Shown here: piece by piece, positions 1 through 58,397 of the stretch
Position numbering within the stretch: position 1 is the first letter of the stretch
How the letters are laid out: the number at the start of each line of letters is the position of its first letter
NCBI GenBank assembly: GCA_001303415.1
Contig: LJTN01000021.1
Coordinates: 1-58,397, forward strand
Source: Myxococcales bacterium SG8_38
GTDB lineage: Bacteria > Myxococcota_A > Polyangia > Polyangiales > Houyiibacteriaceae
Direction of reading: 5' to 3'
DNA: 58,397 bases
Notes under the pieces: model-generated
The model's database searches: none
Told to the model about the DNA's origin: nothing
What the model saw: the letters and a program-made list of their open reading frames with translations, nothing else
Program-made: the position numbers and the translations under genes

Positions 1-1508
1 TGGACATCAAGGATCTGGCAAACGTCAAGCTCGGCCCGCTCGAGCCTTTGGCCGCCCGCATTTACCGCTTCGCGAAGCGCCTGCCAATCGTCAAACGAAG
101 AATCGAAGCCGAGTACGCCCCCATCATGGAAGAGCTTCGCAAGTCGGCGAAGCCGTACCGCGGCGAGGTCGAAAGTCACGCGGCGCTTCCAGAGTCCGGC
201 AAGGCACACCAGGACATTCTTCGTGAAATTCGCGAGCTCGAGCGCAGAGAGAGCAAGCGTTGGGAAGAAGGTTACGTTTCGGGAGCCGTGTACCACGGTG
301 ATCCTGAGCACATTGCGTTTCTCAACGAGGCATACGCGATCACGTCGCAAACCAATCCGCTTCATTCCGATCTTTGGCCGAGCATCGCCAAGTACGAAGC
401 CGAGATCGTCTCGATGACCGCCAACATGGTCGGCGCCGAGCTCGCCACGAACTCTCGGGTGTGCGGTACGGTCTCGAGCGGTGGAACCGAAAGCATCATG
501 CTCGCCATGCGGAGCTACCGTGACTGGGCTCGCGATACGAAGGGCATCACGTCTCCCGAGCTCGTGGTGCCAACCACGGCACACGCCGCCTTCGACAAGT
601 CGGCTCAATACTTCGGGATCAAGCTCGTCAAGGTGCCGGTCGGGGCGGACTACCGTGCGGACGCATCCGCGATGAAGAAGGCAATCAATCGACACACCAT
701 CTGCGTGGTCGGGTCTGCTGTTTCATTTCCCCATGGAGTCATCGATCCGGTCGAGGAGCTTTCCGAGCTCGCGAGAGAACGCGGCATCGGCTTTCACACC
801 GATGCGTGCCTCGGCGGCTTCATCTTGCCGTGGGCGGAGAAGCTCGGATACGATGTGCCGCCGTTCGATTTTCGTTTGCCCGGCGTGACGTCCATGTCGG
901 TCGACACCCACAAGTACGGATACGCAGCGAAGGGCACGAGCGTCATCCTCTATCGCAATTACGATCTTCGGCACTACCAGTACTACAAGGTCGCCGATTG
1001 GCCGGGCGGGCTGTACTTCTCGCCGACCTTTGCCGGGAGCCGTCCGGGCGCGCTGAGCGCCGCATGCTGGGCTGCGATGATGTCGATGGGTCAGAGCGGA
1101 TATCTCGACGCGACCCGCCGGATCTTGGAGACCGGCGCAGAGATCCGACGGGGGATCGAGGCGATCCCCGAGCTCCGGGTGCTGGGGAATCCATTGTGGG
1201 TCATCGCGTTTCGCTCGGATGAGCTCGACATCTATCGTGTGATGGATTTCATGACCAAACGCGGCTGGAACCTCAATGGGCTCCACAAACCGGCGAGCGT
1301 GCACATCGCGGTGACTCTGCGGCATACCGTAGAAGGCGTCGCCGATCGGTTCCTCGCCGATCTCCGCGCAGCGGTCGACCACACCAAGGCCCATCCCGAC
1401 GAAGAAGGCGGCATGGCCCCCGTGTACGGCATGGCCAACGCGCTTCCCGTGCAGGGTGTCGTCACCGACCTTCTGGAGCGCTACCTGGACGTCCTTTACG
1501 AAGTGTGA
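1..1508 (+). CDS. Sphingosine-1-phosphate lyase-like PLP-dependent enzyme (5' partial)
   Basis: The gene enters from the left edge. The frame is open from base 3 and the TTG at 48 is unlikely to be the true start. About 501 residues are visible. It is a group II PLP-dependent decarboxylase-fold enzyme. The N-terminal stretch [13 protein letters not shown] resembles the segment after the membrane anchor of eukaryotic S1P lyase. Other marks are [11 protein letters not shown] (phosphate-binding loop region), HTDACLGGF (PLP-contacting Asp) and [13 protein letters not shown], whose lysine should form the Schiff base. S1P lyases cleave phosphorylated sphingoid bases to a fatty aldehyde and phosphoethanolamine. 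The next gene starts 15 bases downstream on the same strand. Substrate is inferred from family resemblance; another amino-acid decarboxylase cannot be fully excluded. Confidence 0.82.
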
Positions 1509-1523
1509 GAAAGGGGAAGCGCG

Positions 1524-2360
1524 ATGGCAGATCTCGCGGAGCTCTACGGAGCCACCGACCCGCTGACGACGGCACTTTGGGGTGCAGGCGGCTTGGCCCT
1601 GCTCTGCTGGGTGTTGTCGCTGATCACCAAGGAGTATTCGTGGGTCGACCGGCTTTGGTCGATCACGCCTCCGCTGTTCGCGGTGCACTTTGCGGCGCAT
1701 GCCGGGTTGGATGATGCACGTTTGAACCTGATGGCGGGACTCGCTGTGCTGTGGGGTGTCCGCCTGACCTACAACTTCGCGAGAAAAGGCGGCTACAAGC
1801 CGGGTGGCGAAGACTACAGGTGGAAGGAAATCCAAGAGAAGATCGGCCCGGCTTGGTTCCAAGTGCTCAATGCCACGTTTCTCGCGCCATTTCAGAATTT
1901 CCTCTTGTTGTTGATCGTGGTGCCATCCTACGCGGCGTATCGGCGTGGGGGGACGCCGCTCAACGCTCTCGACTATGCCGCCGCGGTCGCCTTCATCCTG
2001 TTCTTTCTCGGAGAAACCATTGCGGACGAGCAACAGTGGCGCTTTCAGAAGGAAAAGCACGCAGCCATCGCGCGGGGCGAGAGGCCCGAAGCAGATTTCA
2101 TCACCACCGGTCTCTTCCGGTACTCCCGGCATCCAAATTTCTTTTGCGAGCAAGCGATGTGGTGGACGTACTATGTGTTTTCAATTGCGGCGGGCGCGAG
2201 CCGGCTCAACTGGACGATCCTCGGCGCCGTCTTGCTGACCCTGCTGTTTCAGGGCTCGACCGGCATCACCGAGAAGATCTCCGCCCGCAAATACCCTTCG
2301 TACGCCGACTACCAGCGAACGACGAGCCGTCTGCTACCTTGGTTTCACAAGTCGACGTGA
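1524..2360 (+). CDS. DUF1295 / steroid 5-alpha-reductase-like membrane protein
   Basis: A 278-residue polytopic membrane protein with an AGGGGAAG ribosome-binding site before the ATG. Hydrophobic segments lie near residues 15-35, 40-60, 115-135, 145-165 and 220-240. The C-terminal signature GLFRYSRHPNFFCEQ is the conserved NADPH-binding-type RHPxYxxE-like motif of the DUF1295/isoprenylcysteine methyltransferase/steroid reductase fold. RKGGYKPGGEDYRW in the first third is also typical of DUF1295. It lies just downstream of the S1P-lyase-like gene and may share its transcript, which would fit a lipid-modifying role. The actual reaction (enone reduction of a lipid) is inference. Its 3' end faces the Nit-type amidase gene with 10 bases between. 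Confidence 0.8.
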   Translation: MADLAELYGATDPLTTALWGAGGLALLCWVLSLITKEYSWVDRLWSITPPLFAVHFAAHAGLDDARLNLMAGLAVLWGVRLTYNFARKGGYKPGGEDYRWKEIQEKIGPAWFQVLNATFLAPFQNFLLLLIVVPSYAAYRRGGTPLNALDYAAAVAFILFFLGETIADEQQWRFQKEKHAAIARGERPEADFITTGLFRYSRHPNFFCEQAMWWTYYVFSIAAGASRLNWTILGAVLLTLLFQGSTGITEKISARKYPSYADYQRTTSRLLPWFHKST

Positions 2361-2370
2361 GGCGCAGACT

Positions 2371-3174
2371 TCAGCGAAAGCGCCGGTGCTCGAGGCTCGG
2401 TAGCGAGCGGCGCACCTTGGCAACGTATGCTGGGTCGACGGGAGCGACGGCAACACCCTCTCCCTCGCCGCATTCGGCAATCACGGTGCCCCATGGGTCC
2501 GCGATCAGCGCGTGGCCGTAGGACCATCGCCGACCGTAGTGATGTCCCGTTTGCGCGGCCGCGAGCACGTAGCACTGCTGCTCGATGGCACGCGCCCGAA
2601 GCAGGATGTGCCAGTGGTCCTTGCCCGTGGTCAGTGTGAACGCAGCAGGGATGGCAAGAGCGATCGCGCCGGCATCGACGAGACGCCGATACAGCTCCGG
2701 AAAGCGTAGGTCGTAGCAGACGCTCAGCCCGAGCGTGCCGAAGGGAGCACTGGCAACCACCACGTCGGAGCCGGCCTCGACGGTTTCGGACTCGAGCAGC
2801 TTCGTGCCATCGGCGAGGTCGACATCGAACAGATGGATCTTCCTGTAGACGGCCTCGATCGAGCCGTCGGATCGCATGTAGACGCAGGCATTCCGAACCT
2901 TGCCGGGGGTCTCGCTCTTCTCCCAGAAACCACCGTACACCACGTCGACCCGTGCATCCCGTGCGGCCGAGCGGCACCGTTGCAGGATCGGTCCGTCTGC
3001 ATCGAGGGATTCGGCGACGTCGATCTTGCCTTCCTCCGGGCCGAGATAGGCAAAGCACTCGGGCACCGACACCAACCGCGCGCCGCGCTCCGCCGCCTCG
3101 CCGATCAGCGCATGCACCGTGCGCATGTTGGCGTCGACGTCGCCGGTCGAGGTCATCTGCACCACCCCGACCAT
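2371..3174 (-). CDS. Nit-type carbon-nitrogen hydrolase (nitrilase superfamily)
   Basis: About 267 residues from the ATG at 3174; the GTG just before it is an alternative, and the frame stays open further upstream inside rodA. The catalytic triad is clear: Glu in VPECFAYLG, Lys in VYRKIHLFDVD and Cys in LSVCYDLRFPELYR. Length and motifs match the Nit1/Nit2 branch, whose characterised members hydrolyse deaminated glutathione or alpha-keto acid amides (metabolite repair). It begins 17 bases after the rodA stop and is the last gene of the cell-shape operon, probably co-transcribed with it. There is no sequence evidence that it acts in wall synthesis; the linkage may simply be conserved in related genomes. 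Exact substrate unknown. Confidence 0.88.
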   Translation of the reverse strand: MVGVVQMTSTGDVDANMRTVHALIGEAAERGARLVSVPECFAYLGPEEGKIDVAESLDADGPILQRCRSAARDARVDVVYGGFWEKSETPGKVRNACVYMRSDGSIEAVYRKIHLFDVDLADGTKLLESETVEAGSDVVVASAPFGTLGLSVCYDLRFPELYRRLVDAGAIALAIPAAFTLTTGKDHWHILLRARAIEQQCYVLAAAQTGHHYGRRWSYGHALIADPWGTVIAECGEGEGVAVAPVDPAYVAKVRRSLPSLEHRRFR

Positions 3175-3191
3175 CACCGGTCCGGACTCAC

Positions 3192-4301
3192 TCAATGCGA
3201 AAACCTCCGCATCGACACGTTCATCAGTAAACCCAAGCCGAGCATCGTCGACAGCAAGCTCGAACCGCCATAAGAAAATAGAGGAAGGGTCATTCCAACC
3301 ACCGGAAGCAGCCCCGAGACCATCCCGAGATTGATGACAGTCTGCCAGAAGAGCATGGCACCAACCCCGACGGCGACAACCGCGCCGAAGCGATCTTTGG
3401 CCTGGGACGCGATCCGCAGCGACCAAAGGACCACGAAGACATACAAGCCTATTAGAAGAAGCGCGCCCAAGAATCCATGCTCCTCGGCCCATACCGGAAA
3501 CGGGAAATCAGTATGCTGGTCGGGCAAGAACCGAAACCGGGTCTGGGTGCCCTGTGTGAAGCCCTTGCCACTCAGCCCTCCGCTTCCGATCGCCACGAGC
3601 GACTGATGAGCGTGCCATCCCGAATCCAACAGGTCCGCCTGCTGGCCGCCAAGGCGGTGCCAAAACGCCGTGATGCGCTCCTTCTGATAGTCCTTCAACA
3701 AGTAGAACCAAGTGATCGGAGCCGCGACGATGAAGGTGACGATCAGCGTCACCAACGACCGCAGCTTCAGCTCGGTCAGGAGCATGATGCTGGCGAAGAT
3801 GAATGCCAGCATCATGGCCGTCCCGAGGTCAGGCTGTAACAGCACCAACCCCATGGGTAGCGCCAGAATGAGACCGGGGATGATCAGGTCTGCTAGCGTG
3901 CGGCCGCCCATCTTGGTGTCGTGGTGCAGGTACTTGGCTAGAGCGATGATGAGGCCGATCTTCATGAGCTCGCTCGGCTGAAGCGAAAACCCGCCAAGCG
4001 CAATCCAGCGAGTCGAGCCGCGCACGCTCCTCCCCAGCACGAACACCAGGATCAAGGCCAAAATGCATGCGCCGTAGATGAGCCACCCGTAACGCTCGAA
4101 ATGGCGATAGTCGACGGCGACGGTCAATCCCGCGACGCCGAAGCCAAGCAGCAGCCAGTAGAGCTGTTGGACGTAGGCGTCCGAGGTCGTGCCGCCATCG
4201 GTCGCGCTATAGAGGTTGAGCACACCGAACAAGGCGATGGTCGACACGGAAATGAAAAGCGGCCAATCGAACTCGTCTCGTATGGTCCTACCAATGGTCA
4301 T
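3192..4301 (-). CDS. rodA: RodA, SEDS peptidoglycan glycosyltransferase
   Basis: A 369-residue protein with about ten hydrophobic segments. Family marks are the N-terminal LNLYSATDGG, GSTRWIALGGFSLQPSEL (the SEDS loop) and LLPVVGMTLPLFSYGGSSLLSTMLGLGLLMNVSM-type C-terminal helices; the residues PLFSYGGSS are diagnostic. RodA polymerises lipid II into glycan strands for side-wall elongation and works with the transpeptidase PBP2. That partner is encoded immediately upstream, its stop only 3 bases before this ATG. The length is normal for RodA and there is no sign of damage. Confidence 0.96.
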   Translation of the reverse strand: MTIGRTIRDEFDWPLFISVSTIALFGVLNLYSATDGGTTSDAYVQQLYWLLLGFGVAGLTVAVDYRHFERYGWLIYGACILALILVFVLGRSVRGSTRWIALGGFSLQPSELMKIGLIIALAKYLHHDTKMGGRTLADLIIPGLILALPMGLVLLQPDLGTAMMLAFIFASIMLLTELKLRSLVTLIVTFIVAAPITWFYLLKDYQKERITAFWHRLGGQQADLLDSGWHAHQSLVAIGSGGLSGKGFTQGTQTRFRFLPDQHTDFPFPVWAEEHGFLGALLLIGLYVFVVLWSLRIASQAKDRFGAVVAVGVGAMLFWQTVINLGMVSGLLPVVGMTLPLFSYGGSSLLSTMLGLGLLMNVSMRRFSH

Positions 4302-4304
4302 GGC

Positions 4305-6167
4305 TCACTCCGTAGCCTCGGGCGGTGGCTCGCCCAAGTACTGCTGCATGACCCAGGTCGCGATGGGCGCCGCACTGGCGCCGCCCGAGCCACCGTGCTC
4401 GACCAAGACGGCGAACGCCACTTGAGCATCCTCGGCAGGCGCAAACCCCGCAAACCATCCGTGCGAGCGGTCGAGGTACCAGGCGCTGGTCGACTCTTCG
4501 GCGCGGCCTCTTCGACTCACCACCTGTGCCGTGCCCGTCTTGCCCCCCACACGAACGCCATCCTCGTTGCGGGCTCTATATGCCGTGCCCCCTTCTTCAT
4601 GCACGACGTCCACCAGGGCTCGGCGAACCATCTCGAGGTGCTCCGGGGAGATGCCGACGTCTCGGATGATACGCGGTTGAAACGTCTCCGAAAGCGAGCC
4701 ATCGGGCGCCTTCACGTTCTGGAGCACCTGCGGCACGTACAGGGTGCCTCCGTTCGCGATGGCGGCATACGCCATGGCGATCTGAAGGACCGTCACCCGC
4801 GTGTTTCCCTGGCCGATTGCGGTGTTGAGTGTGTATCCGATTCGGAACGCCCCGTAGTGCCTTTCATACCACTCGCGGGTGGCCAAAAACCCCTTTGCCT
4901 CGCTGTTCACGCCGATGCCCGTGCGCTCGGCGAAACCGAGGGCTCTCGCGAAACGATTGATTCGCTCGATCCCGACTTCCTCCGCGAGCTCCCAAAAATA
5001 CACGTTACAGGACTGCACGATCGCGTCGTAGAGATCCACCCATTCGTGGCGCTTGCTACAGCGAAACTTCTGTCTTCCGATCTTGAGAAAGCCAAGACAC
5101 TCCACTCGCTGCATGGGGTCTACCACGCCGTCCTCGAGCGCGGCGAGGGCGGTCACCACCTTGAACGTGGAGCCCGGGAAATAAGTTTCGTATATGGTCT
5201 TGTCGATCAACGGGCGAAAAGGATCGTTGGTGAGCGCGGCATAGCGCGCCGTGCTCAAACCGCTGCTCATTTCGTTGGGATCGTAAACGGGCTTCGAGTA
5301 GAGCGCCCGTATCGCGCCAGTGTGGATGTCCACCACGACGGCAGCGCCCGAAGGATGCGGCCGGAATGCTTGATCGAAAGCTTCCATCAGACGCATGTCG
5401 AGAGTCAGCTGCAGGTCGTGACCGGGAACCGGTTTCTGAAGCATCTGGACATCGAGGGAGCTCGGTCTGTCGCCTTCGAGCGCCCTACCGCGGGCGTCCA
5501 CCACCACCCTGCGAAAACCTCGCGATCCTCTCAAGAGGGACTCGTAGCGCTTCTCGAGGCCGTTTCGGCCGATTCGATCTCCGGGGCGATATGCGTCCGG
5601 GTCGGACGCACTGGACAGATCCTCCTCGTTGACCTCGTTCAAGTATCCGATGAGATGCCCACCGAGCGCGGAGTACGGGTAGTCCCGGAGGGGCACGGTG
5701 ACGATGTCGAGACCGGGGAGCTCCGCCAGATGAGTGTCCAAAGCGGCCAACTGATCCCGCTCGATATCGTCGAAGAGCTCGATCTGCTGAGAGCGCCGGC
5801 TCGCCGGAAGCTCGGCGATGCGCTTGCGAAGCGCTTCGCTCTGTTCTTCGTCGAGACCCATCAACGAAGCGATACGATCCAGATCATCGGCGCGAAGGAG
5901 CCTCGGCGTCGCGTAAACGTCGTAGGAAGGGCGATTCGAAGCCACCACACGACCTTCGACGTCCCGAATGATCCCTCGGGTCGCTGGGAGCTCCAACGTC
6001 TTGGTGATGTTCTCCTGTGCGATGCCAGACCATCGATCGCGCTGAAAAAGCTGAACTTGCGCAATTCGGCCGATGATTCCTCCGAACACCAAGACCACGA
6101 ACAGCGCCATCCATCGATACCGTTTCCGAAATTCGCCGACCTCTCGCCTTTGGGACAACGTGATCAT
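4305..6167 (-). CDS. mrdA: Penicillin-binding protein 2 (elongasome transpeptidase)
   Basis: The start at 6167 was chosen because its ATG overlaps the mreD stop (ATGA) and gives the usual short cytoplasmic N-terminus, MITLSQRREVGEF. An in-frame start at 6200 would add 11 unlikely residues. The product is 620 residues: one transmembrane anchor (about 22-42), a PBP dimerisation domain and a transpeptidase domain. The transpeptidase motifs are SxxK as GSTFKVVTAL, SxN as QSCNVYFWEL and KTG as VGGKTGTAQVV. It crosslinks peptidoglycan during rod elongation together with RodA and MreBCD. Translational coupling to mreD and near-coupling to rodA indicate one operon. Confidence 0.96.
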   Translation of the reverse strand: MITLSQRREVGEFRKRYRWMALFVVLVFGGIIGRIAQVQLFQRDRWSGIAQENITKTLELPATRGIIRDVEGRVVASNRPSYDVYATPRLLRADDLDRIASLMGLDEEQSEALRKRIAELPASRRSQQIELFDDIERDQLAALDTHLAELPGLDIVTVPLRDYPYSALGGHLIGYLNEVNEEDLSSASDPDAYRPGDRIGRNGLEKRYESLLRGSRGFRRVVVDARGRALEGDRPSSLDVQMLQKPVPGHDLQLTLDMRLMEAFDQAFRPHPSGAAVVVDIHTGAIRALYSKPVYDPNEMSSGLSTARYAALTNDPFRPLIDKTIYETYFPGSTFKVVTALAALEDGVVDPMQRVECLGFLKIGRQKFRCSKRHEWVDLYDAIVQSCNVYFWELAEEVGIERINRFARALGFAERTGIGVNSEAKGFLATREWYERHYGAFRIGYTLNTAIGQGNTRVTVLQIAMAYAAIANGGTLYVPQVLQNVKAPDGSLSETFQPRIIRDVGISPEHLEMVRRALVDVVHEEGGTAYRARNEDGVRVGGKTGTAQVVSRRGRAEESTSAWYLDRSHGWFAGFAPAEDAQVAFAVLVEHGGSGGASAAPIATWVMQQYLGEPPPEATE

Positions 6168-6679
6168 GCGGGCGACCCCTCGGCCTGAGGATCGATCCAC
6201 CTTGTCATCGCGAAGAAAAGCGGTGCTACCAGCGCAGTGGCAAAAGCGGAACCGAAAAGCGCAAGGGCCAGCGTGACGCCGTCCCAGGCCATTCCGCCGG
6301 GTGTGAAGGCGCGAATGGTTTCGAGAAGCCCGCCAAGGGGGAGCGTCAACAGGAAGGTGAGCACCAGCTCGAACGCCACGCCTCGAAACGAGATCAAATA
6401 CCCGATGAGCCGGGCGGCCAGAAAACCGATGACGAACACCAGAGTGTGAATGCCGAGCGGGTTACCGGTAAACAGGTCGTACAGATAGCCGATCGCAAAC
6501 GCGGTCGCTGCGCCCCGAAGGATTCCGACACCCGGGGCGGTACCCAATGCGAGCACGAATGGAAGCCCAAGATAGGGAGCGAACGGGTACGGGGCGAGCG
6601 GGCGCGCGAAGACCGACTGCACGAGCAGCATGGCGAAAATGGCCGAAACGATGATGATGCTGCCCCTGGCTCCCCGCAC
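6164..6679 (-). CDS. mreD: Rod shape-determining protein MreD
   Basis: A 171-residue protein, almost entirely hydrophobic, with five or six transmembrane segments and a short charged C-terminus. Sequence conservation in this family is low. The assignment rests on size, topology and position between mreC and mrdA. MreD is an inner-membrane part of the elongasome that links MreC and MreB to the wall synthases. Its start lies 12 bases after the mreC stop and its own stop overlaps the mrdA start. Confidence 0.92.
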   Translation of the reverse strand: MRGARGSIIIVSAIFAMLLVQSVFARPLAPYPFAPYLGLPFVLALGTAPGVGILRGAATAFAIGYLYDLFTGNPLGIHTLVFVIGFLAARLIGYLISFRGVAFELVLTFLLTLPLGGLLETIRAFTPGGMAWDGVTLALALFGSAFATALVAPLFFAMTRWIDPQAEGSPA

Positions 6680-6691
6680 GTCCCCTCGTCC

Positions 6692-7540
6692 TCAACGCGT
6701 AGCCGCGTCCTTGGGACCGGAGGTCAGAACCAACACCTCCTCCAGCCTGGTGAAATCGACCGACGGCGTCACCTCTCCTTCTTGGTGAAGGCCGAGCTCT
6801 TGGTCCCCGATCTTGCTGATGTAGCCGAGGAGAATCGATGCAGGAAACTTCTTCCCGAGCCCAGAGGTGAACACCTCGTCGCCGACGGCCACCTGGTCGT
6901 TGGGCCGGTCGAACTGAATCAGGCAGCGATAGCGGCCTCGCTCGCCGAGCCCCTCGAGGCGGCCTCGCGCGCGTTCCTCACCGACGACCACATCCACGTG
7001 GCTCTCCGGATCGATCGTGAGAAGGACGTCGGCGATCTCTCCCGAGACACGGCGAATCTGTCCCACCAGCCCATCGTTGGTGATGACCGGCATCCCGGCC
7101 CGCAATCCTGCGTGCTCACCTCGATCGACCGCGAGGCGAACCACACGAAAGGAAGGTGAGATGTCCTTGGCGATCACCCGGGCAGTCAGCGTCTCGGTGG
7201 CCACTCTTTCGCGCAAGCCGAGCAGCGACTCCAGCTCGTACACGCGTTGCGCATCGGCGCGAAGCGCGCGCATCTCACGACGGAGTCGGTCGTTCTCGGC
7301 TCGCAGATGATCGTTGTCGCGCTTGACGTCGATGAGATAGACGTAGTCTTCGACCAAGCTCGTCACCCCATCGGCGGCCCATTGTCCGACGTACTGCACT
7401 GGACCGCTCACTCGTAGCAAGCCTCGATCGAGCCATGACAGCTCGGATGGGTCTCTGAGATTGGCGCGAAGGAATGCGGCGGGAATGATCACCAAAGCAA
7501 GTAAGATGGAGGCATCTCGAATTGTCTGGAAATAGTTCAT
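6692..7540 (-). CDS. mreC: Rod shape-determining protein MreC
   Basis: A 282-residue protein with an N-terminal membrane anchor (about residues 10-27), then a predicted coiled coil (about 65-105, rich in Arg/Glu/Leu: NDHLRAENDRLRREMRALR) and a beta-rich periplasmic domain. The stretch VITNDGLVGQIRRVSGEIADVLLTIDP is the typical MreC core (key residues G-L-V-G and the downstream D-P). MreC organises the periplasmic side of the elongasome and contacts PBP2. It follows mreB by 22 bases. Confidence 0.95.
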   Translation of the reverse strand: MNYFQTIRDASILLALVIIPAAFLRANLRDPSELSWLDRGLLRVSGPVQYVGQWAADGVTSLVEDYVYLIDVKRDNDHLRAENDRLRREMRALRADAQRVYELESLLGLRERVATETLTARVIAKDISPSFRVVRLAVDRGEHAGLRAGMPVITNDGLVGQIRRVSGEIADVLLTIDPESHVDVVVGEERARGRLEGLGERGRYRCLIQFDRPNDQVAVGDEVFTSGLGKKFPASILLGYISKIGDQELGLHQEGEVTPSVDFTRLEEVLVLTSGPKDAATR

Positions 7541-7562
7541 CGGCGCGTTCTTGCTCCTCGCG

Positions 7563-8720
<1,158 letters not shown>

Positions 8721-8764
8721 CGAAAGTGAGTAGCCTTTAGGGGTCCTGAACAGACGGGGGCCCA

Positions 8765-9466
8765 TTGAGCGTGAAATCCGAAGTATCCGAGGCGCAGCGG
8801 CGGGGGGCGGAAGCTGCAGCGCTGGTTTCCCGCGCCAAGGCCGGAGACGGCGAGGCCTTCAACGAGCTGGTTCGCAAGTACCGACCTCGCGTGTATGCAT
8901 TGGCCCTGCATCTGACGGGTCAAGCCAGCGATGCCGACGACATCACGCAGGATGCATTCCTGAAGGCCTACGCGAAGTTGCACGAGTTCGAGGGGCGAAG
9001 CGAGTTCTTCACCTGGATCTACCGAATCGCCCTACATCGAGCGCTGAACGCCAAGCGTGACAGCCGGCGCAGACGCACGGTGCCACTCGACGATCCGCGT
9101 CTCGTCGCGGCGGTGGAGGTCGACTCCCACGGAGACCCGGAGCGCGCCGTTCAGCTTCGCGATCGCTACCGCGCCCTTCTCGAAGCGTTCGACCGCCTTT
9201 CTCCGCTCCTGCAGACGACGGTGGTGCTCACGGCCCTGCAAGGGTTGAGCTACAAGGAAGCCGCCGTCGTGCTCGAGACCACCGAAGGAACCATCGCATG
9301 GCGCGTGCACGAAGCGCGGCGAAAGATTCAAGGTTACCTCGACGGCTTGGATGACGATGCAGTCCGACCGAGACGCCGGCCCATGACAGACAGCGCGATT
9401 TTCCGGCTGGAGAAGGCACTCGTTCGGCTGGTGCCCTCGGTGCCGGTCCCGGCGCCGGTGCGATGA
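8765..9466 (+). CDS. ECF-type RNA polymerase sigma factor
   Basis: A 233-residue sigma-70 family protein of the extracytoplasmic-function group. The start is a TTG at 8765, with a GTG two codons further in as alternative. Region 2 spans about residues 35-100 (LVRKYRPRVYALALHLTG, then DADDITQDAFLKAYAKL and FFTWIYRIALHRALN). Region 4 spans about 140-190 and ends in an HTH (LSYKEAAVVLETTEGTIAWRVHEARRKI). There is no region 1 or 3. A C-terminal tail of about 35 residues, with Pro/Val repeats at the end, follows region 4. No anti-sigma gene lies beside it, so the signal it answers to cannot be read from this window. Confidence 0.92.
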   Translation: MSVKSEVSEAQRRGAEAAALVSRAKAGDGEAFNELVRKYRPRVYALALHLTGQASDADDITQDAFLKAYAKLHEFEGRSEFFTWIYRIALHRALNAKRDSRRRRTVPLDDPRLVAAVEVDSHGDPERAVQLRDRYRALLEAFDRLSPLLQTTVVLTALQGLSYKEAAVVLETTEGTIAWRVHEARRKIQGYLDGLDDDAVRPRRRPMTDSAIFRLEKALVRLVPSVPVPAPVR

Positions 9467-9497
9467 TCGGCGCGGGCCCGTGTGGTAAGCGATAAGC

Positions 9498-10325
9498 GTG
9501 CTCGCTCATAGCGTCGTCACCGCGAAGTCGGCCGACCCGGCCGCCTACATGTTGTTTTTGCATGGGATTTTGGGAACCCGGTCCAATTGGCGGGGCATCG
9601 CGCGGCGTTTCGTGAAGGAGCGACCCGAGTGGGGTGCCGTCTTGGTCGACCTTCCCGAGCACGGCGACTCGTTGGGAATGTCCGCGCCGCACACCCTGCG
9701 CGAGGCGGCCGGGGCCGTGGCAGCGCTCGAACGCTCCTTGGACCTGCCGATCGGAGGCGCGCTCGGCCACAGCTTTGGCGGCAAGGTCGTGCTCGAATGG
9801 CTTCGGAGCCGGAACGCGACGCCCACCGAGGCCTGGATCGTCGATTCGTCTCCATCGCCCACGACGGTCAATGGCGATGAAACGGCGACAGCGGGTGTCA
9901 TTCGGATGCTCGATACGCTGCCTCGGACCTGGAAGTCGGCGGACGCATTCGTGCGGGCCGTGGTCGAAGCGGGCCAACCGGAGCCAATCGGCCAGTGGCT
10001 GGCGATGAATCTCCAGCGAACGCAAGCCGGTGAGCGGGTCTTCGGACCGGACCTTCGCGTGATTCGCAAGCTGGTCGAAGACTACGCAAAGACCGATTGT
10101 TGGGACATCGTCGAGAACCTACCCGAGTCGTGCACGCTCGACGTGATCGTGGGCGGGCGCTCGAGTGCCGTGTCGGCGGCGGATCGAGAGCGCATCGAGA
10201 GGATTGCAGCCCGTGATCAACGCGTTTCGATCCATGTCGTCGAGCAGGCCGGCCATTGGGTCCACGTCGATGCAACCGATGCCTTGGTGAAGCTCTTGAC
10301 TTCTCGGGCAGGCCCACAACCATAA
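9498..10325 (+). CDS. Alpha/beta-fold hydrolase
   Basis: A 275-residue protein starting at GTG 9498. LFLHGILGTRSNW carries the oxyanion HG loop, GHSFGGKVVLEW the nucleophile elbow (Ser), and EQAGHWVHVD near the C-terminus the catalytic His; the acid is probably an Asp around residue 220. Length and motifs resemble the YbfF-type esterase branch, whose members act on short acyl esters and acyl-CoA. It ends 6 bases before the next gene, an acyl-reductase-like SDR, so it may be co-transcribed with that gene and the PlsC acyltransferase and act on fatty-acyl groups. Substrate unknown. Confidence 0.85.
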   Translation: MLAHSVVTAKSADPAAYMLFLHGILGTRSNWRGIARRFVKERPEWGAVLVDLPEHGDSLGMSAPHTLREAAGAVAALERSLDLPIGGALGHSFGGKVVLEWLRSRNATPTEAWIVDSSPSPTTVNGDETATAGVIRMLDTLPRTWKSADAFVRAVVEAGQPEPIGQWLAMNLQRTQAGERVFGPDLRVIRKLVEDYAKTDCWDIVENLPESCTLDVIVGGRSSAVSAADRERIERIAARDQRVSIHVVEQAGHWVHVDATDALVKLLTSRAGPQP

Positions 10326-10331
10326 GCCACG

Positions 10332-11495
10332 ATGGCGATTTTCATCACCGGGGCGACCGGTTACATCGGCTCGTACATCACGGATTGGCTCTTGCGCCAT
10401 ACCGACCACGAGCTTGCGCTGCTGGTCCGGGCGCCGGACTATGACGCAGGGGTCGAGCGCCTGTGGAAGTCCTTGCAACTTCACATGAAAGCCGACGAAT
10501 TTCACCGGCAGCTCGACCGGATTGCGTTCATCAGCGGCGATCTGATCCAGCCCGACCTGGGTATCTCGGCGCCGGATCGTGACTGGTTGATCTCCAACGC
10601 CGAATCGGTGCTTCACAACGCCGCAGCCCTCAACTTTCGCTCGGAGCGAGCATGCACCAATCACAATGTGCGCGGCACGCTCTCGGTCATCAAGCTCGCG
10701 CGCGCCATCCAGGAAGATCATCCATTGCGGCGCTTCACCCAAGTCTCGACCGTTGCCGTGGCAGGCGACCGGCCCGGGACGGTGGTGATGGAAGACGAGC
10801 CCCTCGATTGGAATCAGCGGGACTTCAATCCCTACACCCGCACCAAGAAGCTCTGCGAGCACATGGTGCGCGAGCTCTTGCCGGATGTCCCGTGTCTGTA
10901 CGTGCGCCCGAGCAGCGTCATCGGCGATTCGCGGTTTCCGGAGACGACCCAGTTCGACATGGTGCGGGCGGTTTGCGTGCTCACCGATCTGCCCGTGTTG
11001 CCCCTCTCGCCGGACGTTCGGCTCGACATCGTCAACGCAGACTGGGTCGGGGCAAGCATTGCCGAGCTGCACGTCCGAGAGGATCTCTGCCGCGACACCT
11101 ACCATCTCAGCGCAGGCAACGAGTCGCGCACCATCGGTGAGATCGCCGAGGCGTTTTCACTCGCGCTCGGGAAGCGGATGCCCCGTTTCGCCGAAAGGCT
11201 CGCGGTTCCGTTCGAGCGTGTCATGGAGGCCCTCGCGAACATGCCAAGGGCGGGAAATCTACAGAAGCTGGGAGCGCTGCTCAGTGTGTTCATTCCCTAC
11301 ATGATGGCGGACATCGTGTACGACAACCGGGGCACGCTCAGCACTCTCGAAACGGCGCCTGTGCCGTTTACGTCTTATGGGCCGAGCCTCTATGGCTGGG
11401 CGAAATCCGTGGGCTTCCGGTATCCGTACCGGCCCCTGCCCGAACACATGGACCTGTCGAACGTTCCGCCGGACCCGATTCGTCCGATGGCGTGA
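10332..11495 (+). CDS. Thioester-reductase/fatty-acyl-reductase-like extended SDR
   Basis: A 387-residue NAD(P)-dependent extended short-chain dehydrogenase. The Rossmann motif is at the very N-terminus (FITGATGYIGSYI). NAAALNFRS and VSTVAVAG are typical of the NAD_binding_4 (male-sterility/thioester reductase) family. The catalytic YxxxK appears as NPYTRTKKLCEHM. Such enzymes reduce acyl thioesters to aldehydes or alcohols, or modify polyketide/lipid products. The downstream acyltransferase gene and upstream hydrolase gene suggest a lipid pathway, for example ether lipid, wax or hydroxy lipid. A comparable acyltransferase/SDR pairing occurs at 52617-54373. Confidence 0.82.
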   Translation: MAIFITGATGYIGSYITDWLLRHTDHELALLVRAPDYDAGVERLWKSLQLHMKADEFHRQLDRIAFISGDLIQPDLGISAPDRDWLISNAESVLHNAAALNFRSERACTNHNVRGTLSVIKLARAIQEDHPLRRFTQVSTVAVAGDRPGTVVMEDEPLDWNQRDFNPYTRTKKLCEHMVRELLPDVPCLYVRPSSVIGDSRFPETTQFDMVRAVCVLTDLPVLPLSPDVRLDIVNADWVGASIAELHVREDLCRDTYHLSAGNESRTIGEIAEAFSLALGKRMPRFAERLAVPFERVMEALANMPRAGNLQKLGALLSVFIPYMMADIVYDNRGTLSTLETAPVPFTSYGPSLYGWAKSVGFRYPYRPLPEHMDLSNVPPDPIRPMA

Positions 11496-11546
11496 GGGCC
11501 GGCTTCGCTTTTCAGGCTTGAACGAGGATGATACATCACGGCCGGA

Positions 11547-12392
11547 ATGGGGTTGAAAAGCACGATCGACTGGGCACGCTCCGAATGGGGGATATTCCGC
11601 AAGGGCCACGAGATGGGTTGGCGTCAGCGCGGACGTTGGCTCAAGCAGTGGGTGCCGTTCGGGATGCGCACCATCGGATGGGGCACGCTGTCGGTCACGC
11701 TGGGCCCCCTCACCGGAGGCGCGGCATCGACTTGGGCAGCCAGGCGTTGGAGCGAATCCTCCGCCAAGGGGCTTCGCATCTACATCGAGGCGACCGGCCA
11801 AGAAAACATACCTGACGGGGGCTTCGCTTACGCGAGCAACCACGAGAGCTTGGTGGACATCCTGGTGCTCGGCGCAGCGCTGCCGCGCGACTTCCGATGG
11901 GCAGCGAAGCGCTCGGTCATGAACGTGCCCTTTTTGGGTTGGCACCTCCGGCTGGCGGGCCACGTGCCCGTCGACCGAAACCAAGGCAAGGACGCTGCTG
12001 CGGCGGTCATCTCCGCGTTCGAGCAAGTGCTGCGCGACGACAAGCCGCTTCTCGTGTTCCCCGAAGGCACACGAACCACCGATGGAAAGCTGAAGGCGTT
12101 CAAGAACGGGGCGTTTCAAGCGGCGGTGATGGCTGGCAAGCCCGTGGTGCCCGTCGCTGTGAACGGGACGTTTTCGCTCATGTCGCGCGATGCCGTGGAC
12201 ACGGGAGATAGCAAGAGCCGCGAGGACCGCCTGGTCACGGTGCAGATCGGCAAGCCTCTCTATCCGGACGCCGCGCTCGAGGAGAGCGAAGCGATCACCG
12301 ACCTACGGGACCGCACGAGGGCCGCCATCGTCGAGATGCTGGGCCGCCTCAGCCGTCCTGGGACCGTCGCTGAACCAGCGCGGCCGCTTTGA
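11547..12392 (+). CDS. PlsC-type 1-acylglycerol-3-phosphate acyltransferase
   Basis: A 281-residue protein with ATG at 11547. The acyltransferase block I is NHESLVD (HX4D), block III is VFPEGTRTTDGKLK, and block IV is the proline-containing KPVVPVAVNG. This is the PlsC family, which transfers an acyl group to lysophosphatidate in phospholipid synthesis; the precise acceptor here is unproven. The last 44 bases overlap, tail to tail, the end of the MaoC-like gene on the other strand, so both C-termini are encoded by the same DNA. Confidence 0.9.
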   Translation: MGLKSTIDWARSEWGIFRKGHEMGWRQRGRWLKQWVPFGMRTIGWGTLSVTLGPLTGGAASTWAARRWSESSAKGLRIYIEATGQENIPDGGFAYASNHESLVDILVLGAALPRDFRWAAKRSVMNVPFLGWHLRLAGHVPVDRNQGKDAAAAVISAFEQVLRDDKPLLVFPEGTRTTDGKLKAFKNGAFQAAVMAGKPVVPVAVNGTFSLMSRDAVDTGDSKSREDRLVTVQIGKPLYPDAALEESEAITDLRDRTRAAIVEMLGRLSRPGTVAEPARPL

Positions 12393-12816
12393 AGCTGATC
12401 ACCGGATCGCCTCGTTGATTGGTCAAGGTGAGCAAGCTCCGGATGATTCCGAGCTGAGGCTTGCTCTCCGACGGCCTGACCTCGATGATCTCTCCCCGTA
12501 GACGGAGACGGTCCCCTGCACAGGCCGGCACGTGAAACCGAACCTCGTCCCACCCGAGGCCCATGACGGTAGCCGTGGGCTGGCGCTGCAGCTGATGCCC
12601 GAGCCGAATCGCGATCGCGACGCTATGAACGGCAGAGGTGAAGAGCTTTCCAACGGGCGTCGCAGCGGCAGCTTGCGGATCGACGTGAAAAGGCAGGGGG
12701 TCCCACTTCTTGCAGAACTCCACGATCTCGTCGGCTGTCAGCTCGTAGGGCTCCTCCGACTCCCTGGTGTCGCCCACCTGGATGTCCTCGAAATACTGCA
12801 TCCGCGCCCGCGCCAT
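12349..12816 (-). CDS. MaoC-like hot-dog-fold (R)-hydratase
   Basis: A 155-residue single hot-dog domain. The N-terminal part (QYFEDIQVGDTRESEEPYELTADEI) and FCKKWDPLPFHVDPQAA match the MaoC/FAS1 hydratase pattern in which Asp and His in the DxxxxH segment act on trans-2-enoyl-CoA. The start sits 3 bases after the stop of the DUF6918-like gene, so it is the last of a four-gene minus-strand unit headed by a signalling kinase. A hydratase is an odd partner for a kinase and a DNA methylase and may only be riding on the transcript. Confidence 0.85.
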   Translation of the reverse strand: MARARMQYFEDIQVGDTRESEEPYELTADEIVEFCKKWDPLPFHVDPQAAAATPVGKLFTSAVHSVAIAIRLGHQLQRQPTATVMGLGWDEVRFHVPACAGDRLRLRGEIIEVRPSESKPQLGIIRSLLTLTNQRGDPVISFKAAALVQRRSQDG

Positions 12817-12819
12817 GGC

Positions 12820-13254
12820 CTAGGTGTACTTCTCGATGATGAGACCCAGATGCGGGACGGCGTTCTCCACGTTCTTTCGAGCTGTGCCTCGAAGCTTGTG
12901 GTAGGCGCCTTTGACCGAGCCATGCTCGGACTTTTGCGCGCGTGTGTCGGTCACTGAGAGCAGAGCCTCGGCAACCTCGGTGTGGTGCGTGTCGAAGTAG
13001 CTGCTCACCGACTGTCCTTGTGAAACGGCTCGTGCGCGAATCGGCTCGAGCGCCACGGCAAACTCGGGCAGCAGCGTTCGCACCACGTTCCGCACGAAAC
13101 CGGGCTTCACGCCCTGCACCAGCTTGTAGCCCGCTTTCACCGCGACCCCGCTGATGCCTCGCTGCTTTGCCACCTCGTCGTCTACGAGACGGCAAACGTC
13201 CTCGATGATCGAGGCCCGTTGGGCCTCATCGTTCAACACGTCGTTCAGAGTCAT
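12820..13254 (-). CDS. DUF6918-like conserved protein of unknown function
   Basis: A 144-residue, mostly helical protein beginning MTLNDVLNDEAQRASIIEDV. An upstream in-frame start at 13356 exists, but MTLNDVL is the natural family N-terminus and its ATG lies inside the end of the methylase gene (29-base overlap). The middle, GVAVKAGYKLVQGVKPGFV, could be an amphipathic or weakly membrane-associated helix. There are no catalytic motifs and no signal peptide. I recall this pattern from uncharacterised actinobacterial and myxobacterial proteins now grouped as DUF6918, but could not check it. The overlap suggests translational coupling to the methylase. Confidence 0.62.
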   Translation of the reverse strand: MTLNDVLNDEAQRASIIEDVCRLVDDEVAKQRGISGVAVKAGYKLVQGVKPGFVRNVVRTLLPEFAVALEPIRARAVSQGQSVSSYFDTHHTEVAEALLSVTDTRAQKSEHGSVKGAYHKLRGTARKNVENAVPHLGLIIEKYT

Positions 13255-14347
13255 GAAGCTCCCTTTTGCTCCTGCCGGACCTCGACGCAAGCGCAGCGCT
13301 TGCGATGCTGGACTCGATGGCGCCAACCACCGCATCGACCGTCCCTCGCCGCTCACTTACGACGAACAGATATTCCTTGTTGCGCAAATGGCTCACACGG
13401 CCGACCTTCTCGCCCAGGGGATTGTGGATTCCGATCTGAGCCCCGACGTAACGCTTGAAATCGACCGACACGACCCCGACGTGCCCCTTGTCGGAGAGGA
13501 GCCCCACCATCTCCTCGCGGTCCACGTGACCCTCGTTGTTGAAGGAAACCAAGAGGTTGCTGCAACGCACCGCCTCGAGGACGGCCCGGAGGCTCTGCCC
13601 GATGCGGCGTTTGGAGTTGAAGTCGCTCTTGTAGTCCTTGCACTGAACGCGCTTGTTGGCGACCCCGTACGTTTTGGGCTGGTCCCAACGAACCAGCGTC
13701 TCCCACACGTGATAGTTCCCCATGTAGCTGTGCTGATTGTAGGGCGGGTCGATGTACGCGACGTCGACCTCGGCCTGTGAGGCGGCTTCCACCGCGTCCA
13801 GCTGGAGGGCCACTCCGGGACCGGGCACGATCTCTGGCACCCGAAGCTCGAGATCGTTGAAAGCGCGCGCAGCCCACTTCTTCAGATAGGCCATCTGCAC
13901 TCCGGTCGTGGAATCCACGCGGTCAGCCGCTTCCATCAACGAGACGAGCGCAATGGCCTCGAGCTCCGGCGGCAACGCTCTACGGGCGATCTCCTCTCGG
14001 ATCGCATCGATGCGAGCGCCGTTCTTCGGCTGGAAGTACCGCGCGTCCTCACAAAATGCCTTCGTGAAGTATCCCGGGCTGGGCGACACCTCGCCGAGCG
14101 CCGCGACGAGCTGTCTTGCCTCGTCGAGCCAGCGATTTGCATCGGCCTGCACGTAGCAGCGCGCCAGGGTGGTGGCATACGCCAGATGGTCGTTGGCGAT
14201 CACGAAGCGCCCGGACGCCTTGAGGCCACGCGCGACCCGCGACGTTCCCGAAAACAGGTCGAGCACCCGTCGGGATTCGGGAAACGCGGCCACTCCCCGC
14301 ACGATGTGCGGCACCAATAGGCGCTTGGAGCCGATGTACTTGATCAT
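13226..14347 (-). CDS. D12-class DNA adenine N6-methyltransferase
   Basis: A 373-residue protein. The N-terminal MIKYIGSKRLL is the K-Y-x-G-S-K element of the Dam/D12 family. LDLFSGTSRVA is the AdoMet-binding FxGxx motif. The catalytic motif IV is AYIDPPYNQHSYMGNYH (DPPY), near residue 200, so the motif order is the alpha-type one. No restriction endonuclease or specificity gene is nearby, so it looks like a solitary methylase. Its start overlaps the kinase stop (ATGA), which is unusual and suggests co-regulation with a signalling protein. The recognition sequence cannot be predicted. A tail rich in Ser/Arg after about residue 340 is probably disordered. Confidence 0.86.
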   Translation of the reverse strand: MIKYIGSKRLLVPHIVRGVAAFPESRRVLDLFSGTSRVARGLKASGRFVIANDHLAYATTLARCYVQADANRWLDEARQLVAALGEVSPSPGYFTKAFCEDARYFQPKNGARIDAIREEIARRALPPELEAIALVSLMEAADRVDSTTGVQMAYLKKWAARAFNDLELRVPEIVPGPGVALQLDAVEAASQAEVDVAYIDPPYNQHSYMGNYHVWETLVRWDQPKTYGVANKRVQCKDYKSDFNSKRRIGQSLRAVLEAVRCSNLLVSFNNEGHVDREEMVGLLSDKGHVGVVSVDFKRYVGAQIGIHNPLGEKVGRVSHLRNKEYLFVVSERRGTVDAVVGAIESSIASAALASRSGRSKRELHDSERRVER

Positions 14348-15873
14348 GAAGCTTGGGCCGTCATCGCCTGCACGATGGCGTCCCGAAGCGTAGCAGCTTC
14401 GTAGGGCTTTTGAACGAACCCGAGCGCTCCCATCGACCGCAGCTTGCGCTCGAGCTCCGAGTCCCAGTAGCCGGAGACGAAAACGACCGGCGCTTGAGGA
14501 TCGAGGGCCCGAAGCTTCTCGAAGGCCTGATCCCCCGTCATGCCGGGCATGTTCAGGTCCATCAGGACGAGGTCCGGGCGCGGTTGCGTCTCGGTGTAGA
14601 TCCGGATCGCTTCCTGTCCGCTGCGCGCGAAGATCACGCGGTGACCGCTTTGACGGACGACCCGCCCTGCGCCTCGGCGCACCACGTCCTCGTCATCCAC
14701 CAGGAGGATCAACAGCTGCGTTCGCGGAAGCTGGATCGCCGGCAGGCTCGGCTCGGTCGGGACCATGGGACGCTCGGTGGTCAGCGGAAAGACCACCTGG
14801 AACTCACTTCCTCGATCGGGCACGCTGTGCACCGTGATGTGCCCGTTGTGGGATTTGGCGATCTCGTAGACGGCCGCCAGCCCCAGGCCGGCTCCCACTT
14901 GATCCGCTTTGGTGGTGAAGAACGGGTCGAACGCACGCTCGCGCGTTGCGTCATCCATGCCGATGCCAGTGTCCTCGATCGTGATCAGGGCATGCGCGAC
15001 CAGGGGATTGAGAGGTGCCTTTTCGATGTCGCGGGGATCGGCTTTCGTTGCGTGAAGCTTGAGCTTGCCCCCGTTGGGCATCGCATCACGAGCATTGATC
15101 ATCAGGTTCATCAAGAGTTGATGGAGCTGCCCGCGGTCTCCGCTCACTTTGAGGCCGCGGTCGATACGCGCCTCGATACGGATGCTCCGGTGGAAGGTAT
15201 GGCGCGCGAGCTGCACGACTTCCTGGCAAAGCTCCGAGAGATCGACTTCGGAGTGGCTGCGCCTCACCTCGCGGGCGAAGCCGAGCAACCGGCTGGTCAT
15301 CTCGGTGGCAGCCGATGCGGCCGCACGAATGTCGCTGAAGGCTTCGCGTACCTCGGGGTCGCCGACCCTCGTCTCCGGCGGCAGCGCATTCAGAAAATCG
15401 ATGCTAGACCTCACCGCGCCGAGCAGGTTGTTGAAGTCGTGCGCCACGCCGGTGCCCAGTCGTCCGATCGCTTCGAGCTTGCGCCGCTGCGCAACTTGCT
15501 CTTCCATCGGATCGTGGTGCGCGAACAACAAGAGGCTGCTTCCGATCTGGATACGGTCGCCATACGTCAGAACCTGCTTCGTGATCGCCATGCCGTTGAC
15601 GACGGTCCCATTGCGGCTGTCGAGGTCCTCGATGACGTAGGAGCCGTTTTCGTGCGTGAAGATCCGCGCGTGCATCCGTGACACGAGCGTATCGTCGAGC
15701 TTCACGTCCGCCTGATCGCCTCTGCCCAAGGTGAGCTGGTCGTGGATCGCGTACTTGTCCCCTGCGAGCTTCCCCGCGAGCACGACGATGCGTGCCTCCT
15801 CCTGCTTCTTGGAGAGGCCCTTCTGCGCGAAGACGTGGCGCCGTGTTACCTCGGTGGGATCGTGTCGCGACAT
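14344..15873 (-). CDS. FHA domain - histidine kinase - receiver hybrid
   Basis: About 509 residues from the ATG at 15873; in-frame sequence before it is low-complexity and not protein-like. Domains in order: an FHA domain at about 28-118 (LGRGDQADVKLDD, VSRMHARIF, LDSRNGTVVNG); a HisKA region with H-box GTGVAHDFNNLLGAV, so the phospho-acceptor is His145; a HATPase with N-box LMNLMINARDAM and G-boxes DTGIGMDD and GAGLGLAAVYEI; and a C-terminal receiver at about 387-505 with acidic pocket VDDED, phospho-acceptor Asp439 in LMDLNMPG and Lys in VQKPYE. No membrane segment or signal peptide is visible, so it is cytoplasmic and probably senses a phosphorylated partner through FHA. It is translationally coupled to the adenine methylase gene. 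Confidence 0.92.
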   Translation of the reverse strand: MSRHDPTEVTRRHVFAQKGLSKKQEEARIVVLAGKLAGDKYAIHDQLTLGRGDQADVKLDDTLVSRMHARIFTHENGSYVIEDLDSRNGTVVNGMAITKQVLTYGDRIQIGSSLLLFAHHDPMEEQVAQRRKLEAIGRLGTGVAHDFNNLLGAVRSSIDFLNALPPETRVGDPEVREAFSDIRAAASAATEMTSRLLGFAREVRRSHSEVDLSELCQEVVQLARHTFHRSIRIEARIDRGLKVSGDRGQLHQLLMNLMINARDAMPNGGKLKLHATKADPRDIEKAPLNPLVAHALITIEDTGIGMDDATRERAFDPFFTTKADQVGAGLGLAAVYEIAKSHNGHITVHSVPDRGSEFQVVFPLTTERPMVPTEPSLPAIQLPRTQLLILLVDDEDVVRRGAGRVVRQSGHRVIFARSGQEAIRIYTETQPRPDLVLMDLNMPGMTGDQAFEKLRALDPQAPVVFVSGYWDSELERKLRSMGALGFVQKPYEAATLRDAIVQAMTAQAS

Positions 15874-16049
15874 CGGACGGCGGGCCTCCGGCCCATTAGA
15901 TCCTAGCCTGGAGCGCGAGCCGAGGGTGTAGCCCGGTTGGGTCAGCCGCTCCAGAGCCCTGCCCGGCCATGGGTTGATGCGGCCGCCGAATGGGCCATAC
16001 TCGGGCCTCGACCATGCTGCGATCAGGCCGTCATTTTGCGGGATCATCA

Positions 16050-16439
16050 ATGATTCGGCGATGTTGCATCGTGGCAGCGCTGCTCGCTCTGTTCCTACAG
16101 GGCTCGAGCGCGGGCCACATGCTTCTGGTGCAGCATTCGCGATGTGCGGAGCACGGAGAGCTGATCCACGGCGGAGAAGGTCAGGGCCACGACCCTGTCG
16201 GACGCATCGCCGCCGGCTCGGCCGCGATTGGCGGGCTCGCTGATCCGGGCTCGGACGAAGCGCACGAGCATTGCGCGCTTTGGTCCGATCGCCGTCAAGC
16301 GGTCGCGGCAATCCCTCAGACGCAGGTCGGCCTCGCGCCCGCGTGCGATGCGCAGGGCTGCACCGCGCTCGTCCAACAACGCATTGACGAGGATTCCTCC
16401 CGCTTCCGCGTCGCACCGAAAAACTCACCACCCGCTTGA
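16050..16439 (+). CDS. Small secreted His/Cys-containing protein upstream of a TonB receptor
   Basis: From the ATG at 16050 the product is 129 residues. An ATG at 16014 would add 12 residues before the signal peptide MIRRCCIVAALLALFLQGSSAG. The mature part starts with HMLLVQHSRCAEHGELIHGGEG and carries further HEHC and CDAQGC groups; the density of His and Cys suggests metal binding. It resembles small myxobacterial proteins found beside TonB-dependent receptors, but I cannot name a family. It reads toward the receptor gene, 147 bases away, so the two may act together in metal or metal-complex uptake. The gene is divergent from the FHA kinase gene. Confidence 0.6.
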   Translation: MIRRCCIVAALLALFLQGSSAGHMLLVQHSRCAEHGELIHGGEGQGHDPVGRIAAGSAAIGGLADPGSDEAHEHCALWSDRRQAVAAIPQTQVGLAPACDAQGCTALVQQRIDEDSSRFRVAPKNSPPA

Positions 16440-16586
16440 GGCTTCTCTAGGACAGCCACGTGGGCGGCAGCGACTGCCCCACACCGCGCGCACCTGAGCG
16501 AGAGTCGGGCCCAACGCGCGGTCACGCCGGCGCGCTCGCGCCCGGACTTCCTGTCGTGGAAACCAGCCCGTTGAAGAGGTAGTTGA

Positions 16587-19289
16587 GTGAGAAGATTCGA
16601 GATCATCACAGCGATCGTCGCCGTGCTAGGGGCCAACGCCCTCTGCCCGATCGCACCCGTCCACGCCCAAGAGCCCCCAGACACTGCCCCAGACGCTGAC
16701 GCTGACGCTGACGCTGACGCTGACGCTGACACTGACACTGACACTGACACTGACACTGACACTGACACTGACACTGACACTGACACTGACACTGACGCTG
16801 ACGCTGACACTGACGCTGACACTGACGCTGACACTGACACCGACACCGACACCGACACTGCCCTCCACCCGCCGCATCTCCTCGCTTCGCCGCCTCCAGA
16901 GTTTCCCCCCGGCCGAGACGGCACCGGGCTCCATCCCACGGTGATCTTGCTCCTCACGGTGACGGCGGAGGGCAAGGTCACCGATATCGTGGTGGAGCAC
17001 TCCGCCAGCGCCGACTTCGATGCCGCCGCAGTCGAAGCAGTGCAGCGCTGGGTCTTCGAGCCTGCCACCAAAGGCGGCCAACCGGTGCCGAGCCGAATTC
17101 GGGTCGCGGTGCACTTCGAAGAGCCCGAGGTTGGCGTTCACGACGACACCGGGGCCTACGCGGGGACCGCCGCGGACGCCACGGAAGCGCCTGAGGATGT
17201 CGTCGCATCCCGTGGCGAAACAGAAGAGCCGACCTCCTATCGCACGGATGCCTTGGTCGAGGCGGAGCCTCTCCGACGCAGGGAGCGCGGCGCGGCAGAC
17301 TTCACCATCGACCGACAGATCCTCGATGCGGCGCCGGTTTTCTCGGCCAACGATCTCCTCAAACGAGTTCCCGGCCTCTACGCCTCCCAACCGGAAGGCG
17401 GCGCTGTCGGGGAGCGTTTCTTTCTTCGCGGCTTCGACTCCGAGCACGGACAGGACATCGAGGTGAAGGTCGCTGACATGCCCCTCAACCAGCCGTCGCA
17501 CATCCACGGACAGGGGTACGTCTATCAAGGTTTCATCATTCCGGAAGTCGTACGTGGGCTCCGCGTGATCGAGGGCGTGTACGATCCGGCGCAGGGCGAC
17601 TTCGCGATCGCCGGAACCATCGACTATGAGCTCGGGGTGGAACGCCGCGGCATCTACGCGAAATCGGACATCGGATCGTTCCGCACCTTCCGCCAGATCG
17701 CCATATTCGCTCCAGAAGAAAGCGACGCCGATACGTTTGGCGCTTTTCAGCTCCGAAGAACCGATGGATTCGGCCAGAACCGTTCCGGCATCGACGGCTC
17801 GGCGATGTTCCAATATGGTTTCGGCCGAAACAAGTGGCGCTTTCGAGCGCACGGAGTGTTTGCGGGCGCGCGCTACGACCTGGCCGGCGTGCTGAGACTG
17901 GATGACATCGAAGCCGGCACGGTGGCCTGGCTCGATGTGTATCCATTCGATACGGCGCGCGGACAAAACGGCTCCACCATGAGCGCAATCGCAGGCTTCT
18001 CGGGAGAGCACAGAGGGCAGAACAGGCAAAACTCGAGCTTCTCTCTGTGGATCCAGCTTCACGACCTCCGTTTGAAGGAAAACTTCAGCGGCTTCATCGA
18101 AACGGACGACACCGGTGCGATGCCGGGCGATTTGATCGAGCAGCTCGACCGTCGCTTCGTGATCGGTGGCAACGCGAGGCATCGAACGCGACTGTTCTCA
18201 CTCGCCGCATGGGCCGAGGGGACGATCGAGCTCGGCATCTCGAGCCGAGTGGACCTCATCGACCAGGAGCTCAACCTCCTCGAGGCACCGCAGAATCGAG
18301 TCTACGAAGAACGAATCGATGCCGAGATCACCCAAGCCGACGTGGGCATGTGGCTCGATCTCGACTGGGACTTCACCAAATACTTCAACATCACAGGCGG
18401 CGTTCGTGCCGATGTCCTCTTCTTCGACGTCACGGACTTCGAAGAGAGCGTGTCTCCCGATGACGTCGTACCCTATCGCCGGACGGCGGCCGGCGTTGCG
18501 ATCGGCCCGCGCGTCGCCGCCACGGTTAAACCGATCGAGGAGCTCGACGTCGTCTTTTCCTATGGTCGAGGTTTTCGCTCGCCGCAGGCGCGCGCAATCG
18601 TCGAAGACGAGGGGGTTCCGTTCACGAGGGTCGACTCCGTCGACGTGGGTCTGCGTTCACGAGTGGGCAACCGTAACGAGCTCCTCCTCGCGCTAACCGG
18701 CTTTCTTGCGAAGCTCAGCGATGACCTGATCTTCGAAGCGCACGAGGCGCGTTTCGAATCCATCGGTCCGACGACACGAATCGGCGCCGTCTTCTACACC
18801 CAAGCCCGTCCGCTACCATGGCTGTTTGGCGCTTTCTCGCTCACGTACGTTCGGGCCACGCTCGATGAAACCCCGCCGCCCGATCCCGACGAGCCGCCCT
18901 CCGGTCTGGAGGCCGGCGATCCGATTCCGCTCGTTCCTCCGTGGTTGCTTCGGCTCGACGTCGGGGCGGAGGATGATCTGGTAGACCTCGGAAGGCACCC
19001 CCTACGAGGCAGGATTGGCGTCGGCTACACGTTCGTGGGGCAACGACCCTTGCGGTTCGGTCAGGAGGCGGCACGCGTGAATCTACTGGAGCTCAACGCC
19101 GGACTATCTTGGTGGTTCCTCGAGCTCGGCTTCCAGGCATTCAATCTCGCCAATGTCGAATACGCCGCCCAGGAGTTCGCCTTCGAATCGAATTGGAATC
19201 CAAGCGCTCCTCCCTCGGACCAGCCTGTAAGACACATCGCCGCTGGCGCCCCGCGAACCTTCCTGTTCAACATCGGCTTTCGACTGTGA
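16587..19289 (+). CDS. TonB C-terminal-domain/TonB-dependent outer-membrane receptor fusion
   Basis: A 900-residue protein from the GTG at 16587 (GAGGT upstream). Layout: signal peptide 1-27 (cleavage after PVHA); an Asp-Ala/Asp-Thr linker at 36-91; a TonB C-terminal domain at about 95-190 (LLLTVTAEGKVTDIVVEHSA and AVEAVQRWVFEPATKGGQPV); a plug at about 240-360 (DLLKRVPGLYASQPEGGAVGE, FFLRGFDSEHG); then a 22-strand-type barrel ending in FNIGFRL, with a terminal aromatic-x-Leu barrel signature. The fused TonB domain normally belongs to the energising partner protein; here it sits in the receptor itself. The His-containing plug loop NQPSHIHGQGYVYQGF and the upstream His/Cys protein suggest a metal or metal-chelate substrate, which is inference. 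Confidence 0.88.
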   Translation: MRRFEIITAIVAVLGANALCPIAPVHAQEPPDTAPDADADADADADADTDTDTDTDTDTDTDTDTDTDTDADADTDADTDADTDTDTDTDTALHPPHLLASPPPEFPPGRDGTGLHPTVILLLTVTAEGKVTDIVVEHSASADFDAAAVEAVQRWVFEPATKGGQPVPSRIRVAVHFEEPEVGVHDDTGAYAGTAADATEAPEDVVASRGETEEPTSYRTDALVEAEPLRRRERGAADFTIDRQILDAAPVFSANDLLKRVPGLYASQPEGGAVGERFFLRGFDSEHGQDIEVKVADMPLNQPSHIHGQGYVYQGFIIPEVVRGLRVIEGVYDPAQGDFAIAGTIDYELGVERRGIYAKSDIGSFRTFRQIAIFAPEESDADTFGAFQLRRTDGFGQNRSGIDGSAMFQYGFGRNKWRFRAHGVFAGARYDLAGVLRLDDIEAGTVAWLDVYPFDTARGQNGSTMSAIAGFSGEHRGQNRQNSSFSLWIQLHDLRLKENFSGFIETDDTGAMPGDLIEQLDRRFVIGGNARHRTRLFSLAAWAEGTIELGISSRVDLIDQELNLLEAPQNRVYEERIDAEITQADVGMWLDLDWDFTKYFNITGGVRADVLFFDVTDFEESVSPDDVVPYRRTAAGVAIGPRVAATVKPIEELDVVFSYGRGFRSPQARAIVEDEGVPFTRVDSVDVGLRSRVGNRNELLLALTGFLAKLSDDLIFEAHEARFESIGPTTRIGAVFYTQARPLPWLFGAFSLTYVRATLDETPPPDPDEPPSGLEAGDPIPLVPPWLLRLDVGAEDDLVDLGRHPLRGRIGVGYTFVGQRPLRFGQEAARVNLLELNAGLSWWFLELGFQAFNLANVEYAAQEFAFESNWNPSAPPSDQPVRHIAAGAPRTFLFNIGFRL
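16692..16859 (+). repeat. In-frame hexanucleotide repeat, 28 copies of GACRCY
   Basis: Twenty-eight perfect or near-perfect hexamers (GACGCT, GACACT, and GACACC near the end) run without interruption. They encode (Asp-Ala/Asp-Thr)28, residues 36-91 of the TonB receptor fusion. Because the unit is 6 bp, copy-number change by slippage would lengthen or shorten the linker without shifting frame. The blocks are ordered: a GCT-rich start, a long ACT block, a mixed centre and an ACC block at the end. This pattern suggests repeated local duplications. Confidence 0.97.
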
Positions 19290-19353
19290 GTCACGGGATG
19301 CGCTACTCCTCGCCCTTTTGCAGGATCGCTGCGGGCGGCTTAACTTACGCTTC

Positions 19354-20880
19354 GTGAACAAGGAAAGAAACTTCCCCATCGCGATCATCGGCGCGGGTTT
19401 CGCCGGAATCGGTGCAGCGATTCAGCTGCTCAAGGCCGGCATCGACTCGTTCACGATCTTCGAGCGCGCCAGTGAAATCGGCGGGACGTGGCGGGACAAC
19501 ACGTATCCTGGCGCGGCCTGTGACGTGCCCTCGCACGCCTATTCGCTTTCCTTCGAGCAGAATCCGAACTGGACTCAGCGCTACGCGACGTCTTGGGAGA
19601 TCCAGCAGTATCTGCTCGGGGTCGTCGAAAAATGGAAGCTCCGCGACAAGATGCGGCTCGACACCGAGATCGTCGAAGCGCGTTTCGACGAGGCTGCGGG
19701 CGCTTGGACGCTCACCACGAGCGCAGGTGACACCTTCAGAGCACGCGTCGTGCTTTCGGGCGTCGGCGGGCTGGTGGACCCGCAATATCCGGACATTGCG
19801 GGGCTCGAGGAGTTCCAAGGAGATATGTTTCATACGGCGCGGTGGAACCACGACGTCGATTTGAAGGGCAAGCGCGTATCGGTGATCGGAACCGGGGCGA
19901 GCGCGGTCCAGGTCGTGCCAACCATTGCGCCCATCGTCAGCTTGCTGACGGTCTTTCAGCGGACTCCTGCATGGGTGGTCGCGAAGTTCGACCGGTTCTA
20001 TCCGGCATGGCTCCGCAAGCTCTTGAGCCGGTTCCCCTTTCTGTTGCGCGTGAGCCGATTCTTCAAGTACTGGCTGAGCGAGATCCGCGGACCGATCGTG
20101 TTCATCGACTCGAAGATCCTGTCGAAGATCGGGGTTTGGCTTTCGATGCGGAACCTGCGGCGGCAAGTGCAGGACCCGGAGTTGCGAAAGAAGCTCACCC
20201 CGAGCTTTCAGTTCGGTTGCAAGCGGGTGCTGGTCTCAGATGACTATTGGGCGACGTTCGAGCGACAAAACGTGGAGCTGGTCACCGACCCGATCGAACG
20301 GATCGAGCGGACCGGCGTTCGCACCAAGGACGGCACGCTGCACGAAGCGGACGCGATTGTGTTGGCGACCGGTTACAAGCTGGGTCTTGCATCGGCGCCA
20401 TTTCGCATCGTCGGCCGTGGCGGTCGTTCGCTCGACGAGACATGGAGCCAGGGGGCGATGGCTTACAAAGGGATGACCGTCGCGGGCTTCCCCAACTGGT
20501 TCATCATGATGGGGCCGAATACGGGCCCGGGGCACACCTCGGTTCTGGTCTATACCGAAGCGCAGATCGCGCATGCGCTGGCGGCGATCCGAAAGTTGAA
20601 GGCGGAAAACCTCAAATACCTGGATGTGCGCCAGGACGTGATGGACCGCTACAACGAGGGAATCCAAAAGCGCATGAAGCGCATGGTCTGGAGCGGCTGC
20701 AAGAGCTGGTATCTCTCGCCGGACGGCGTGAACCGATCGCTGTATCCGGGTTTCGCGACCGAGTACGTGCTTCGCACGCGAAGGCTCGATCTGAGGGACT
20801 ACGAGATCGCAACCTGGGAGCCCGCGGGGGACGCGCTAACTCCTTCCAGAACAGAGTTGTCTCAGGCGATCATGAAGTAG
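19354..20880 (+). CDS. Flavin-containing Baeyer-Villiger-type monooxygenase
   Basis: About 508 residues from the GTG at 19354, which places GxGxxG ten residues in as is usual; a TTG at 19318 is possible. The first Rossmann motif is IIGAGFAGIGAA (FAD) and the second is VIGTGASAVQV (NADPH). The BVMO fingerprint appears as FQGDMFHTARWN, with Asn where Pro or Asp is usual. The end motif is MGPNTGPGHTS. GGTWRDNTYPGAACDVPSHAYS is typical of class B flavoprotein monooxygenases (key residues G-T-W and C-D). Such enzymes insert oxygen next to ketones or oxidise soft nucleophiles. The TetR regulator gene converges on it from downstream. Substrate unknown. Confidence 0.9.
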   Translation: MNKERNFPIAIIGAGFAGIGAAIQLLKAGIDSFTIFERASEIGGTWRDNTYPGAACDVPSHAYSLSFEQNPNWTQRYATSWEIQQYLLGVVEKWKLRDKMRLDTEIVEARFDEAAGAWTLTTSAGDTFRARVVLSGVGGLVDPQYPDIAGLEEFQGDMFHTARWNHDVDLKGKRVSVIGTGASAVQVVPTIAPIVSLLTVFQRTPAWVVAKFDRFYPAWLRKLLSRFPFLLRVSRFFKYWLSEIRGPIVFIDSKILSKIGVWLSMRNLRRQVQDPELRKKLTPSFQFGCKRVLVSDDYWATFERQNVELVTDPIERIERTGVRTKDGTLHEADAIVLATGYKLGLASAPFRIVGRGGRSLDETWSQGAMAYKGMTVAGFPNWFIMMGPNTGPGHTSVLVYTEAQIAHALAAIRKLKAENLKYLDVRQDVMDRYNEGIQKRMKRMVWSGCKSWYLSPDGVNRSLYPGFATEYVLRTRRLDLRDYEIATWEPAGDALTPSRTELSQAIMK

Positions 20881-20968
20881 ACTCCGACAGCTCGACGCGG
20901 CTCGGGTTTGCGCGCTGTGGGTCGTAACCTTCCGGAATGAATGCGGTTTCGAGGGGCTTGCGTGTCCC

Positions 20969-21574
20969 CTAGGAGAGGCCGATGCCGGCTTGGAGGAGTT
21001 GGGTCGTGGCGAGGGCGAGCTTGCGAGCGTCCTCGGAAGACAGGTCGCGGACTCGCGGGTGTCGGTCGACGATCATGCGCGCCAGCCCGTGCGTGAGCGC
21101 TTCGCTGGTGAGCGCGATGAGCTCGGGGTCGGCGTCCGGAATCAAGCCCGCGTTCTGCCCCTCGATGATGAGCGCGATCAACTTTGCTCTGCGCTCATCG
21201 CTGACCTCGCCCACAAATCCGGAGGACACCCCCTCGCTGTCGTGAATCAGACGAAAAAGAGCTGGGTGCTCCGCGGTAAAGCGCACGTAGGCCACCGCCA
21301 TCGCCCGAAATTGCGTCAACGCGTCGTCGCAGCGCTCGCTGGCCTCGTCGAGCGCGCGCCCCAGTAGGCTCGCGGCCCTCTCGGCGACGGCGGCAAGCAG
21401 GACTTGCTTGTCGGCGAAATGGCGAAAGGGCGCGGCCGACGAGACTCCGAGCTCCCGCGCGAGCTCTCTCATGTTGAGCTCGTCCGCACCGTCTGCGTCG
21501 ACCCGCCGGAATGCCGCGTCGAGCAGGGCGTCTCGCAGATTTCCGTGGTGATAGGGCTTTGCTTCGGAAGGCAT
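20969..21574 (-). CDS. TetR-family transcriptional regulator
   Basis: A 201-residue protein from the ATG at 21574 (MPSEAKPYHHGNL). The N-terminal HTH is at about residues 25-55 (NMRELARELGVSSAAPFRHFADKQVLLAAV), with PYHHGNLRDALLDAA typical of the WHG/TetR_C_13 branch. The C-terminal half is a helical ligand-binding and dimerisation domain. Five copies of a 17-bp palindrome lie immediately upstream of its own start, so it is probably autoregulated. It converges on the monooxygenase gene; it may control other genes elsewhere, since no target promoter besides its own carries the motif nearby. Confidence 0.92.
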   Translation of the reverse strand: MPSEAKPYHHGNLRDALLDAAFRRVDADGADELNMRELARELGVSSAAPFRHFADKQVLLAAVAERAASLLGRALDEASERCDDALTQFRAMAVAYVRFTAEHPALFRLIHDSEGVSSGFVGEVSDERRAKLIALIIEGQNAGLIPDADPELIALTSEALTHGLARMIVDRHPRVRDLSSEDARKLALATTQLLQAGIGLS

Positions 21575-21594
21575 GCCGCGAGGGTAGCAGAGCA

Positions 21595-21732
21595 TGTTAT
21601 CGTCGCTTACTTTCCTACCTTGGCTGATGTAAGCGCTGCTAACTCCGGCCTGTTAGCACTGCTCACATGACGACGTCAGTGGTGTTAGCGCCGCTTACAT
21701 GGCGTTCGGGCCATATGTCAGCAGCGCTCACA
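21595..21732. promoter_or_regulatory. Array of five 17-bp TetR operator-like palindromes
   Basis: Consensus TGTTAGCGCYGCTYACA, with dyad TGTnAGCnnnGCTnACA. Sites: 21595-21611 (TGTTATCGTCGCTTACT), 21628-21644 (TGTAAGCGCTGCTAACT), 21651-21667 (TGTTAGCACTGCTCACA), 21683-21699 (TGTTAGCGCCGCTTACA, the best copy) and 21716-21732 (TGTCAGCAGCGCTCACA). Start-to-start spacings are 33, 23, 32 and 33 bp, about three, two, three and three helical turns, so the sites face nearly the same side of the DNA. The first lies 20 bases upstream of the TetR ATG and the last ends 15 bases past the stop of the Cys-rich lipoprotein gene. Confidence 0.85.
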
Positions 21733-21747
21733 TCGAGGGGTGGGCGG

Positions 21748-22041
21748 TTACTCGCAGACGTGTCGCGAGTGATTACATTTGTAGCCGTAAGGGCAATCGG
21801 CATCTCGTCCGCAGGAGAGCAACTCACATAGGCCCGAGCTCTGGTTGCAGTAGCGCGGCGGCGCGCACGAATGCAGCCGGCAGGCGACCTCGGGCCGTGA
21901 GAGCCGTTGCGAGCCTGGAGCGGCTTCCGAGCTCGGCGTCGAGGGGGTGGTCCTACGATCCGCGCGCGATCCGTCACAACCGGACACAACCATCACGGCA
22001 CAGAGCCCCGCGGCCGCGACCACGAGGCCGGCTCTGCGCAT
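21748..22041 (-). CDS. Small Cys-rich lipoprotein
   Basis: About 97 residues from the ATG at 22041; an ATG at 22050 adds three residues. A lipoprotein signal ends in VVSGC (lipobox). A short linker with Ser/Thr/Pro/Glu follows, then a C-terminal domain with eight cysteines in about 45 residues (ACRLHSCAPPRYC, GLCELLSCG, DADCPYGYKC, HVCE). Such EB/Dickkopf-like disulfide modules are common on myxobacterial surface lipoproteins. Divergent from the universal stress protein gene, 34 bases apart. Function unknown. Confidence 0.72.
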   Translation of the reverse strand: MRRAGLVVAAAGLCAVMVVSGCDGSRADRRTTPSTPSSEAAPGSQRLSRPEVACRLHSCAPPRYCNQSSGLCELLSCGRDADCPYGYKCNHSRHVCE

Positions 22042-22075
22042 CCCGAGCATTTGGGAAAGATGATAGGTTTCCGTC

Positions 22076-22501
22076 ATGGCCGCAAAGCACATTCTCGCAT
22101 GCATCGATTTCTCGCCGCAGTCCACGCGCGCGCTTCGTGAGGTGGGTGAATACGCCAGAGCCAACGGCAGCAAGGTCACGCTGATTCACATCATGGATCC
22201 GCAAGCATTCATTCCGCCGCAAGCGGTGCTCGAGCCCAAGTCGCCAGACGACAAAGAGACGAACGAGGCCGAGCTCGCCAAGCTGCGTGACGAGCACCTG
22301 TCCGGCATCGAAGTGGACCTCGCCGTCGTGGAAGACCATGCTCCAGCGCGTGCCATCTGCGAGTACGCCGAAAAGCACGACATCGACTTGATAATTGTCG
22401 GATCGCATGGGCGAGGAGGGATGGAACGGTGGCTCATCGGAAGCGTGGCCGAGCGGGTGGTTCGCCATGCAAGAGCCAACGTGTACGTGGTCCGGCGCTG
22501 A
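22076..22501 (+). CDS. Universal stress protein (UspA family)
   Basis: A 141-residue single-domain UspA protein. The N-terminus is ILACIDFSPQSTRAL and the ATP-binding motif is VGSHGRGGMERWLIGSVAERVVRHA, of the G-2x-G-9x-G-(S/T) type, so it is predicted to bind ATP. Role in stress physiology is inferred from the family only. A short divergent region separates it from the lipoprotein gene. Confidence 0.94.
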   Translation: MAAKHILACIDFSPQSTRALREVGEYARANGSKVTLIHIMDPQAFIPPQAVLEPKSPDDKETNEAELAKLRDEHLSGIEVDLAVVEDHAPARAICEYAEKHDIDLIIVGSHGRGGMERWLIGSVAERVVRHARANVYVVRR

Positions 22502-22537
22502 CTTCAAAGCACTGGCATCCCCTGGTAGGCTCGCGCC

Positions 22538-23407
22538 ATGGCGAAGCGTCGCGCGTGGTCGATCCTAGGCAATTCCCAGCGCCTCGACGGGGGTGCCATG
22601 TTCGGCAACGCACCGCGCGCGCTTTGGCGCCAATGGATCGAGCCCGACGAGCTGAACCGAATCCCGTTGGCCTGCCGAGCCCTTCTCGTCGAAGACGGCA
22701 ACCGAAGGATTCTCTTTGAAACCGGCATCGGTGCGTTCTTCCCGCCCCAGTTGCGAGACCGGTTCGGCGTCCAGGAAGAGCGCCATGTCCTGCTCGACAA
22801 CCTGCAGCGCGCGGGCTTCTCGGACGCCGACATCGACTGCGTGGTCCTTTCCCATCTGCACTTCGATCACGCCGGAGGGTTGCTGAGCGCATACCACCCG
22901 CAAGAGCCGATGCGTCTGCTCTTCGACAATGCCACCTTCGTAGTGAGCTGGGATGCGTGGCAGCGCGCGCGGTATCCACACGCGAGAGACCGAAAGTCGT
23001 TCATCCCGGAGCTTCCGGCGTTGCTCGAGCAAAGCGGCCGTCTCGAAGTCGTGAAAAGCCATCGCTCCAACGCGCTCGGTGGCGACTACAAGCTTTGGTC
23101 TTCGGAGGGACATACCCCGGGGCTCATGCTGACGGAGATTCCGGGTAACGACGGCCCCGTGGTCTACGCCGCGGATCTGATTCCCGGCCGCGCCTGGGTG
23201 CATCTTCCGATCACGATGGGCTACGATCGATACCCCGAGCGTCTGATCGACGAGAAGAACGACCTGCTGACGCGACTCCACGAGCAGTGCGGGCGGCTCT
23301 TCTTCACCCATGATCCAGAGGTCGCGCTCTGCAGGGTCGCCCGCGACGAGAGGGGCCATTTTTACGCGGCGGACACGCAGCGCGAGCTCGTCGCAGCGCC
23401 TCTTTGA
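22538..23407 (+). CDS. MBL-fold metallo-hydrolase
   Basis: A 289-residue metallo-beta-lactamase-fold protein with the metal motif [16 protein letters not shown] later His is in EGHTPGLML, an Asp in VYAADLIPG and another His in FTHDPEVAL. The set is complete for a dinuclear metal site. It could be a lactonase, thioesterase or glyoxalase-like hydrolase. It lies 34 bases before the 4-hydroxybutyryl-CoA dehydratase-like gene on the same strand, so a thioester or lactone substrate is plausible but unproven. Confidence 0.85.
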
Positions 23408-23441
23408 AGTGCGTGGTAAGGTGGTGATTCCTGGAGGGACC

Positions 23442-24926
23442 ATGCCCCTTGGCAATGGCAGCACGCCCGCGCGAATCGAAAACGGAGACGACTACATCCG
23501 AAGCCTCCGCGGCAGAAAGCTGAAGGTCTTCTTGTTCGGAGAGCTCGTGGAGGAGCCGGTCGACCACCCGATGATCCGCCCCTCGATCAACGCCGTGGCT
23601 GAGACCTACGACCTGGCGGTGCGAGAGCCCGAGATCGCTACCACTCGGTCACCGCTCACCAACAAACGAGTGAACCGATTCCTTCACATCGCGCAGAGCC
23701 CGGACGATCTGGTCGCGCAGAACATGATGCAGCGCCGGCTCGGGCAGAACACGGGCACTTGCTTTCAGCGATGCGTCGGCATGGACGCCTTCAACGCCCT
23801 TCACTCCGTGACTTACGAGATCGACGAGAAGCACGGAACTGCCTATCACGAGCGCCTGAAGGCGTTCTTGTCCGACATGCAGGAGCGCAACTACGTCGTG
23901 GGCGGAGCCATGACCGACGTGAAAGGCGACCGAAGCAAGGCGCCTCACGAGCAGGACGACCCCGATCTCTTCGTCCACGTCACCAAGAGAAACGAAGACG
24001 GCATTTGGCTGACTGGAGCCAAGGCGCACCAGACCGGCTGCATCAACTCGCATTGGATCATCGCCATGCCCACGATGCGACTCGGACCGGCGGACCGAGA
24101 CTATGCGGTGGTGGCCGCATTTCCGGTCGATGCGCCCGGCATCACCTACATCTACGGGCGCCAGTCGTGTGACACTCGTAGCATGGAGGGCGGCTCGATC
24201 GACGTGGGCAATGCGGACTACTCCGGGCAAGAGGCGATGGTCGTGCTCGACGAGGTCTTCGTGCCGTGGAGTCACGTCTTCATGGACGGAGAATGCGAGT
24301 TTGCCGCGATGCTGGTGGAGCGCTTCACCTGCTACCACCGACGAAGCTACGTTTGTAAGACGGGTGTGGGCGACGTGCTGATCGGAGCGGCAGCGCAGGC
24401 TGCGGAGCACAATGGCGTCGACGGGGCTTCCCACATCAAAGACAAGCTCGTGCAGATGACGCACCTGAACGAGACGATGTACGCGGCGGGGATTGCATCC
24501 TCGCATCAAGCGCGCCCGACGAAGTCTGGCTGTTACTTGAACGACGACATGCTTGCAAACGTGTGCAAGCACCACGTCACCAAGATGCCATTCGAGATGG
24601 GCCGGCTCGCACAGGACCTCGCTGGGGGCCTGGTGAGCACCGCTCCCTCGGAAAAAGAGCTGAATCACCCCGAGCTCGGCGCTCTCTTGAGCAAGTACCT
24701 GAAGGGCCGAGCGGACGTTCCCACCGAAGCTCGCATTCGGATTCTTCGTCTGATCGAGAACATGACCATGGGCCGAAACGCCGTCGGCTATCTCACCGAG
24801 TCGTTGCACGGCGCCGGCTCGCCTCAAGCGCAACGAATCCAGATCGGCCGCCAAATGGCGCTCGACTTCAAGAAGCGATTGGCCCGGCGGCTCGCCGGCA
24901 TCGACGAGGAAGAGGCCGAAGAGTAG
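23442..24926 (+). CDS. abfD: 4-hydroxybutyryl-CoA dehydratase-like iron-sulfur flavoprotein
   Basis: A 494-residue protein. The ATG at 23442 is preceded by GGAGGG at good spacing; earlier in-frame starts overlap the MBL gene and are rejected. It belongs to the 4-hydroxyphenylacetate 3-hydroxylase/acyl-CoA dehydrogenase-fold family. The [4Fe-4S] ligands expected for 4-hydroxybutyryl-CoA dehydratase/vinylacetyl-CoA isomerase are seen: Cys107 and Cys111 in TGTCFQRCVG, His299 and Cys305 in YHRRSYVCKTG. The enzyme removes water from an unactivated beta carbon to give crotonyl-CoA, as in 4-aminobutyrate fermentation or the hydroxybutyrate CO2-fixation cycles. In the clostridial enzyme, as I recall it, the last His and Cys are seven apart; here they are six. 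Confidence 0.88.
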   Translation: MPLGNGSTPARIENGDDYIRSLRGRKLKVFLFGELVEEPVDHPMIRPSINAVAETYDLAVREPEIATTRSPLTNKRVNRFLHIAQSPDDLVAQNMMQRRLGQNTGTCFQRCVGMDAFNALHSVTYEIDEKHGTAYHERLKAFLSDMQERNYVVGGAMTDVKGDRSKAPHEQDDPDLFVHVTKRNEDGIWLTGAKAHQTGCINSHWIIAMPTMRLGPADRDYAVVAAFPVDAPGITYIYGRQSCDTRSMEGGSIDVGNADYSGQEAMVVLDEVFVPWSHVFMDGECEFAAMLVERFTCYHRRSYVCKTGVGDVLIGAAAQAAEHNGVDGASHIKDKLVQMTHLNETMYAAGIASSHQARPTKSGCYLNDDMLANVCKHHVTKMPFEMGRLAQDLAGGLVSTAPSEKELNHPELGALLSKYLKGRADVPTEARIRILRLIENMTMGRNAVGYLTESLHGAGSPQAQRIQIGRQMALDFKKRLARRLAGIDEEEAEE

Positions 24927-24960
24927 CCAGGCTCCGCGGGATGCTCTACCGTTGGCTCGG

Positions 24961-26097
24961 ATGCGCGCGTGGGGCGGCGTGGGATTGGCGCTGTTGTGGC
25001 TGGGCCTGGTGGGGGCCGGCTGCGACCGAGGTGCGATCGCCGAGACGCCGGTGGCGCTGGCCGAGGCGACTGCCGTCGAGGCGCCGCCGCGAGATCACGC
25101 GGCAGAATCGCAGAAGCTCCTGGAAGAGCCCGATCGCGAAGGGCTGCTCATCGGGGAGTTTCGCTTGGCAGAGGATCCAATCGTCGATGGCGACACGATT
25201 CGGGTCGAAGGCGTGGAGGGCTCGATCCGTCTCTTGTCGATCGACACCGAAGAGAAGCTGCGCGGCAAAGCGAACCGGGCGGCCGCCGAACGAGACTTTG
25301 CCGCGTATCTCGAAAAGAAGCGCGGTAACGCGATACGCCCGCAAAAGGCGGAAACCCCGATGGGAGACCAGGCGACTACATTCGCCGAAAGCTTCTTCGA
25401 GGGGGTCGACGTCGTGCGGCTCGAGCGCGACGACCCGAAAGAGATGCGCGGCCAGTACGGGCGTCTGCTGGCCTATGTCTTCGCCGAAAAAAACGGGCGG
25501 TGGACCAGTTACAACGTCGAGTGCGTGAGGGCGGGCATGAGCCCCTACTTCACGAAGTATGGTTACTCACGTCGGTTCCACAATCACTTGACGCACGCCG
25601 AAGCGGAGGCGCGGGAGGCGCAACGCGGCATCTGGAGCCCCGACGCCAAGGGGTATTCCGATTACGACGAGCGCAAGGCATGGTGGGAGGCACGCGCGCA
25701 GTTCATCCGGGCTTTCGAGCACGAAGCGAACCGGCGCGACGACTACGTGCAACTGAGCCACTGGGATGCAGAGGCGCGCCTCGAAGAAAGACTCGGACAG
25801 GAAGTGACCGTCCTCGGGACGATCGGACAGATCAAGACCTTCAAGGGCCTGGTCCGCGTCTCGTTGAACGGCGCGAGGGGGACTCGGTTTCCGATCATCT
25901 TCCGGGACCGAGCGTTGTTTCGTGAGAGCGGGATGGCCCGTCACGCAGGGGAGCCGGTCACGGTGCGTGGCTTCGTGGAACGCTACGAGAAGAAAGACTA
26001 TCGGACACTCCAGATCGAGGTCACCCAGCCCGGTCAAGCCGCGTTCCCCGCCCTTCCCTGGCCCAACGAGGAAACCGAGTCGAAGCCCGACCGATAA
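24961..26097 (+). CDS. Lipoprotein with staphylococcal-nuclease-like and OB-fold domains
   Basis: About 378 residues from the ATG at 24961; a TTG three codons upstream is possible. The lipoprotein signal ends in LVGAGC. The SNase-like domain runs from about residue 60 to 225: VDGDTIRVEG (active-site Asp and Thr region), IRLLSIDTEEK (Arg and Glu) and RGQYGRLLAYVF (second Arg). It contains an insertion around 100-140. A C-terminal OB-fold-like segment at about 275-355 (GQEVTVLGTIGQIKTFKG ... VTVRGFVERYEKKDYRTLQIEV) could bind nucleic acid. It is predicted to sit on the envelope and cut extracellular DNA or RNA. First of three consecutive exported proteins. Confidence 0.82.
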   Translation: MRAWGGVGLALLWLGLVGAGCDRGAIAETPVALAEATAVEAPPRDHAAESQKLLEEPDREGLLIGEFRLAEDPIVDGDTIRVEGVEGSIRLLSIDTEEKLRGKANRAAAERDFAAYLEKKRGNAIRPQKAETPMGDQATTFAESFFEGVDVVRLERDDPKEMRGQYGRLLAYVFAEKNGRWTSYNVECVRAGMSPYFTKYGYSRRFHNHLTHAEAEAREAQRGIWSPDAKGYSDYDERKAWWEARAQFIRAFEHEANRRDDYVQLSHWDAEARLEERLGQEVTVLGTIGQIKTFKGLVRVSLNGARGTRFPIIFRDRALFRESGMARHAGEPVTVRGFVERYEKKDYRTLQIEVTQPGQAAFPALPWPNEETESKPDR

Positions 26098-26127
26098 CCG
26101 CCGCAACCAAAGCAGCGGGAGGTCGAG

Positions 26128-27753
26128 ATGGCGCGTGTGTGGAAGAGAGCACACTGGCTCGTGTGCTCGTCGTTGGCTCTCGTGGCCTGCGGGCGCGAAG
26201 CAGTCGGAAGCGAACCCCTTTGTCATGGGATCCTGCCCGGGGATCTCGTCATCACGGAGGTGCACGCAAATCCCGATGGAGCGGACGCCGACGGCGAATA
26301 CATCGAGCTCTACAACGCCGGTGGGACACGAGCGCCGCTCGACGGCGTCACGCTTGCTGCAAGCCGCACCGATGGCGCGAGCCCGAGGATGCATCGCTTT
26401 GCAACGGCCGCTGAAATCGACGCTGGCGACTATTTTGTCGTGGGAAATGCCGAGGGTGAAGTCATGCCCGACTACCTCGACTACACGTACGGAGACTCGC
26501 TCGGAAGCCTGCGTAATACGGATGGTCTCCTGTCGCTCTGGTGCGGTGAGCAGCTGCTCGATGAGGTGGCCTACGCCGAGACCGCCGACGGACGCGCCAC
26601 TGAGCTCGACGGCCGGTTCGTTCCCGACGACGAGCTGAACGACGACCCGGCGAGTTGGTGCACCGCGCCCGAGGGAGCCGTAGAGGTCACTCCTGGCAAC
26701 TTCGGGACGCCTGGAAGCCCCAACAGCGACTGCGCTGCATCGCCCACCGAGGGCTTCTGTCTGTCGGGCGACTCCGTTCGTGCCGTCAGGCCGCCCGCGC
26801 CAGGCGATCTACGCATCACCGAGTGGATGGCCAATCCCGCAGGGCCCGATGCCGACTTCGAGTGGGTCGAGGTGGCGTTCGACGCGGATGTCGATCTCAA
26901 CGGCTTTCACTTGGGCCCCGCGCCGCATGCGATGAACGCGGTCGTGGAGGGCGAAGAGTGTTTCGCCGTCGACGCGGGGACCAGGCTCGTCTTCGGGGGG
27001 AGCCCGGCGGCGGCCCCCCGCGTCGACGCGAAGCTGGGCTTCAGCCTGGGCAACTCGGGAGCACGGAGCATCGTGGCGGGCCACGGGGGAACCATCCTTC
27101 ACCGCCTCGACTACGAGACGACGACCGAGGGCTTCGCATGGCAGACGGACCGGGACCAAAAGGTCTGTCTGGCGCTCCCCACCGACGAGTACGCCGAGGG
27201 CAACTTCGGAACGCCGGGGGCGGAGAATCGGCCATGCCCGATCGAGCTAGGGCCGGGCGAGTGCTTCGATGAGCGGGTGCCTCGCCCGGTGGTCAGCCCC
27301 GCGCCCGGGCAGGCGCTCATCACGGAGTGGATGGCCAATCCTTCGGCGGTGGGCAATCGAGAGGGCGAGTGGGTCGAGGTGCGGCTCGATGCGGACCTCG
27401 ACCTCAACGGCCTCACCCTGTCGGATCGAGTAGGGGGTACGACGCTGCTCGAGGACGAGCAGTGTCTCCGCGTGGCCGCGGGCACGCACCTGGTCTTGGC
27501 GCGAAGCACGGATCCGCTCGTCAATGGCGGCATCGAGGACGTGGATGGTGAGCTGTCGCTCTCGCTCAACAATGGCGACGAGACCATTACGCTGCGCGTG
27601 GGAGACGAGGTCTTGGACAGCGTCGCCTATGAGCGGTCTGAGCCTGGCGTGGCGACACAGATCGATGAGCTCGGCAGAATCTGCGCGGCCGTGCGTCCGT
27701 ACGGCGAGGGAGACCTGGGAACGCCCGGCTCGGCGAACCCGCCGTGCCCCTGA
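26128..27753 (+). CDS. Lipoprotein with three lamin-tail domains
   Basis: A 541-residue protein with GGGAGGTCGAG before the ATG. The lipoprotein signal ends in LALVAC (Cys21). Three lamin-tail (LTD) repeats follow, each opening with a hydrophobic ITE strand: LVITEVHANPDGADADGEYIE, LRITEWMANPAGPDADFEWVE and LITEWMANPSAVGNREGEWVE. Each closes with a G(N/D)(F/L)GTPG element (GNFGTPGSPN, GNFGTPGAEN, GDLGTPGSAN). The two later repeats are very alike, pointing to internal duplication. LTDs are immunoglobulin-like folds that in bacteria are often found in secreted proteins with nucleases. Its stop overlaps the start of the HhH barrel gene by 10 bases, so the two are probably translated together. Confidence 0.87.
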   Translation: MARVWKRAHWLVCSSLALVACGREAVGSEPLCHGILPGDLVITEVHANPDGADADGEYIELYNAGGTRAPLDGVTLAASRTDGASPRMHRFATAAEIDAGDYFVVGNAEGEVMPDYLDYTYGDSLGSLRNTDGLLSLWCGEQLLDEVAYAETADGRATELDGRFVPDDELNDDPASWCTAPEGAVEVTPGNFGTPGSPNSDCAASPTEGFCLSGDSVRAVRPPAPGDLRITEWMANPAGPDADFEWVEVAFDADVDLNGFHLGPAPHAMNAVVEGEECFAVDAGTRLVFGGSPAAAPRVDAKLGFSLGNSGARSIVAGHGGTILHRLDYETTTEGFAWQTDRDQKVCLALPTDEYAEGNFGTPGAENRPCPIELGPGECFDERVPRPVVSPAPGQALITEWMANPSAVGNREGEWVEVRLDADLDLNGLTLSDRVGGTTLLEDEQCLRVAAGTHLVLARSTDPLVNGGIEDVDGELSLSLNNGDETITLRVGDEVLDSVAYERSEPGVATQIDELGRICAAVRPYGEGDLGTPGSANPPCP

Positions 27754-29810
27754 GGTCGGCGCTCGTATCGATGTGCCTATTGACGCTCGGACCACGCACC
27801 GCGGCGGCCCTTCCCTATGAGATCTACATCGACATCGAAACCGAGGACGACCTCTACGACCTCTTGGCGACCGACCAGATCTCGGAGGCTTCCTTCGATG
27901 CGCTCTTGTTCCTCCACCAAACGCGCGTCGAGATCAATCGCGCGGACCGGAAGCGGCTCTATCTGCTACCAAACCTCGACTACGCGGACGTCGATCGCAT
28001 CATTGCGTATCGGCAACGAACCGGGGCGATTTATGATCTCCGCGATCTCGTCGCCGCAGGTATCCTCGCGGCCGAGCTGGCAACATCCCTCGACCCATTC
28101 ATTCTCATCGATCCGCCCGAACCGTCGCGGCGCCATGCAGACGCCTTCATCCGAGCCCAAGGACGGTGGAGCGGCCGCCACGATCGTCTGCCGCCCCCGC
28201 TTGCCGCACAGGCGCGCGTGCGCCCGCTCCGAAACCTCGACATCGGGGCCGCGGCAACGCTCACTCGAAATCGCCTGCGTCGCGTTCGGTGGGATGCAAG
28301 CCGGAGCGCGCTCGTCGCGGCGCCCGAGCGGGTTCGCTTCGAGGTCCCAAAGCTGTACCTTCACTGGCAAGGCGCTTCTTGGGAGGTCATCGCAGGAACC
28401 TACCGAGTCGGCTTCGGTCAGCGCGTAACCTTCGATGTGACGGACCAAGCCACGCCCAACGGGTTCTTCGGAGACTACGAGCTCCGAAGCGACGGCGACC
28501 TCACACGCGCCTGCAAGCGTGCCGCCGGAGAGCTCGCGCAATCACCGTGCCCGAGCGTGCCGGTCATCCATGTTACACCGGACTATGCCTGGACCAATCG
28601 TCTGGCGGGCATCGCATTGGGGCTCGAGCAGCCAGCGGGCGACGGATGGGTGCAAGCCCACGCATGGGGCTCCTATCAAGTCCATGGGCTTTCGCAGAGC
28701 GAAATCGCCGTCGCCTCCAGCTGTGAAGACCCTCGGCGAGACGAAGACCCCGGGTGCGGCGCTCCCCGGGTTTACGTGCGCGCGGGCCGGTCGACGGAGC
28801 CCGCGCCCGCGGCCCGATTCGCGACCCTCCCTTTCATGTACGTCGAAGCACTGGGAGGCGGCCATGCAAGCTACTTTTGGAACGCGCGGCGACACCTGGG
28901 CGTGACCGGGTACGGCGCCGCGCCGCGATGGCTCGTCCAAGGCGCAGCGCTCGGCTTCCAAGAGACCGCGCGCAAGCCGTTTGGCGGTGCGTTCGGCGCC
29001 GTAGGTGTCGACGCCGCGTTTGGTTTCCGCTCGCAGGATTTGTTCCTCGAAGTAGCCCGCAGCTTCGACAACCAAGGCGATGGCGGCGGCTTCGGCCTTC
29101 TGTTCCGCAGCGTGACCACCTTGCCCGAAGCAACGGTGGACGTGTCGATGCGGTACTATGGATCCCGGTACGCCAACCCCTACGCCCGCCCCATCTCTGC
29201 GCCTGACGAGCTCGATGGGCTGCGCGCCCGTGACGAGGCGGGGCTCCGGATTGCCGCAACCGCCGACGTGGGCGCTCATGTGACGGTCCGGGCAGTGGCC
29301 GATTGCTGGCGTAGGCTCTCCTCGGGAGCCATGGGAACGGCGTTCTTCGGCCGCGCCGATTGGAAGCTCGGCGCCTCGTGGTCCTTGGCGCTCTGGGTGG
29401 AGCACCAGCACGGTGCGCAAGAGCGTTTGGTCGCGGCCACACAGCTCGCATATGACTCCGCCCGCCCGGTGGCCCTGTCCGCGCAGCTTCGGCATCGGCT
29501 GATCGGAGCCCCGAGGGACACGACGCAGCTTCAGCACGATGTCGCCGCTACTGCGAGCCTCGTCACGCGTCCGGTCGACATGCTGCGCATCCGGTTTCGC
29601 GTCCGCTACGACTTCGAGGATGTTTCCGACAACCACCGCCTGCAGCAAATGCTGTGGGCCTTCGTGGACGCCTCCCTCGCGCCCCGCGAGCGGCACGCCC
29701 TTCGGCTCCGGTACGACCTTCGGGCGTTTCTCGATCGGAGAGCATCGACCATCGCGCGGCTCCCGAACCCGGAGCACTGGTTACTGCTCGAGTACGTCTG
29801 GCGTCACTGA
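27744..29810 (+). CDS. Helix-hairpin-helix outer-membrane beta-barrel protein
   Basis: A 688-residue protein from the GTG at 27744 that overlaps the upstream stop. A signal peptide covers about residues 1-22 (cleavage near TAAA). Then comes a ComEA-like helix-hairpin-helix pair at about 55-125 (EINRADRKRLYLLPNLDYADVDRI, then YDLRDLVAAGIL), a fold that contacts DNA backbones. The rest, about 150-688, alternates polar and hydrophobic residues, is rich in Tyr/Phe/Gly and ends in LLEYVWRH, as expected for a large outer-membrane barrel. A DNA-binding domain on a barrel behind an LTD lipoprotein is the core of the proposed surface DNA system. The tail overlaps the TolC-like gene by 30 bases, tail to tail. 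Confidence 0.8.
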   Translation: MPLRSALVSMCLLTLGPRTAAALPYEIYIDIETEDDLYDLLATDQISEASFDALLFLHQTRVEINRADRKRLYLLPNLDYADVDRIIAYRQRTGAIYDLRDLVAAGILAAELATSLDPFILIDPPEPSRRHADAFIRAQGRWSGRHDRLPPPLAAQARVRPLRNLDIGAAATLTRNRLRRVRWDASRSALVAAPERVRFEVPKLYLHWQGASWEVIAGTYRVGFGQRVTFDVTDQATPNGFFGDYELRSDGDLTRACKRAAGELAQSPCPSVPVIHVTPDYAWTNRLAGIALGLEQPAGDGWVQAHAWGSYQVHGLSQSEIAVASSCEDPRRDEDPGCGAPRVYVRAGRSTEPAPAARFATLPFMYVEALGGGHASYFWNARRHLGVTGYGAAPRWLVQGAALGFQETARKPFGGAFGAVGVDAAFGFRSQDLFLEVARSFDNQGDGGGFGLLFRSVTTLPEATVDVSMRYYGSRYANPYARPISAPDELDGLRARDEAGLRIAATADVGAHVTVRAVADCWRRLSSGAMGTAFFGRADWKLGASWSLALWVEHQHGAQERLVAATQLAYDSARPVALSAQLRHRLIGAPRDTTQLQHDVAATASLVTRPVDMLRIRFRVRYDFEDVSDNHRLQQMLWAFVDASLAPRERHALRLRYDLRAFLDRRASTIARLPNPEHWLLLEYVWRH

Positions 29811-31118
29811 GCGCTCTTCCTCGTTCAGGCGCAAGATTGCGTCGGCGCGGATCACCTGAATCTGCACGCGCCGCATTTGCGCTTCGCGAAGAGCCGTTCG
29901 AGCGGCAGCCACCGCTTCCACGCTCGCTTCCCCGAGCTCGTAGCTCGCTTGGGCTTGCTCGACACGCCGCTCTGCGACCGAAACCAGCTCGCCCGCCAGA
30001 CCGAGCTGCTGCTCCGATTGCTGACGATCGAGGATGGCCTGCGCACGCTCGTCGTCGCTGGCGAGTCGAGCGTCACGGGCGTGCGCGCCGAGCTCGATGG
30101 CGCGCGCGTCGGCGGCGTTCGCCATGGCCACCGCCCTTCCTCCATCCCAAAGCGGAACGGCGAGGTTCACGCCGAGCTGGTACATCGGAAAGACGCGGTC
30201 GTTCACGCCAGCCACGCCGGTCTGGCCCACGACCGCGAGCACGGGCGCGCGGCTCTTTCGATGCATGCGGGCCTCCTGACGTGCCGCATCTCGCTCGCGC
30301 TCCAGCGCCTCTGCTTCCCAATCCGCGCCGGTATCGGACTCGTCGGCTTGGATGGCGAGCAGACCAAGATCGGGCGTGGCTTCGGCGGAAAGCTCCACAC
30401 CAGCGGCGGCCTCGACCGCGAGGCGGGCGTCGGCCAAGCGAGCCCCTGCGTTGGCGGCTTCCAGCTCGGCTTGCAGCTCCTGATAGCGGGCATCGTCGAG
30501 ATCGGATGCAGGGACGTCGCCATCGGCGACGCGGTCCGAGATACGCTCCCGCTCGACAGCGGCATCGTTGGACGCAGCTGCCGCGAAATCGTGATCGAGA
30601 TACGCGGCCAACCAGTCGAGATACGACGCGCGCACCACCACGAGCACCTGCTGCCGAGAAGCGGTCGAGCTCGCGCGGGCAGCGGCATGGTAGGCCTCGG
30701 CTGCCTCGATCGCTGCCCGGTTTTGGCCGTCGTAGAGCGGAGCGCGCATTTGGACGATACCTTCGTATCGCGCGTTGGGACGAAACGCGGTCCGCTCTCC
30801 GACGGTCGGCGAGGCGCGCACGTTGACCACGCGACCGTCGGTGGCCTCGACACGCTCGATGTTGGAGCCCGGTGCGGCGATGGCGCCGACGTTCACCCAA
30901 AACGACGGCCGGAGGCCGGCGCGCGCGGCATCCACCTCGGCATCGGCCCGCTCCGTGGTTGCCTCAATCGCCTCCCAGCGCGCCCGACTCTGAAGCGCAA
31001 TCGCCTCGAGCTCGGGAAGCGTAACCACTTCAGCGGATGCCGCCTCCGGCATGAGCAGTGTGGCAAGCAGCGCCAAGACGGCCGCTACTCGGCCTTTTCC
31101 ATTGCAGAGCTTCGTCAT
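29781..31118 (-). CDS. TolC-family outer-membrane efflux protein
   Basis: A 445-residue protein with a signal peptide (cleavage after EAASA, about residue 29). The mature protein is two long Ala/Arg/Glu-rich helical repeats with the usual TolC pattern (LPELEAIALQSRARWEAI and QLGVNLAVPLWDGGRAVAMANAADARA). It forms the outer-membrane channel of the exporter whose adaptor, ATPase and permease genes lie directly upstream on the same strand (8-base gap to the permease). Confidence 0.9.
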   Translation of the reverse strand: MTKLCNGKGRVAAVLALLATLLMPEAASAEVVTLPELEAIALQSRARWEAIEATTERADAEVDAARAGLRPSFWVNVGAIAAPGSNIERVEATDGRVVNVRASPTVGERTAFRPNARYEGIVQMRAPLYDGQNRAAIEAAEAYHAAARASSTASRQQVLVVVRASYLDWLAAYLDHDFAAAASNDAAVERERISDRVADGDVPASDLDDARYQELQAELEAANAGARLADARLAVEAAAGVELSAEATPDLGLLAIQADESDTGADWEAEALERERDAARQEARMHRKSRAPVLAVVGQTGVAGVNDRVFPMYQLGVNLAVPLWDGGRAVAMANAADARAIELGAHARDARLASDDERAQAILDRQQSEQQLGLAGELVSVAERRVEQAQASYELGEASVEAVAAARTALREAQMRRVQIQVIRADAILRLNEEERSVTPDVLEQ

Positions 31119-31126
31119 GTTCTACC

Positions 31127-32341
31127 TCACTCATGGCGCAGTGCTTCGATGGGCTCGAGCTGCGCCGCACGCCTGGCCGGAAGATAGCCGAAGGCCACTC
31201 CGACACTCGTGCCGAATGCCGCCGCGCCCGCGATGGTGAGAACCGATAGGTTCCCGGACCATGCCATCGCTCGTGCAACCAAGCTCGACGCGACCCACCC
31301 GAGCGCCACCCCGACCATCGAGCCGGTGAAGGACAAGACGACGGCCTCGGCCAGGAACTGCACCAGTATTTGTCGCGGGGACGCGCCAATCGCAGACCGG
31401 ATGCCGATCTCCTTCGTGCGCTCGGCAACCGATACGAGTTGGATGTTCATCACACCGATGCCTCCGACCAGCAGAGACACGGCCGCAATTCCCATGAGAA
31501 GCCCGGTCAGGATGGTCGATACGAATCTGGCCACCTGCGCGGCTTGAGCGGGGCTGGCGATGCGAAAATCATCCGGGTCGTTCTCGGAAAGACGGTGAGA
31601 CCGTCGCATGATGGGGACGGCTTCGACCATTCCGGTTTCCAATAGCCGGATGTTGCGAACTTGCAGCATGAGCTCGTGGTAGCCGATTGGCATTCCGAGA
31701 AAGGCCTCGTAGGTGGTCGCCGGGATGAGGACGATTTCGTCCATGTCCTCGCCGGTCGTCTGCTGCCCTTTGGAAGTGAGGACGCCGATGATGCGGCAAG
31801 GAAGATTGGAGCCAATGGTGATGGTCTCGCCTACGGGATCACGCCGGCCGAAAAGCGCCTGTGCGACGGTCGTCCCGATGACGGCCACCTTGGCACGCTG
31901 CTGCACGTCGGTGTCGTCGAACATACCGCCCACCAGAAGCGGCCACTCCCGAATGTCCACGAACCCCGGCATCGTGCCGGTCACCTTCGTCGGAAACGTA
32001 GTCTGCGCCGATCTCACGTTCTGGACCTCGGTGATCCGAGGAACCACGCGCTCCACGGTCATGGCCTCACGCTTGAGGGCCTCCACGTCGAAATCGGTGA
32101 GCGGCCTCGCGCTACCCCCGAAATCCCTCCGGTTCATGTTGGTCCAGATGTAGACGACGCGAGTCCCGAGAAGCTCGAACTGCTCCATCACCGAGGCCCG
32201 CGCACCCGTACCGAAGCTCACCATGGCCAAGAATGCACCGACTCCGATGGCGAGCCCCAGCATGGTGAGCAGCGTCCGGCCGGGATTCCGGACCGCGGTG
32301 CGCAAGGCACGGCCGAGAATCTCGCTACGCGTTTGCCGCAT
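31127..32341 (-). CDS. MacB-type ABC transporter permease
   Basis: About 404 residues from the ATG at 32341; an ATG at 32371 would add ten. Topology is MacB-like: one N-terminal transmembrane segment (LLTMLGLAIGVGAFLAMV), a large periplasmic MacB_PCD domain (about 45-265), then three transmembrane segments. AERTKEIGIRSAIGASPRQI is the coupling helix and LEPIEALRHE the conserved C-terminus (key residues P-I-E-A-L-R). The start overlaps the ATPase gene by 17 bases. Such pumps move peptides, lipoproteins or small molecules from periplasm to outside by mechanotransmission. Confidence 0.93.
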   Translation of the reverse strand: MRQTRSEILGRALRTAVRNPGRTLLTMLGLAIGVGAFLAMVSFGTGARASVMEQFELLGTRVVYIWTNMNRRDFGGSARPLTDFDVEALKREAMTVERVVPRITEVQNVRSAQTTFPTKVTGTMPGFVDIREWPLLVGGMFDDTDVQQRAKVAVIGTTVAQALFGRRDPVGETITIGSNLPCRIIGVLTSKGQQTTGEDMDEIVLIPATTYEAFLGMPIGYHELMLQVRNIRLLETGMVEAVPIMRRSHRLSENDPDDFRIASPAQAAQVARFVSTILTGLLMGIAAVSLLVGGIGVMNIQLVSVAERTKEIGIRSAIGASPRQILVQFLAEAVVLSFTGSMVGVALGWVASSLVARAMAWSGNLSVLTIAGAAAFGTSVGVAFGYLPARRAAQLEPIEALRHE

Positions 32342-33026
32342 GCCTGTACTCCCCATCCACGATTTTTCCATCGCGCAGGAAGATCTGACGATGACAGAAA
32401 GCCGCCACCTCGGGATCGTGGGTCACGATGATCAGCGTCAAGGAACGCGCTTCGTGAATCTCCTTGAGCAAGCTCATGACCTCGTTTCCGGTTCGGGTGT
32501 CGAGCGCCCCAGTCGGCTCATCGGCGAGCAGGAGGCGAGGCTCCCCCGCAATCGAACGCGCAATGGCAACCCGCTGCCTCTCTCCACCGGAGAGCTGTGC
32601 CGGACGGTGCTTGAGTCGATGGCTCAGGCCGACGCGATCGATGAGCTCGATGGCCCGCGCCTCGCGTTCCTGGCGTCCGACACCCATGTAGTAGAGCGGC
32701 AGCGTAACGTTCTCGAGAACGGTGTGATCCGGGATGAGGTGAAACGATTGGAAGACGAACCCGATGTAGTGAAGGCGCACCCAAGCTCGCTCGCGCGGCG
32801 TCAGTGTCGATACGTCGCGACCCCCGAGACGATAGGTCCCGTACGTGGGGCCGTCGAGGCAACCGAGGATGTTCAGCAGTGTCGACTTGCCCGATCCCGA
32901 GGGTCCGCGGAGCGCGACGATCTCGCCTGAGTCGACGGTCAGGCTCACACCGTCGAGCACGGGCGCACTCATGTTTGGGAACTCTTTGCAAATGCCGCCC
33001 GCGTCGACGATCGGAAAGCCGCTCAT
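32325..33026 (-). CDS. MacB/LolD-type ABC transporter ATPase
   Basis: A 233-residue nucleotide-binding protein. Walker A is [12 protein letters not shown], the signature is [14 protein letters not shown] and Walker B is [22 protein letters not shown] contains the switch His. The family is the MacB/LolD/FtsE group, where the ATPase is separate from the permease. Its start overlaps the adaptor stop (ATGA). Confidence 0.96.
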
Positions 33027-34246
33027 TGCCGATGACCCCGAAGCGACAAGGAAGGCGCCGCCGCCGCGTTGTCGTCATTGAGCGCAAGCCCAATGGCGAT
33101 CTTGTCGTTGATGCGAAGGCTCTCGGGCTCGGTAGGACGCACCTCCGTCATTGCCCCATCGGAAAGGCCGGGCTCCACCGCTACCTCCTCGAGCTTGGTG
33201 CTTTCGACGCGCCAAACGCGAGTGCGCGCGGGTGCGGACGGAGCGCCCTCCGGTGTGAATCGAAGCGATGCCTCTCGAACCGCCAAGACGTCATCGACCT
33301 CGGCGACCTTGATGCGCACCTGGGCCGTCATGCCCGGGAGCAGCACCCGCTCCGGGTTGCTGGTCTTCAGCGTGACGTCGTAGAAGATCGCCCCGTATTC
33401 GACTTTCGGGTCGGGGCTGATGTGCTTCACGGTGGCCTCGAACACCTTGCCGGGATACGTGGGGACCTCGAACTTGGCCCCCTGCCCGACCACGACCTCG
33501 CCGATGTCGGCCTCGCCGATGGGAGCCCTCACGTGCATCTCCTCGACCGGAGCCCCGATTCGGAACAATCGGTTTCGAGGTCCGACGATCATGCCCGTGC
33601 GCGGAGGCACCTCCAAAACCAGGCCCGCGCGCGGCGCCACGATGCTCGTGCGCTTGCGTTCGAGGCTGCGGAGCGAGAGCCGCCTCTGCGCGGCGGAGCG
33701 CTCCGCCCGGGCTGCCTGGAGCGCGGCTCGTGCTTTGGCCGTTTCCGAGCGAGCGATTTCGAGCACGCGCTCGCTGGCCAGGCCCTTCTCCGCCAATCGC
33801 TCCGTTCGCTCGAGCGCCTGCTTGGCGCGTTGGACAGCCGCCTCTGCCTCGGCAATTCGCGCACGCGCCACTTCGAGCTCCGCTCGCGACACGTCGACGG
33901 CCATTTGGGCTGAGCCTTCGTCCAGCTGAGCGAGGAGCTGGCCGTTTTCGACCTGATCTCCCGGCTCGACGAAGACCTCCACGAGCTGGCCTTCGATCGG
34001 CGCCGGCACCTCCACCTCGTCGGTCAGCTCGAGATGCCCGGTCACCCGGATCTCCTTCACGATCGAAGTCCGAGTCACGGGCGTAACACGGTAGGGGCTA
34101 TCCTGCGGACGTCGCGACACGAAGTACGCGGTCACCGCACCCACCATCAACAGCACCACGGTCGCGATTGCGATCACGCGTCTGCGGGGCGATTCGAGCC
34201 GCGGAATCTCGAGCCTCTCGTCAACCGTTGTGGGCGTCGCTTCCAT
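33023..34246 (-). CDS. Periplasmic adaptor (HlyD/MacA family)
   Basis: About 407 residues from the ATG at 34246. One N-terminal transmembrane segment (VIAIATVVLLMVGAVTAYFV) is followed by a barrel-sandwich/lipoyl half (VEVPAPIEGQLVEVFVEPGD), a long coiled-coil hairpin at about 105-190, the second lipoyl half (IVAPRAGLVLEV) and a beta-barrel domain. It should bridge the MacB-type permease and the TolC-like channel. It is the first gene of the four-gene exporter operon. No regulator or substrate gene lies beside it. Confidence 0.93.
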   Translation of the reverse strand: MEATPTTVDERLEIPRLESPRRRVIAIATVVLLMVGAVTAYFVSRRPQDSPYRVTPVTRTSIVKEIRVTGHLELTDEVEVPAPIEGQLVEVFVEPGDQVENGQLLAQLDEGSAQMAVDVSRAELEVARARIAEAEAAVQRAKQALERTERLAEKGLASERVLEIARSETAKARAALQAARAERSAAQRRLSLRSLERKRTSIVAPRAGLVLEVPPRTGMIVGPRNRLFRIGAPVEEMHVRAPIGEADIGEVVVGQGAKFEVPTYPGKVFEATVKHISPDPKVEYGAIFYDVTLKTSNPERVLLPGMTAQVRIKVAEVDDVLAVREASLRFTPEGAPSAPARTRVWRVESTKLEEVAVEPGLSDGAMTEVRPTEPESLRINDKIAIGLALNDDNAAAAPSLSLRGHRQ

Positions 34247-34351
34247 GCTGTTGATACACGTAGGCTGTCTGGCTCGGGGGCGCCAGCGCCAGCAGAATAC
34301 GCACCAAGGGCCCAAAATGACACCTCGGAAGGACCAGGCGCGTCGCTGGGG

Positions 34352-35284
34352 TCAGCGATCGAGCAGCAGTGTTTCGCCGATCGCGGGTACGAGCCGGTGC
34401 CTTTCGGGCAGACCCGACCGCGCCCACACCTCCCGGAGCAGCTCGGGCGGCTCGGCGAGGTGCTCGTCGGTGAGCTTGAACGTTCCCCAGTGCATCGCAA
34501 CGAGCTTCGACGCGCCAAGTGCCTCGAACGCCCGGACCGCATCCCCGGGATCCATGTGTTGCGGGCGCATGAACCACCGCGGCGCGTATGCACCGATAGG
34601 AAGCATGGCGGCATGAATGTCTCCGCAGCGGTTGCCGATCAGCGAGAATCCATCGAACCAGGCCGTGTCCCCGGAATGATAGACCCGCAGGCCGCCGCGT
34701 TCGAGGACGTAGCCGCCCCACCAGCTTGCATTCATGTCGGTGAGCCCACGCCGCGACCAGTGCTGTGAGGGCACGAAGGTCACGTGTAGGCCTTCGATCT
34801 CTTCTTCCTGCCACCAGTCCATCTCCACGACCCGGCGAAGACCGGCTCGCTCGAACCAAGGACCGAGGCCGCGAGGCACCACGTAGACCGGATCTCTTCC
34901 GAGTCGCTTGAGAGTGGGCCCGTCCATGTGATCGCGGTGGTTGTGGGTCACCAAGACCACGTCGATCTTTGGAAGGGCCGGCCAATCGAGCCCCGGCGCC
35001 ACGTTGCGCCGAACGACGGCGCTGAGCCGGTCCGACATGACGGGATCGATGAGCGCGCTGCGGCCGCCCAACTGAATCAGAAAGCTGGCATGTCCGATCC
35101 AAGTCAAGGCGTCCTTGGTTGCGTGCCGCAGGACCCGGCCGTCGTTTGACACGGTCGGCACGTCGACGCCGGTCGCCGGAGCGCGCGGCCGCCTCTCGTC
35201 GTGAAAGCCGAGCTGCCACCTCAAAACGTCGACGAGGTCGGCAACGTCGGCGGTTCCATCCAAATTGGAGAACCTCCGTGCCAT
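34352..35284 (-). CDS. MBL-fold hydrolase, NAPE-PLD/UlaG-like
   Basis: A 310-residue protein. WIGHASFLIQLGGRSALIDPVMSDR and the metal motif VLVTHNHRDHMDGPTLKRL are characteristic of the NAPE-phospholipase D/UlaG branch of MBL proteins. YHSGDTAWFDGF gives the Asp and MHWGTFKLTDE a late His. Eukaryotic NAPE-PLD cleaves N-acyl phosphatidylethanolamine; bacterial relatives are mostly uncharacterised. It lies 64 bases downstream of the EF-G gene on the same strand. Lipid phosphodiesterase activity is plausible in this lipid-gene-rich region but is inference. Confidence 0.85.
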   Translation of the reverse strand: MARRFSNLDGTADVADLVDVLRWQLGFHDERRPRAPATGVDVPTVSNDGRVLRHATKDALTWIGHASFLIQLGGRSALIDPVMSDRLSAVVRRNVAPGLDWPALPKIDVVLVTHNHRDHMDGPTLKRLGRDPVYVVPRGLGPWFERAGLRRVVEMDWWQEEEIEGLHVTFVPSQHWSRRGLTDMNASWWGGYVLERGGLRVYHSGDTAWFDGFSLIGNRCGDIHAAMLPIGAYAPRWFMRPQHMDPGDAVRAFEALGASKLVAMHWGTFKLTDEHLAEPPELLREVWARSGLPERHRLVPAIGETLLLDR

Positions 35285-35338
35285 GGTGCACCACCGTTCA
35301 TAGAGCTCTCACGACGCCGCGAAAAGCCCCGTAGGAAG

Positions 35339-35357
35339 CGGAAGGAGCTCACTTCCG
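35339..35357 (-). terminator. Hairpin overlapping the EF-G stop codon
   Basis: CGGAAG at 35339-35344 and CTTCCG at 35352-35357 form a perfect 6-bp stem with a 7-base loop that contains most of the EF-G stop codon on the minus strand. On that strand it is not followed by a clear T-tract, so it is at best a weak or Rho-assisted terminator between the EF-G and MBL genes. Confidence 0.3.
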
Positions 35358-37439
35358 TTTTGCTTTGCGCTCGGCGACCTCCGCTTGAACCTTCTCGAGG
35401 ATGTTGCGCGGTACCGGGGCGTAGTTCTTGAACTCCATCGTGAACTGGCCGCGGCCCGAGGTGGCGGAGCGTAGGTCGCCGATATATCCGAACATCTCGC
35501 TCAGCGGGACGTCCGCCCTCACATGCACGTTGGTCACGCCCTTTTCCTGGGAGCTCACCACGCCACGGCGGCGGTTGAGATCGCCGATGACGTCGCCGAC
35601 GTTGGCCTCCGGAACGTACACGTCGACCTTCATGATCGGCTCGAGGAGCTGAGGGCCGGCTTTGGGCATCGTTTGGCGGAAGGCGGCCTTTGCCGCGATC
35701 TCGAACGCCATTTGCGAGGAATCGACCGCGTGGAATGCGCCATCGTTCAGTGACACCTTGAAGTCGACCACCGGGAACCCGCACAGAGGCCCCTCGCCAA
35801 TCATCTGCTTGAAGCCCTTTTCGACCGCTGGGATGAACTCCTTGGGAATGCTCCCGCCGGTGATTTTGGACTCGAAGAGGAAGCCTTCCCCAGGCTCCGC
35901 GGGCTCGATGTTGTAGTCGATCTTCGCGAACTGGCCCGAGCCGCCGGTCTGCTTCTTGTGCACGTAGACGTCGTTGACGGGCTTGGTGATGGTTTCACGA
36001 TAGGCAACCTGTGGCGCACCGACCTCGACCTCGACACCGTGGCTCCGCCGAAGGATGTCGACCTTGATGTCGAGATGAAGCTCGCCCATGCCTTTGAGGA
36101 TCGTCTCGCCCGACTCTTGGTCGACCTCGACCTGAAAGGACGGATCCTCGGCCACCATCTTTCCGAGCGCGGTGCTCAGCTTCTCGCTGTTGGCCTTGTC
36201 CTTGGTGTTGACGGCAACCGAAATGACCGGATCGGGGAAAACCATCGGTTCGAGCGTGGCCGGCGCTTTGGGGTCGGCCAGCGTGTGACCGGTTCGCACG
36301 TCCTTGAGCCCGACCATGGCGACGATGTCTCCGGCCTGCGCGGACTCGACCAGGGTGCGGTCGTTGGCGTGCATCTCGACCATCCGTCCGATGCGCTCGG
36401 TCTTTCCGGTGGCGGTGTTGACCAAGGTGTCGCCCTTGTTGATGGTCCCCGAGTAGATCCGGGTGAACGTCAACGCGCCAAAGCGATCGTCCATGATCTT
36501 GAACGCAAGCGCGCGCACGGGCTTGGTGGGGTCGACGATTGCAAACTGACCGGTCTCATGGCCTTCGAGATCGATCTCGGGCTGTGGAGGGACCTCGGTC
36601 GGGTCGGGCAGATAATCCACGACTGCGTCGAGAACGAGCTGGATGCCCTTGTTCTTGAATGCCGAGCCGCAGTACGTCGGGAAGAAGAAGAGGTCCCGGG
36701 TGCCCTTTCGAATGCACTTCTTCATGGTCTCGACATCCGGCTCGTGGCCCTCGAGGTACTGCTCCATCGCTTCGTCATCCTGCTCGACGGCCGTCTCGAT
36801 GAGCTCGAACCGGTACTTCTCGACGAGATCCTTCATGTCCTCGGGGACATCCTTGATCTCGTAGTTCTCGGGCTGACCCGAATCATCCCAAACGTATGCT
36901 TTCTGAGTGAGCAGATCGACGACGCCCACGAAGTCGGACTCGCTTCCGATTGGCAACACCATGACCAGGGGCTTGGCCGCCAGAACGGACTTGATTTGGT
37001 TGACGACGCGGTAGAAGTCCGCGCCCAGACGGTCGAGCTTGTTGACGAAGATCAGCCGCGCAACCTTGGAGTCGTTCGCGTAGCGCCAATTGGTCTCGGA
37101 CTGCGGCTCGACGCCGCCGGAGCCGCAAAAAACGCCCACGCCCCCATCGAGCACCTTGAGCGATCGGTAGACCTCGATCGTGAAATCGACGTGTCCCGGC
37201 GTATCGATGATGTTCAGCTGATGGCCGTTCCAGAAGCACGTGGTGGCGGCGGACTGAATCGTGATGCCGCGCTCCTGCTCCTGCTCCATGAAGTCGGTGG
37301 TGGCCGCGCCGTCGTGAACCTCGCCGATCTTGTGTATCTTGCCGGTAAGCTTGAGGATGCGCTCGGTCGTCGTGGTCTTTCCCGCGTCCACGTGGGCGAA
37401 GATGCCGATATTTCGGTATTTACTGAGGTCTTTCATCAT
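35349..37439 (-). CDS. fusA: Elongation factor G (second-type paralogue)
   Basis: A 696-residue full-length EF-G. G1 is [15 protein letters not shown], switch II/G3 is [12 protein letters not shown] and G4 is FVNKLDRLG. Domains II-V follow with normal length; [15 protein letters not shown] is the domain V hallmark. The stretch [21 protein letters not shown] after G3 is the version found in secondary EF-Gs, where canonical EF-G has [19 protein letters not shown]. No rpsL, rpsG or tufA is nearby, so it is not the str-operon copy. It may serve ribosome recycling, stress or antibiotic conditions. CapA is encoded upstream on the same strand, 136 bases away. Confidence 0.92.
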
Positions 37440-37560
37440 GTTTGATCGTCCAATGCGCCGATTGGCACCGGCCGGTTACCGCGAAAGCGAGGTTGTGCAA
37501 CCCCACGGCCTGCAAGCTCGCAAAATTGCCCGTAAAGCGGCACAAAGCGGTGGTGCACAC

Positions 37561-37590
37561 GGCGAAAATCGCCCGTCAGCTGGCGCTGAC
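37561..37590 (-). terminator. Two small hairpins at the end of the capA-like gene
   Basis: GTCAGC/GCTGAC at 37575-37590 (4-base loop) includes the capA-like stop codon. GGCGA/TCGCC at 37561-37573 (3-base loop) follows on the minus strand. A U-tract is absent. This may end capA transcription or form part of the leader before the EF-G gene. Confidence 0.28.
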
Positions 37591-38763
37591 GCGTAGCGTG
37601 CCGCGCTCCACGAGCGAGACCGTGCTGCCCAACAGCAGTCCTTCCCGGGCGAGCGCGTCGCGAATCCATTTCGTGTCTTCGTCTGACGCGCGATGAAGCT
37701 GAAACCGCTTCATGCGAAGCGGGGTCAGATCGAGTTGCACGAGCTTTCTCGTCGTGGCGTCCAAGGTCGGGAAGTACATCAGGGCGAGGTCCCCCCGATA
37801 CGTCTCGTAACCTCCGATGCCCTCGTAGTCATTGATGAAGTCGCCGCAGCCGTACAAGATCGGCTTGCCCTTGTAGATCTCGATGCCCTTCGGGTGGTGC
37901 GAGGAGTGCCCGTGGATGACGTCCACCGCCTCGCTGTCGATGAGCCTATGGGCGAAGGTCCGTTGATCGGCGGGAATCTCGTATCCCCAGTTGCCGCCCC
38001 AGTGAACGGACAGGACCACGATGTCCCCGTCCTTGCGTGCCGCTCGGATGCGCCCCCCGATCCGGTCGGCCGTTTGCTCGGAAAGATCGGGCAGCAGCTC
38101 GACGCCCGGCCGAGAGTCGGTGGCCGCCCAGCTCGTGGGAACCCCACTGGTCCGAGAGGCGACACCGAATACCAGAATCTGGCCGTGGCGCGTGGACAGA
38201 GGCGCTGGGGAAGCCGCTTCGCTCGCATTGCGGCCGGCCCCCGCAGTAGCGATGCCCACACCGTGCAGAGTCTCGAGGGTATCCACGCAGCCGGCGCGAC
38301 CCCAATCGAGCACGTGGTTGTTCGCCAAGACGCAACAGTCGATCCGCGCGGCGGTGAGGCAACGCACGTTCTCCGGATTCATGCGGTAGTTGATGCCCTT
38401 GGGCTCCGGATCGTCTTCTTTGGTGATGCTCGTTTCGAGATTGATGATGCGGGCATCGGGCCGGCGACGCTCGAGCTCCCCGATGGCGGCTCCCCAGATG
38501 TAATCGTACCCTACGGGTTTGGGGATCGGCCCATTCTCGCGTTCCGCAAGGGAGACGTAGTCTCGCGCGCTCTTGAGATAGCTCTCGAAGATGCGCGGAT
38601 CGCTCGGATGCGGCATCACCTGATCGATCCCGCGTCCCGTCATCACGTCACCGCACAAGAACAACGTGACTCGATCGTTCTTGCGCGCGCCAGTCAGCAC
38701 GGGCGCGGCCGTAGCCAGCGTCGCTGCGCCCGCGGCCATCATCCACTGCCGCCGATCGAGCAT
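37576..38763 (-). CDS. CapA-like metallophosphatase-fold exported protein
   Basis: About 395 residues from the ATG at 38763 (a GTG precedes it). The N-terminus LDRRQWMMAAGAATLATAA looks like a Tat signal (twin Arg). The PGA_cap (CapA) fold is shown by TLFLCGDVMTGRGID, IINLETSITKED, VLANNHVLDWG, VLSVHWGGNWGYEI and VIHGHSSHHPKGIE: the Asp/Asn/His residues of a calcineurin-like metal site. CapA proteins of Gram-positives help make poly-gamma-glutamate capsules, but most stand-alone Gram-negative members have unknown roles. No capBC-type genes are present here, so capsule synthesis is not supported. Confidence 0.88.
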   Translation of the reverse strand: MLDRRQWMMAAGAATLATAAPVLTGARKNDRVTLFLCGDVMTGRGIDQVMPHPSDPRIFESYLKSARDYVSLAERENGPIPKPVGYDYIWGAAIGELERRRPDARIINLETSITKEDDPEPKGINYRMNPENVRCLTAARIDCCVLANNHVLDWGRAGCVDTLETLHGVGIATAGAGRNASEAASPAPLSTRHGQILVFGVASRTSGVPTSWAATDSRPGVELLPDLSEQTADRIGGRIRAARKDGDIVVLSVHWGGNWGYEIPADQRTFAHRLIDSEAVDVIHGHSSHHPKGIEIYKGKPILYGCGDFINDYEGIGGYETYRGDLALMYFPTLDATTRKLVQLDLTPLRMKRFQLHRASDEDTKWIRDALAREGLLLGSTVSLVERGTLRVSAS

Positions 38764-38828
38764 CACGTTACGAACCGTGCACCGATTCGCGCCGCGCTGC
38801 GAGTCGAAACCATGATAGCGTCGCGCCG

Positions 38829-40151
38829 ATGGCTGCCAATCCAGGCGATTCGCAATCCGTGGCGAGCGACATCGCGCAAGAAGCCCTGCGCTTGCATGCC
38901 TATTACCGCGGGAAGGTACAGATTGCGCCTCGCTGTCCGGTGCGCGACCTCCGGGACTTCGCCTTGTGGTACACGCCGGGCGTGGCGGCTTCGAGCCGGG
39001 CCATCGTCGCGGAGCCCGAGCGTGTCTGGGAGCAGACCAATCGCGGGAATGCCATCGCCATCGTCTCCGATGGGAGCCGCGTGCTCGGCCTCGGAGACAT
39101 CGGGCCCGAGGCCGGGCTCCCGGTGATGGAGGGAAAGTCGCTCCTCTTCAAGGTGCTCGGCGGCGTGGACGCGACGCCCCTTTGCGTGCGGGTCGCCGAT
39201 GAGCAGGAACTCGTGCGCACGGTGCAAGCGCTCGAACCTTCTTTTGGCGGCATCAATCTGGAGGATATCGCGTCCCCTCGCTGCTTTCGCGTGCTCGATG
39301 CATTGCGCGAGCGCATGCGGGTGCCGATTTGGCACGACGATCAGCAAGGTACGGCCACGGTGCTGCTCGCTGCGTTGACCAACGCTGCCGAGATCGTCGG
39401 AAAGCCGCTGGGCTCGTTGCGGATCGCGATGATCGGGGTGGGGGCGGCCAACGTGGCAACCTTTCGGCTCTTGTGAGGCGGCACGCTCCATACCGGCCGA
39501 AACGACATCGAACGGCAGCGAGACGCGCTCGCCGACAAGTGGCGTATCTGCTGCGAAACGAATGCCGACGGCGTGATCGGGGGAATTGCAGAGGCCCTTC
39601 GGGGCGCCGATGTGTGCATCGCCTTCTCGGCTCCTGGGCCCGACCTCATCCGTCCCGAGTGGATCCGCGCGATGGCCTCGGACGCCATCGTGTTCGCCTG
39701 CGCCAACCCCGTGCCGGAGATCTGGCCGGATCGAGCCCGCGAGGCCGGCGCCCGCATCGCGGCCAGCGGGCGCTGCGACCTTCCCAATCAGGTGAACAAC
39801 TCGCTTGCGTTTCCCGGAATTTTTCGCGGTGCGTTGGACGTGCGGGCACGGAGGATCAGCGACCAAATGGCCGTTGCCGCGGCGCATGAGCTCGCTTCCT
39901 TCGCGCGGGAGCGGGGCCTGCGGGAAGACGCCATCCTTCCGAGCATGGAGGAATGGCAGGTCTATCCCCGCGTCGCGGCGGCGACGGCAATGGCTGCCCA
40001 AGCGGAAGGGCTCACGGCGACCGAGCGCACCCGCGAATCGTTGTTGGAAGAGGCGGAAAACAAGATTCGTCTCGCCCGGGAGCAAGCAGAAGCGCTCGTC
40101 CGGGCAGGGGTGATCTCGTTGCCTCCTGTACGAAGCGCGCCGAGCCGGTAA
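38829..40151 (+). pseudogene. NAD(P)-dependent malic enzyme, interrupted by in-frame TGA
   Basis: Two halves lie in the same frame on either side of a TGA at 39474-39476. The first (215 residues) carries FALWYTPGVAASS (catalytic Tyr), GINLEDIASPRCF and VPIWHDDQQGTATV (metal ligands) and the start of the Rossmann domain, IAMIGVGAANVATFRLL. After the TGA the frame continues GGTLHTGRNDIE and ends after 40148 with a normal malic-enzyme C-terminus (ACANPVPEIWPD, GRCDLPNQVNNSLAFPG). In family members roughly a dozen residues, including the second Rossmann strand, separate RLL from GxLHxGR. Here only the stop remains, so a short deletion or assembly collapse is likely. A separate start near 39573 could make the second half alone, but that would be inactive. 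Confidence 0.83.
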
Positions 40152-40180
40152 GCTTGCTCGGAAAGCGCGGAGGAACGCAC

Positions 40181-40630
40181 ATGACTGCTGGCGAGCTTTG
40201 CAACCGAACCGTCTACATCATCCGGCCGGACGAGAGCGTCCTGGAGGCTGCCCGCTTGATGAAGAACTACCACGTCGGCTGTCTCGTGGTGGTCGAGGAG
40301 CGCGACGGCGAGCGAGTGCCGGTCGCCATGGTCACCGATCGAGATCTGGTCGTGAAAGGCCTCGTCGAGAAACCCGATGCGCTCGATGAGATGCAAGTGG
40401 CCGAGGTCATGAGCGACGGGCTGATAAGCGCACGAGAAAACGAACGGATGTACGAGGTTCGCAAGAAGATGCGTTCCCGTGGCGTCCGCCGAATCCCCGT
40501 CGTCGATGCACAAGACCGCCTACAAGGGATCATCGCATTCGACGACCTGGTCGATTGGATGGCGCAGGAGCTCACCGACCTCGCGAAACTCGTCTCGCGG
40601 GAGCAGGAGCGCGAGTCCGAGGCGCCGTAG
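40181..40630 (+). CDS. Tandem CBS-domain protein
   Basis: A 149-residue protein. The ATG at 40181 is preceded by GCGGAGGA at good spacing; a longer in-frame reading from 39953 runs over the malic-enzyme gene and is rejected. There are two CBS motifs, about residues 8-65 (VYIIRPDESVLEAARLMKNYHVGCLVVVE ... VAMVTDRDL) and 72-130 (MSDGLISARENERMYEVRKKM ... GIIAFDDL). Stand-alone CBS pairs bind adenosine nucleotides and act as energy sensors for partner proteins; the partner is not evident here. Confidence 0.92.
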   Translation: MTAGELCNRTVYIIRPDESVLEAARLMKNYHVGCLVVVEERDGERVPVAMVTDRDLVVKGLVEKPDALDEMQVAEVMSDGLISARENERMYEVRKKMRSRGVRRIPVVDAQDRLQGIIAFDDLVDWMAQELTDLAKLVSREQERESEAP

Positions 40631-40644
40631 CACGAGCCGCCAGG

Positions 40645-41208
40645 ATGAAGCGACACGACGACGAATCGCGCGAGCTGCGCTTGCTGTTCTTCGCCGAAGC
40701 GTGGATCGCATTCATCGTTGGGGCGGCGGCGCATTTCCTGTTCGATGCCATCGGAAGGTGGGCGCCGCTCGGCTGGATCGCTCCGGTGAACGAATCGTTG
40801 TGGGAGCATATCAAGATGGCGTTTTGGCCGACGCTGCTCGTCGATGGCCTTCTCAACCTGCGATTGCCGACCGTCGCGCGCCGACTCGTGTGCACCGCTG
40901 CATCTGCATGGGTGTCGACTTTGCTCATCGTGCCGCTCTTTTACGCATACACAGGCATCCTCGGCCGTCACTACCTGTTCGCCGATGTGGCGATCTTCGC
41001 CGTCGCTATGTCGGCAGGACACTACGTCGCATACCGCATTGCGATCGGTCCGGTGCCGTCGCGCTCTTCCATGCTCGCGGCAGTCGGCCTGCTCGTCTCG
41101 CTCGGCGCCGCCCTGGTCTGGTTCACCTACGCGCCTCCCGTCATGGAGGTGTTTCGCGACTCACTGACTGGAGCTTACGGGATGGGCTTTGAACCCGAAG
41201 CGCAGTAA
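40645..41208 (+). CDS. DUF6512-like membrane protein
   Basis: About 187 residues from the ATG at 40645, 14 bases after the CBS gene. It has five predicted transmembrane segments. The segment LGWIAPVNESLWEHIKMAFWPTLL contains the VNES(V/L)WEH(L/I)K motif that I associate with the DUF6512 family. Function unknown. The conserved N-E-S-W-E-H polar residues inside a membrane protein suggest an ion- or lipid-related site. Confidence 0.7.
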   Translation: MKRHDDESRELRLLFFAEAWIAFIVGAAAHFLFDAIGRWAPLGWIAPVNESLWEHIKMAFWPTLLVDGLLNLRLPTVARRLVCTAASAWVSTLLIVPLFYAYTGILGRHYLFADVAIFAVAMSAGHYVAYRIAIGPVPSRSSMLAAVGLLVSLGAALVWFTYAPPVMEVFRDSLTGAYGMGFEPEAQ

Positions 41209-41229
41209 AAAGCGCTCCGAGCCGAGGCA

Positions 41230-42150
41230 TCACGATTGGGGAAGAGGCACTCGCTCGAGCTCGTCCCCGGCAATTGGAGGGAAACGTCTCTCTCGCCAGT
41301 CCCGCTTGGCCTGCTCGATTCGCTCGCGGGAGCTCGATACGAAATTCCACCAGATGTGCCGTTCGCCATCGAGCGGCGCTCCGCCGATCAACATGATCTT
41401 CGAGTCACGCTCGGCTCGAAGCTTGGGCGCAGAGCCAGGCGAGAAGACCAGCATGCGGTGTGCCTCGAAACGCTCGCGCCCACAGCACACCGCGCCCTCG
41501 ACGATGTAGGCCGCGCGCTCGGGGTGCTCAGACGGCACCGCGAGCTCGCTATGCGCCGGCATCACGGCTTCCACGTAGAACAACGACGAAAAGGTCTTGA
41601 CCGCAGACGTCGTGCCGTACGCGGAGCCTGCCAGAACACGAATGGCGGCCCCGTTTTGCTCGAGAGTCGGCAAAGCCTCGGCACGATGATGGTGAAATTC
41701 AGGAGCGGCTTCTTCGTGCTCCTTCGGCAATGCGACCCAAAGCTGAATCCCGTGTAGGCTCGCCCCTCTCGCTCGCTCCTCTAGGCCGGTGCGCTCCGAA
41801 TGGACAATCCCCCGGCCGGCGGTCATCCAGTTGATCGCGCCGGGACAAATCGCTTGGTGCGAGCCGAGGCTGTCCCGGTGGATGATCTCGCCCTCGAAGA
41901 GGTAGGTCACCGTCGCGAGATTGATGTGAGGGTGCGGACGCACGTCGATGCCCTGCCCCTTCGGAAAGCGCGCTGGACCCATCTCGTCGAAAAAGATGAA
42001 GGGGCCGACGAGCCGCCGCGCGGACGACGGCAGGATCCGCCTCACGCTGACCCCACCGAGATCGCGGGGACGTGCCTCGATGATGGTCTCGACGGCCGGA
42101 GTCGATTCGCAAGGCTTGCAAAGAGGGTCGATGGCAGGTCGGACGCTCAT
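41230..42150 (-). CDS. Pirin-family cupin protein
   Basis: A 306-residue bicupin. The N-terminal cupin carries the pirin metal motif: His in VRPHPHINLATVTYLF, His in EIIHRDSLG and the ICPGAINWMTAGRGIVHSE segment. GPFIFFDEMGPARFPKGQGI precedes it. The C-terminal cupin has lost the metal residues, as in other pirins. Bacterial pirins act as quercetinases or modulate metabolic enzymes such as pyruvate dehydrogenase. Role here unknown. Divergent from the crotonase gene with a 116-base gap. Confidence 0.94.
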   Translation of the reverse strand: MSVRPAIDPLCKPCESTPAVETIIEARPRDLGGVSVRRILPSSARRLVGPFIFFDEMGPARFPKGQGIDVRPHPHINLATVTYLFEGEIIHRDSLGSHQAICPGAINWMTAGRGIVHSERTGLEERARGASLHGIQLWVALPKEHEEAAPEFHHHRAEALPTLEQNGAAIRVLAGSAYGTTSAVKTFSSLFYVEAVMPAHSELAVPSEHPERAAYIVEGAVCCGRERFEAHRMLVFSPGSAPKLRAERDSKIMLIGGAPLDGERHIWWNFVSSSRERIEQAKRDWRERRFPPIAGDELERVPLPQS

Positions 42151-42266
42151 GACGACACGTTACGCATTGTAGGACTCCGCGGCGCCCTCGACAGTCCCGC
42201 CGGTAAAAATCAGTTGCCGCGCCTGCGCGGACACGGAAACCTACGCATCCAAAAGGAGCAAAGCCC

Positions 42267-43031
42267 ATGAGCGTCCATTTCGAAACCCAAGACCACGTGG
42301 CCATCATCACGCTCGACCGGCCCGAGGCGCGCAACGCGATCAACGGTGTCATGTCGAGCGGAATCGAGGCAGCTCTGGATCGCTACGAGTCCGACGAGTC
42401 GCTCTGGGCGGCGGTGCTCACCGCCAACGGCCCTGTCTTCTGCGCCGGCGCGGATCTGAAAGAAATCGCGGCCGGCAACGCAGGCGCAACGGCGACGGCC
42501 AAGGGGGGATTCGGGGGAATCGTTCACCGAGAGCGAACCAAACCGCTCGTCGCCGCCCTTCAAGGTCCCGCGCTCGCAGGTGGCTGCGAGATAGCATTGG
42601 CGTGCGACATGATCGTCGCTTCGAACGACGTCTTCTTCGGCCTTCCCGAGGTGAAGCGCGCGCTCATCGCCGTGGCGGGCGGGCTGTTTCGGCTGCCACG
42701 CGCCATCGGCCTGGCCCAAGCCATGGAGGTCATCCTCACCGGCGAGCCGCTCAGCGCCGAGCGCGCCTACCAGCTCGGGCTGGTGAACCGTTTGGTGAGC
42801 CCGGAACGAGTGCGCGAAGAGGCGCTCTCCCTCGCCCGGAAGATCGCGTCCAACGCCCCGCTGGCCGTGCAGGCCAGCCGAAACCTGGCTGCTCGCGCCT
42901 TCACTGCCGACGACGCAACGCTCTGGCGCGAAGGCTTCGAGGCTTTTCAGAAAAACATGCAAACCGAGGACGCCAAGGAAGGCCCACGCGCATTCATCGA
43001 GAAACGCGCGCCTCGATGGTTGGCTCGCTGA
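42267..43031 (+). CDS. Enoyl-CoA hydratase/isomerase (crotonase family)
   Basis: A 254-residue protein with AAAAGGAG upstream. The oxyanion-hole segments are VFCAGADLKEIAAG and GPALAGGCEIALACD. The catalytic-glutamate loop reads VFFGLPEVKRALIAVAGGLFRLPRAIG, with Glu in PEV. The family hydrates trans-2-enoyl-CoA in beta-oxidation. It converges on the 2-hydroxyacid oxidase gene with 12 bases between, so it is not part of that operon, but it could feed acetyl-CoA to the malyl-CoA enzymes. Confidence 0.93.
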   Translation: MSVHFETQDHVAIITLDRPEARNAINGVMSSGIEAALDRYESDESLWAAVLTANGPVFCAGADLKEIAAGNAGATATAKGGFGGIVHRERTKPLVAALQGPALAGGCEIALACDMIVASNDVFFGLPEVKRALIAVAGGLFRLPRAIGLAQAMEVILTGEPLSAERAYQLGLVNRLVSPERVREEALSLARKIASNAPLAVQASRNLAARAFTADDATLWREGFEAFQKNMQTEDAKEGPRAFIEKRAPRWLAR

Positions 43032-43043
43032 GCACGAGCGGCG

Positions 43044-44213
43044 TCAGCGATCGAGCGCGTGTGCACCGAGCTCGGAAAGCTCGCGATTACCGGTGAGGGC
43101 CATTGCGACCTTCATCTCCTGACGGATGATGCGAAGGATGTGCGCGACGCCTTCCTCGCCGCGTGCCGCAACCGCATAAGTCCAGGCGCGTCCGAGTAAG
43201 CATGCCCTTGCGCCCAGCGAAAGCATCTTCACGACGTCGAGGCCGCTGCGGATGCCGCCATCCACGAGCACTTCCATGCGATCGCCGACTGCGTCGACGA
43301 TGTGCGGCAAGGCGGACGCGGTCGAGCGGACATCGTCGAGCTGGCGGCCCCCATGATTGGAGACCACAAGCCCATCGGCCCCGGCTTCGACTGCGCGCTT
43401 GGCGTCCTCGCCATCGAGAATGCCCTTAAGCAACAGCTTGCCCGGCCAGTGCTTGCGAACCCAGGCGAGATCGTCCCAGGTCACGGTGGGGTCGAACTGG
43501 TTATCGACCCAATCTTTGAAGTCGTTCGGGCTGCCCGCGTCCGGAACGGCTGCTTCCAGATTGCCGAAGGTCAACGGCCCGCCCCGCAGCGCCACGTCCA
43601 CGACCCAGCGAGGATGCGATACGATGTCCCACGCTCGCACGAGCTTCTTCGACCCTCGGATGGGAACGGTCATGCCGTTGCGGGCATCGCGATAGCGGGC
43701 GCCCACCACGGCGAGATCGATGGTCAAGACCAAGACCGAGCAGCTGGCATCGCGCGCTCGACCGATGAGCTCCTCGGCGTATCCACGGTCTCGCATCACG
43801 TAGAGCTGAAACCAAAACGGCGCGCTCGTCGCGGCCTTCACCTCTTCGATGGAGCAGATCGAAACGGTCGACTCGCAAAAACGAACCCCTTCTCTCTCGG
43901 CCGCCTTCGCGGCCTGTACCTCTCCGCGCCGCGCAAACATGCCCGCCAGACCCGCCGGTCCGAGGACGACGGGAAGAGACAGGCGTTCTCCCAAGACCTC
44001 GGCACGAAGGTCGATGTCGGACACGTTACGCAAGATTCGCTGGCGTAGAAGCACGCGCTGCAGATCCTCGACGTTGGCGCGCATCGTATTTTCCGCGTAG
44101 GAGCCGCCGTCGATGTAGTCGAACAGCTGCCGCGGCAAACGCCGGCGCGCCAGTGCGCGATAGTCGGTCACGCTTGCTGGTGCGAGATTCATCGGCCGAT
44201 CGCGATTCTTCAT
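43044..44213 (-). CDS. FMN-dependent 2-hydroxyacid oxidase/dehydrogenase
   Basis: About 389 residues from the ATG at 44213; starts at 44243 and 44192 are also in frame. This is the L-lactate dehydrogenase/glycolate oxidase family. FDYIDGGSYAENTMRAN binds near the flavin, and the catalytic His-Arg pair is in LVVSNHGGRQLDDVRSTASALP. LVDGGIRSGLDVVKMLSLGA is the phosphate-binding end. It oxidises an L-2-hydroxy acid (lactate, glycolate or similar). It is the last gene of the malyl-CoA lyase cluster, where a glycolate-to-glyoxylate step would supply the lyase. The substrate is inferred from neighbours only. Confidence 0.92.
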   Translation of the reverse strand: MKNRDRPMNLAPASVTDYRALARRRLPRQLFDYIDGGSYAENTMRANVEDLQRVLLRQRILRNVSDIDLRAEVLGERLSLPVVLGPAGLAGMFARRGEVQAAKAAEREGVRFCESTVSICSIEEVKAATSAPFWFQLYVMRDRGYAEELIGRARDASCSVLVLTIDLAVVGARYRDARNGMTVPIRGSKKLVRAWDIVSHPRWVVDVALRGGPLTFGNLEAAVPDAGSPNDFKDWVDNQFDPTVTWDDLAWVRKHWPGKLLLKGILDGEDAKRAVEAGADGLVVSNHGGRQLDDVRSTASALPHIVDAVGDRMEVLVDGGIRSGLDVVKMLSLGARACLLGRAWTYAVAARGEEGVAHILRIIRQEMKVAMALTGNRELSELGAHALDR

Positions 44214-44258
44214 GCTTCGTTTCCCGGCGCGCGACCGTGCCACGGCAAACGGGAGCGC

Positions 44259-44480
44259 CTATTCGTAGAGCTTGATGACGCGAATCCCCTGCGGGCAGGC
44301 TTGCATGCAGAGATCACACAGGGTGCATTCGTCTACGTTTTCTTCCACGACCGCGACGGCGCCCGCCTTCTTCCCGAGGGCGAAGATTTTGACGGGACAC
44401 ACTTCGACGAGCTTTTCAGCGAGGCCGGGAGTCTTCGCCACGATGCTGTTGTCGACGTCTACGCGTATGAACATGCCCAT
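44259..44480 (-). CDS. Small [4Fe-4S] ferredoxin
   Basis: A 73-residue ferredoxin with one complete cluster motif, DECTLCDLCMQACPQG (CxxCxxCxxxCP), and a lone VCPVKIF where a second cluster would be completed in 2[4Fe-4S] types. It therefore probably holds a single cluster, with the extra Cys free or unpaired. It lies 7 bases downstream of the acyl-CoA ligase alpha gene. It may take electrons from the adjacent flavin 2-hydroxyacid oxidase; that pairing is inference. Confidence 0.88.
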   Translation of the reverse strand: MGMFIRVDVDNSIVAKTPGLAEKLVEVCPVKIFALGKKAGAVAVVEENVDECTLCDLCMQACPQGIRVIKLYE

Positions 44481-44487
44481 GATGACC

Positions 44488-45387
44488 TCAGTTTCCGATC
44501 CGCTCCCGCACTAGGTCCGGGATGTCGCCGATCTCTTCCGCAACGGAGATGCCAGCCTCCCGCATACGGCGCATCTTGTCCGCGGGCGAGTCCACCTTCT
44601 TGTTCACGACCGTCCCCGCGTGACCGAAGCTCATCCCGGGCATCTCATCCATGAAGCGGCCCGCCACGAACGCCACGATGGGAAGACGGCTGTTGTTTTC
44701 CTGTGTCCAACGCGCCAGCTCCGCTTCGGCGGTGCCACCAGGCTCCGAGTAGACCACCACGGCCCTGGTATCTTCGTCGGCTTCGAATAGCGGAATCAGA
44801 TCGGCGTAAGTAGAGCCGATGACCGGGTCCCCGCCTATCGAAATGGCGGTGCTGACGCCAAGCCCCGAGAGTGTCAACGCATTGCAGATTTCCGTCGTCA
44901 TGCCGCCCGAGCGCGACATGACTCCCACCACCCCGGGCTTGAAGGCCTTTCGGCAATCCACCGCAGGCCCGCCGAGGCTTCCGAAGCGACACACGTCCGG
45001 CGTGATGACGCCCAAGCAGTTGGGGCCGATGACGCGCGCGCCACGCAGCGCTGCATACTCCACGACGGCGGACGCATCTTTTCGTGGAATGCCCTCGGTG
45101 ATGATCACGATCTCTTTGATCCCTGCATCGATGGCTTCGAATGCAGCGTCCGGCGCAAAAGCGAGCGGTACCGTGATGACGGTTCCGTCGACCCGCTCCC
45201 TTTCGGTGATCTCCCGAACCGTGTCGTAGACCGAGACGCCATACACCTCTCGCCCGCCCTTTCCAGGCGTGACGCCGCCGATGATCTTCGAGCCGTACTC
45301 CAAGCACTCGCGCGTGAAGTTGAGCGCTTCTCGGCCGGTGATGCCCTGGACGATGAACTGGAAGTCTTTGTGAACGATGACGGCCAT
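44488..45387 (-). CDS. sucD: Acyl-CoA ligase alpha subunit (succinate/malate-CoA ligase type)
   Basis: 299 residues. The ATG at 45387 follows AGGGAG at good spacing; an in-frame start at 45507 lies in the beta gene and is rejected. The CoA-binding N-terminus is VQGITGREALNFTRECLEYG and VGVMSRSGGMTTEICNALT lies mid-protein. The phospho-histidine is in MSFGHAGTVVNKK. It forms the ligase with the beta subunit encoded just upstream. The substrate could be succinate or malate; the malyl-CoA lyase gene in the same cluster favours malate (malate thiokinase), but residues alone do not decide. Confidence 0.87.
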   Translation of the reverse strand: MAVIVHKDFQFIVQGITGREALNFTRECLEYGSKIIGGVTPGKGGREVYGVSVYDTVREITERERVDGTVITVPLAFAPDAAFEAIDAGIKEIVIITEGIPRKDASAVVEYAALRGARVIGPNCLGVITPDVCRFGSLGGPAVDCRKAFKPGVVGVMSRSGGMTTEICNALTLSGLGVSTAISIGGDPVIGSTYADLIPLFEADEDTRAVVVYSEPGGTAEAELARWTQENNSRLPIVAFVAGRFMDEMPGMSFGHAGTVVNKKVDSPADKMRRMREAGISVAEEIGDIPDLVRERIGN

Positions 45388-45398
45388 TACTGATCTCC

Positions 45399-46589
45399 CT
45401 AGCCGGCTTTCTCGACGGCACGTCTGGCCGCCTCGCTGATCGAGACTGTCCGATCGCAGTACTCGATGCCGTACTTCTTCAAGATCTTGGCGGCGTCGGC
45501 CTCCCAAGCCCCAGGAACTCGAAAGATCAGGATCTTGTCGGCCGGCTCGTACCCCATTTCGACGATGGCCTTGATGACGCCGCGGGCTACCAAGTCAGCG
45601 CGCGTGTTGGATACGACGTTCGACATCACCGCGACTTTGTCGACGCCCGGTTTGCTCAGGACGAGCTTGGTGAGCCGTCGTGCCTTGTCGACGCTGGGGT
45701 TGCCTCCAATCGCAGCATAGTTGGCGGGACGCCCACCGTGCTTTCGGACGGCGTCGGTCAGCGTCAGCGAGCCGCCGCCGGCCCCGATGACCAAGCCGAT
45801 GTTGCCGTCGAACTCTGCGATCGGACTGATGATGCCTCGCGGGTCTTCCGCGTCGATCCGCGCGCCCTCGAGCTCGAATTCGGTCGGCTCGCGCACCTGC
45901 CTCAGGTCGTCCTTGGCAAAGCCCAGCTCGTCGAGCATCGGTCTTTGGCGGTGGCGGGCTTCGATTTCGAGATCCGCCTCGACATCTCGAAGGACGAAGC
46001 TGCCATCATCGAGCTTGACCAGTGACGTGATGTCGAGATCCGCCAGGTCGTATTTTAGGAAGAGCCGAGCGAGCCCCGACACGATCCGAGTCATGCGATT
46101 GAGGTCACCCCCACCGAAACCCATCGACCGGACCAACTCTTTGGCGATGTAGTCGGAAAAGGGGAAGAGCGCGGAGAAGTGCCTCCGGACGATTCGGTTG
46201 GGATGCTCGTCGCCGATGTCGTCGATCTTGCCGGCGAGGTCACTGCCAGCAATCACGGGGAGCTTGGCCGTGCCGTCGTAGGTGAACGAAAGGCTGTAGG
46301 TGGGTCCTGAGGGTCGCGCCTCGACCAGGACGCCTTTGGGCTTGCGCCCACCATCGTCGATTTCGAGAAGCTCCGCAGCCGCGGCCTTCGCCTCTGCGGG
46401 GTCGGACGCTTCCCTCACCGAGGTGGCGGTCAGACCGGGTGCGATGACCTGTGCCTTCAGGATCACCGGACCGTCGATTTCGGCGGCGATCTTCTTCGCT
46501 GCTTTGGCGGTCTCGGCGACCTCGCCTCGAACGAGCGGAATCCCGTGCTTTCGGAGGAGCTGCTTCGCTTCGAATTCGTAGAATTTCAT
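45399..46589 (-). CDS. sucC: Acyl-CoA ligase beta subunit (succinate/malate-CoA ligase type)
   Basis: A 396-residue ATP-grasp protein beginning MKFYEFEAKQLLRKHGIPLV, with ATP-grasp residues in PVILKAQVIAPGLTATSV. The C-terminal GLVIGAGGGSLTLTDAVRKHGGRPANYAAIGG corresponds to the ligase GAGLAMATMD and FLDVGG region, although the wording differs from E. coli SucC. It resembles the divergent SucC type of Chloroflexi and anaerobic Deltaproteobacteria more than the TCA-cycle enzyme. It precedes the alpha gene by 11 bases. Confidence 0.85.
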   Translation of the reverse strand: MKFYEFEAKQLLRKHGIPLVRGEVAETAKAAKKIAAEIDGPVILKAQVIAPGLTATSVREASDPAEAKAAAAELLEIDDGGRKPKGVLVEARPSGPTYSLSFTYDGTAKLPVIAGSDLAGKIDDIGDEHPNRIVRRHFSALFPFSDYIAKELVRSMGFGGGDLNRMTRIVSGLARLFLKYDLADLDITSLVKLDDGSFVLRDVEADLEIEARHRQRPMLDELGFAKDDLRQVREPTEFELEGARIDAEDPRGIISPIAEFDGNIGLVIGAGGGSLTLTDAVRKHGGRPANYAAIGGNPSVDKARRLTKLVLSKPGVDKVAVMSNVVSNTRADLVARGVIKAIVEMGYEPADKILIFRVPGAWEADAAKILKKYGIEYCDRTVSISEAARRAVEKAG

Positions 46590-46634
46590 ATTGGAGCGGG
46601 GAGATTAGCCCCTCCGCTCCGCGTTAGGCAAGGT

Positions 46635-47501
46635 CTATCGTCGGATGGCTTCGGCGAGCGCAACCACGCGCTCCGCATGATCCACGTGAAGCCTCTCGAT
46701 CAGCTTGCCGTCCACCACCACGACGCCCCTGCCCTCTGCCTCCGCCGCTGCATAGGCCTCGATGATGCGCCGCGAGAGCTCGACCTCTTCGTCAGACGGC
46801 GCGAACACTTCGTTCGCGGCCTCGATCTGCTTGGGGTGGATCAATGTCTTCCCATCGAACCCGAGCTCGGCGCCCTGCCGACAAGAGTCCACGAAGCCTT
46901 CGTGATCGTTCAAGTCGAGATAGACGCCGTCGAGAATTGCAATCCGCGCAGCTCGCGCCGCAAGCATGCACAGCCCCAACGAGGTGATGAGCGGCAGTCG
47001 CATCGCGGTATGCTGCGCTTGAAGGTCCTTGGCGAGGTCTGAGGTGCCCATGACCAGACCTCCAAGGCGCGGGCTTGCATCGGCGATCTCCTCCGCATGC
47101 AGCATCGCGCGGGGCGTTTCCATCATGCACCAAATCGCCAGATCGGAAGGCGCACCATGGGAAAGCAAGACCGACTCGGCCTGCCGCACCATCTCGGCGC
47201 TCTCGACCTTGGGAAGCAGGACCGCGCTCGCCCCCACGCTCGCGACCGCGACCAGATCATCGTAGCCCCAGGGGGTATTCAGACCGTTGGTGCGAATCAG
47301 GATCTCCCGTTCCCCATATCCACCGACCTCGTAGGCCTGCATGACTTGGTTGCGGGCGGTCACCTTGGCATCGGGGGCCACGGCATCCTCGAGATCGAAA
47401 ATCAAACCATCCGACGGCAACGTGCGGCTCTTGTCGAGCGCGCGGGCGTTGGAACCCGGCATGTACAAAACGCTTCGTCGGGGTCGATGCCTCTTGTTCA
47501 T
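46635..47501 (-). CDS. CitE-like HpcH/HpaI aldolase: malyl/citramalyl-CoA lyase or thioesterase
   Basis: 288 residues from the ATG at 47501. The fold is the citrate lyase beta-subunit type: RSVLYMPGSNARALDKSRTL, the metal Glu/Asp in LIFDLEDAVAPDAK, LIRTNGLNTPWGYDD, LLPKVESAEM, MMETPRAML and LGGLVMGTSDLAKDL, ending with KTLIHPKQIEAAN. It sits 11 bases after malyl-CoA lyase, the arrangement expected for a second malyl-CoA enzyme. In Rhodobacter such a paralogue is an (S)-malyl-CoA thioesterase that releases malate. Whether this one is a lyase or a thioesterase cannot be told from the sequence. Confidence 0.88.
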   Translation of the reverse strand: MNKRHRPRRSVLYMPGSNARALDKSRTLPSDGLIFDLEDAVAPDAKVTARNQVMQAYEVGGYGEREILIRTNGLNTPWGYDDLVAVASVGASAVLLPKVESAEMVRQAESVLLSHGAPSDLAIWCMMETPRAMLHAEEIADASPRLGGLVMGTSDLAKDLQAQHTAMRLPLITSLGLCMLAARAARIAILDGVYLDLNDHEGFVDSCRQGAELGFDGKTLIHPKQIEAANEVFAPSDEEVELSRRIIEAYAAAEAEGRGVVVVDGKLIERLHVDHAERVVALAEAIRR

Positions 47502-47512
47502 GGTCACACCTG

Positions 47513-48562
47513 TCAAAGCTGGTAGGCCGCCTTCAGCTCTGGGTCCTTGTCGGCAAGCATGCGGGCCAGCTCCACCATGACCTTGCATTGCTTCACGGTG
47601 GCATCGTCCTGCATCTTGCCGTCGATCATGACTGCGCCGGTGCCATCGCCCATCTCCTCGATGACTTTCTTGGCCCAGAGCACCTCGTCGACCGGCGGGC
47701 TGAAGACCTTTTTGGCGATGTCGATTTGCACGGGATGAAGCGACCAGGCGCCCACGCATCCGAGCAAGAACGCATTCCGGAACTGGTCCTCGCAAGCCAC
47801 GGTGTCGCGAATATCTCCAAAGGGGCCATAGTACGCGTAGATGCCGTTCGCGACGCAGGCGTCCACCATGCGTGCGATGGTGTAGTGCCACAGATCTTGC
47901 TGGGCAGTCTTTCGAGGCGCCTCCGGGTCATCTGGATTCGGATCCTCTCGAACGAGATAGCCCGGGTGCCCGCCGCCCACGCGCGTGGTCTTCATGCGTC
48001 TCGACGCGGCGAGGTCCGCCGGCCCTAGGCTCAGGCCCTGCATGCGCGGGCTCGCTCCGGCGATCTCTTCGACATTTGCGACACCGAGCGCGGTCTCGAG
48101 AATCGCGTGGACCAAGATGGGCCGTTTGACGCCGGCACGAGCCTCGAGCTGAGCGAGCAACCGGTCGACGAAGTGAATGTCCCAGGGCCCTTCGACTTTG
48201 GGGATCATGATGACATCGACTTTGTCGCCGACTTCTTCGACGATGCGAAGCATGTCGTCGAGGAACCACGGGCTGTCCAAGCTGTTGACGCGTGTCCAGA
48301 GCTGACAGTCCCCAAAATCGTTTTCCTTGGCGATCTTCACGAAGCCCTCGCGCGCATCCACCTTCTTGTCCGCTTGAATGGCGTCTTCCAGGTTGCCGAG
48401 GAGCACGTCGCACTTCTCTGCGATGCTTGCGGCCTTGGACGCCATCTTCGGATTGCTCGGATCGAAGAAGTGGATCATGCGGGAGGGCCGGAACGGGATC
48501 TCACGGGCAGGCTCGGGCGCCCCGATGGCCATCGGTTTGAAGAAGTCCTTGGGGTTTCGCAT
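47513..48562 (-). CDS. mcl: L-malyl-CoA/beta-methylmalyl-CoA lyase
   Basis: A 349-residue protein with GGCGGAGG before the ATG. The wording is very close to the Chloroflexus enzyme as I recall it: [29 protein letters not shown] (metal Glu/Asp), [79 protein letters not shown] and [19 protein letters not shown]. It cleaves or forms malyl-CoA from glyoxylate plus acetyl-CoA and beta-methylmalyl-CoA from glyoxylate plus propionyl-CoA. It is the first gene of the six-gene cluster and is divergent from the LLM oxidoreductase gene. Confidence 0.93.
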
Positions 48563-48668
48563 GGTGTATCCTCCGCCGGTCAGGCCCCTTGGGGGTGACG
48601 CAGGGAGCTAGTCCTAGACGCCAACGCGCGCAGATGCAAAGCGTTCGCGGCCGTTCGAAGAGGAGCAC

Positions 48669-49541
48669 ATGGAAATCGGGATGAACCTGCCGGTCATGGC
48701 GCCCGGCCTCGACAGAGACACCTTCCTCTCCTGGTGCGACCGCATCGATTCGGGCTTCTTCGCGAGCCTCGCGGCTGGCGAGCGCATCTCCTTCTACAAC
48801 CCGGACATGACGGCCGCCCTCGGAGCCGCCGCCGTGCTCACCAAACGGGTCAAGATCGTGAGCGGGGTCTTCGTCCCGATGCTCCATCATCCGGTGATGC
48901 TCGCCAAGCAGCTGGCAACCATCGACGTGCTGTCGGGCGGGAGATTCGTCGCCGGCCTCGGTGTCGGGGGGCGCGAGCAGGACTATCAATCGGTCGACGT
49001 GCCGCTCGGCCATCGTCTCACCCGGCTCGCCAAGAGCGTAGAGACCATGCGAAGCGTCTGGCGCGGTGAGCCCGTCGTCGAGGGGGCGTTACCAGTCGGT
49101 CCCGCGCCCGTCCAAGAAGGGGGCCCCAAGCTCCTCGCAGGCTCGCTGATGGTCGAATCGATTCGAGCCGCATCCAAGTGGGCCGATGGATTGTGCGGCT
49201 TCAGCTTCGGACCGTCTCCTGCGGAGATGGAGCTGCAGTTCGATGCAGCGAGGCGCGCATGGAAGGAGCAGGGCCGGCCCACCCCATGGCTTGGCACGGG
49301 CTTTTGGTACGCGCTCGGCCCGAACGCGCGTGCCCAGCTCGACGACTATCTCGAGCGCTACCTGAATTTCATGGCGCCCGTGGCGCGGCAGAACGTGAAG
49401 CAGATCTGCATCGCGACGACACCGCAGGCGCTGAAGAACGCCATGCAACAGGCCAAGGACGCGGGCGCCGATGACGTGCTGCTCGTTCCGACGACGTCCG
49501 ACCCCGATGACGTGCATCGGGTGACGGACATCCTCGGTTAG
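48669..49541 (+). CDS. LLM-class (luciferase-like) flavin/F420-dependent oxidoreductase
   Basis: A 290-residue TIM-barrel protein with AGGAG four bases before the ATG at 48669. LTKRVKIVSGVFVPMLHHPVMLAKQLATIDVLSGGRFVAGLGVG is the classic luciferase-like core (key residues H-P-V, S-G-G-R and the GxGxG end). QDYQSVDVPLGHRLTRLAKSVETMRSVW follows. Such enzymes use FMNH2 or F420 with varied substrates. Divergent from the malyl-CoA lyase cluster across 106 bases. Cofactor and substrate cannot be told. Confidence 0.88.
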   Translation: MEIGMNLPVMAPGLDRDTFLSWCDRIDSGFFASLAAGERISFYNPDMTAALGAAAVLTKRVKIVSGVFVPMLHHPVMLAKQLATIDVLSGGRFVAGLGVGGREQDYQSVDVPLGHRLTRLAKSVETMRSVWRGEPVVEGALPVGPAPVQEGGPKLLAGSLMVESIRAASKWADGLCGFSFGPSPAEMELQFDAARRAWKEQGRPTPWLGTGFWYALGPNARAQLDDYLERYLNFMAPVARQNVKQICIATTPQALKNAMQQAKDAGADDVLLVPTTSDPDDVHRVTDILG

Positions 49542-49547
49542 AGTTGC

Positions 49548-50528
49548 TTACTGCACCGCGTTGGTGCAGCAGCCGGTGAGGCAGAACGTTCCAGCCGGAC
49601 ACGGATCATCGCCTGGAAGGCCGCATTCCTGCTTGTCGGGCGGGCAGCGCAAATTGCCGCCGTCGCCGCCCGTACCGCCGCCGCCCATGCCACCGGTGCC
49701 GCCACTGCCGCCCGTGCCTGGGAAGCAGTCTTCGGGAATCGTCGGCTTGCCGAGACAGATCTCGCAGCGCTCGCAGGTGTTCAAGCAGTTGCCTGCGGGT
49801 GTGCAGGGCCTGCAGAGCGCGGGGTCATTCAAGTCCGCCAGGGTGCAGGTGCCCGTGTTGCCCATGAAGGAGCCGAGGAAGACGTACCCGCCGTCGAGCT
49901 CGGGGAAGGTGCAGCAACCAAAGCAGTCACAGCCGTTCGGCGTGAGCTCCCCGCAGGTCGACTCGCAGAGCTCGGGCTGCGGGTCAGGGCAGTAATTCGA
50001 CTGACCGATGAGGGCTGGGTTGTATTCGCAACCGTCCTTGGGCTCTTCCGGATCGCAGCGCCGGTCCCACTTGCACTCGCCGGACCCCGACCCATTTCCC
50101 CTGTCGAAGTAGCAGTCGGCGCCGCATTGATTGCCGGTTTCACCGGGCGTTCCGGTGAGCAAGACGGGCCCTTCGGTCCCATCGCAAGGGCCGAGACACT
50201 CGGGATCTTTGTCGTCGACGAATCCGTCGCCGTCGTTGTCCATGCAGTCGCCGCAGCCGTAGGAGTTACCGTCCGGACACAGGGCCGGGTAGCAGCCGAA
50301 CACGACGCCGCCAGCACCTCCAGTGCCCGCGGTCCCGCCGGTGCCTGTGATCCCCCCAGTTCCGCCCGTGCCGGTGGATCCCCCGGTCCCGCCGGTTCCG
50401 GTCGTTCCCCCAGCTCCGCCGTTTCCTCCGGTACCCCGGTCGTCGCCGACCGAATCGCCGCCACACGCGGCCAAGGCGAGAACAGTGAATGAAACCAGCA
50501 AAGACGTAAAAATGCGCTGTGACTGCAT
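49548..50528 (-). CDS. Gly/Thr-rich, Cys-rich surface lipoprotein
   Basis: About 326 residues from the ATG at 50528. The lipoprotein signal ends in LALAAC. A repetitive linker of GTGG, GTGGS, GTGGI and GTAGT units covers about residues 30-75, and a second GTGG(S/M)GG linker lies near residue 280. The rest is Cys-rich, with MDNDGDGFVDDKDPEC resembling a calcium-binding thrombospondin type 3-like element. This linker plus Cys-module build is characteristic of myxobacterial surface lipoproteins. Function unknown, perhaps adhesion. It ends tail to tail with the LLM gene, 6 bases apart. Confidence 0.85.
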   Translation of the reverse strand: MQSQRIFTSLLVSFTVLALAACGGDSVGDDRGTGGNGGAGGTTGTGGTGGSTGTGGTGGITGTGGTAGTGGAGGVVFGCYPALCPDGNSYGCGDCMDNDGDGFVDDKDPECLGPCDGTEGPVLLTGTPGETGNQCGADCYFDRGNGSGSGECKWDRRCDPEEPKDGCEYNPALIGQSNYCPDPQPELCESTCGELTPNGCDCFGCCTFPELDGGYVFLGSFMGNTGTCTLADLNDPALCRPCTPAGNCLNTCERCEICLGKPTIPEDCFPGTGGSGGTGGMGGGGTGGDGGNLRCPPDKQECGLPGDDPCPAGTFCLTGCCTNAVQ

Positions 50529-50762
50529 AACCGCAGCATAATTGATCGAGCGTGGAGGCGGCAAGCGATCTGCGCGATCAAAGCGGTTCGGACAGGGTTC
50601 GCCGTGCGGGGTTAGGGCTCTCGCAGGGTCGAAACCAGGCGAGGGCCATCAAAATTTGTGCATTATTTCAAGTGCGTAGAGCGATCCATGCGATAGGAAT
50701 CCCCATCGGCTTGCCCCGCAGCGGCGCAAGGGCTCGCCGCGCCTTCCGGGGCCGAGAGAGCC

Positions 50763-50787
50763 GGCCCCGCGTGGTATAAGCGGGGCC
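50763..50787 (+). promoter_or_regulatory. GC-rich hairpin just upstream of a ribosome-binding site
   Basis: GGCCCCGC (50763-50770) and GCGGGGCC (50780-50787) are perfectly complementary, with loop GTGGTATAA. With one bulge the stem extends through the flanking CCGG. AGGAGG begins 3 bases later (50791). It could be a leader structure that affects translation of the next gene, or a mark at the 5' end of its transcript. The surrounding non-coding stretch 50529-50803 shows nothing else I can name. Confidence 0.45.
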
Positions 50788-50803
50788 CGGAGGAGGTATG
50801 CAG

Positions 50804-51073
50804 ATGAGAGCGTTTATCGTGACTTTGTTTCTCGTGGGAGCCTTTGCCGCAGGGCTGCTCGTGGCGCGAACGGGCACCGTTGCGGCCGACACCCACGGAG
50901 CACCAAAGAAGGCGCAGTGGCAGTACCAATGCTTCGAGTCTGGGGCCGTCGCGCAGATCACCGAAACGTCCAACAAGATGGGAGAGCAAGGGTGGGAAAT
51001 GGTGAGCGGGGCCGGAACGAAGAGCTCGACCATCTGGTGCTTCAAGCGCCCGCTCTGGAAGCCCACGAATTGA
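50804..51073 (+). CDS. Small exported protein with a DUF4177-like tail
   Basis: 89 residues from the ATG at 50804, chosen over the ATG at 50798 because AGGAGG at 50791-50796 then has proper spacing. An N-terminal hydrophobic stretch (FIVTLFLVGAFAAGLLVARTG) acts as signal or anchor. The mature part is WQYQCFESGAVAQITETSNK, then MGEQGWEMVSG and a WCFKRP end. The W-x-Y and LG..GWE(L/M)V wording resembles the DUF4177 fold. Two Cys (CFE, WCF) could form a disulfide. It lies 37 bases before the photolyase gene on the same strand. Function unknown. Confidence 0.68.
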   Translation: MRAFIVTLFLVGAFAAGLLVARTGTVAADTHGAPKKAQWQYQCFESGAVAQITETSNKMGEQGWEMVSGAGTKSSTIWCFKRPLWKPTN

Positions 51074-51110
51074 TCCAAGCCACGGAGCGCGAAAGACAGG
51101 CGAGCGGATC

Positions 51111-52595
51111 GTGAACGGAGCTCCGGATATTCGGGTCCGGGCCTTGAACGAGAATCCATCGGCCGACGGTCGCTATGTCCTCTACTGGATGGTGGCCTTC
51201 CGACGGCCAAGGTGGAGCTTCGCACTCCAGCATGCCGCTTCGCACGCGCGCGTGTCGGGCAAGCCCCTGGTCATCTTGGAGGCCCTGCGAACCGGCTATC
51301 CCTGGGCCAGCGACCGCCTTCACCGCTTCATCCTCGATGGGATGCGCGCGCATCGGAAGCACTTCCGAGAAAAGAACGTCATCTACTACCCCTACGTCGA
51401 GCCGGCGCCTGGCGCGGGTCGAGGTCTCCTCGAGGCACTGGCGCAAGAGGCTTGTCTGGTCGTCAGCGACGACTATCCGAGCTTCTTCATTCCGTCGATG
51501 CAGCGGGCAGCGGCATCGAAGGTCGGCGTCCGTTTGGAGGTCGTCGACAGCAACGGGCTTCTTCCACTGCGCGCCGCTGACAGAGTCTTCAGCCGGGCCT
51601 TCGACTTTCGCCGCTTTCTGCAGAAGCAGCTCCCGCCTCATCTCGACGAGCTTCCGCTGGAAGATCCGCTCGAGGACCTGCCACCCTCGACGAAGGAGGC
51701 CGGCCCCTCGGTGTTGTCCGAAATCAAGAAGAAGTGGCCGGAGGCCACCGACGCGGCGCTGGCGGGCGATACGCTCGCGTCCTTGGAGATCGACCACACG
51801 GTGCCGGCGGTCGACTTCGAGGGCGGATTCATCGCCGGGGAGCAGCGTGCGCTCGATTTTCTGGACCATGGCTTTCATCGATATGCCGAGGATCGCAACC
51901 ATCCGGACGAAGATGCCGCAAGCGGCCTCTCACCTTGGCTTCATTTCGGACACGTCTCGACCCATCAGATCTTCCACGAGCTCACGCAGAACGAAGGCTG
52001 GTCCCCAGAGCAACTCTCCAAAAAGACCAATGGCGCCCGGGAGGGCTGGTGGGGGATGAGCGACAATGCGGAGGCGTTTCTCGACGAGCTGGTCACGTGG
52101 CGCGAAATCGGCTTCAACATGTGCGCGCTCGAGCCCCGCTACGACCAGTACGAGTCCCTCCCCGAGTGGGCGCGGACCACCCTGGAGCTTCACGAAGCCG
52201 ATCCACGCGAGCACCTCTATTCTCTGGAGGAGCTGGAGAACGCTCAGACCCACGATCCGATCTGGAATGCAGCACAAACCGAACTCACGGAAACCGGCCG
52301 CCTACAGAACTACCTGCGCATGCTTTGGGGCAAGAAGATCCTTGAGTGGACACCGAGCGCACGCGACGCCCTGGCCGTCATGATCGAGCTCAACAACAAG
52401 TACGCGGTGGACGGCCGCGACCCCAATAGTTACTCGGGGATCTTTTGGGTCCTCGGCCGCTACGACCGACCCTGGGGTCCCGAGCGACCGATCTTCGGGA
52501 AGATTCGATACATGAGCTCTCAGAGCACGGTTCGGAAGCTCCGAATGAGCGACTATCTTGCTCGCTTTGGCCGCCAAGCTGAGTTATTTGACTGA
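51111..52595 (+). CDS. phr: Class II CPD photolyase
   Basis: A 494-residue protein from the GTG at 51111. The class II type is marked by the N-terminal RYVLYWMVAFRRPRWSFALQHA rather than the class I start, and by the FAD-binding C-terminal end: ELVTWREIGFNMC, LRMLWGKKILEWT, NNKYAVDGRDPNSYSGIFWV and DRPWGPERPIFGKIRYMSS. It repairs cyclobutane pyrimidine dimers with light energy. It may be co-transcribed with the small exported protein before it and the acyltransferase after it (21 bases). Confidence 0.95.
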   Translation: MNGAPDIRVRALNENPSADGRYVLYWMVAFRRPRWSFALQHAASHARVSGKPLVILEALRTGYPWASDRLHRFILDGMRAHRKHFREKNVIYYPYVEPAPGAGRGLLEALAQEACLVVSDDYPSFFIPSMQRAAASKVGVRLEVVDSNGLLPLRAADRVFSRAFDFRRFLQKQLPPHLDELPLEDPLEDLPPSTKEAGPSVLSEIKKKWPEATDAALAGDTLASLEIDHTVPAVDFEGGFIAGEQRALDFLDHGFHRYAEDRNHPDEDAASGLSPWLHFGHVSTHQIFHELTQNEGWSPEQLSKKTNGAREGWWGMSDNAEAFLDELVTWREIGFNMCALEPRYDQYESLPEWARTTLELHEADPREHLYSLEELENAQTHDPIWNAAQTELTETGRLQNYLRMLWGKKILEWTPSARDALAVMIELNNKYAVDGRDPNSYSGIFWVLGRYDRPWGPERPIFGKIRYMSSQSTVRKLRMSDYLARFGRQAELFD

Positions 52596-52616
52596 GCGCA
52601 AGCTGCGGATCGAGCC

Positions 52617-53465
52617 ATGTCCTTCTTCGACGACCCACAAGTCAGACGGAACGTAGACCGTCTGCCGATCGACTTCGACGACTATGGATTCGATCGCTTC
52701 GGGCTCTCGAAGAAGGCCCTCATACGCGCCTATTCGCCGATGGCCTACATGTACCGGCACTACCTCAAGGTGACCGCATTCGGCCTCGAGAATGTGCCCG
52801 CGCAGGGACGGGCGCTGGTCATCGCGAATCACTCGGGCGGTCTCGGCGCCGATGCAGCGATGATCTTCACATCGCTGCTCCTGAACGACGATGCTCCGAG
52901 GCTCGGGCAGGGCATGGCGGAATACTTCCTGACGCGCGCTCCCTTCGCCCGGCCTGCGTTGAGCAAAGTGGGACACCTCACGGGGATACCCGAGCACGGC
53001 GAGCAGCTGCTGGCGGACGAGCGTCTGGTGGTGGTGTTTCCCGAAGGGGCTCGAGGCGCCGGGAAGCTTTACAAGGACCGCTACAAGCTCGTCCGTTTCG
53101 GCACCGGGTTCATGCGCCTTGCCCTCAAAATGGATACTCCCATCATTCCATGCGCCTTCATCGGAGGTGAAGAGTCGTTTCCGCAGCTCTTTCACATCAA
53201 GTGGCTCGCCAGACTGGTCAAGGGACCGTTCGTTCCCGTGGCGCCCCAATTGATTTTCTTCCCTCTCCCCGTCGCGTGCCAGATCTACTACGGGGCTCCC
53301 ATGCGCTTCGAGGGCGATGGCTCGGAGCCCGATCACGTCATTCAGACATACATCGAGGAAGTCCGGCACGCGATGGAACGGCTGATCAGCACGGGGCTGG
53401 ATGCCAGGCCGCACCCCTTCATGTTGCAGCGCATGCCCGGTCCCGACAAAGAGCGAGCACCATGA
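52617..53465 (+). CDS. PlsC/DAGAT-like acyltransferase
   Basis: 282 residues. The catalytic His is in [15 protein letters not shown], with Asp six residues on (HX6D), the form of the diacylglycerol-acyltransferase-like subgroup and unlike the HX4D of the PlsC at 11547. [33 protein letters not shown] and the later [14 protein letters not shown] are the other blocks. It should esterify a glycerolipid, alcohol or lysophospholipid. Its stop overlaps the start of the SDR gene (ATGA), so these two are translationally coupled. Confidence 0.87.
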
Positions 53466-54373
53466 AGATCTTGATCACCGGAATCAGCGGTACGCTGGCG
53501 CGCGGGGTGGCATATCGGCTCACGCGCCGCGGCTATCGGGTGATCGGAATCGATCGTCGTCCGTGGCCGGACGTGCCCGAAGGCGTCGAAATGCATCAAG
53601 CCGACATTCGCAAACGTCCCGCGGAGGACGTATTCCGAATCTCGCGGCCTGACGCGCTCATTCACATGGCGACGGTCACCCATTTCACCACGGACACGGA
53701 GGAACGTTATCGGATCAATCTCGGCGGCACCCGGAAGCTCTTCGAGTATTGCCACGAGTACGGCGTAAAGCAGGCCGTGTTCGTCGGTCGCCACACGGTG
53801 TATGGCGCGACACCCGATTCGCCTCTCTATCATACCGAGGACGAGCCTCCGCTTGCTGGAGCCGCGTTCAAAGAGCTGGCCGATCTGGTGGCGGCCGATC
53901 TCTACGCGGGCAGCGCGCTTTGGCGATGGCCGGAGCTCAACACGGCGGTCCTTCGGCTCTGCTACTTCCTCGGTCCGAGCCGTGGCGGCACGCTTGCCGG
54001 CTTCTTGTCGAAGAAGCGGGTGCCGCTCGTTCTCGGCTTCGATCCCCTCTACCAGCTCATGCACGAATGGGACGCCGAGGAGGCGATCACGCTCGCGGTC
54101 GAAAAGCAGCTCCGCGGCGTGTTCAACGTCGCCGGCCCGCCCCCTGTCCTGCTCTCCACCGTCTGCGAGGCCACGGGAAGGCGCGCGATTCCAATCCCGG
54201 AGCCCCTCTATCCGGCCGTGCTCGGCCGCTTCGGGTTTCCCTATCTACCGGACGACGCGATCGCCCACGTGAAGTATCCAATCGTCATCGATAACAAAGC
54301 CTTCATCGAAGCCACCGGCTTTCAGCCCCGGTACACCGCCAAGCAAACGATGGAAGGCTTCCGCTGGCACTGA
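53462..54373 (+). CDS. Atypical extended SDR (NAD-dependent epimerase/dehydratase family)
   Basis: 303 residues from the ATG at 53462. The Rossmann motif is [17 protein letters not shown], with DRR at the end of strand 2 and IHMATVTHF in strand 4. The expected YxxxK site reads [15 protein letters not shown], keeping the Lys but lacking the Tyr, so it may be non-catalytic or use another residue. Similar acyltransferase/SDR neighbours occur in actinobacteria. It may modify or hold the lipid product of the coupled acyltransferase. Confidence 0.8.
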
Positions 54374-54452
54374 GAGAGAAGCCCGACGGTTGACCCTCCC
54401 GCCCCGTTAAGTTTCTTCGCAGCCGATGGGCGGGATGGTACTCCTCGGTGCG

Positions 54453-55364
54453 ATGGAACCGCCGCAAGATCCCCTGCCGCCCACGCCCTCGCCTCTGCCA
54501 GCCGAAACGCGACCGGAAGAGCCCGGTTTCGCTCTCAGCCGTGACCGTCTGACCTTGGCCGACCTGCTTTCGCGGGCCTCGGAGGCCTGGTCGAAAGACC
54601 TCGGCACCTGGGTGCTTGCCATGCTGCTCTATTGGCTCCTCGGATTCGGCATCCCCGCGGGGCTCGGTGTGGTGTGGGGCTTCTTTTCGACGATTCAGGA
54701 AACGAGCGGTGACGCCGGCCCTGCGTTCCATGCCATCGATGCAGTGGTTCGAGTCGTTCTGCAGGTGGTTCAGCTCGTGCTCTCGGCGATATTTACGCTC
54801 GGAATGTGGGCGATGGCGGTTCGAGGTCTTCATCGACGCCGAACGACGATCGCGGTGCTATTCAGCCAGCTCTCGAAGATCTGGAAGTACATTCTGCAAT
54901 CCCTGGCAGTCATGCTAGCCGCGGTCCTGATCGTTCTTCCCATCGTCGTCATCATCTTTCTCGCGTTCATCGGTCCGGTGAGCCTCGACACGCCGATGAG
55001 CGAGATCATGGACGACGCGGGGCGGCCCTTCGGCATCGCGGCGTTGGTGCTACTTCCCTTGTACGTGTATCTCGCAACGGGAATCGTGTTCATGCAGGCC
55101 GAGCTGGCCTTCAATGACGACGCGGGTCCGGTCGAGGCCATCGTCTACTCGTGGCGAATCGCAAGAGGAAAACGCTGGCGCATCATCGGCGTCGGCCTCG
55201 TCTCGGGGCTCATCTGGCTCGGGTCGGCCATGCTCTGTGGCATCGGCCTCTTGTTCGGCGCGCCCTTTGCATTGCTCCTCTTCGGCGCGCTCTACTTGGG
55301 GCTACGAAACGGCGCAGACGTGCCCTCGGCGAACACGGGCACGACGCTCGGCAGGCACTACTAG
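54453..55364 (+). CDS. Multi-pass membrane protein of unknown function
   Basis: About 303 residues from the ATG at 54453 (MEPPQDPLPP); an ATG at 54426 adds nine. A Pro-rich N-terminus is followed by the amphipathic segment SRASEAWSKDLGTWVLAML and about six transmembrane segments. The repeated charged loop (VAVRGLHRRRTTIAVLF, YSWRIARGKRWRIIGVGLV) resembles glycerophosphodiester phosphodiesterase membrane domains/DUF975 proteins. No catalytic motif. Converges on the aldolase/SDR gene with a 4-base overlap of stops. Confidence 0.72.
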   Translation: MEPPQDPLPPTPSPLPAETRPEEPGFALSRDRLTLADLLSRASEAWSKDLGTWVLAMLLYWLLGFGIPAGLGVVWGFFSTIQETSGDAGPAFHAIDAVVRVVLQVVQLVLSAIFTLGMWAMAVRGLHRRRTTIAVLFSQLSKIWKYILQSLAVMLAAVLIVLPIVVIIFLAFIGPVSLDTPMSEIMDDAGRPFGIAALVLLPLYVYLATGIVFMQAELAFNDDAGPVEAIVYSWRIARGKRWRIIGVGLVSGLIWLGSAMLCGIGLLFGAPFALLLFGALYLGLRNGADVPSANTGTTLGRHY

Positions 55365-57394
55365 CGCGGCGAGGCGGCGATGTTTCCGCCGTCGACGGTC
55401 AAAACGCAGGCCGTCGTGCTCGGCGCTAATGCGAGATGCAAGAAGGCGCCGGCCACGTCTTCTGCCGTCACCTCCTTTCCGAGCAAATTGGATCGGTAGT
55501 ACGCGTCCGCGTCGAGCCCTCTTGCACGAGCACGGCGCTCCACGTCGTCTTCGGCGAGGATCCCCGTCCGGATCCGATCCGCATTGACCGCATTGCTTCG
55601 CACGCCGATGCGTCCCCCCTCGATCGCATACTGTTTCATCAGTGCGATCACGGAAGCCTTCGGAATGGCGTAGGGTCCGAACCCCGGGCCCGGATTGAAG
55701 GCGGACTTCGACGCATTGAACAGCAAGAAGCCGCCCGTGCCTTGGGCGGCAAGGACTCTCAACGCCGCCGATGCGAGGTACTGATGCGAAAAGAGGTTCA
55801 CCTCGAAGCTTCGCTTGAGCTCCGCGCTCGGAACGGATTCCATATGCCCCTGGGGCGCAATGCCCGCATTGGAGACGACTCCATCGATACCGCCGAACGC
55901 GCGCACGCAATGGTCGATGCTGGCCCGCACGGCATTCTCGTCGGTCATGTCGACCACCTCGCATGATGCGCCCATTGATGCGGCGACCTCGGACAGAGGC
56001 GTCTCGTCTTTGTCGGTGAGATACAGGGAGGCGCCGGCTTCCGAGAACACCCTCGCGCACGCGGCACCAATCCCGCGCGCGGCGCCGCTGATGTACACGA
56101 CCTGGCCCTGCAACGGCTTGGCCCTGGCCTTGCCGAGCTTCGCCTGCTCGAGCGACCAATACTCCATGTCGAACAGGTCGCTGACCGGCAAGGGATCGTA
56201 GCTTCCGACGGCCTCGGCTCCCTCGATTACCTCGATCGTGTGCTCGTAGATATCGGCCGCAATTCGAGCGGCGCCCACGGTGGCGCCCGCGGCAATCACG
56301 CCGAGGCCTCGGACCAACACCACTCTCGGATCCGGATCCAAAGGCTCGACTTTGCGTTCTTTTCGCTCGGACTCTCGTCGTACGTACGCCGCGTACTCCT
56401 CACGATAGGCCGCGACTCGCTCCTCGATGTGCGACGCGATCATGCTCGAATCCATGCTGGGATCGATGTCGAGCAACATCGGCACGCGCTTGGTCCGAAT
56501 CACGTGATCCGGCGTGGCCGTACCGCGCTGGCTCACGCTCCCGAGATCCGCACGGGCCAGAAACACGTCGATCGCAGCGCTTCGCCTGAGCGTGAGAAGG
56601 TATCGCCGACCGTCCGAGCCGAGCCTTCCGCGCAACAGCGGCCCAATCGTTTCGTAAAGAATCGGCTCGGCAGGCGTGCGAGCCGATCGCTCGCGCGATT
56701 TCCTGCTCGCGATGAGCTGCTCGGCTGCATCGACAGCGTGGATGTGCCGCTCGTAGCTTTCCTTCGCCGTTTCGCCGAACGTGAACAGGCCGTGCTTCAG
56801 CAGCAGAAGGCCCTCGACGCTCGGATTGGCTTCGTATGTTTCGGCCGCAAGCTTGGCAAGCTCGAAGCCCGGCTTGATGTAGGGCACGATCGCAAGGCGA
56901 TCTCCGTACAAGCCTTTGCAGATCGATTGCGCGTCGGGTTGATCGACCAGCGCGAGGATCGCATCGGCGTGCGAGTGATCGACGAATTTGTGCGGCAAGA
57001 ACCCATGGAGCAGCGTCTCGACCGATGGATTGGGTGCGCTCGCATCGATGAGACGGATGCGCTGCGCATTGACCATCTCCTCGTCGGAAAGCGTATCCCG
57101 ATGTCGCAGGGCGCCGAGGCTATCGAGCCGTACCGCAGGCAGCCCCGCCGGCTCAATTCGGCCGAGATCCCAGCCGCTGCCCTTCACGCATAAGACCCGG
57201 GTAGGCTGCCCGGTGTCGTCGACCAGGATGGTCTTCACCGATGTGTTGCCGCCACCATGGAGCACGAGCCGAGGCTCTTGTCCGATCAGCCTCGACGTAT
57301 AGACCCGGAGCGTGATGTCCTCGTTGACGGAGCGGTCGCTGCGGTAACGCTCGACCATCGCTCGCGCATCTTCGTCCGACCAACGGCTCTGCAA
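55361..57394 (-). CDS. Bifunctional class II aldolase/short-chain dehydrogenase
   Basis: A 677-residue fusion. The N-terminal class II aldolase/adducin domain spans about 30-390: LVLHGGGNTSVK, the metal-binding FVDHSHADAILAL (HxH) and a downstream YERHIHAVDAAE. The C-terminal classical SDR spans about 430-677: VYISGAARGIGAA, NAGIAPQGHM, the active-site LLFNASKS and YAIPKAS (YxxxK), ending with LTVDGGNIAASPR. The rhamnulose-1-phosphate aldolase/lactaldehyde dehydrogenase fusion of rhamnose catabolism has this order. No rhamnose isomerase, kinase or transporter is nearby, so another sugar phosphate is possible. It lies beside the tRNA-Phe gene. Confidence 0.9.
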   Translation of the reverse strand: MQSRWSDEDARAMVERYRSDRSVNEDITLRVYTSRLIGQEPRLVLHGGGNTSVKTILVDDTGQPTRVLCVKGSGWDLGRIEPAGLPAVRLDSLGALRHRDTLSDEEMVNAQRIRLIDASAPNPSVETLLHGFLPHKFVDHSHADAILALVDQPDAQSICKGLYGDRLAIVPYIKPGFELAKLAAETYEANPSVEGLLLLKHGLFTFGETAKESYERHIHAVDAAEQLIASRKSRERSARTPAEPILYETIGPLLRGRLGSDGRRYLLTLRRSAAIDVFLARADLGSVSQRGTATPDHVIRTKRVPMLLDIDPSMDSSMIASHIEERVAAYREEYAAYVRRESERKERKVEPLDPDPRVVLVRGLGVIAAGATVGAARIAADIYEHTIEVIEGAEAVGSYDPLPVSDLFDMEYWSLEQAKLGKARAKPLQGQVVYISGAARGIGAACARVFSEAGASLYLTDKDETPLSEVAASMGASCEVVDMTDENAVRASIDHCVRAFGGIDGVVSNAGIAPQGHMESVPSAELKRSFEVNLFSHQYLASAALRVLAAQGTGGFLLFNASKSAFNPGPGFGPYAIPKASVIALMKQYAIEGGRIGVRSNAVNADRIRTGILAEDDVERRARARGLDADAYYRSNLLGKEVTAEDVAGAFLHLALAPSTTACVLTVDGGNIAASPR

Positions 57395-57447
57395 GGCCTG
57401 CCTCCCTCAGGACTGGCACGGCGAGCATCGCCGCCGGCCAGCCCAGG

Positions 57448-57520
57448 TGCCCAGACCTGGAATCGAACCAGGGACACGAGGATTTTCAGTCCACTGCTCT
57501 ACCAACTGAGCTATCTGGGC
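57448..57520 (-). tRNA. tRNA-Phe (GAA)
   Basis: A 73-nt cloverleaf on the minus strand with acceptor stem GCCCAGA/TCTGGGC and discriminator A. The D-arm is GCTC-AGTTGGTAGAGC, the anticodon loop CTGAAAA (GAA anticodon at 57485-57487) and the T-arm CCTGG-TTCGATT-CCAGG. The 3' CCA is not encoded; CCT follows the discriminator. Nothing else is seen in the flanking gaps 57395-57447 and 57521-57608. Confidence 0.97.
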
Positions 57521-57644
57521 CCGGAAATGAGGCGCGGAGCCTAGCCCCCGCCCGGGGCCTGTCAAGCATCAGAGAAAACTTGCGTTTCGATACTCCTTCA
57601 GGATTACAATGTTGGGCGGATGGTGTGGGTGGATGGCAAGCCCG

Positions 57645-58397
57645 ATGGATGACCTCGGCAGCGACTCGTTCGTCGTTCTGTTGAACGAGGGAGCCAAAGG
57701 TCCTGGTCCGAAGGCCGAGGCGCTCGAAGCGATCTCGTTGCGACCGATCTGGTTGGCGACCTGGGAGCCGCGGGCCGAAGGGTTCCGCACGTTGATCAAC
57801 GCCACGGGTGAAGAGGCGCTCGCGGTGTTCAGCTCCGAAAAGCAGCTCAAGGAGGCGGCCGCACGGTTCGGGTGGCTCGAGCCGGACGGAACGGTCACCG
57901 CGCACCGGGCCATCGGTGGCGACATCCTCCGCCACGCGTGGACGCGCGAGTACGCGTTCGTCGTGGTGGATGTCGGCTCGGACCACACGCTCGAGTACGC
58001 GCGCAGCGAGCTGAAGCAAATCCTTCGCGAGCTCGACAGCACCGGACCTTTCCGCACCTCCCGTCCGCCTCCGCCGGGCAAGGCCACGGCCTCGAGCTCG
58101 TTTCCGCCTCCTATAGAGCGAAGCTCGACCGTCTACAGCATGGCGCCCAATCAGCCCGAGAAGCTAGACCGTCTGAGTGAGCTGCCCACCAGACCGCACG
58201 ACGCCTTGCCCGAAAGCGAGCCGCCGACGAAGCCGAGAGCTGCTGTCACGGAGAGTACCGAGGTCCCGCGAAAGCCCCGGAGCTCTGGTCCCGCGAAACG
58301 TCCCAAGAGCGAGCCTCCCAAGATCGAGGAGGTGCACGCGCGCAAGGTGGAGCCCGGCGACCTGGGGACCTACGGCGCGGCGAGCATCATTTCGCCG
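57645..58397 (+). CDS. SseB-like domain protein (3' partial, runs off window)
   Basis: At least 251 residues with no stop before the window end. ATGs at 57609 and 57633 are also in frame; 57645 gives the compact MDDLGSDSFVVLLN start. The first 125 residues look SseB-like: ALAVFSSEKQLKEAAARFGW, GGDILRHAWTREYAFVVVDVG and TLEYARSELKQILREL. After about residue 130 the sequence becomes Pro/Ser/Lys-rich and is probably disordered. Bacterial SseB-N domains are found in enhanced-serine-sensitivity and type III secretion-related contexts. Role unknown. Confidence 0.7.
   Translation, partial: MDDLGSDSFVVLLNEGAKGPGPKAEALEAISLRPIWLATWEPRAEGFRTLINATGEEALAVFSSEKQLKEAAARFGWLEPDGTVTAHRAIGGDILRHAWTREYAFVVVDVGSDHTLEYARSELKQILRELDSTGPFRTSRPPPPGKATASSSFPPPIERSSTVYSMAPNQPEKLDRLSELPTRPHDALPESEPPTKPRAAVTESTEVPRKPRSSGPAKRPKSEPPKIEEVHARKVEPGDLGTYGAASIISP

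Follow-up and report, generated by a model that had tools for sequence, protein, structure and literature searches.

The nearest characterised protein to those described here is Hvo_1477 of Haloferax volcanii. It is a thermonuclease lipoprotein, said to carry a lamin-tail domain (LTD), and it is needed for growth on DNA, mainly as a phosphorus source, according to the accessible parts of two reports (PMC3929857, PMC5118699). Like our locus, Hvo_1477 and the haloarchaeal 'ComA' lipoproteins pair an LTD with a staphylococcal-nuclease (SNase) or metallo-beta-lactamase (MBL) domain and carry lipobox motifs. They differ in being single polypeptides of archaea, which lack an outer membrane, and the same accessible text names no barrel, helix-hairpin-helix (HhH) domain or multi-LTD scaffold (PMC3929857, PMC5118699). 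ExeM of Shewanella and Xds of Vibrio cholerae likewise join a nuclease to an LTD and to a nucleic-acid-binding part of the OB type. In the available portions of these papers, however, the nuclease is of the EEP type and not an SNase, the parts form one protein, and no barrel partner is described (PMC6746945, PMC6085458). Those portions also report that V. cholerae Xds is active without its LTD and that ExeM needs its own little for activity, an observation that counts against the envelope-module explanation given below.

Three further comparisons concern transformation. ComEA, its periplasmic DNA receptor, resembles our system through an HhH domain that matches a solved ComEA structure (8dss). 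Here, in contrast, the HhH is fused to a likely barrel and has lost its hairpin glycines, and the same genome has a separate ComEA-like protein. NucT of H. pylori has been implicated in purine salvage and transformation, as stated in excerpts of one report (PMC5714352). The PLD-type module nuclease that we scanned resembles NucT most, but the match is well under the NCBIfam cut-off (56 versus 297 bits), and we know of no LTD or barrel partner for NucT. In Riemerella anatipestifer, an outer-membrane protein and its surface partner (RA0C_RS04915/RS04920) and an HhH protein (RS02645) are all needed for transformation. Compared by description in the accessible text, that set differs in that the HhH is separate, the partner has DUF5689/DUF5017 and not LTD, and no paired nuclease is mentioned (PMC8459023). 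No description of an SNase, LTD and HhH-barrel set was found in the accessible text of the literature searched, outside which most subscription papers and preprints lie. To our knowledge, the way in which DNA or pieces of it get across the outer membrane when no type IV pilus is involved is an open question. The function of bacterial LTDs is likewise called unsettled in the available part of one report (PMC6085458). A constant LTD and HhH-barrel pair with a replaceable nuclease provides a concrete, testable gene set for both questions.

The window, that is, the whole stretch of DNA analysed (58,397 nt), comes from Myxococcales bacterium SG8_38. It contains three consecutive genes, with a gap of 30 nt between the SNase and LTD genes and an overlap of 10 nt between the LTD and HhH-barrel genes. 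The features are as follows.

24961-26097, + strand: SNase-OB lipoprotein gene (378 aa; from translation and PF00565; start codon inferred)
25183-25638, + strand: staphylococcal-nuclease domain (catalytic R90, E98, R168; acidic ligands D76, D78, D95)
25741-26043, + strand: C-terminal OB-fold domain (residues 261-361; from AF2 model and PDB matches)
26117-26123, + strand: GGGAGGT, resembling a ribosome-binding site, 4 bases 5' of the LTD start codon (by eye)
26128-27753, + strand: triple-LTD lipoprotein gene (541 aa; lipobox LVAC; PF00932)
26227-26742, + strand: lamin-tail domain 1 (approximate; limits set by hand for the profile)
26794-27243, + strand: lamin-tail domain 2 (approximate; limits set by hand for the profile)
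27292-27750, + strand: lamin-tail domain 3 (approximate; limits set by hand for the profile)
27744-29810, + strand: HhH-barrel gene (688 aa; GTG start; overlaps the LTD gene)
27744-27809, + strand: signal peptide of the HhH-barrel protein (approximate; by eye)
27918-28115, + strand: ComEA-type HhH domain (hairpin LPNLD in place of LPGxG)
28152-29807, + strand: predicted outer-membrane beta-barrel (from alternation, C-terminal Phe in homologues and strands in a poor model)

TTG at 24952 is an alternative start for the SNase-OB gene. For the HhH-barrel gene, several members of the genus have a GTG start at the corresponding position, with starts chosen by script.

The SNase protein matches PF00565 with 50.3 bits (cut-off 21). 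The catalytic residues of staphylococcal nuclease, which we take to be Arg35, Glu43 and Arg87 in its own numbering together with acidic metal ligands, correspond to R90, E98 and R168 and to D76, D78 and D95, and these are invariant in all 28 of the 28 SNase-OB rows with letters at those positions. The window SNase has the complete catalytic residue set, and it is predicted to be an active nuclease. Cys21 is the probable lipid anchor. Much of the AF2 model of the SNase-OB protein is poor (overall mean 48.8), but the OB region is better modelled, with ten-residue block means of 66-89 over residues 261-360 and the strand order b-b-b-a-b-b. This domain gave 128 PDB matches at E≤0.001, and OB-fold-containing chains predominate among the best 50.

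The LTD protein matches PF00932 in three stretches with 87.7 bits (cut-off 34.3), and at E≤0.001 this family is matched by 44 of 45 LTD proteins, the window's own included. A lipobox pattern was found in 15/28 SNase-OB, 20/29 small SNase and 42/76 LTD proteins, and a looser pattern in 20/28, 21/29 and 44/76, respectively; start codons were guessed for these counts and some rows are incomplete. Since the lipobox occurs in only part of the proteins, lipid anchoring is not a general trait of those scanned.

The third protein combines two domains. PF12836 (HHH_3) scores 22.3 bits on the window protein alone, below the Pfam cut-off of 27. At the level of the family, the HhH assignment from sequence profiles is firm: all 49 of the 49 barrel homologues scanned match PF12836 at E≤0.01, and the barrel-family profile matches ComEA structure 8dss at 4e-14. 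The canonical HhH hairpin makes backbone contacts through its G-x-G. Here the second glycine is present in 0 of 69 aligned sequences and the first in 21, being absent in the other 48, so DNA binding by this domain is uncertain. The TIGR01259 model (comE/ComEA subfamily) gave 11.7 bits against a cut-off of 152.35, and the protein is thus not assigned as a ComEA orthologue by this model.

The C-terminal region is likely to be an outer-membrane barrel, judged at the family level. The homologues end in Phe (41/49) or Tyr (2/49), and the window protein in His. Amphipathic alternation across the family was seen at 252 positions, compared with 114 ± 19 in shuffled columns. AlphaFold, run on the whole protein with 8 sequences only, gave a mean pLDDT of 41. 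Foldseek with this poor model returned weak matches, none in the PDB at E≤0.001, and outer-membrane barrels are frequent among the best 50. A sequence profile search yielded no relative of the barrel region with a solved structure. At E≤0.01 the 49 barrels match ten Pfam families, which do not include Plug or TonB_dep_Rec, the marks of a TonB-dependent transporter, and tblastn with two barrels gave no match on plasmids. The original prediction had read the three adjacent genes as an SNase and OB lipoprotein, a triple-LTD lipoprotein and an HhH-barrel, the last two overlapping, and this is borne out by the Pfam matches, the OB model, the sequence-based barrel evidence and the overlap itself. 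The HhH domain, described there as ComEA-like, has a hairpin that is non-canonical in every aligned member.

In its own genome (3.62 Mb), this locus holds the one LTD match and the one SNase match, and the set recurs across families, so the association goes beyond chance. Synteny within the genus extends to the unrelated upstream genes HpaB, Usp and MBL, and conservation in the genus by itself therefore proves little. Neither these (MBL at 22538-23407) nor the downstream TolC/MacB set was retained as part of the module, being shared in the genus and absent among the clusters found in at least 4 loci outside it. In two genomes of the genus (G013 and G014), the region beside the barrel seems to be missing the SNase or the greater part of the LTD protein; the breaks coincide with 100-N runs and were not scored as losses.

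We then tallied 55 barrel loci outside the genus, from 53 other genomes of the phylum in 15 families; L109 and L142 were left out as second pieces of barrels already counted. The underlying search matched 80 genomes, of which 61 have the barrel as read from the matches, while in 19 the match is confined to the HhH part; only three candidates were scored per genome, so the counts are lower bounds. An LTD gene lies near the barrel in 44/55 loci, a nuclease-like gene in 45/55, and both in 42/55; where both flanks reach at least 3 kb, both are present in 30 of 33. Nucleases had been predicted beforehand to accompany LTD-barrel pairs in relatives, and this was found: a nuclease-like gene from one of three superfamilies lies within 6 kb in 42 of the 44 such loci outside the genus. 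The two without one (L116, L119) are on contigs that break off near the barrel. At L124 and L139, which are both well flanked, the barrel is accompanied by neither LTD nor recognised nuclease, and L103 has a barrel without LTD. Outside the genus, parts of the module are seen again at as many as 57 loci or pieces of loci and in three different gene orders, whereas other clusters reach at most 5, antisense shadow frames aside.

The nuclease is exchangeable and may be an SNase-OB, a small SNase, a NucT-like PLD or a ComEC-type MBL. All 29 of the 29 small SNases match PF00565, and their active-site residues are invariant. In an NCBIfam scan of one PLD and one MBL protein, these were closest to NucT and to ComEC/Rec2, respectively; H-x-K-x4-D is seen in the nine strong PLD matches and H-x-H-x-D-H in the seven strong MBL matches. 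In a quick tree of the barrels, nuclease type largely tracks the clades: 8 of 9 PLD loci fall in one clade (L110 lies outside), and five MBL loci are nested in it, with L114, which has both PLD and MBL, as their sister at the point of the switch. Two genomes (G235, G218) have two modules each, one with SNase and one with PLD. The computation thus supports the parts, their conservation, intact active sites, recurrent association and nuclease exchange. Recurrent association and exchange among unrelated nucleases point to nucleic-acid processing at the envelope, and the sequences strongly suggest that the module handles DNA or RNA there, outside the cell. This core of the original prediction is well supported by the nuclease co-occurrence. 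Its further suggestion that DNA is captured and passed through a barrel is more tentative, and the sequences fit natural uptake, phosphate scavenging and predation alike.

We put the whole explanation, an envelope module for extracellular nucleic-acid processing that serves mainly nutrition, at a probability of about 0.6. Lipoprotein nucleases, here SNase-OB, would cleave DNA or RNA on the outer membrane or immediately beneath it, and the OB domain would hold the substrate. The multi-LTD lipoprotein may be a surface scaffold or receptor that joins nuclease, substrate and barrel. The ComEA-like HhH on the N-terminal side of the barrel is expected to be periplasmic or inside it, and the barrel, as the outer-membrane part, probably passes the cut fragments and hands them on. 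The likeliest use would be to recover phosphorus, nitrogen or nucleotides from the DNA of prey or of the environment; the phylum is known for predation. We infer that the module sits at the surface, that its substrate is DNA and not RNA, that fragments pass through the barrel, and that it serves nutrition and not transformation. Among the recurrent neighbours, whose smaller clusters are annotated in part, we recognised no gene related to phosphate, nucleotidases or nucleoside transport. A bolder version, on which the odds are somewhat against us, is that the barrel is a dedicated nucleic-acid-fragment channel with a ComEA-type head, supplied by interchangeable nucleases that an LTD scaffold carries at the surface. 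It would be a pilus-independent import route in diderms, spread between families and adapted by nuclease swap. If the barrel is such a channel, we know of no earlier importer of this kind in the phylum that is linked to the use of extracellular DNA, and the finding would matter for how phosphorus is cycled from DNA in the environment.

The module could instead be the outer-membrane entry for natural transformation, in which the nuclease trims or nicks bound DNA, the HhH-barrel draws it through to the periplasm and a single strand is then carried further by ComEC. The ComEA-type domain fused to a barrel, the ComEC-like and NucT-like neighbouring nucleases and the separate ComEA-like protein of the genome fit this reading, as does the need in Riemerella, stated in the accessible text, for outer-membrane, surface and HhH proteins beyond the known machinery (PMC8459023). 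ComEC was detected in 45 of 46 chosen barrel-bearing genomes, so uptake is permitted, not required. As a test of transformation this co-occurrence does not discriminate, the 46 genomes including no barrel-less ones; ComEC is widespread (it is found in 10 of 14 control genomes, including E. coli), and the barrel-bearing G182, 94% complete, has none detected. Secretins are also present in the genome, and one of them may belong to a pilus. Transforming DNA would not survive non-specific nucleases whose sites are intact, and the HhH hairpin is non-canonical. We consider an entry for transformation unlikely. A surface barrier or matrix, with nucleases that degrade extracellular, phage or biofilm DNA and a barrel that serves only to anchor HhH and LTD, seems less probable still. 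The SNase and LTD parts require no transport, and biofilms are modulated by extracellular LTD nucleases, according to the available text (PMC6746945). The PADLOC SNc+LTD model matches the window SNase (1.3e-12), and the PADLOC models for PLD and MBL recognise the corresponding proteins in two relatives. This is the single PADLOC model that matches the window SNase, however, and the window LTD and barrel proteins match nothing there, so that the set as a whole corresponds to no known anti-phage system in PADLOC. A barrel of more than 500 aa also seems a costly anchor, given that the SNase and LTD proteins of the window seem to be lipid-anchored themselves.

Two readings depart further from extracellular nucleic-acid processing. 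That the genes lie together by chance, or form an operon that is peculiar to the genus and has no common function, would agree with the unrelated HpaB, Usp and MBL in the genus synteny, but the 55-locus tally, the recurrence of module parts over other clusters and the varied gene order leave it hardly credible. It is very unlikely, too, that the substrate of the hydrolases is a phosphodiester of another kind, for instance in polymers of the envelope, with OB and HhH binding sugar or protein. The PLD and MBL superfamilies include members with other substrates, and the HhH is without its canonical hairpin; nucleic acid is nonetheless the substrate common to SNases with complete sites, a PLD nearest to NucT and an MBL nearest to ComEC/Rec2.

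The three exported-protein genes lie in a 3.62 Mb MAG that is 92% complete. They are co-oriented, with a 30-nt gap after the first and a 10-nt overlap between the second and third:

24961-26097, SNase-OB gene (protein 1): Cys at residue 21, a lipoprotein position; PF00565 SNase domain, 50.3 bits
26128-27753, lamin-tail domain (LTD) gene (protein 2): three LTDs
27744-29810, helix-hairpin-helix (HhH)-barrel gene (protein 3): signal peptide (by eye), then HhH domain, then a long C-terminal region

The SNase, triple-LTD and HhH parts named in the original prediction were all recovered as Pfam matches, that of HhH below the curated cut-off in the window protein alone. The overlap of the second and third genes is confirmed. 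Convergent with these genes, on the minus strand at 29781-34315, are a TolC-like protein, a MacB-like permease, an ABC ATPase and a membrane-fusion-type protein (names partly assigned by eye). This set adjoins the module in only part of the genus loci.

The C-terminal domain of protein 1 has no Pfam match. In the AlphaFold model (overall mean 48.8), residues 261-360 have block means of 66-89 and the order strand-strand-strand-helix-strand-strand. Among the top Foldseek matches are tRNA synthetases with an OB fold, the N-terminal domain of MCM, Stn1-Ten1 and an OBody. The OB fold proposed at the outset is therefore very likely right. At the level of sequence, SNase family membership is clear despite the poor SNase half of the model. 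The window SNase (24961-26097) is also matched, at 1.3e-12, by PDLC01096, a PADLOC model with the label SNc+LTD; an SNase-LTD protein is therefore kept in PADLOC as a defense candidate.

The active sites of the SNases are conserved. In SNase numbering, the equivalents of Asp19, Asp21, Thr22, Arg35, Asp40, Glu43 and Arg87 are invariant in all 28 SNase-OB sequences that have a residue at these positions, and that of Thr41 is variable. Across the small SNases (29/29), these sites show invariant Asp, Asp, Thr, Arg, Glu and Arg, and the Asp40 position is nearly invariant. With start codons guessed, a lipobox pattern could be recognized in 15/28 SNase-OB proteins, 20/29 small SNases and 42/76 LTD proteins.

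Protein 3 was predicted to combine an HhH domain with an outer-membrane barrel. At family level the HhH domain is firm: PF12836 matches all 49 barrel homologues scanned, and a profile of the homologues matched ComEA structures at approximately residues 60-124. The window hairpin reads LPNLD; of the two glycine sites of the hairpin, the first is occupied by Gly in 21 of 69 sequences and the second in none. Downstream of the ComEA-like part, the profile had no match among solved structures. In the part that follows residue 136, a two-residue hydrophobic/polar alternation takes in 252 positions; shuffling the columns 1000 times gave 114 ± 19, with a maximum of 184. A C-terminal Phe, the usual signal of outer-membrane barrels, ends 41 of the 49 homologues; the window protein ends in His. 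A whole-protein model built from 8 sequences was poor (mean pLDDT 41); many of its structure matches are outer-membrane barrels, but every match had E > 0.001. Pfam models on the 49 barrels were of HhH type (HHH, HHH_3, HHH_6, plus T2SSK and PsbU, which share the motif); these aside, no family occurred in more than two, and the sole barrel family was MtrB_PioB (1/49). The alternation and the terminal Phe make an outer-membrane barrel likely, not established.

The barrel is present in 17 of 18 other genus genomes, and a single-sequence search of 38 further genomes from the family and order did not find it. SNase (some partial), LTD and barrel are adjacent in 12 of the 19 genus loci fetched; at the other seven the interruption coincides with a contig end or a 100-N run. 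Such runs lie inside the single-contig genus MAGs G013 and G014 (loci L031, L039, L048 and L056), which are therefore joined scaffolds. In G005, the one genus genome where the barrel was not matched, SNase and LTD matches lie within 1 kb of each other on a single contig. Genus genomes have at most one LTD and two SNase matches each, and the window genome a single SNase match. The 38 barrel-less relatives are a partial control for SNase-LTD adjacency: SNase occurs in 19, and among the matches listed there are up to 13 LTD matches per genome, with SNase beside LTD in G050 only, on opposite strands.

When 377 phylum genomes were searched with a profile built from 16 genus barrels, 80 gave a match, a lower bound with at most three candidates scored per genome; in 19 of the 80 the match covers the HhH part only. 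Weak HhH-only matches in open frames of ~760-780 aa (G087:C15:61565-61771 and G248:C64:136964-137170, one with a stop) may be yet more distant barrels. The neighborhoods of 57 barrel loci or pieces were searched with iterated profiles seeded from the window's own domains; profiles for two further hydrolases met among recurrent neighbors (PLD, MBL) were added afterwards. Leaving out two second pieces, we tallied 55 loci from 53 genomes and 15 families. Within 6 kb on the same strand, LTD occurs at 44, a nuclease-like gene at 45 and both at 42. Where 3 kb or more is available on both sides of the barrel (33 loci), 30 have both. The expected co-occurrence of LTD-barrel pairs with nucleases was borne out. 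Label support is PF00932 in 44 of 45 LTD proteins including the window's, PF00565 in 29/29 small SNases, PLDc_2 in 3/3 PLD and Lactamase_B in 2/2 MBL proteins scanned.

Among the well-flanked exceptions, L103 has a nuclease without LTD, and L124 and L139 have neither. In L124 (G102), the barrel is preceded by a protein of 253 aa (7241-8002) in which HHH_3 occurs twice. Barrel neighbors at L113:9687-11852 (G144), L139:8253-9374 (G265) and L110:3330-5072 (G191) had no Pfam match at E ≤ 0.01 and may stand in for the LTD protein in an unrecognized or divergent form; that of L110 weakly matches our LTD profile. Three gene orders recur: (1) LTDx1, SNase-OB, LTDx2-5, small SNase, barrel, with certain parts missing at some loci; (2) barrel, LTDx1-5, with or without small SNase; and (3) LTDx3, barrel, small SNase. 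The window's genus follows order 1 but lacks its leading LTD gene and its small SNase.

Four nuclease-like kinds occupy the locus: SNase-OB, small SNase, PLD and MBL. PLD proteins match strongly at nine loci, with H-x-K-x4-D in 9/9; the one scanned is nearest to NucT. MBL proteins occur at seven loci, with H-x-H-x-D-H in 7/7; the one scanned is nearest to ComEC/Rec2. A quick maximum-likelihood tree built on 54 barrels places eight of the nine PLD loci in a single clade (support 97), with L110 outside. Nested within this clade are the five MBL loci that the tree includes, and L114, which has both PLD and MBL, is their sister (support 97). SNase loci are spread over several clades. Two genomes (G235 and G218) each have an SNase and a PLD module in separate clades. 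Family f30 barrels fall into two clades far apart in the tree, pointing to either horizontal spread or an old duplication. At L104:1-2640 and L102:4518-7784 (family f26), the barrel is directly followed by a long open frame that matches PLD; the frame in L104 contains two PLD stretches and, near its N terminus, a weak match to LTD.

The strongest argument for a role of the LTD-barrel pair in nucleic-acid processing is that the pair stays constant while unrelated nucleases replace one another beside it. We propose that the LTD protein and the nucleases are lipid-anchored at the outer membrane, where the nuclease, judging from its active site, would cut DNA or RNA. In Xds and ExeM, according to PMC6746945 and PMC6085458, the OB-type part is needed for activity and the LTD is largely dispensable. 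The fragments would then pass through the barrel, encounter the HhH domain and serve as a nutrient, by likeness to Hvo_1477, a thermonuclease lipoprotein of Haloferax; deleting its gene impairs growth on DNA, which is used mainly as a source of phosphorus (PMC3929857). The module possibly serves natural transformation instead: ComEC was found in 45 of 46 barrel-bearing genomes tested, and Riemerella transformation, as described in PMC8459023, requires an outer-membrane protein together with its partner, as well as an HhH protein. By sequence, the parts belong to known families, and the literature searched held no paper on the LTD, HhH-barrel and nuclease set. We rate the module as a variant among surface DNA-processing systems and not as categorically new, because passage through the barrel is putative.

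Hvo_1477 is also said to bear an LTD (PMC5118699). A second protein in G088 (L120:2506-4329), on the opposite strand and ~1 kb from the barrel module, has SNase and LTD in one chain, an architecture like that described for Hvo_1477.
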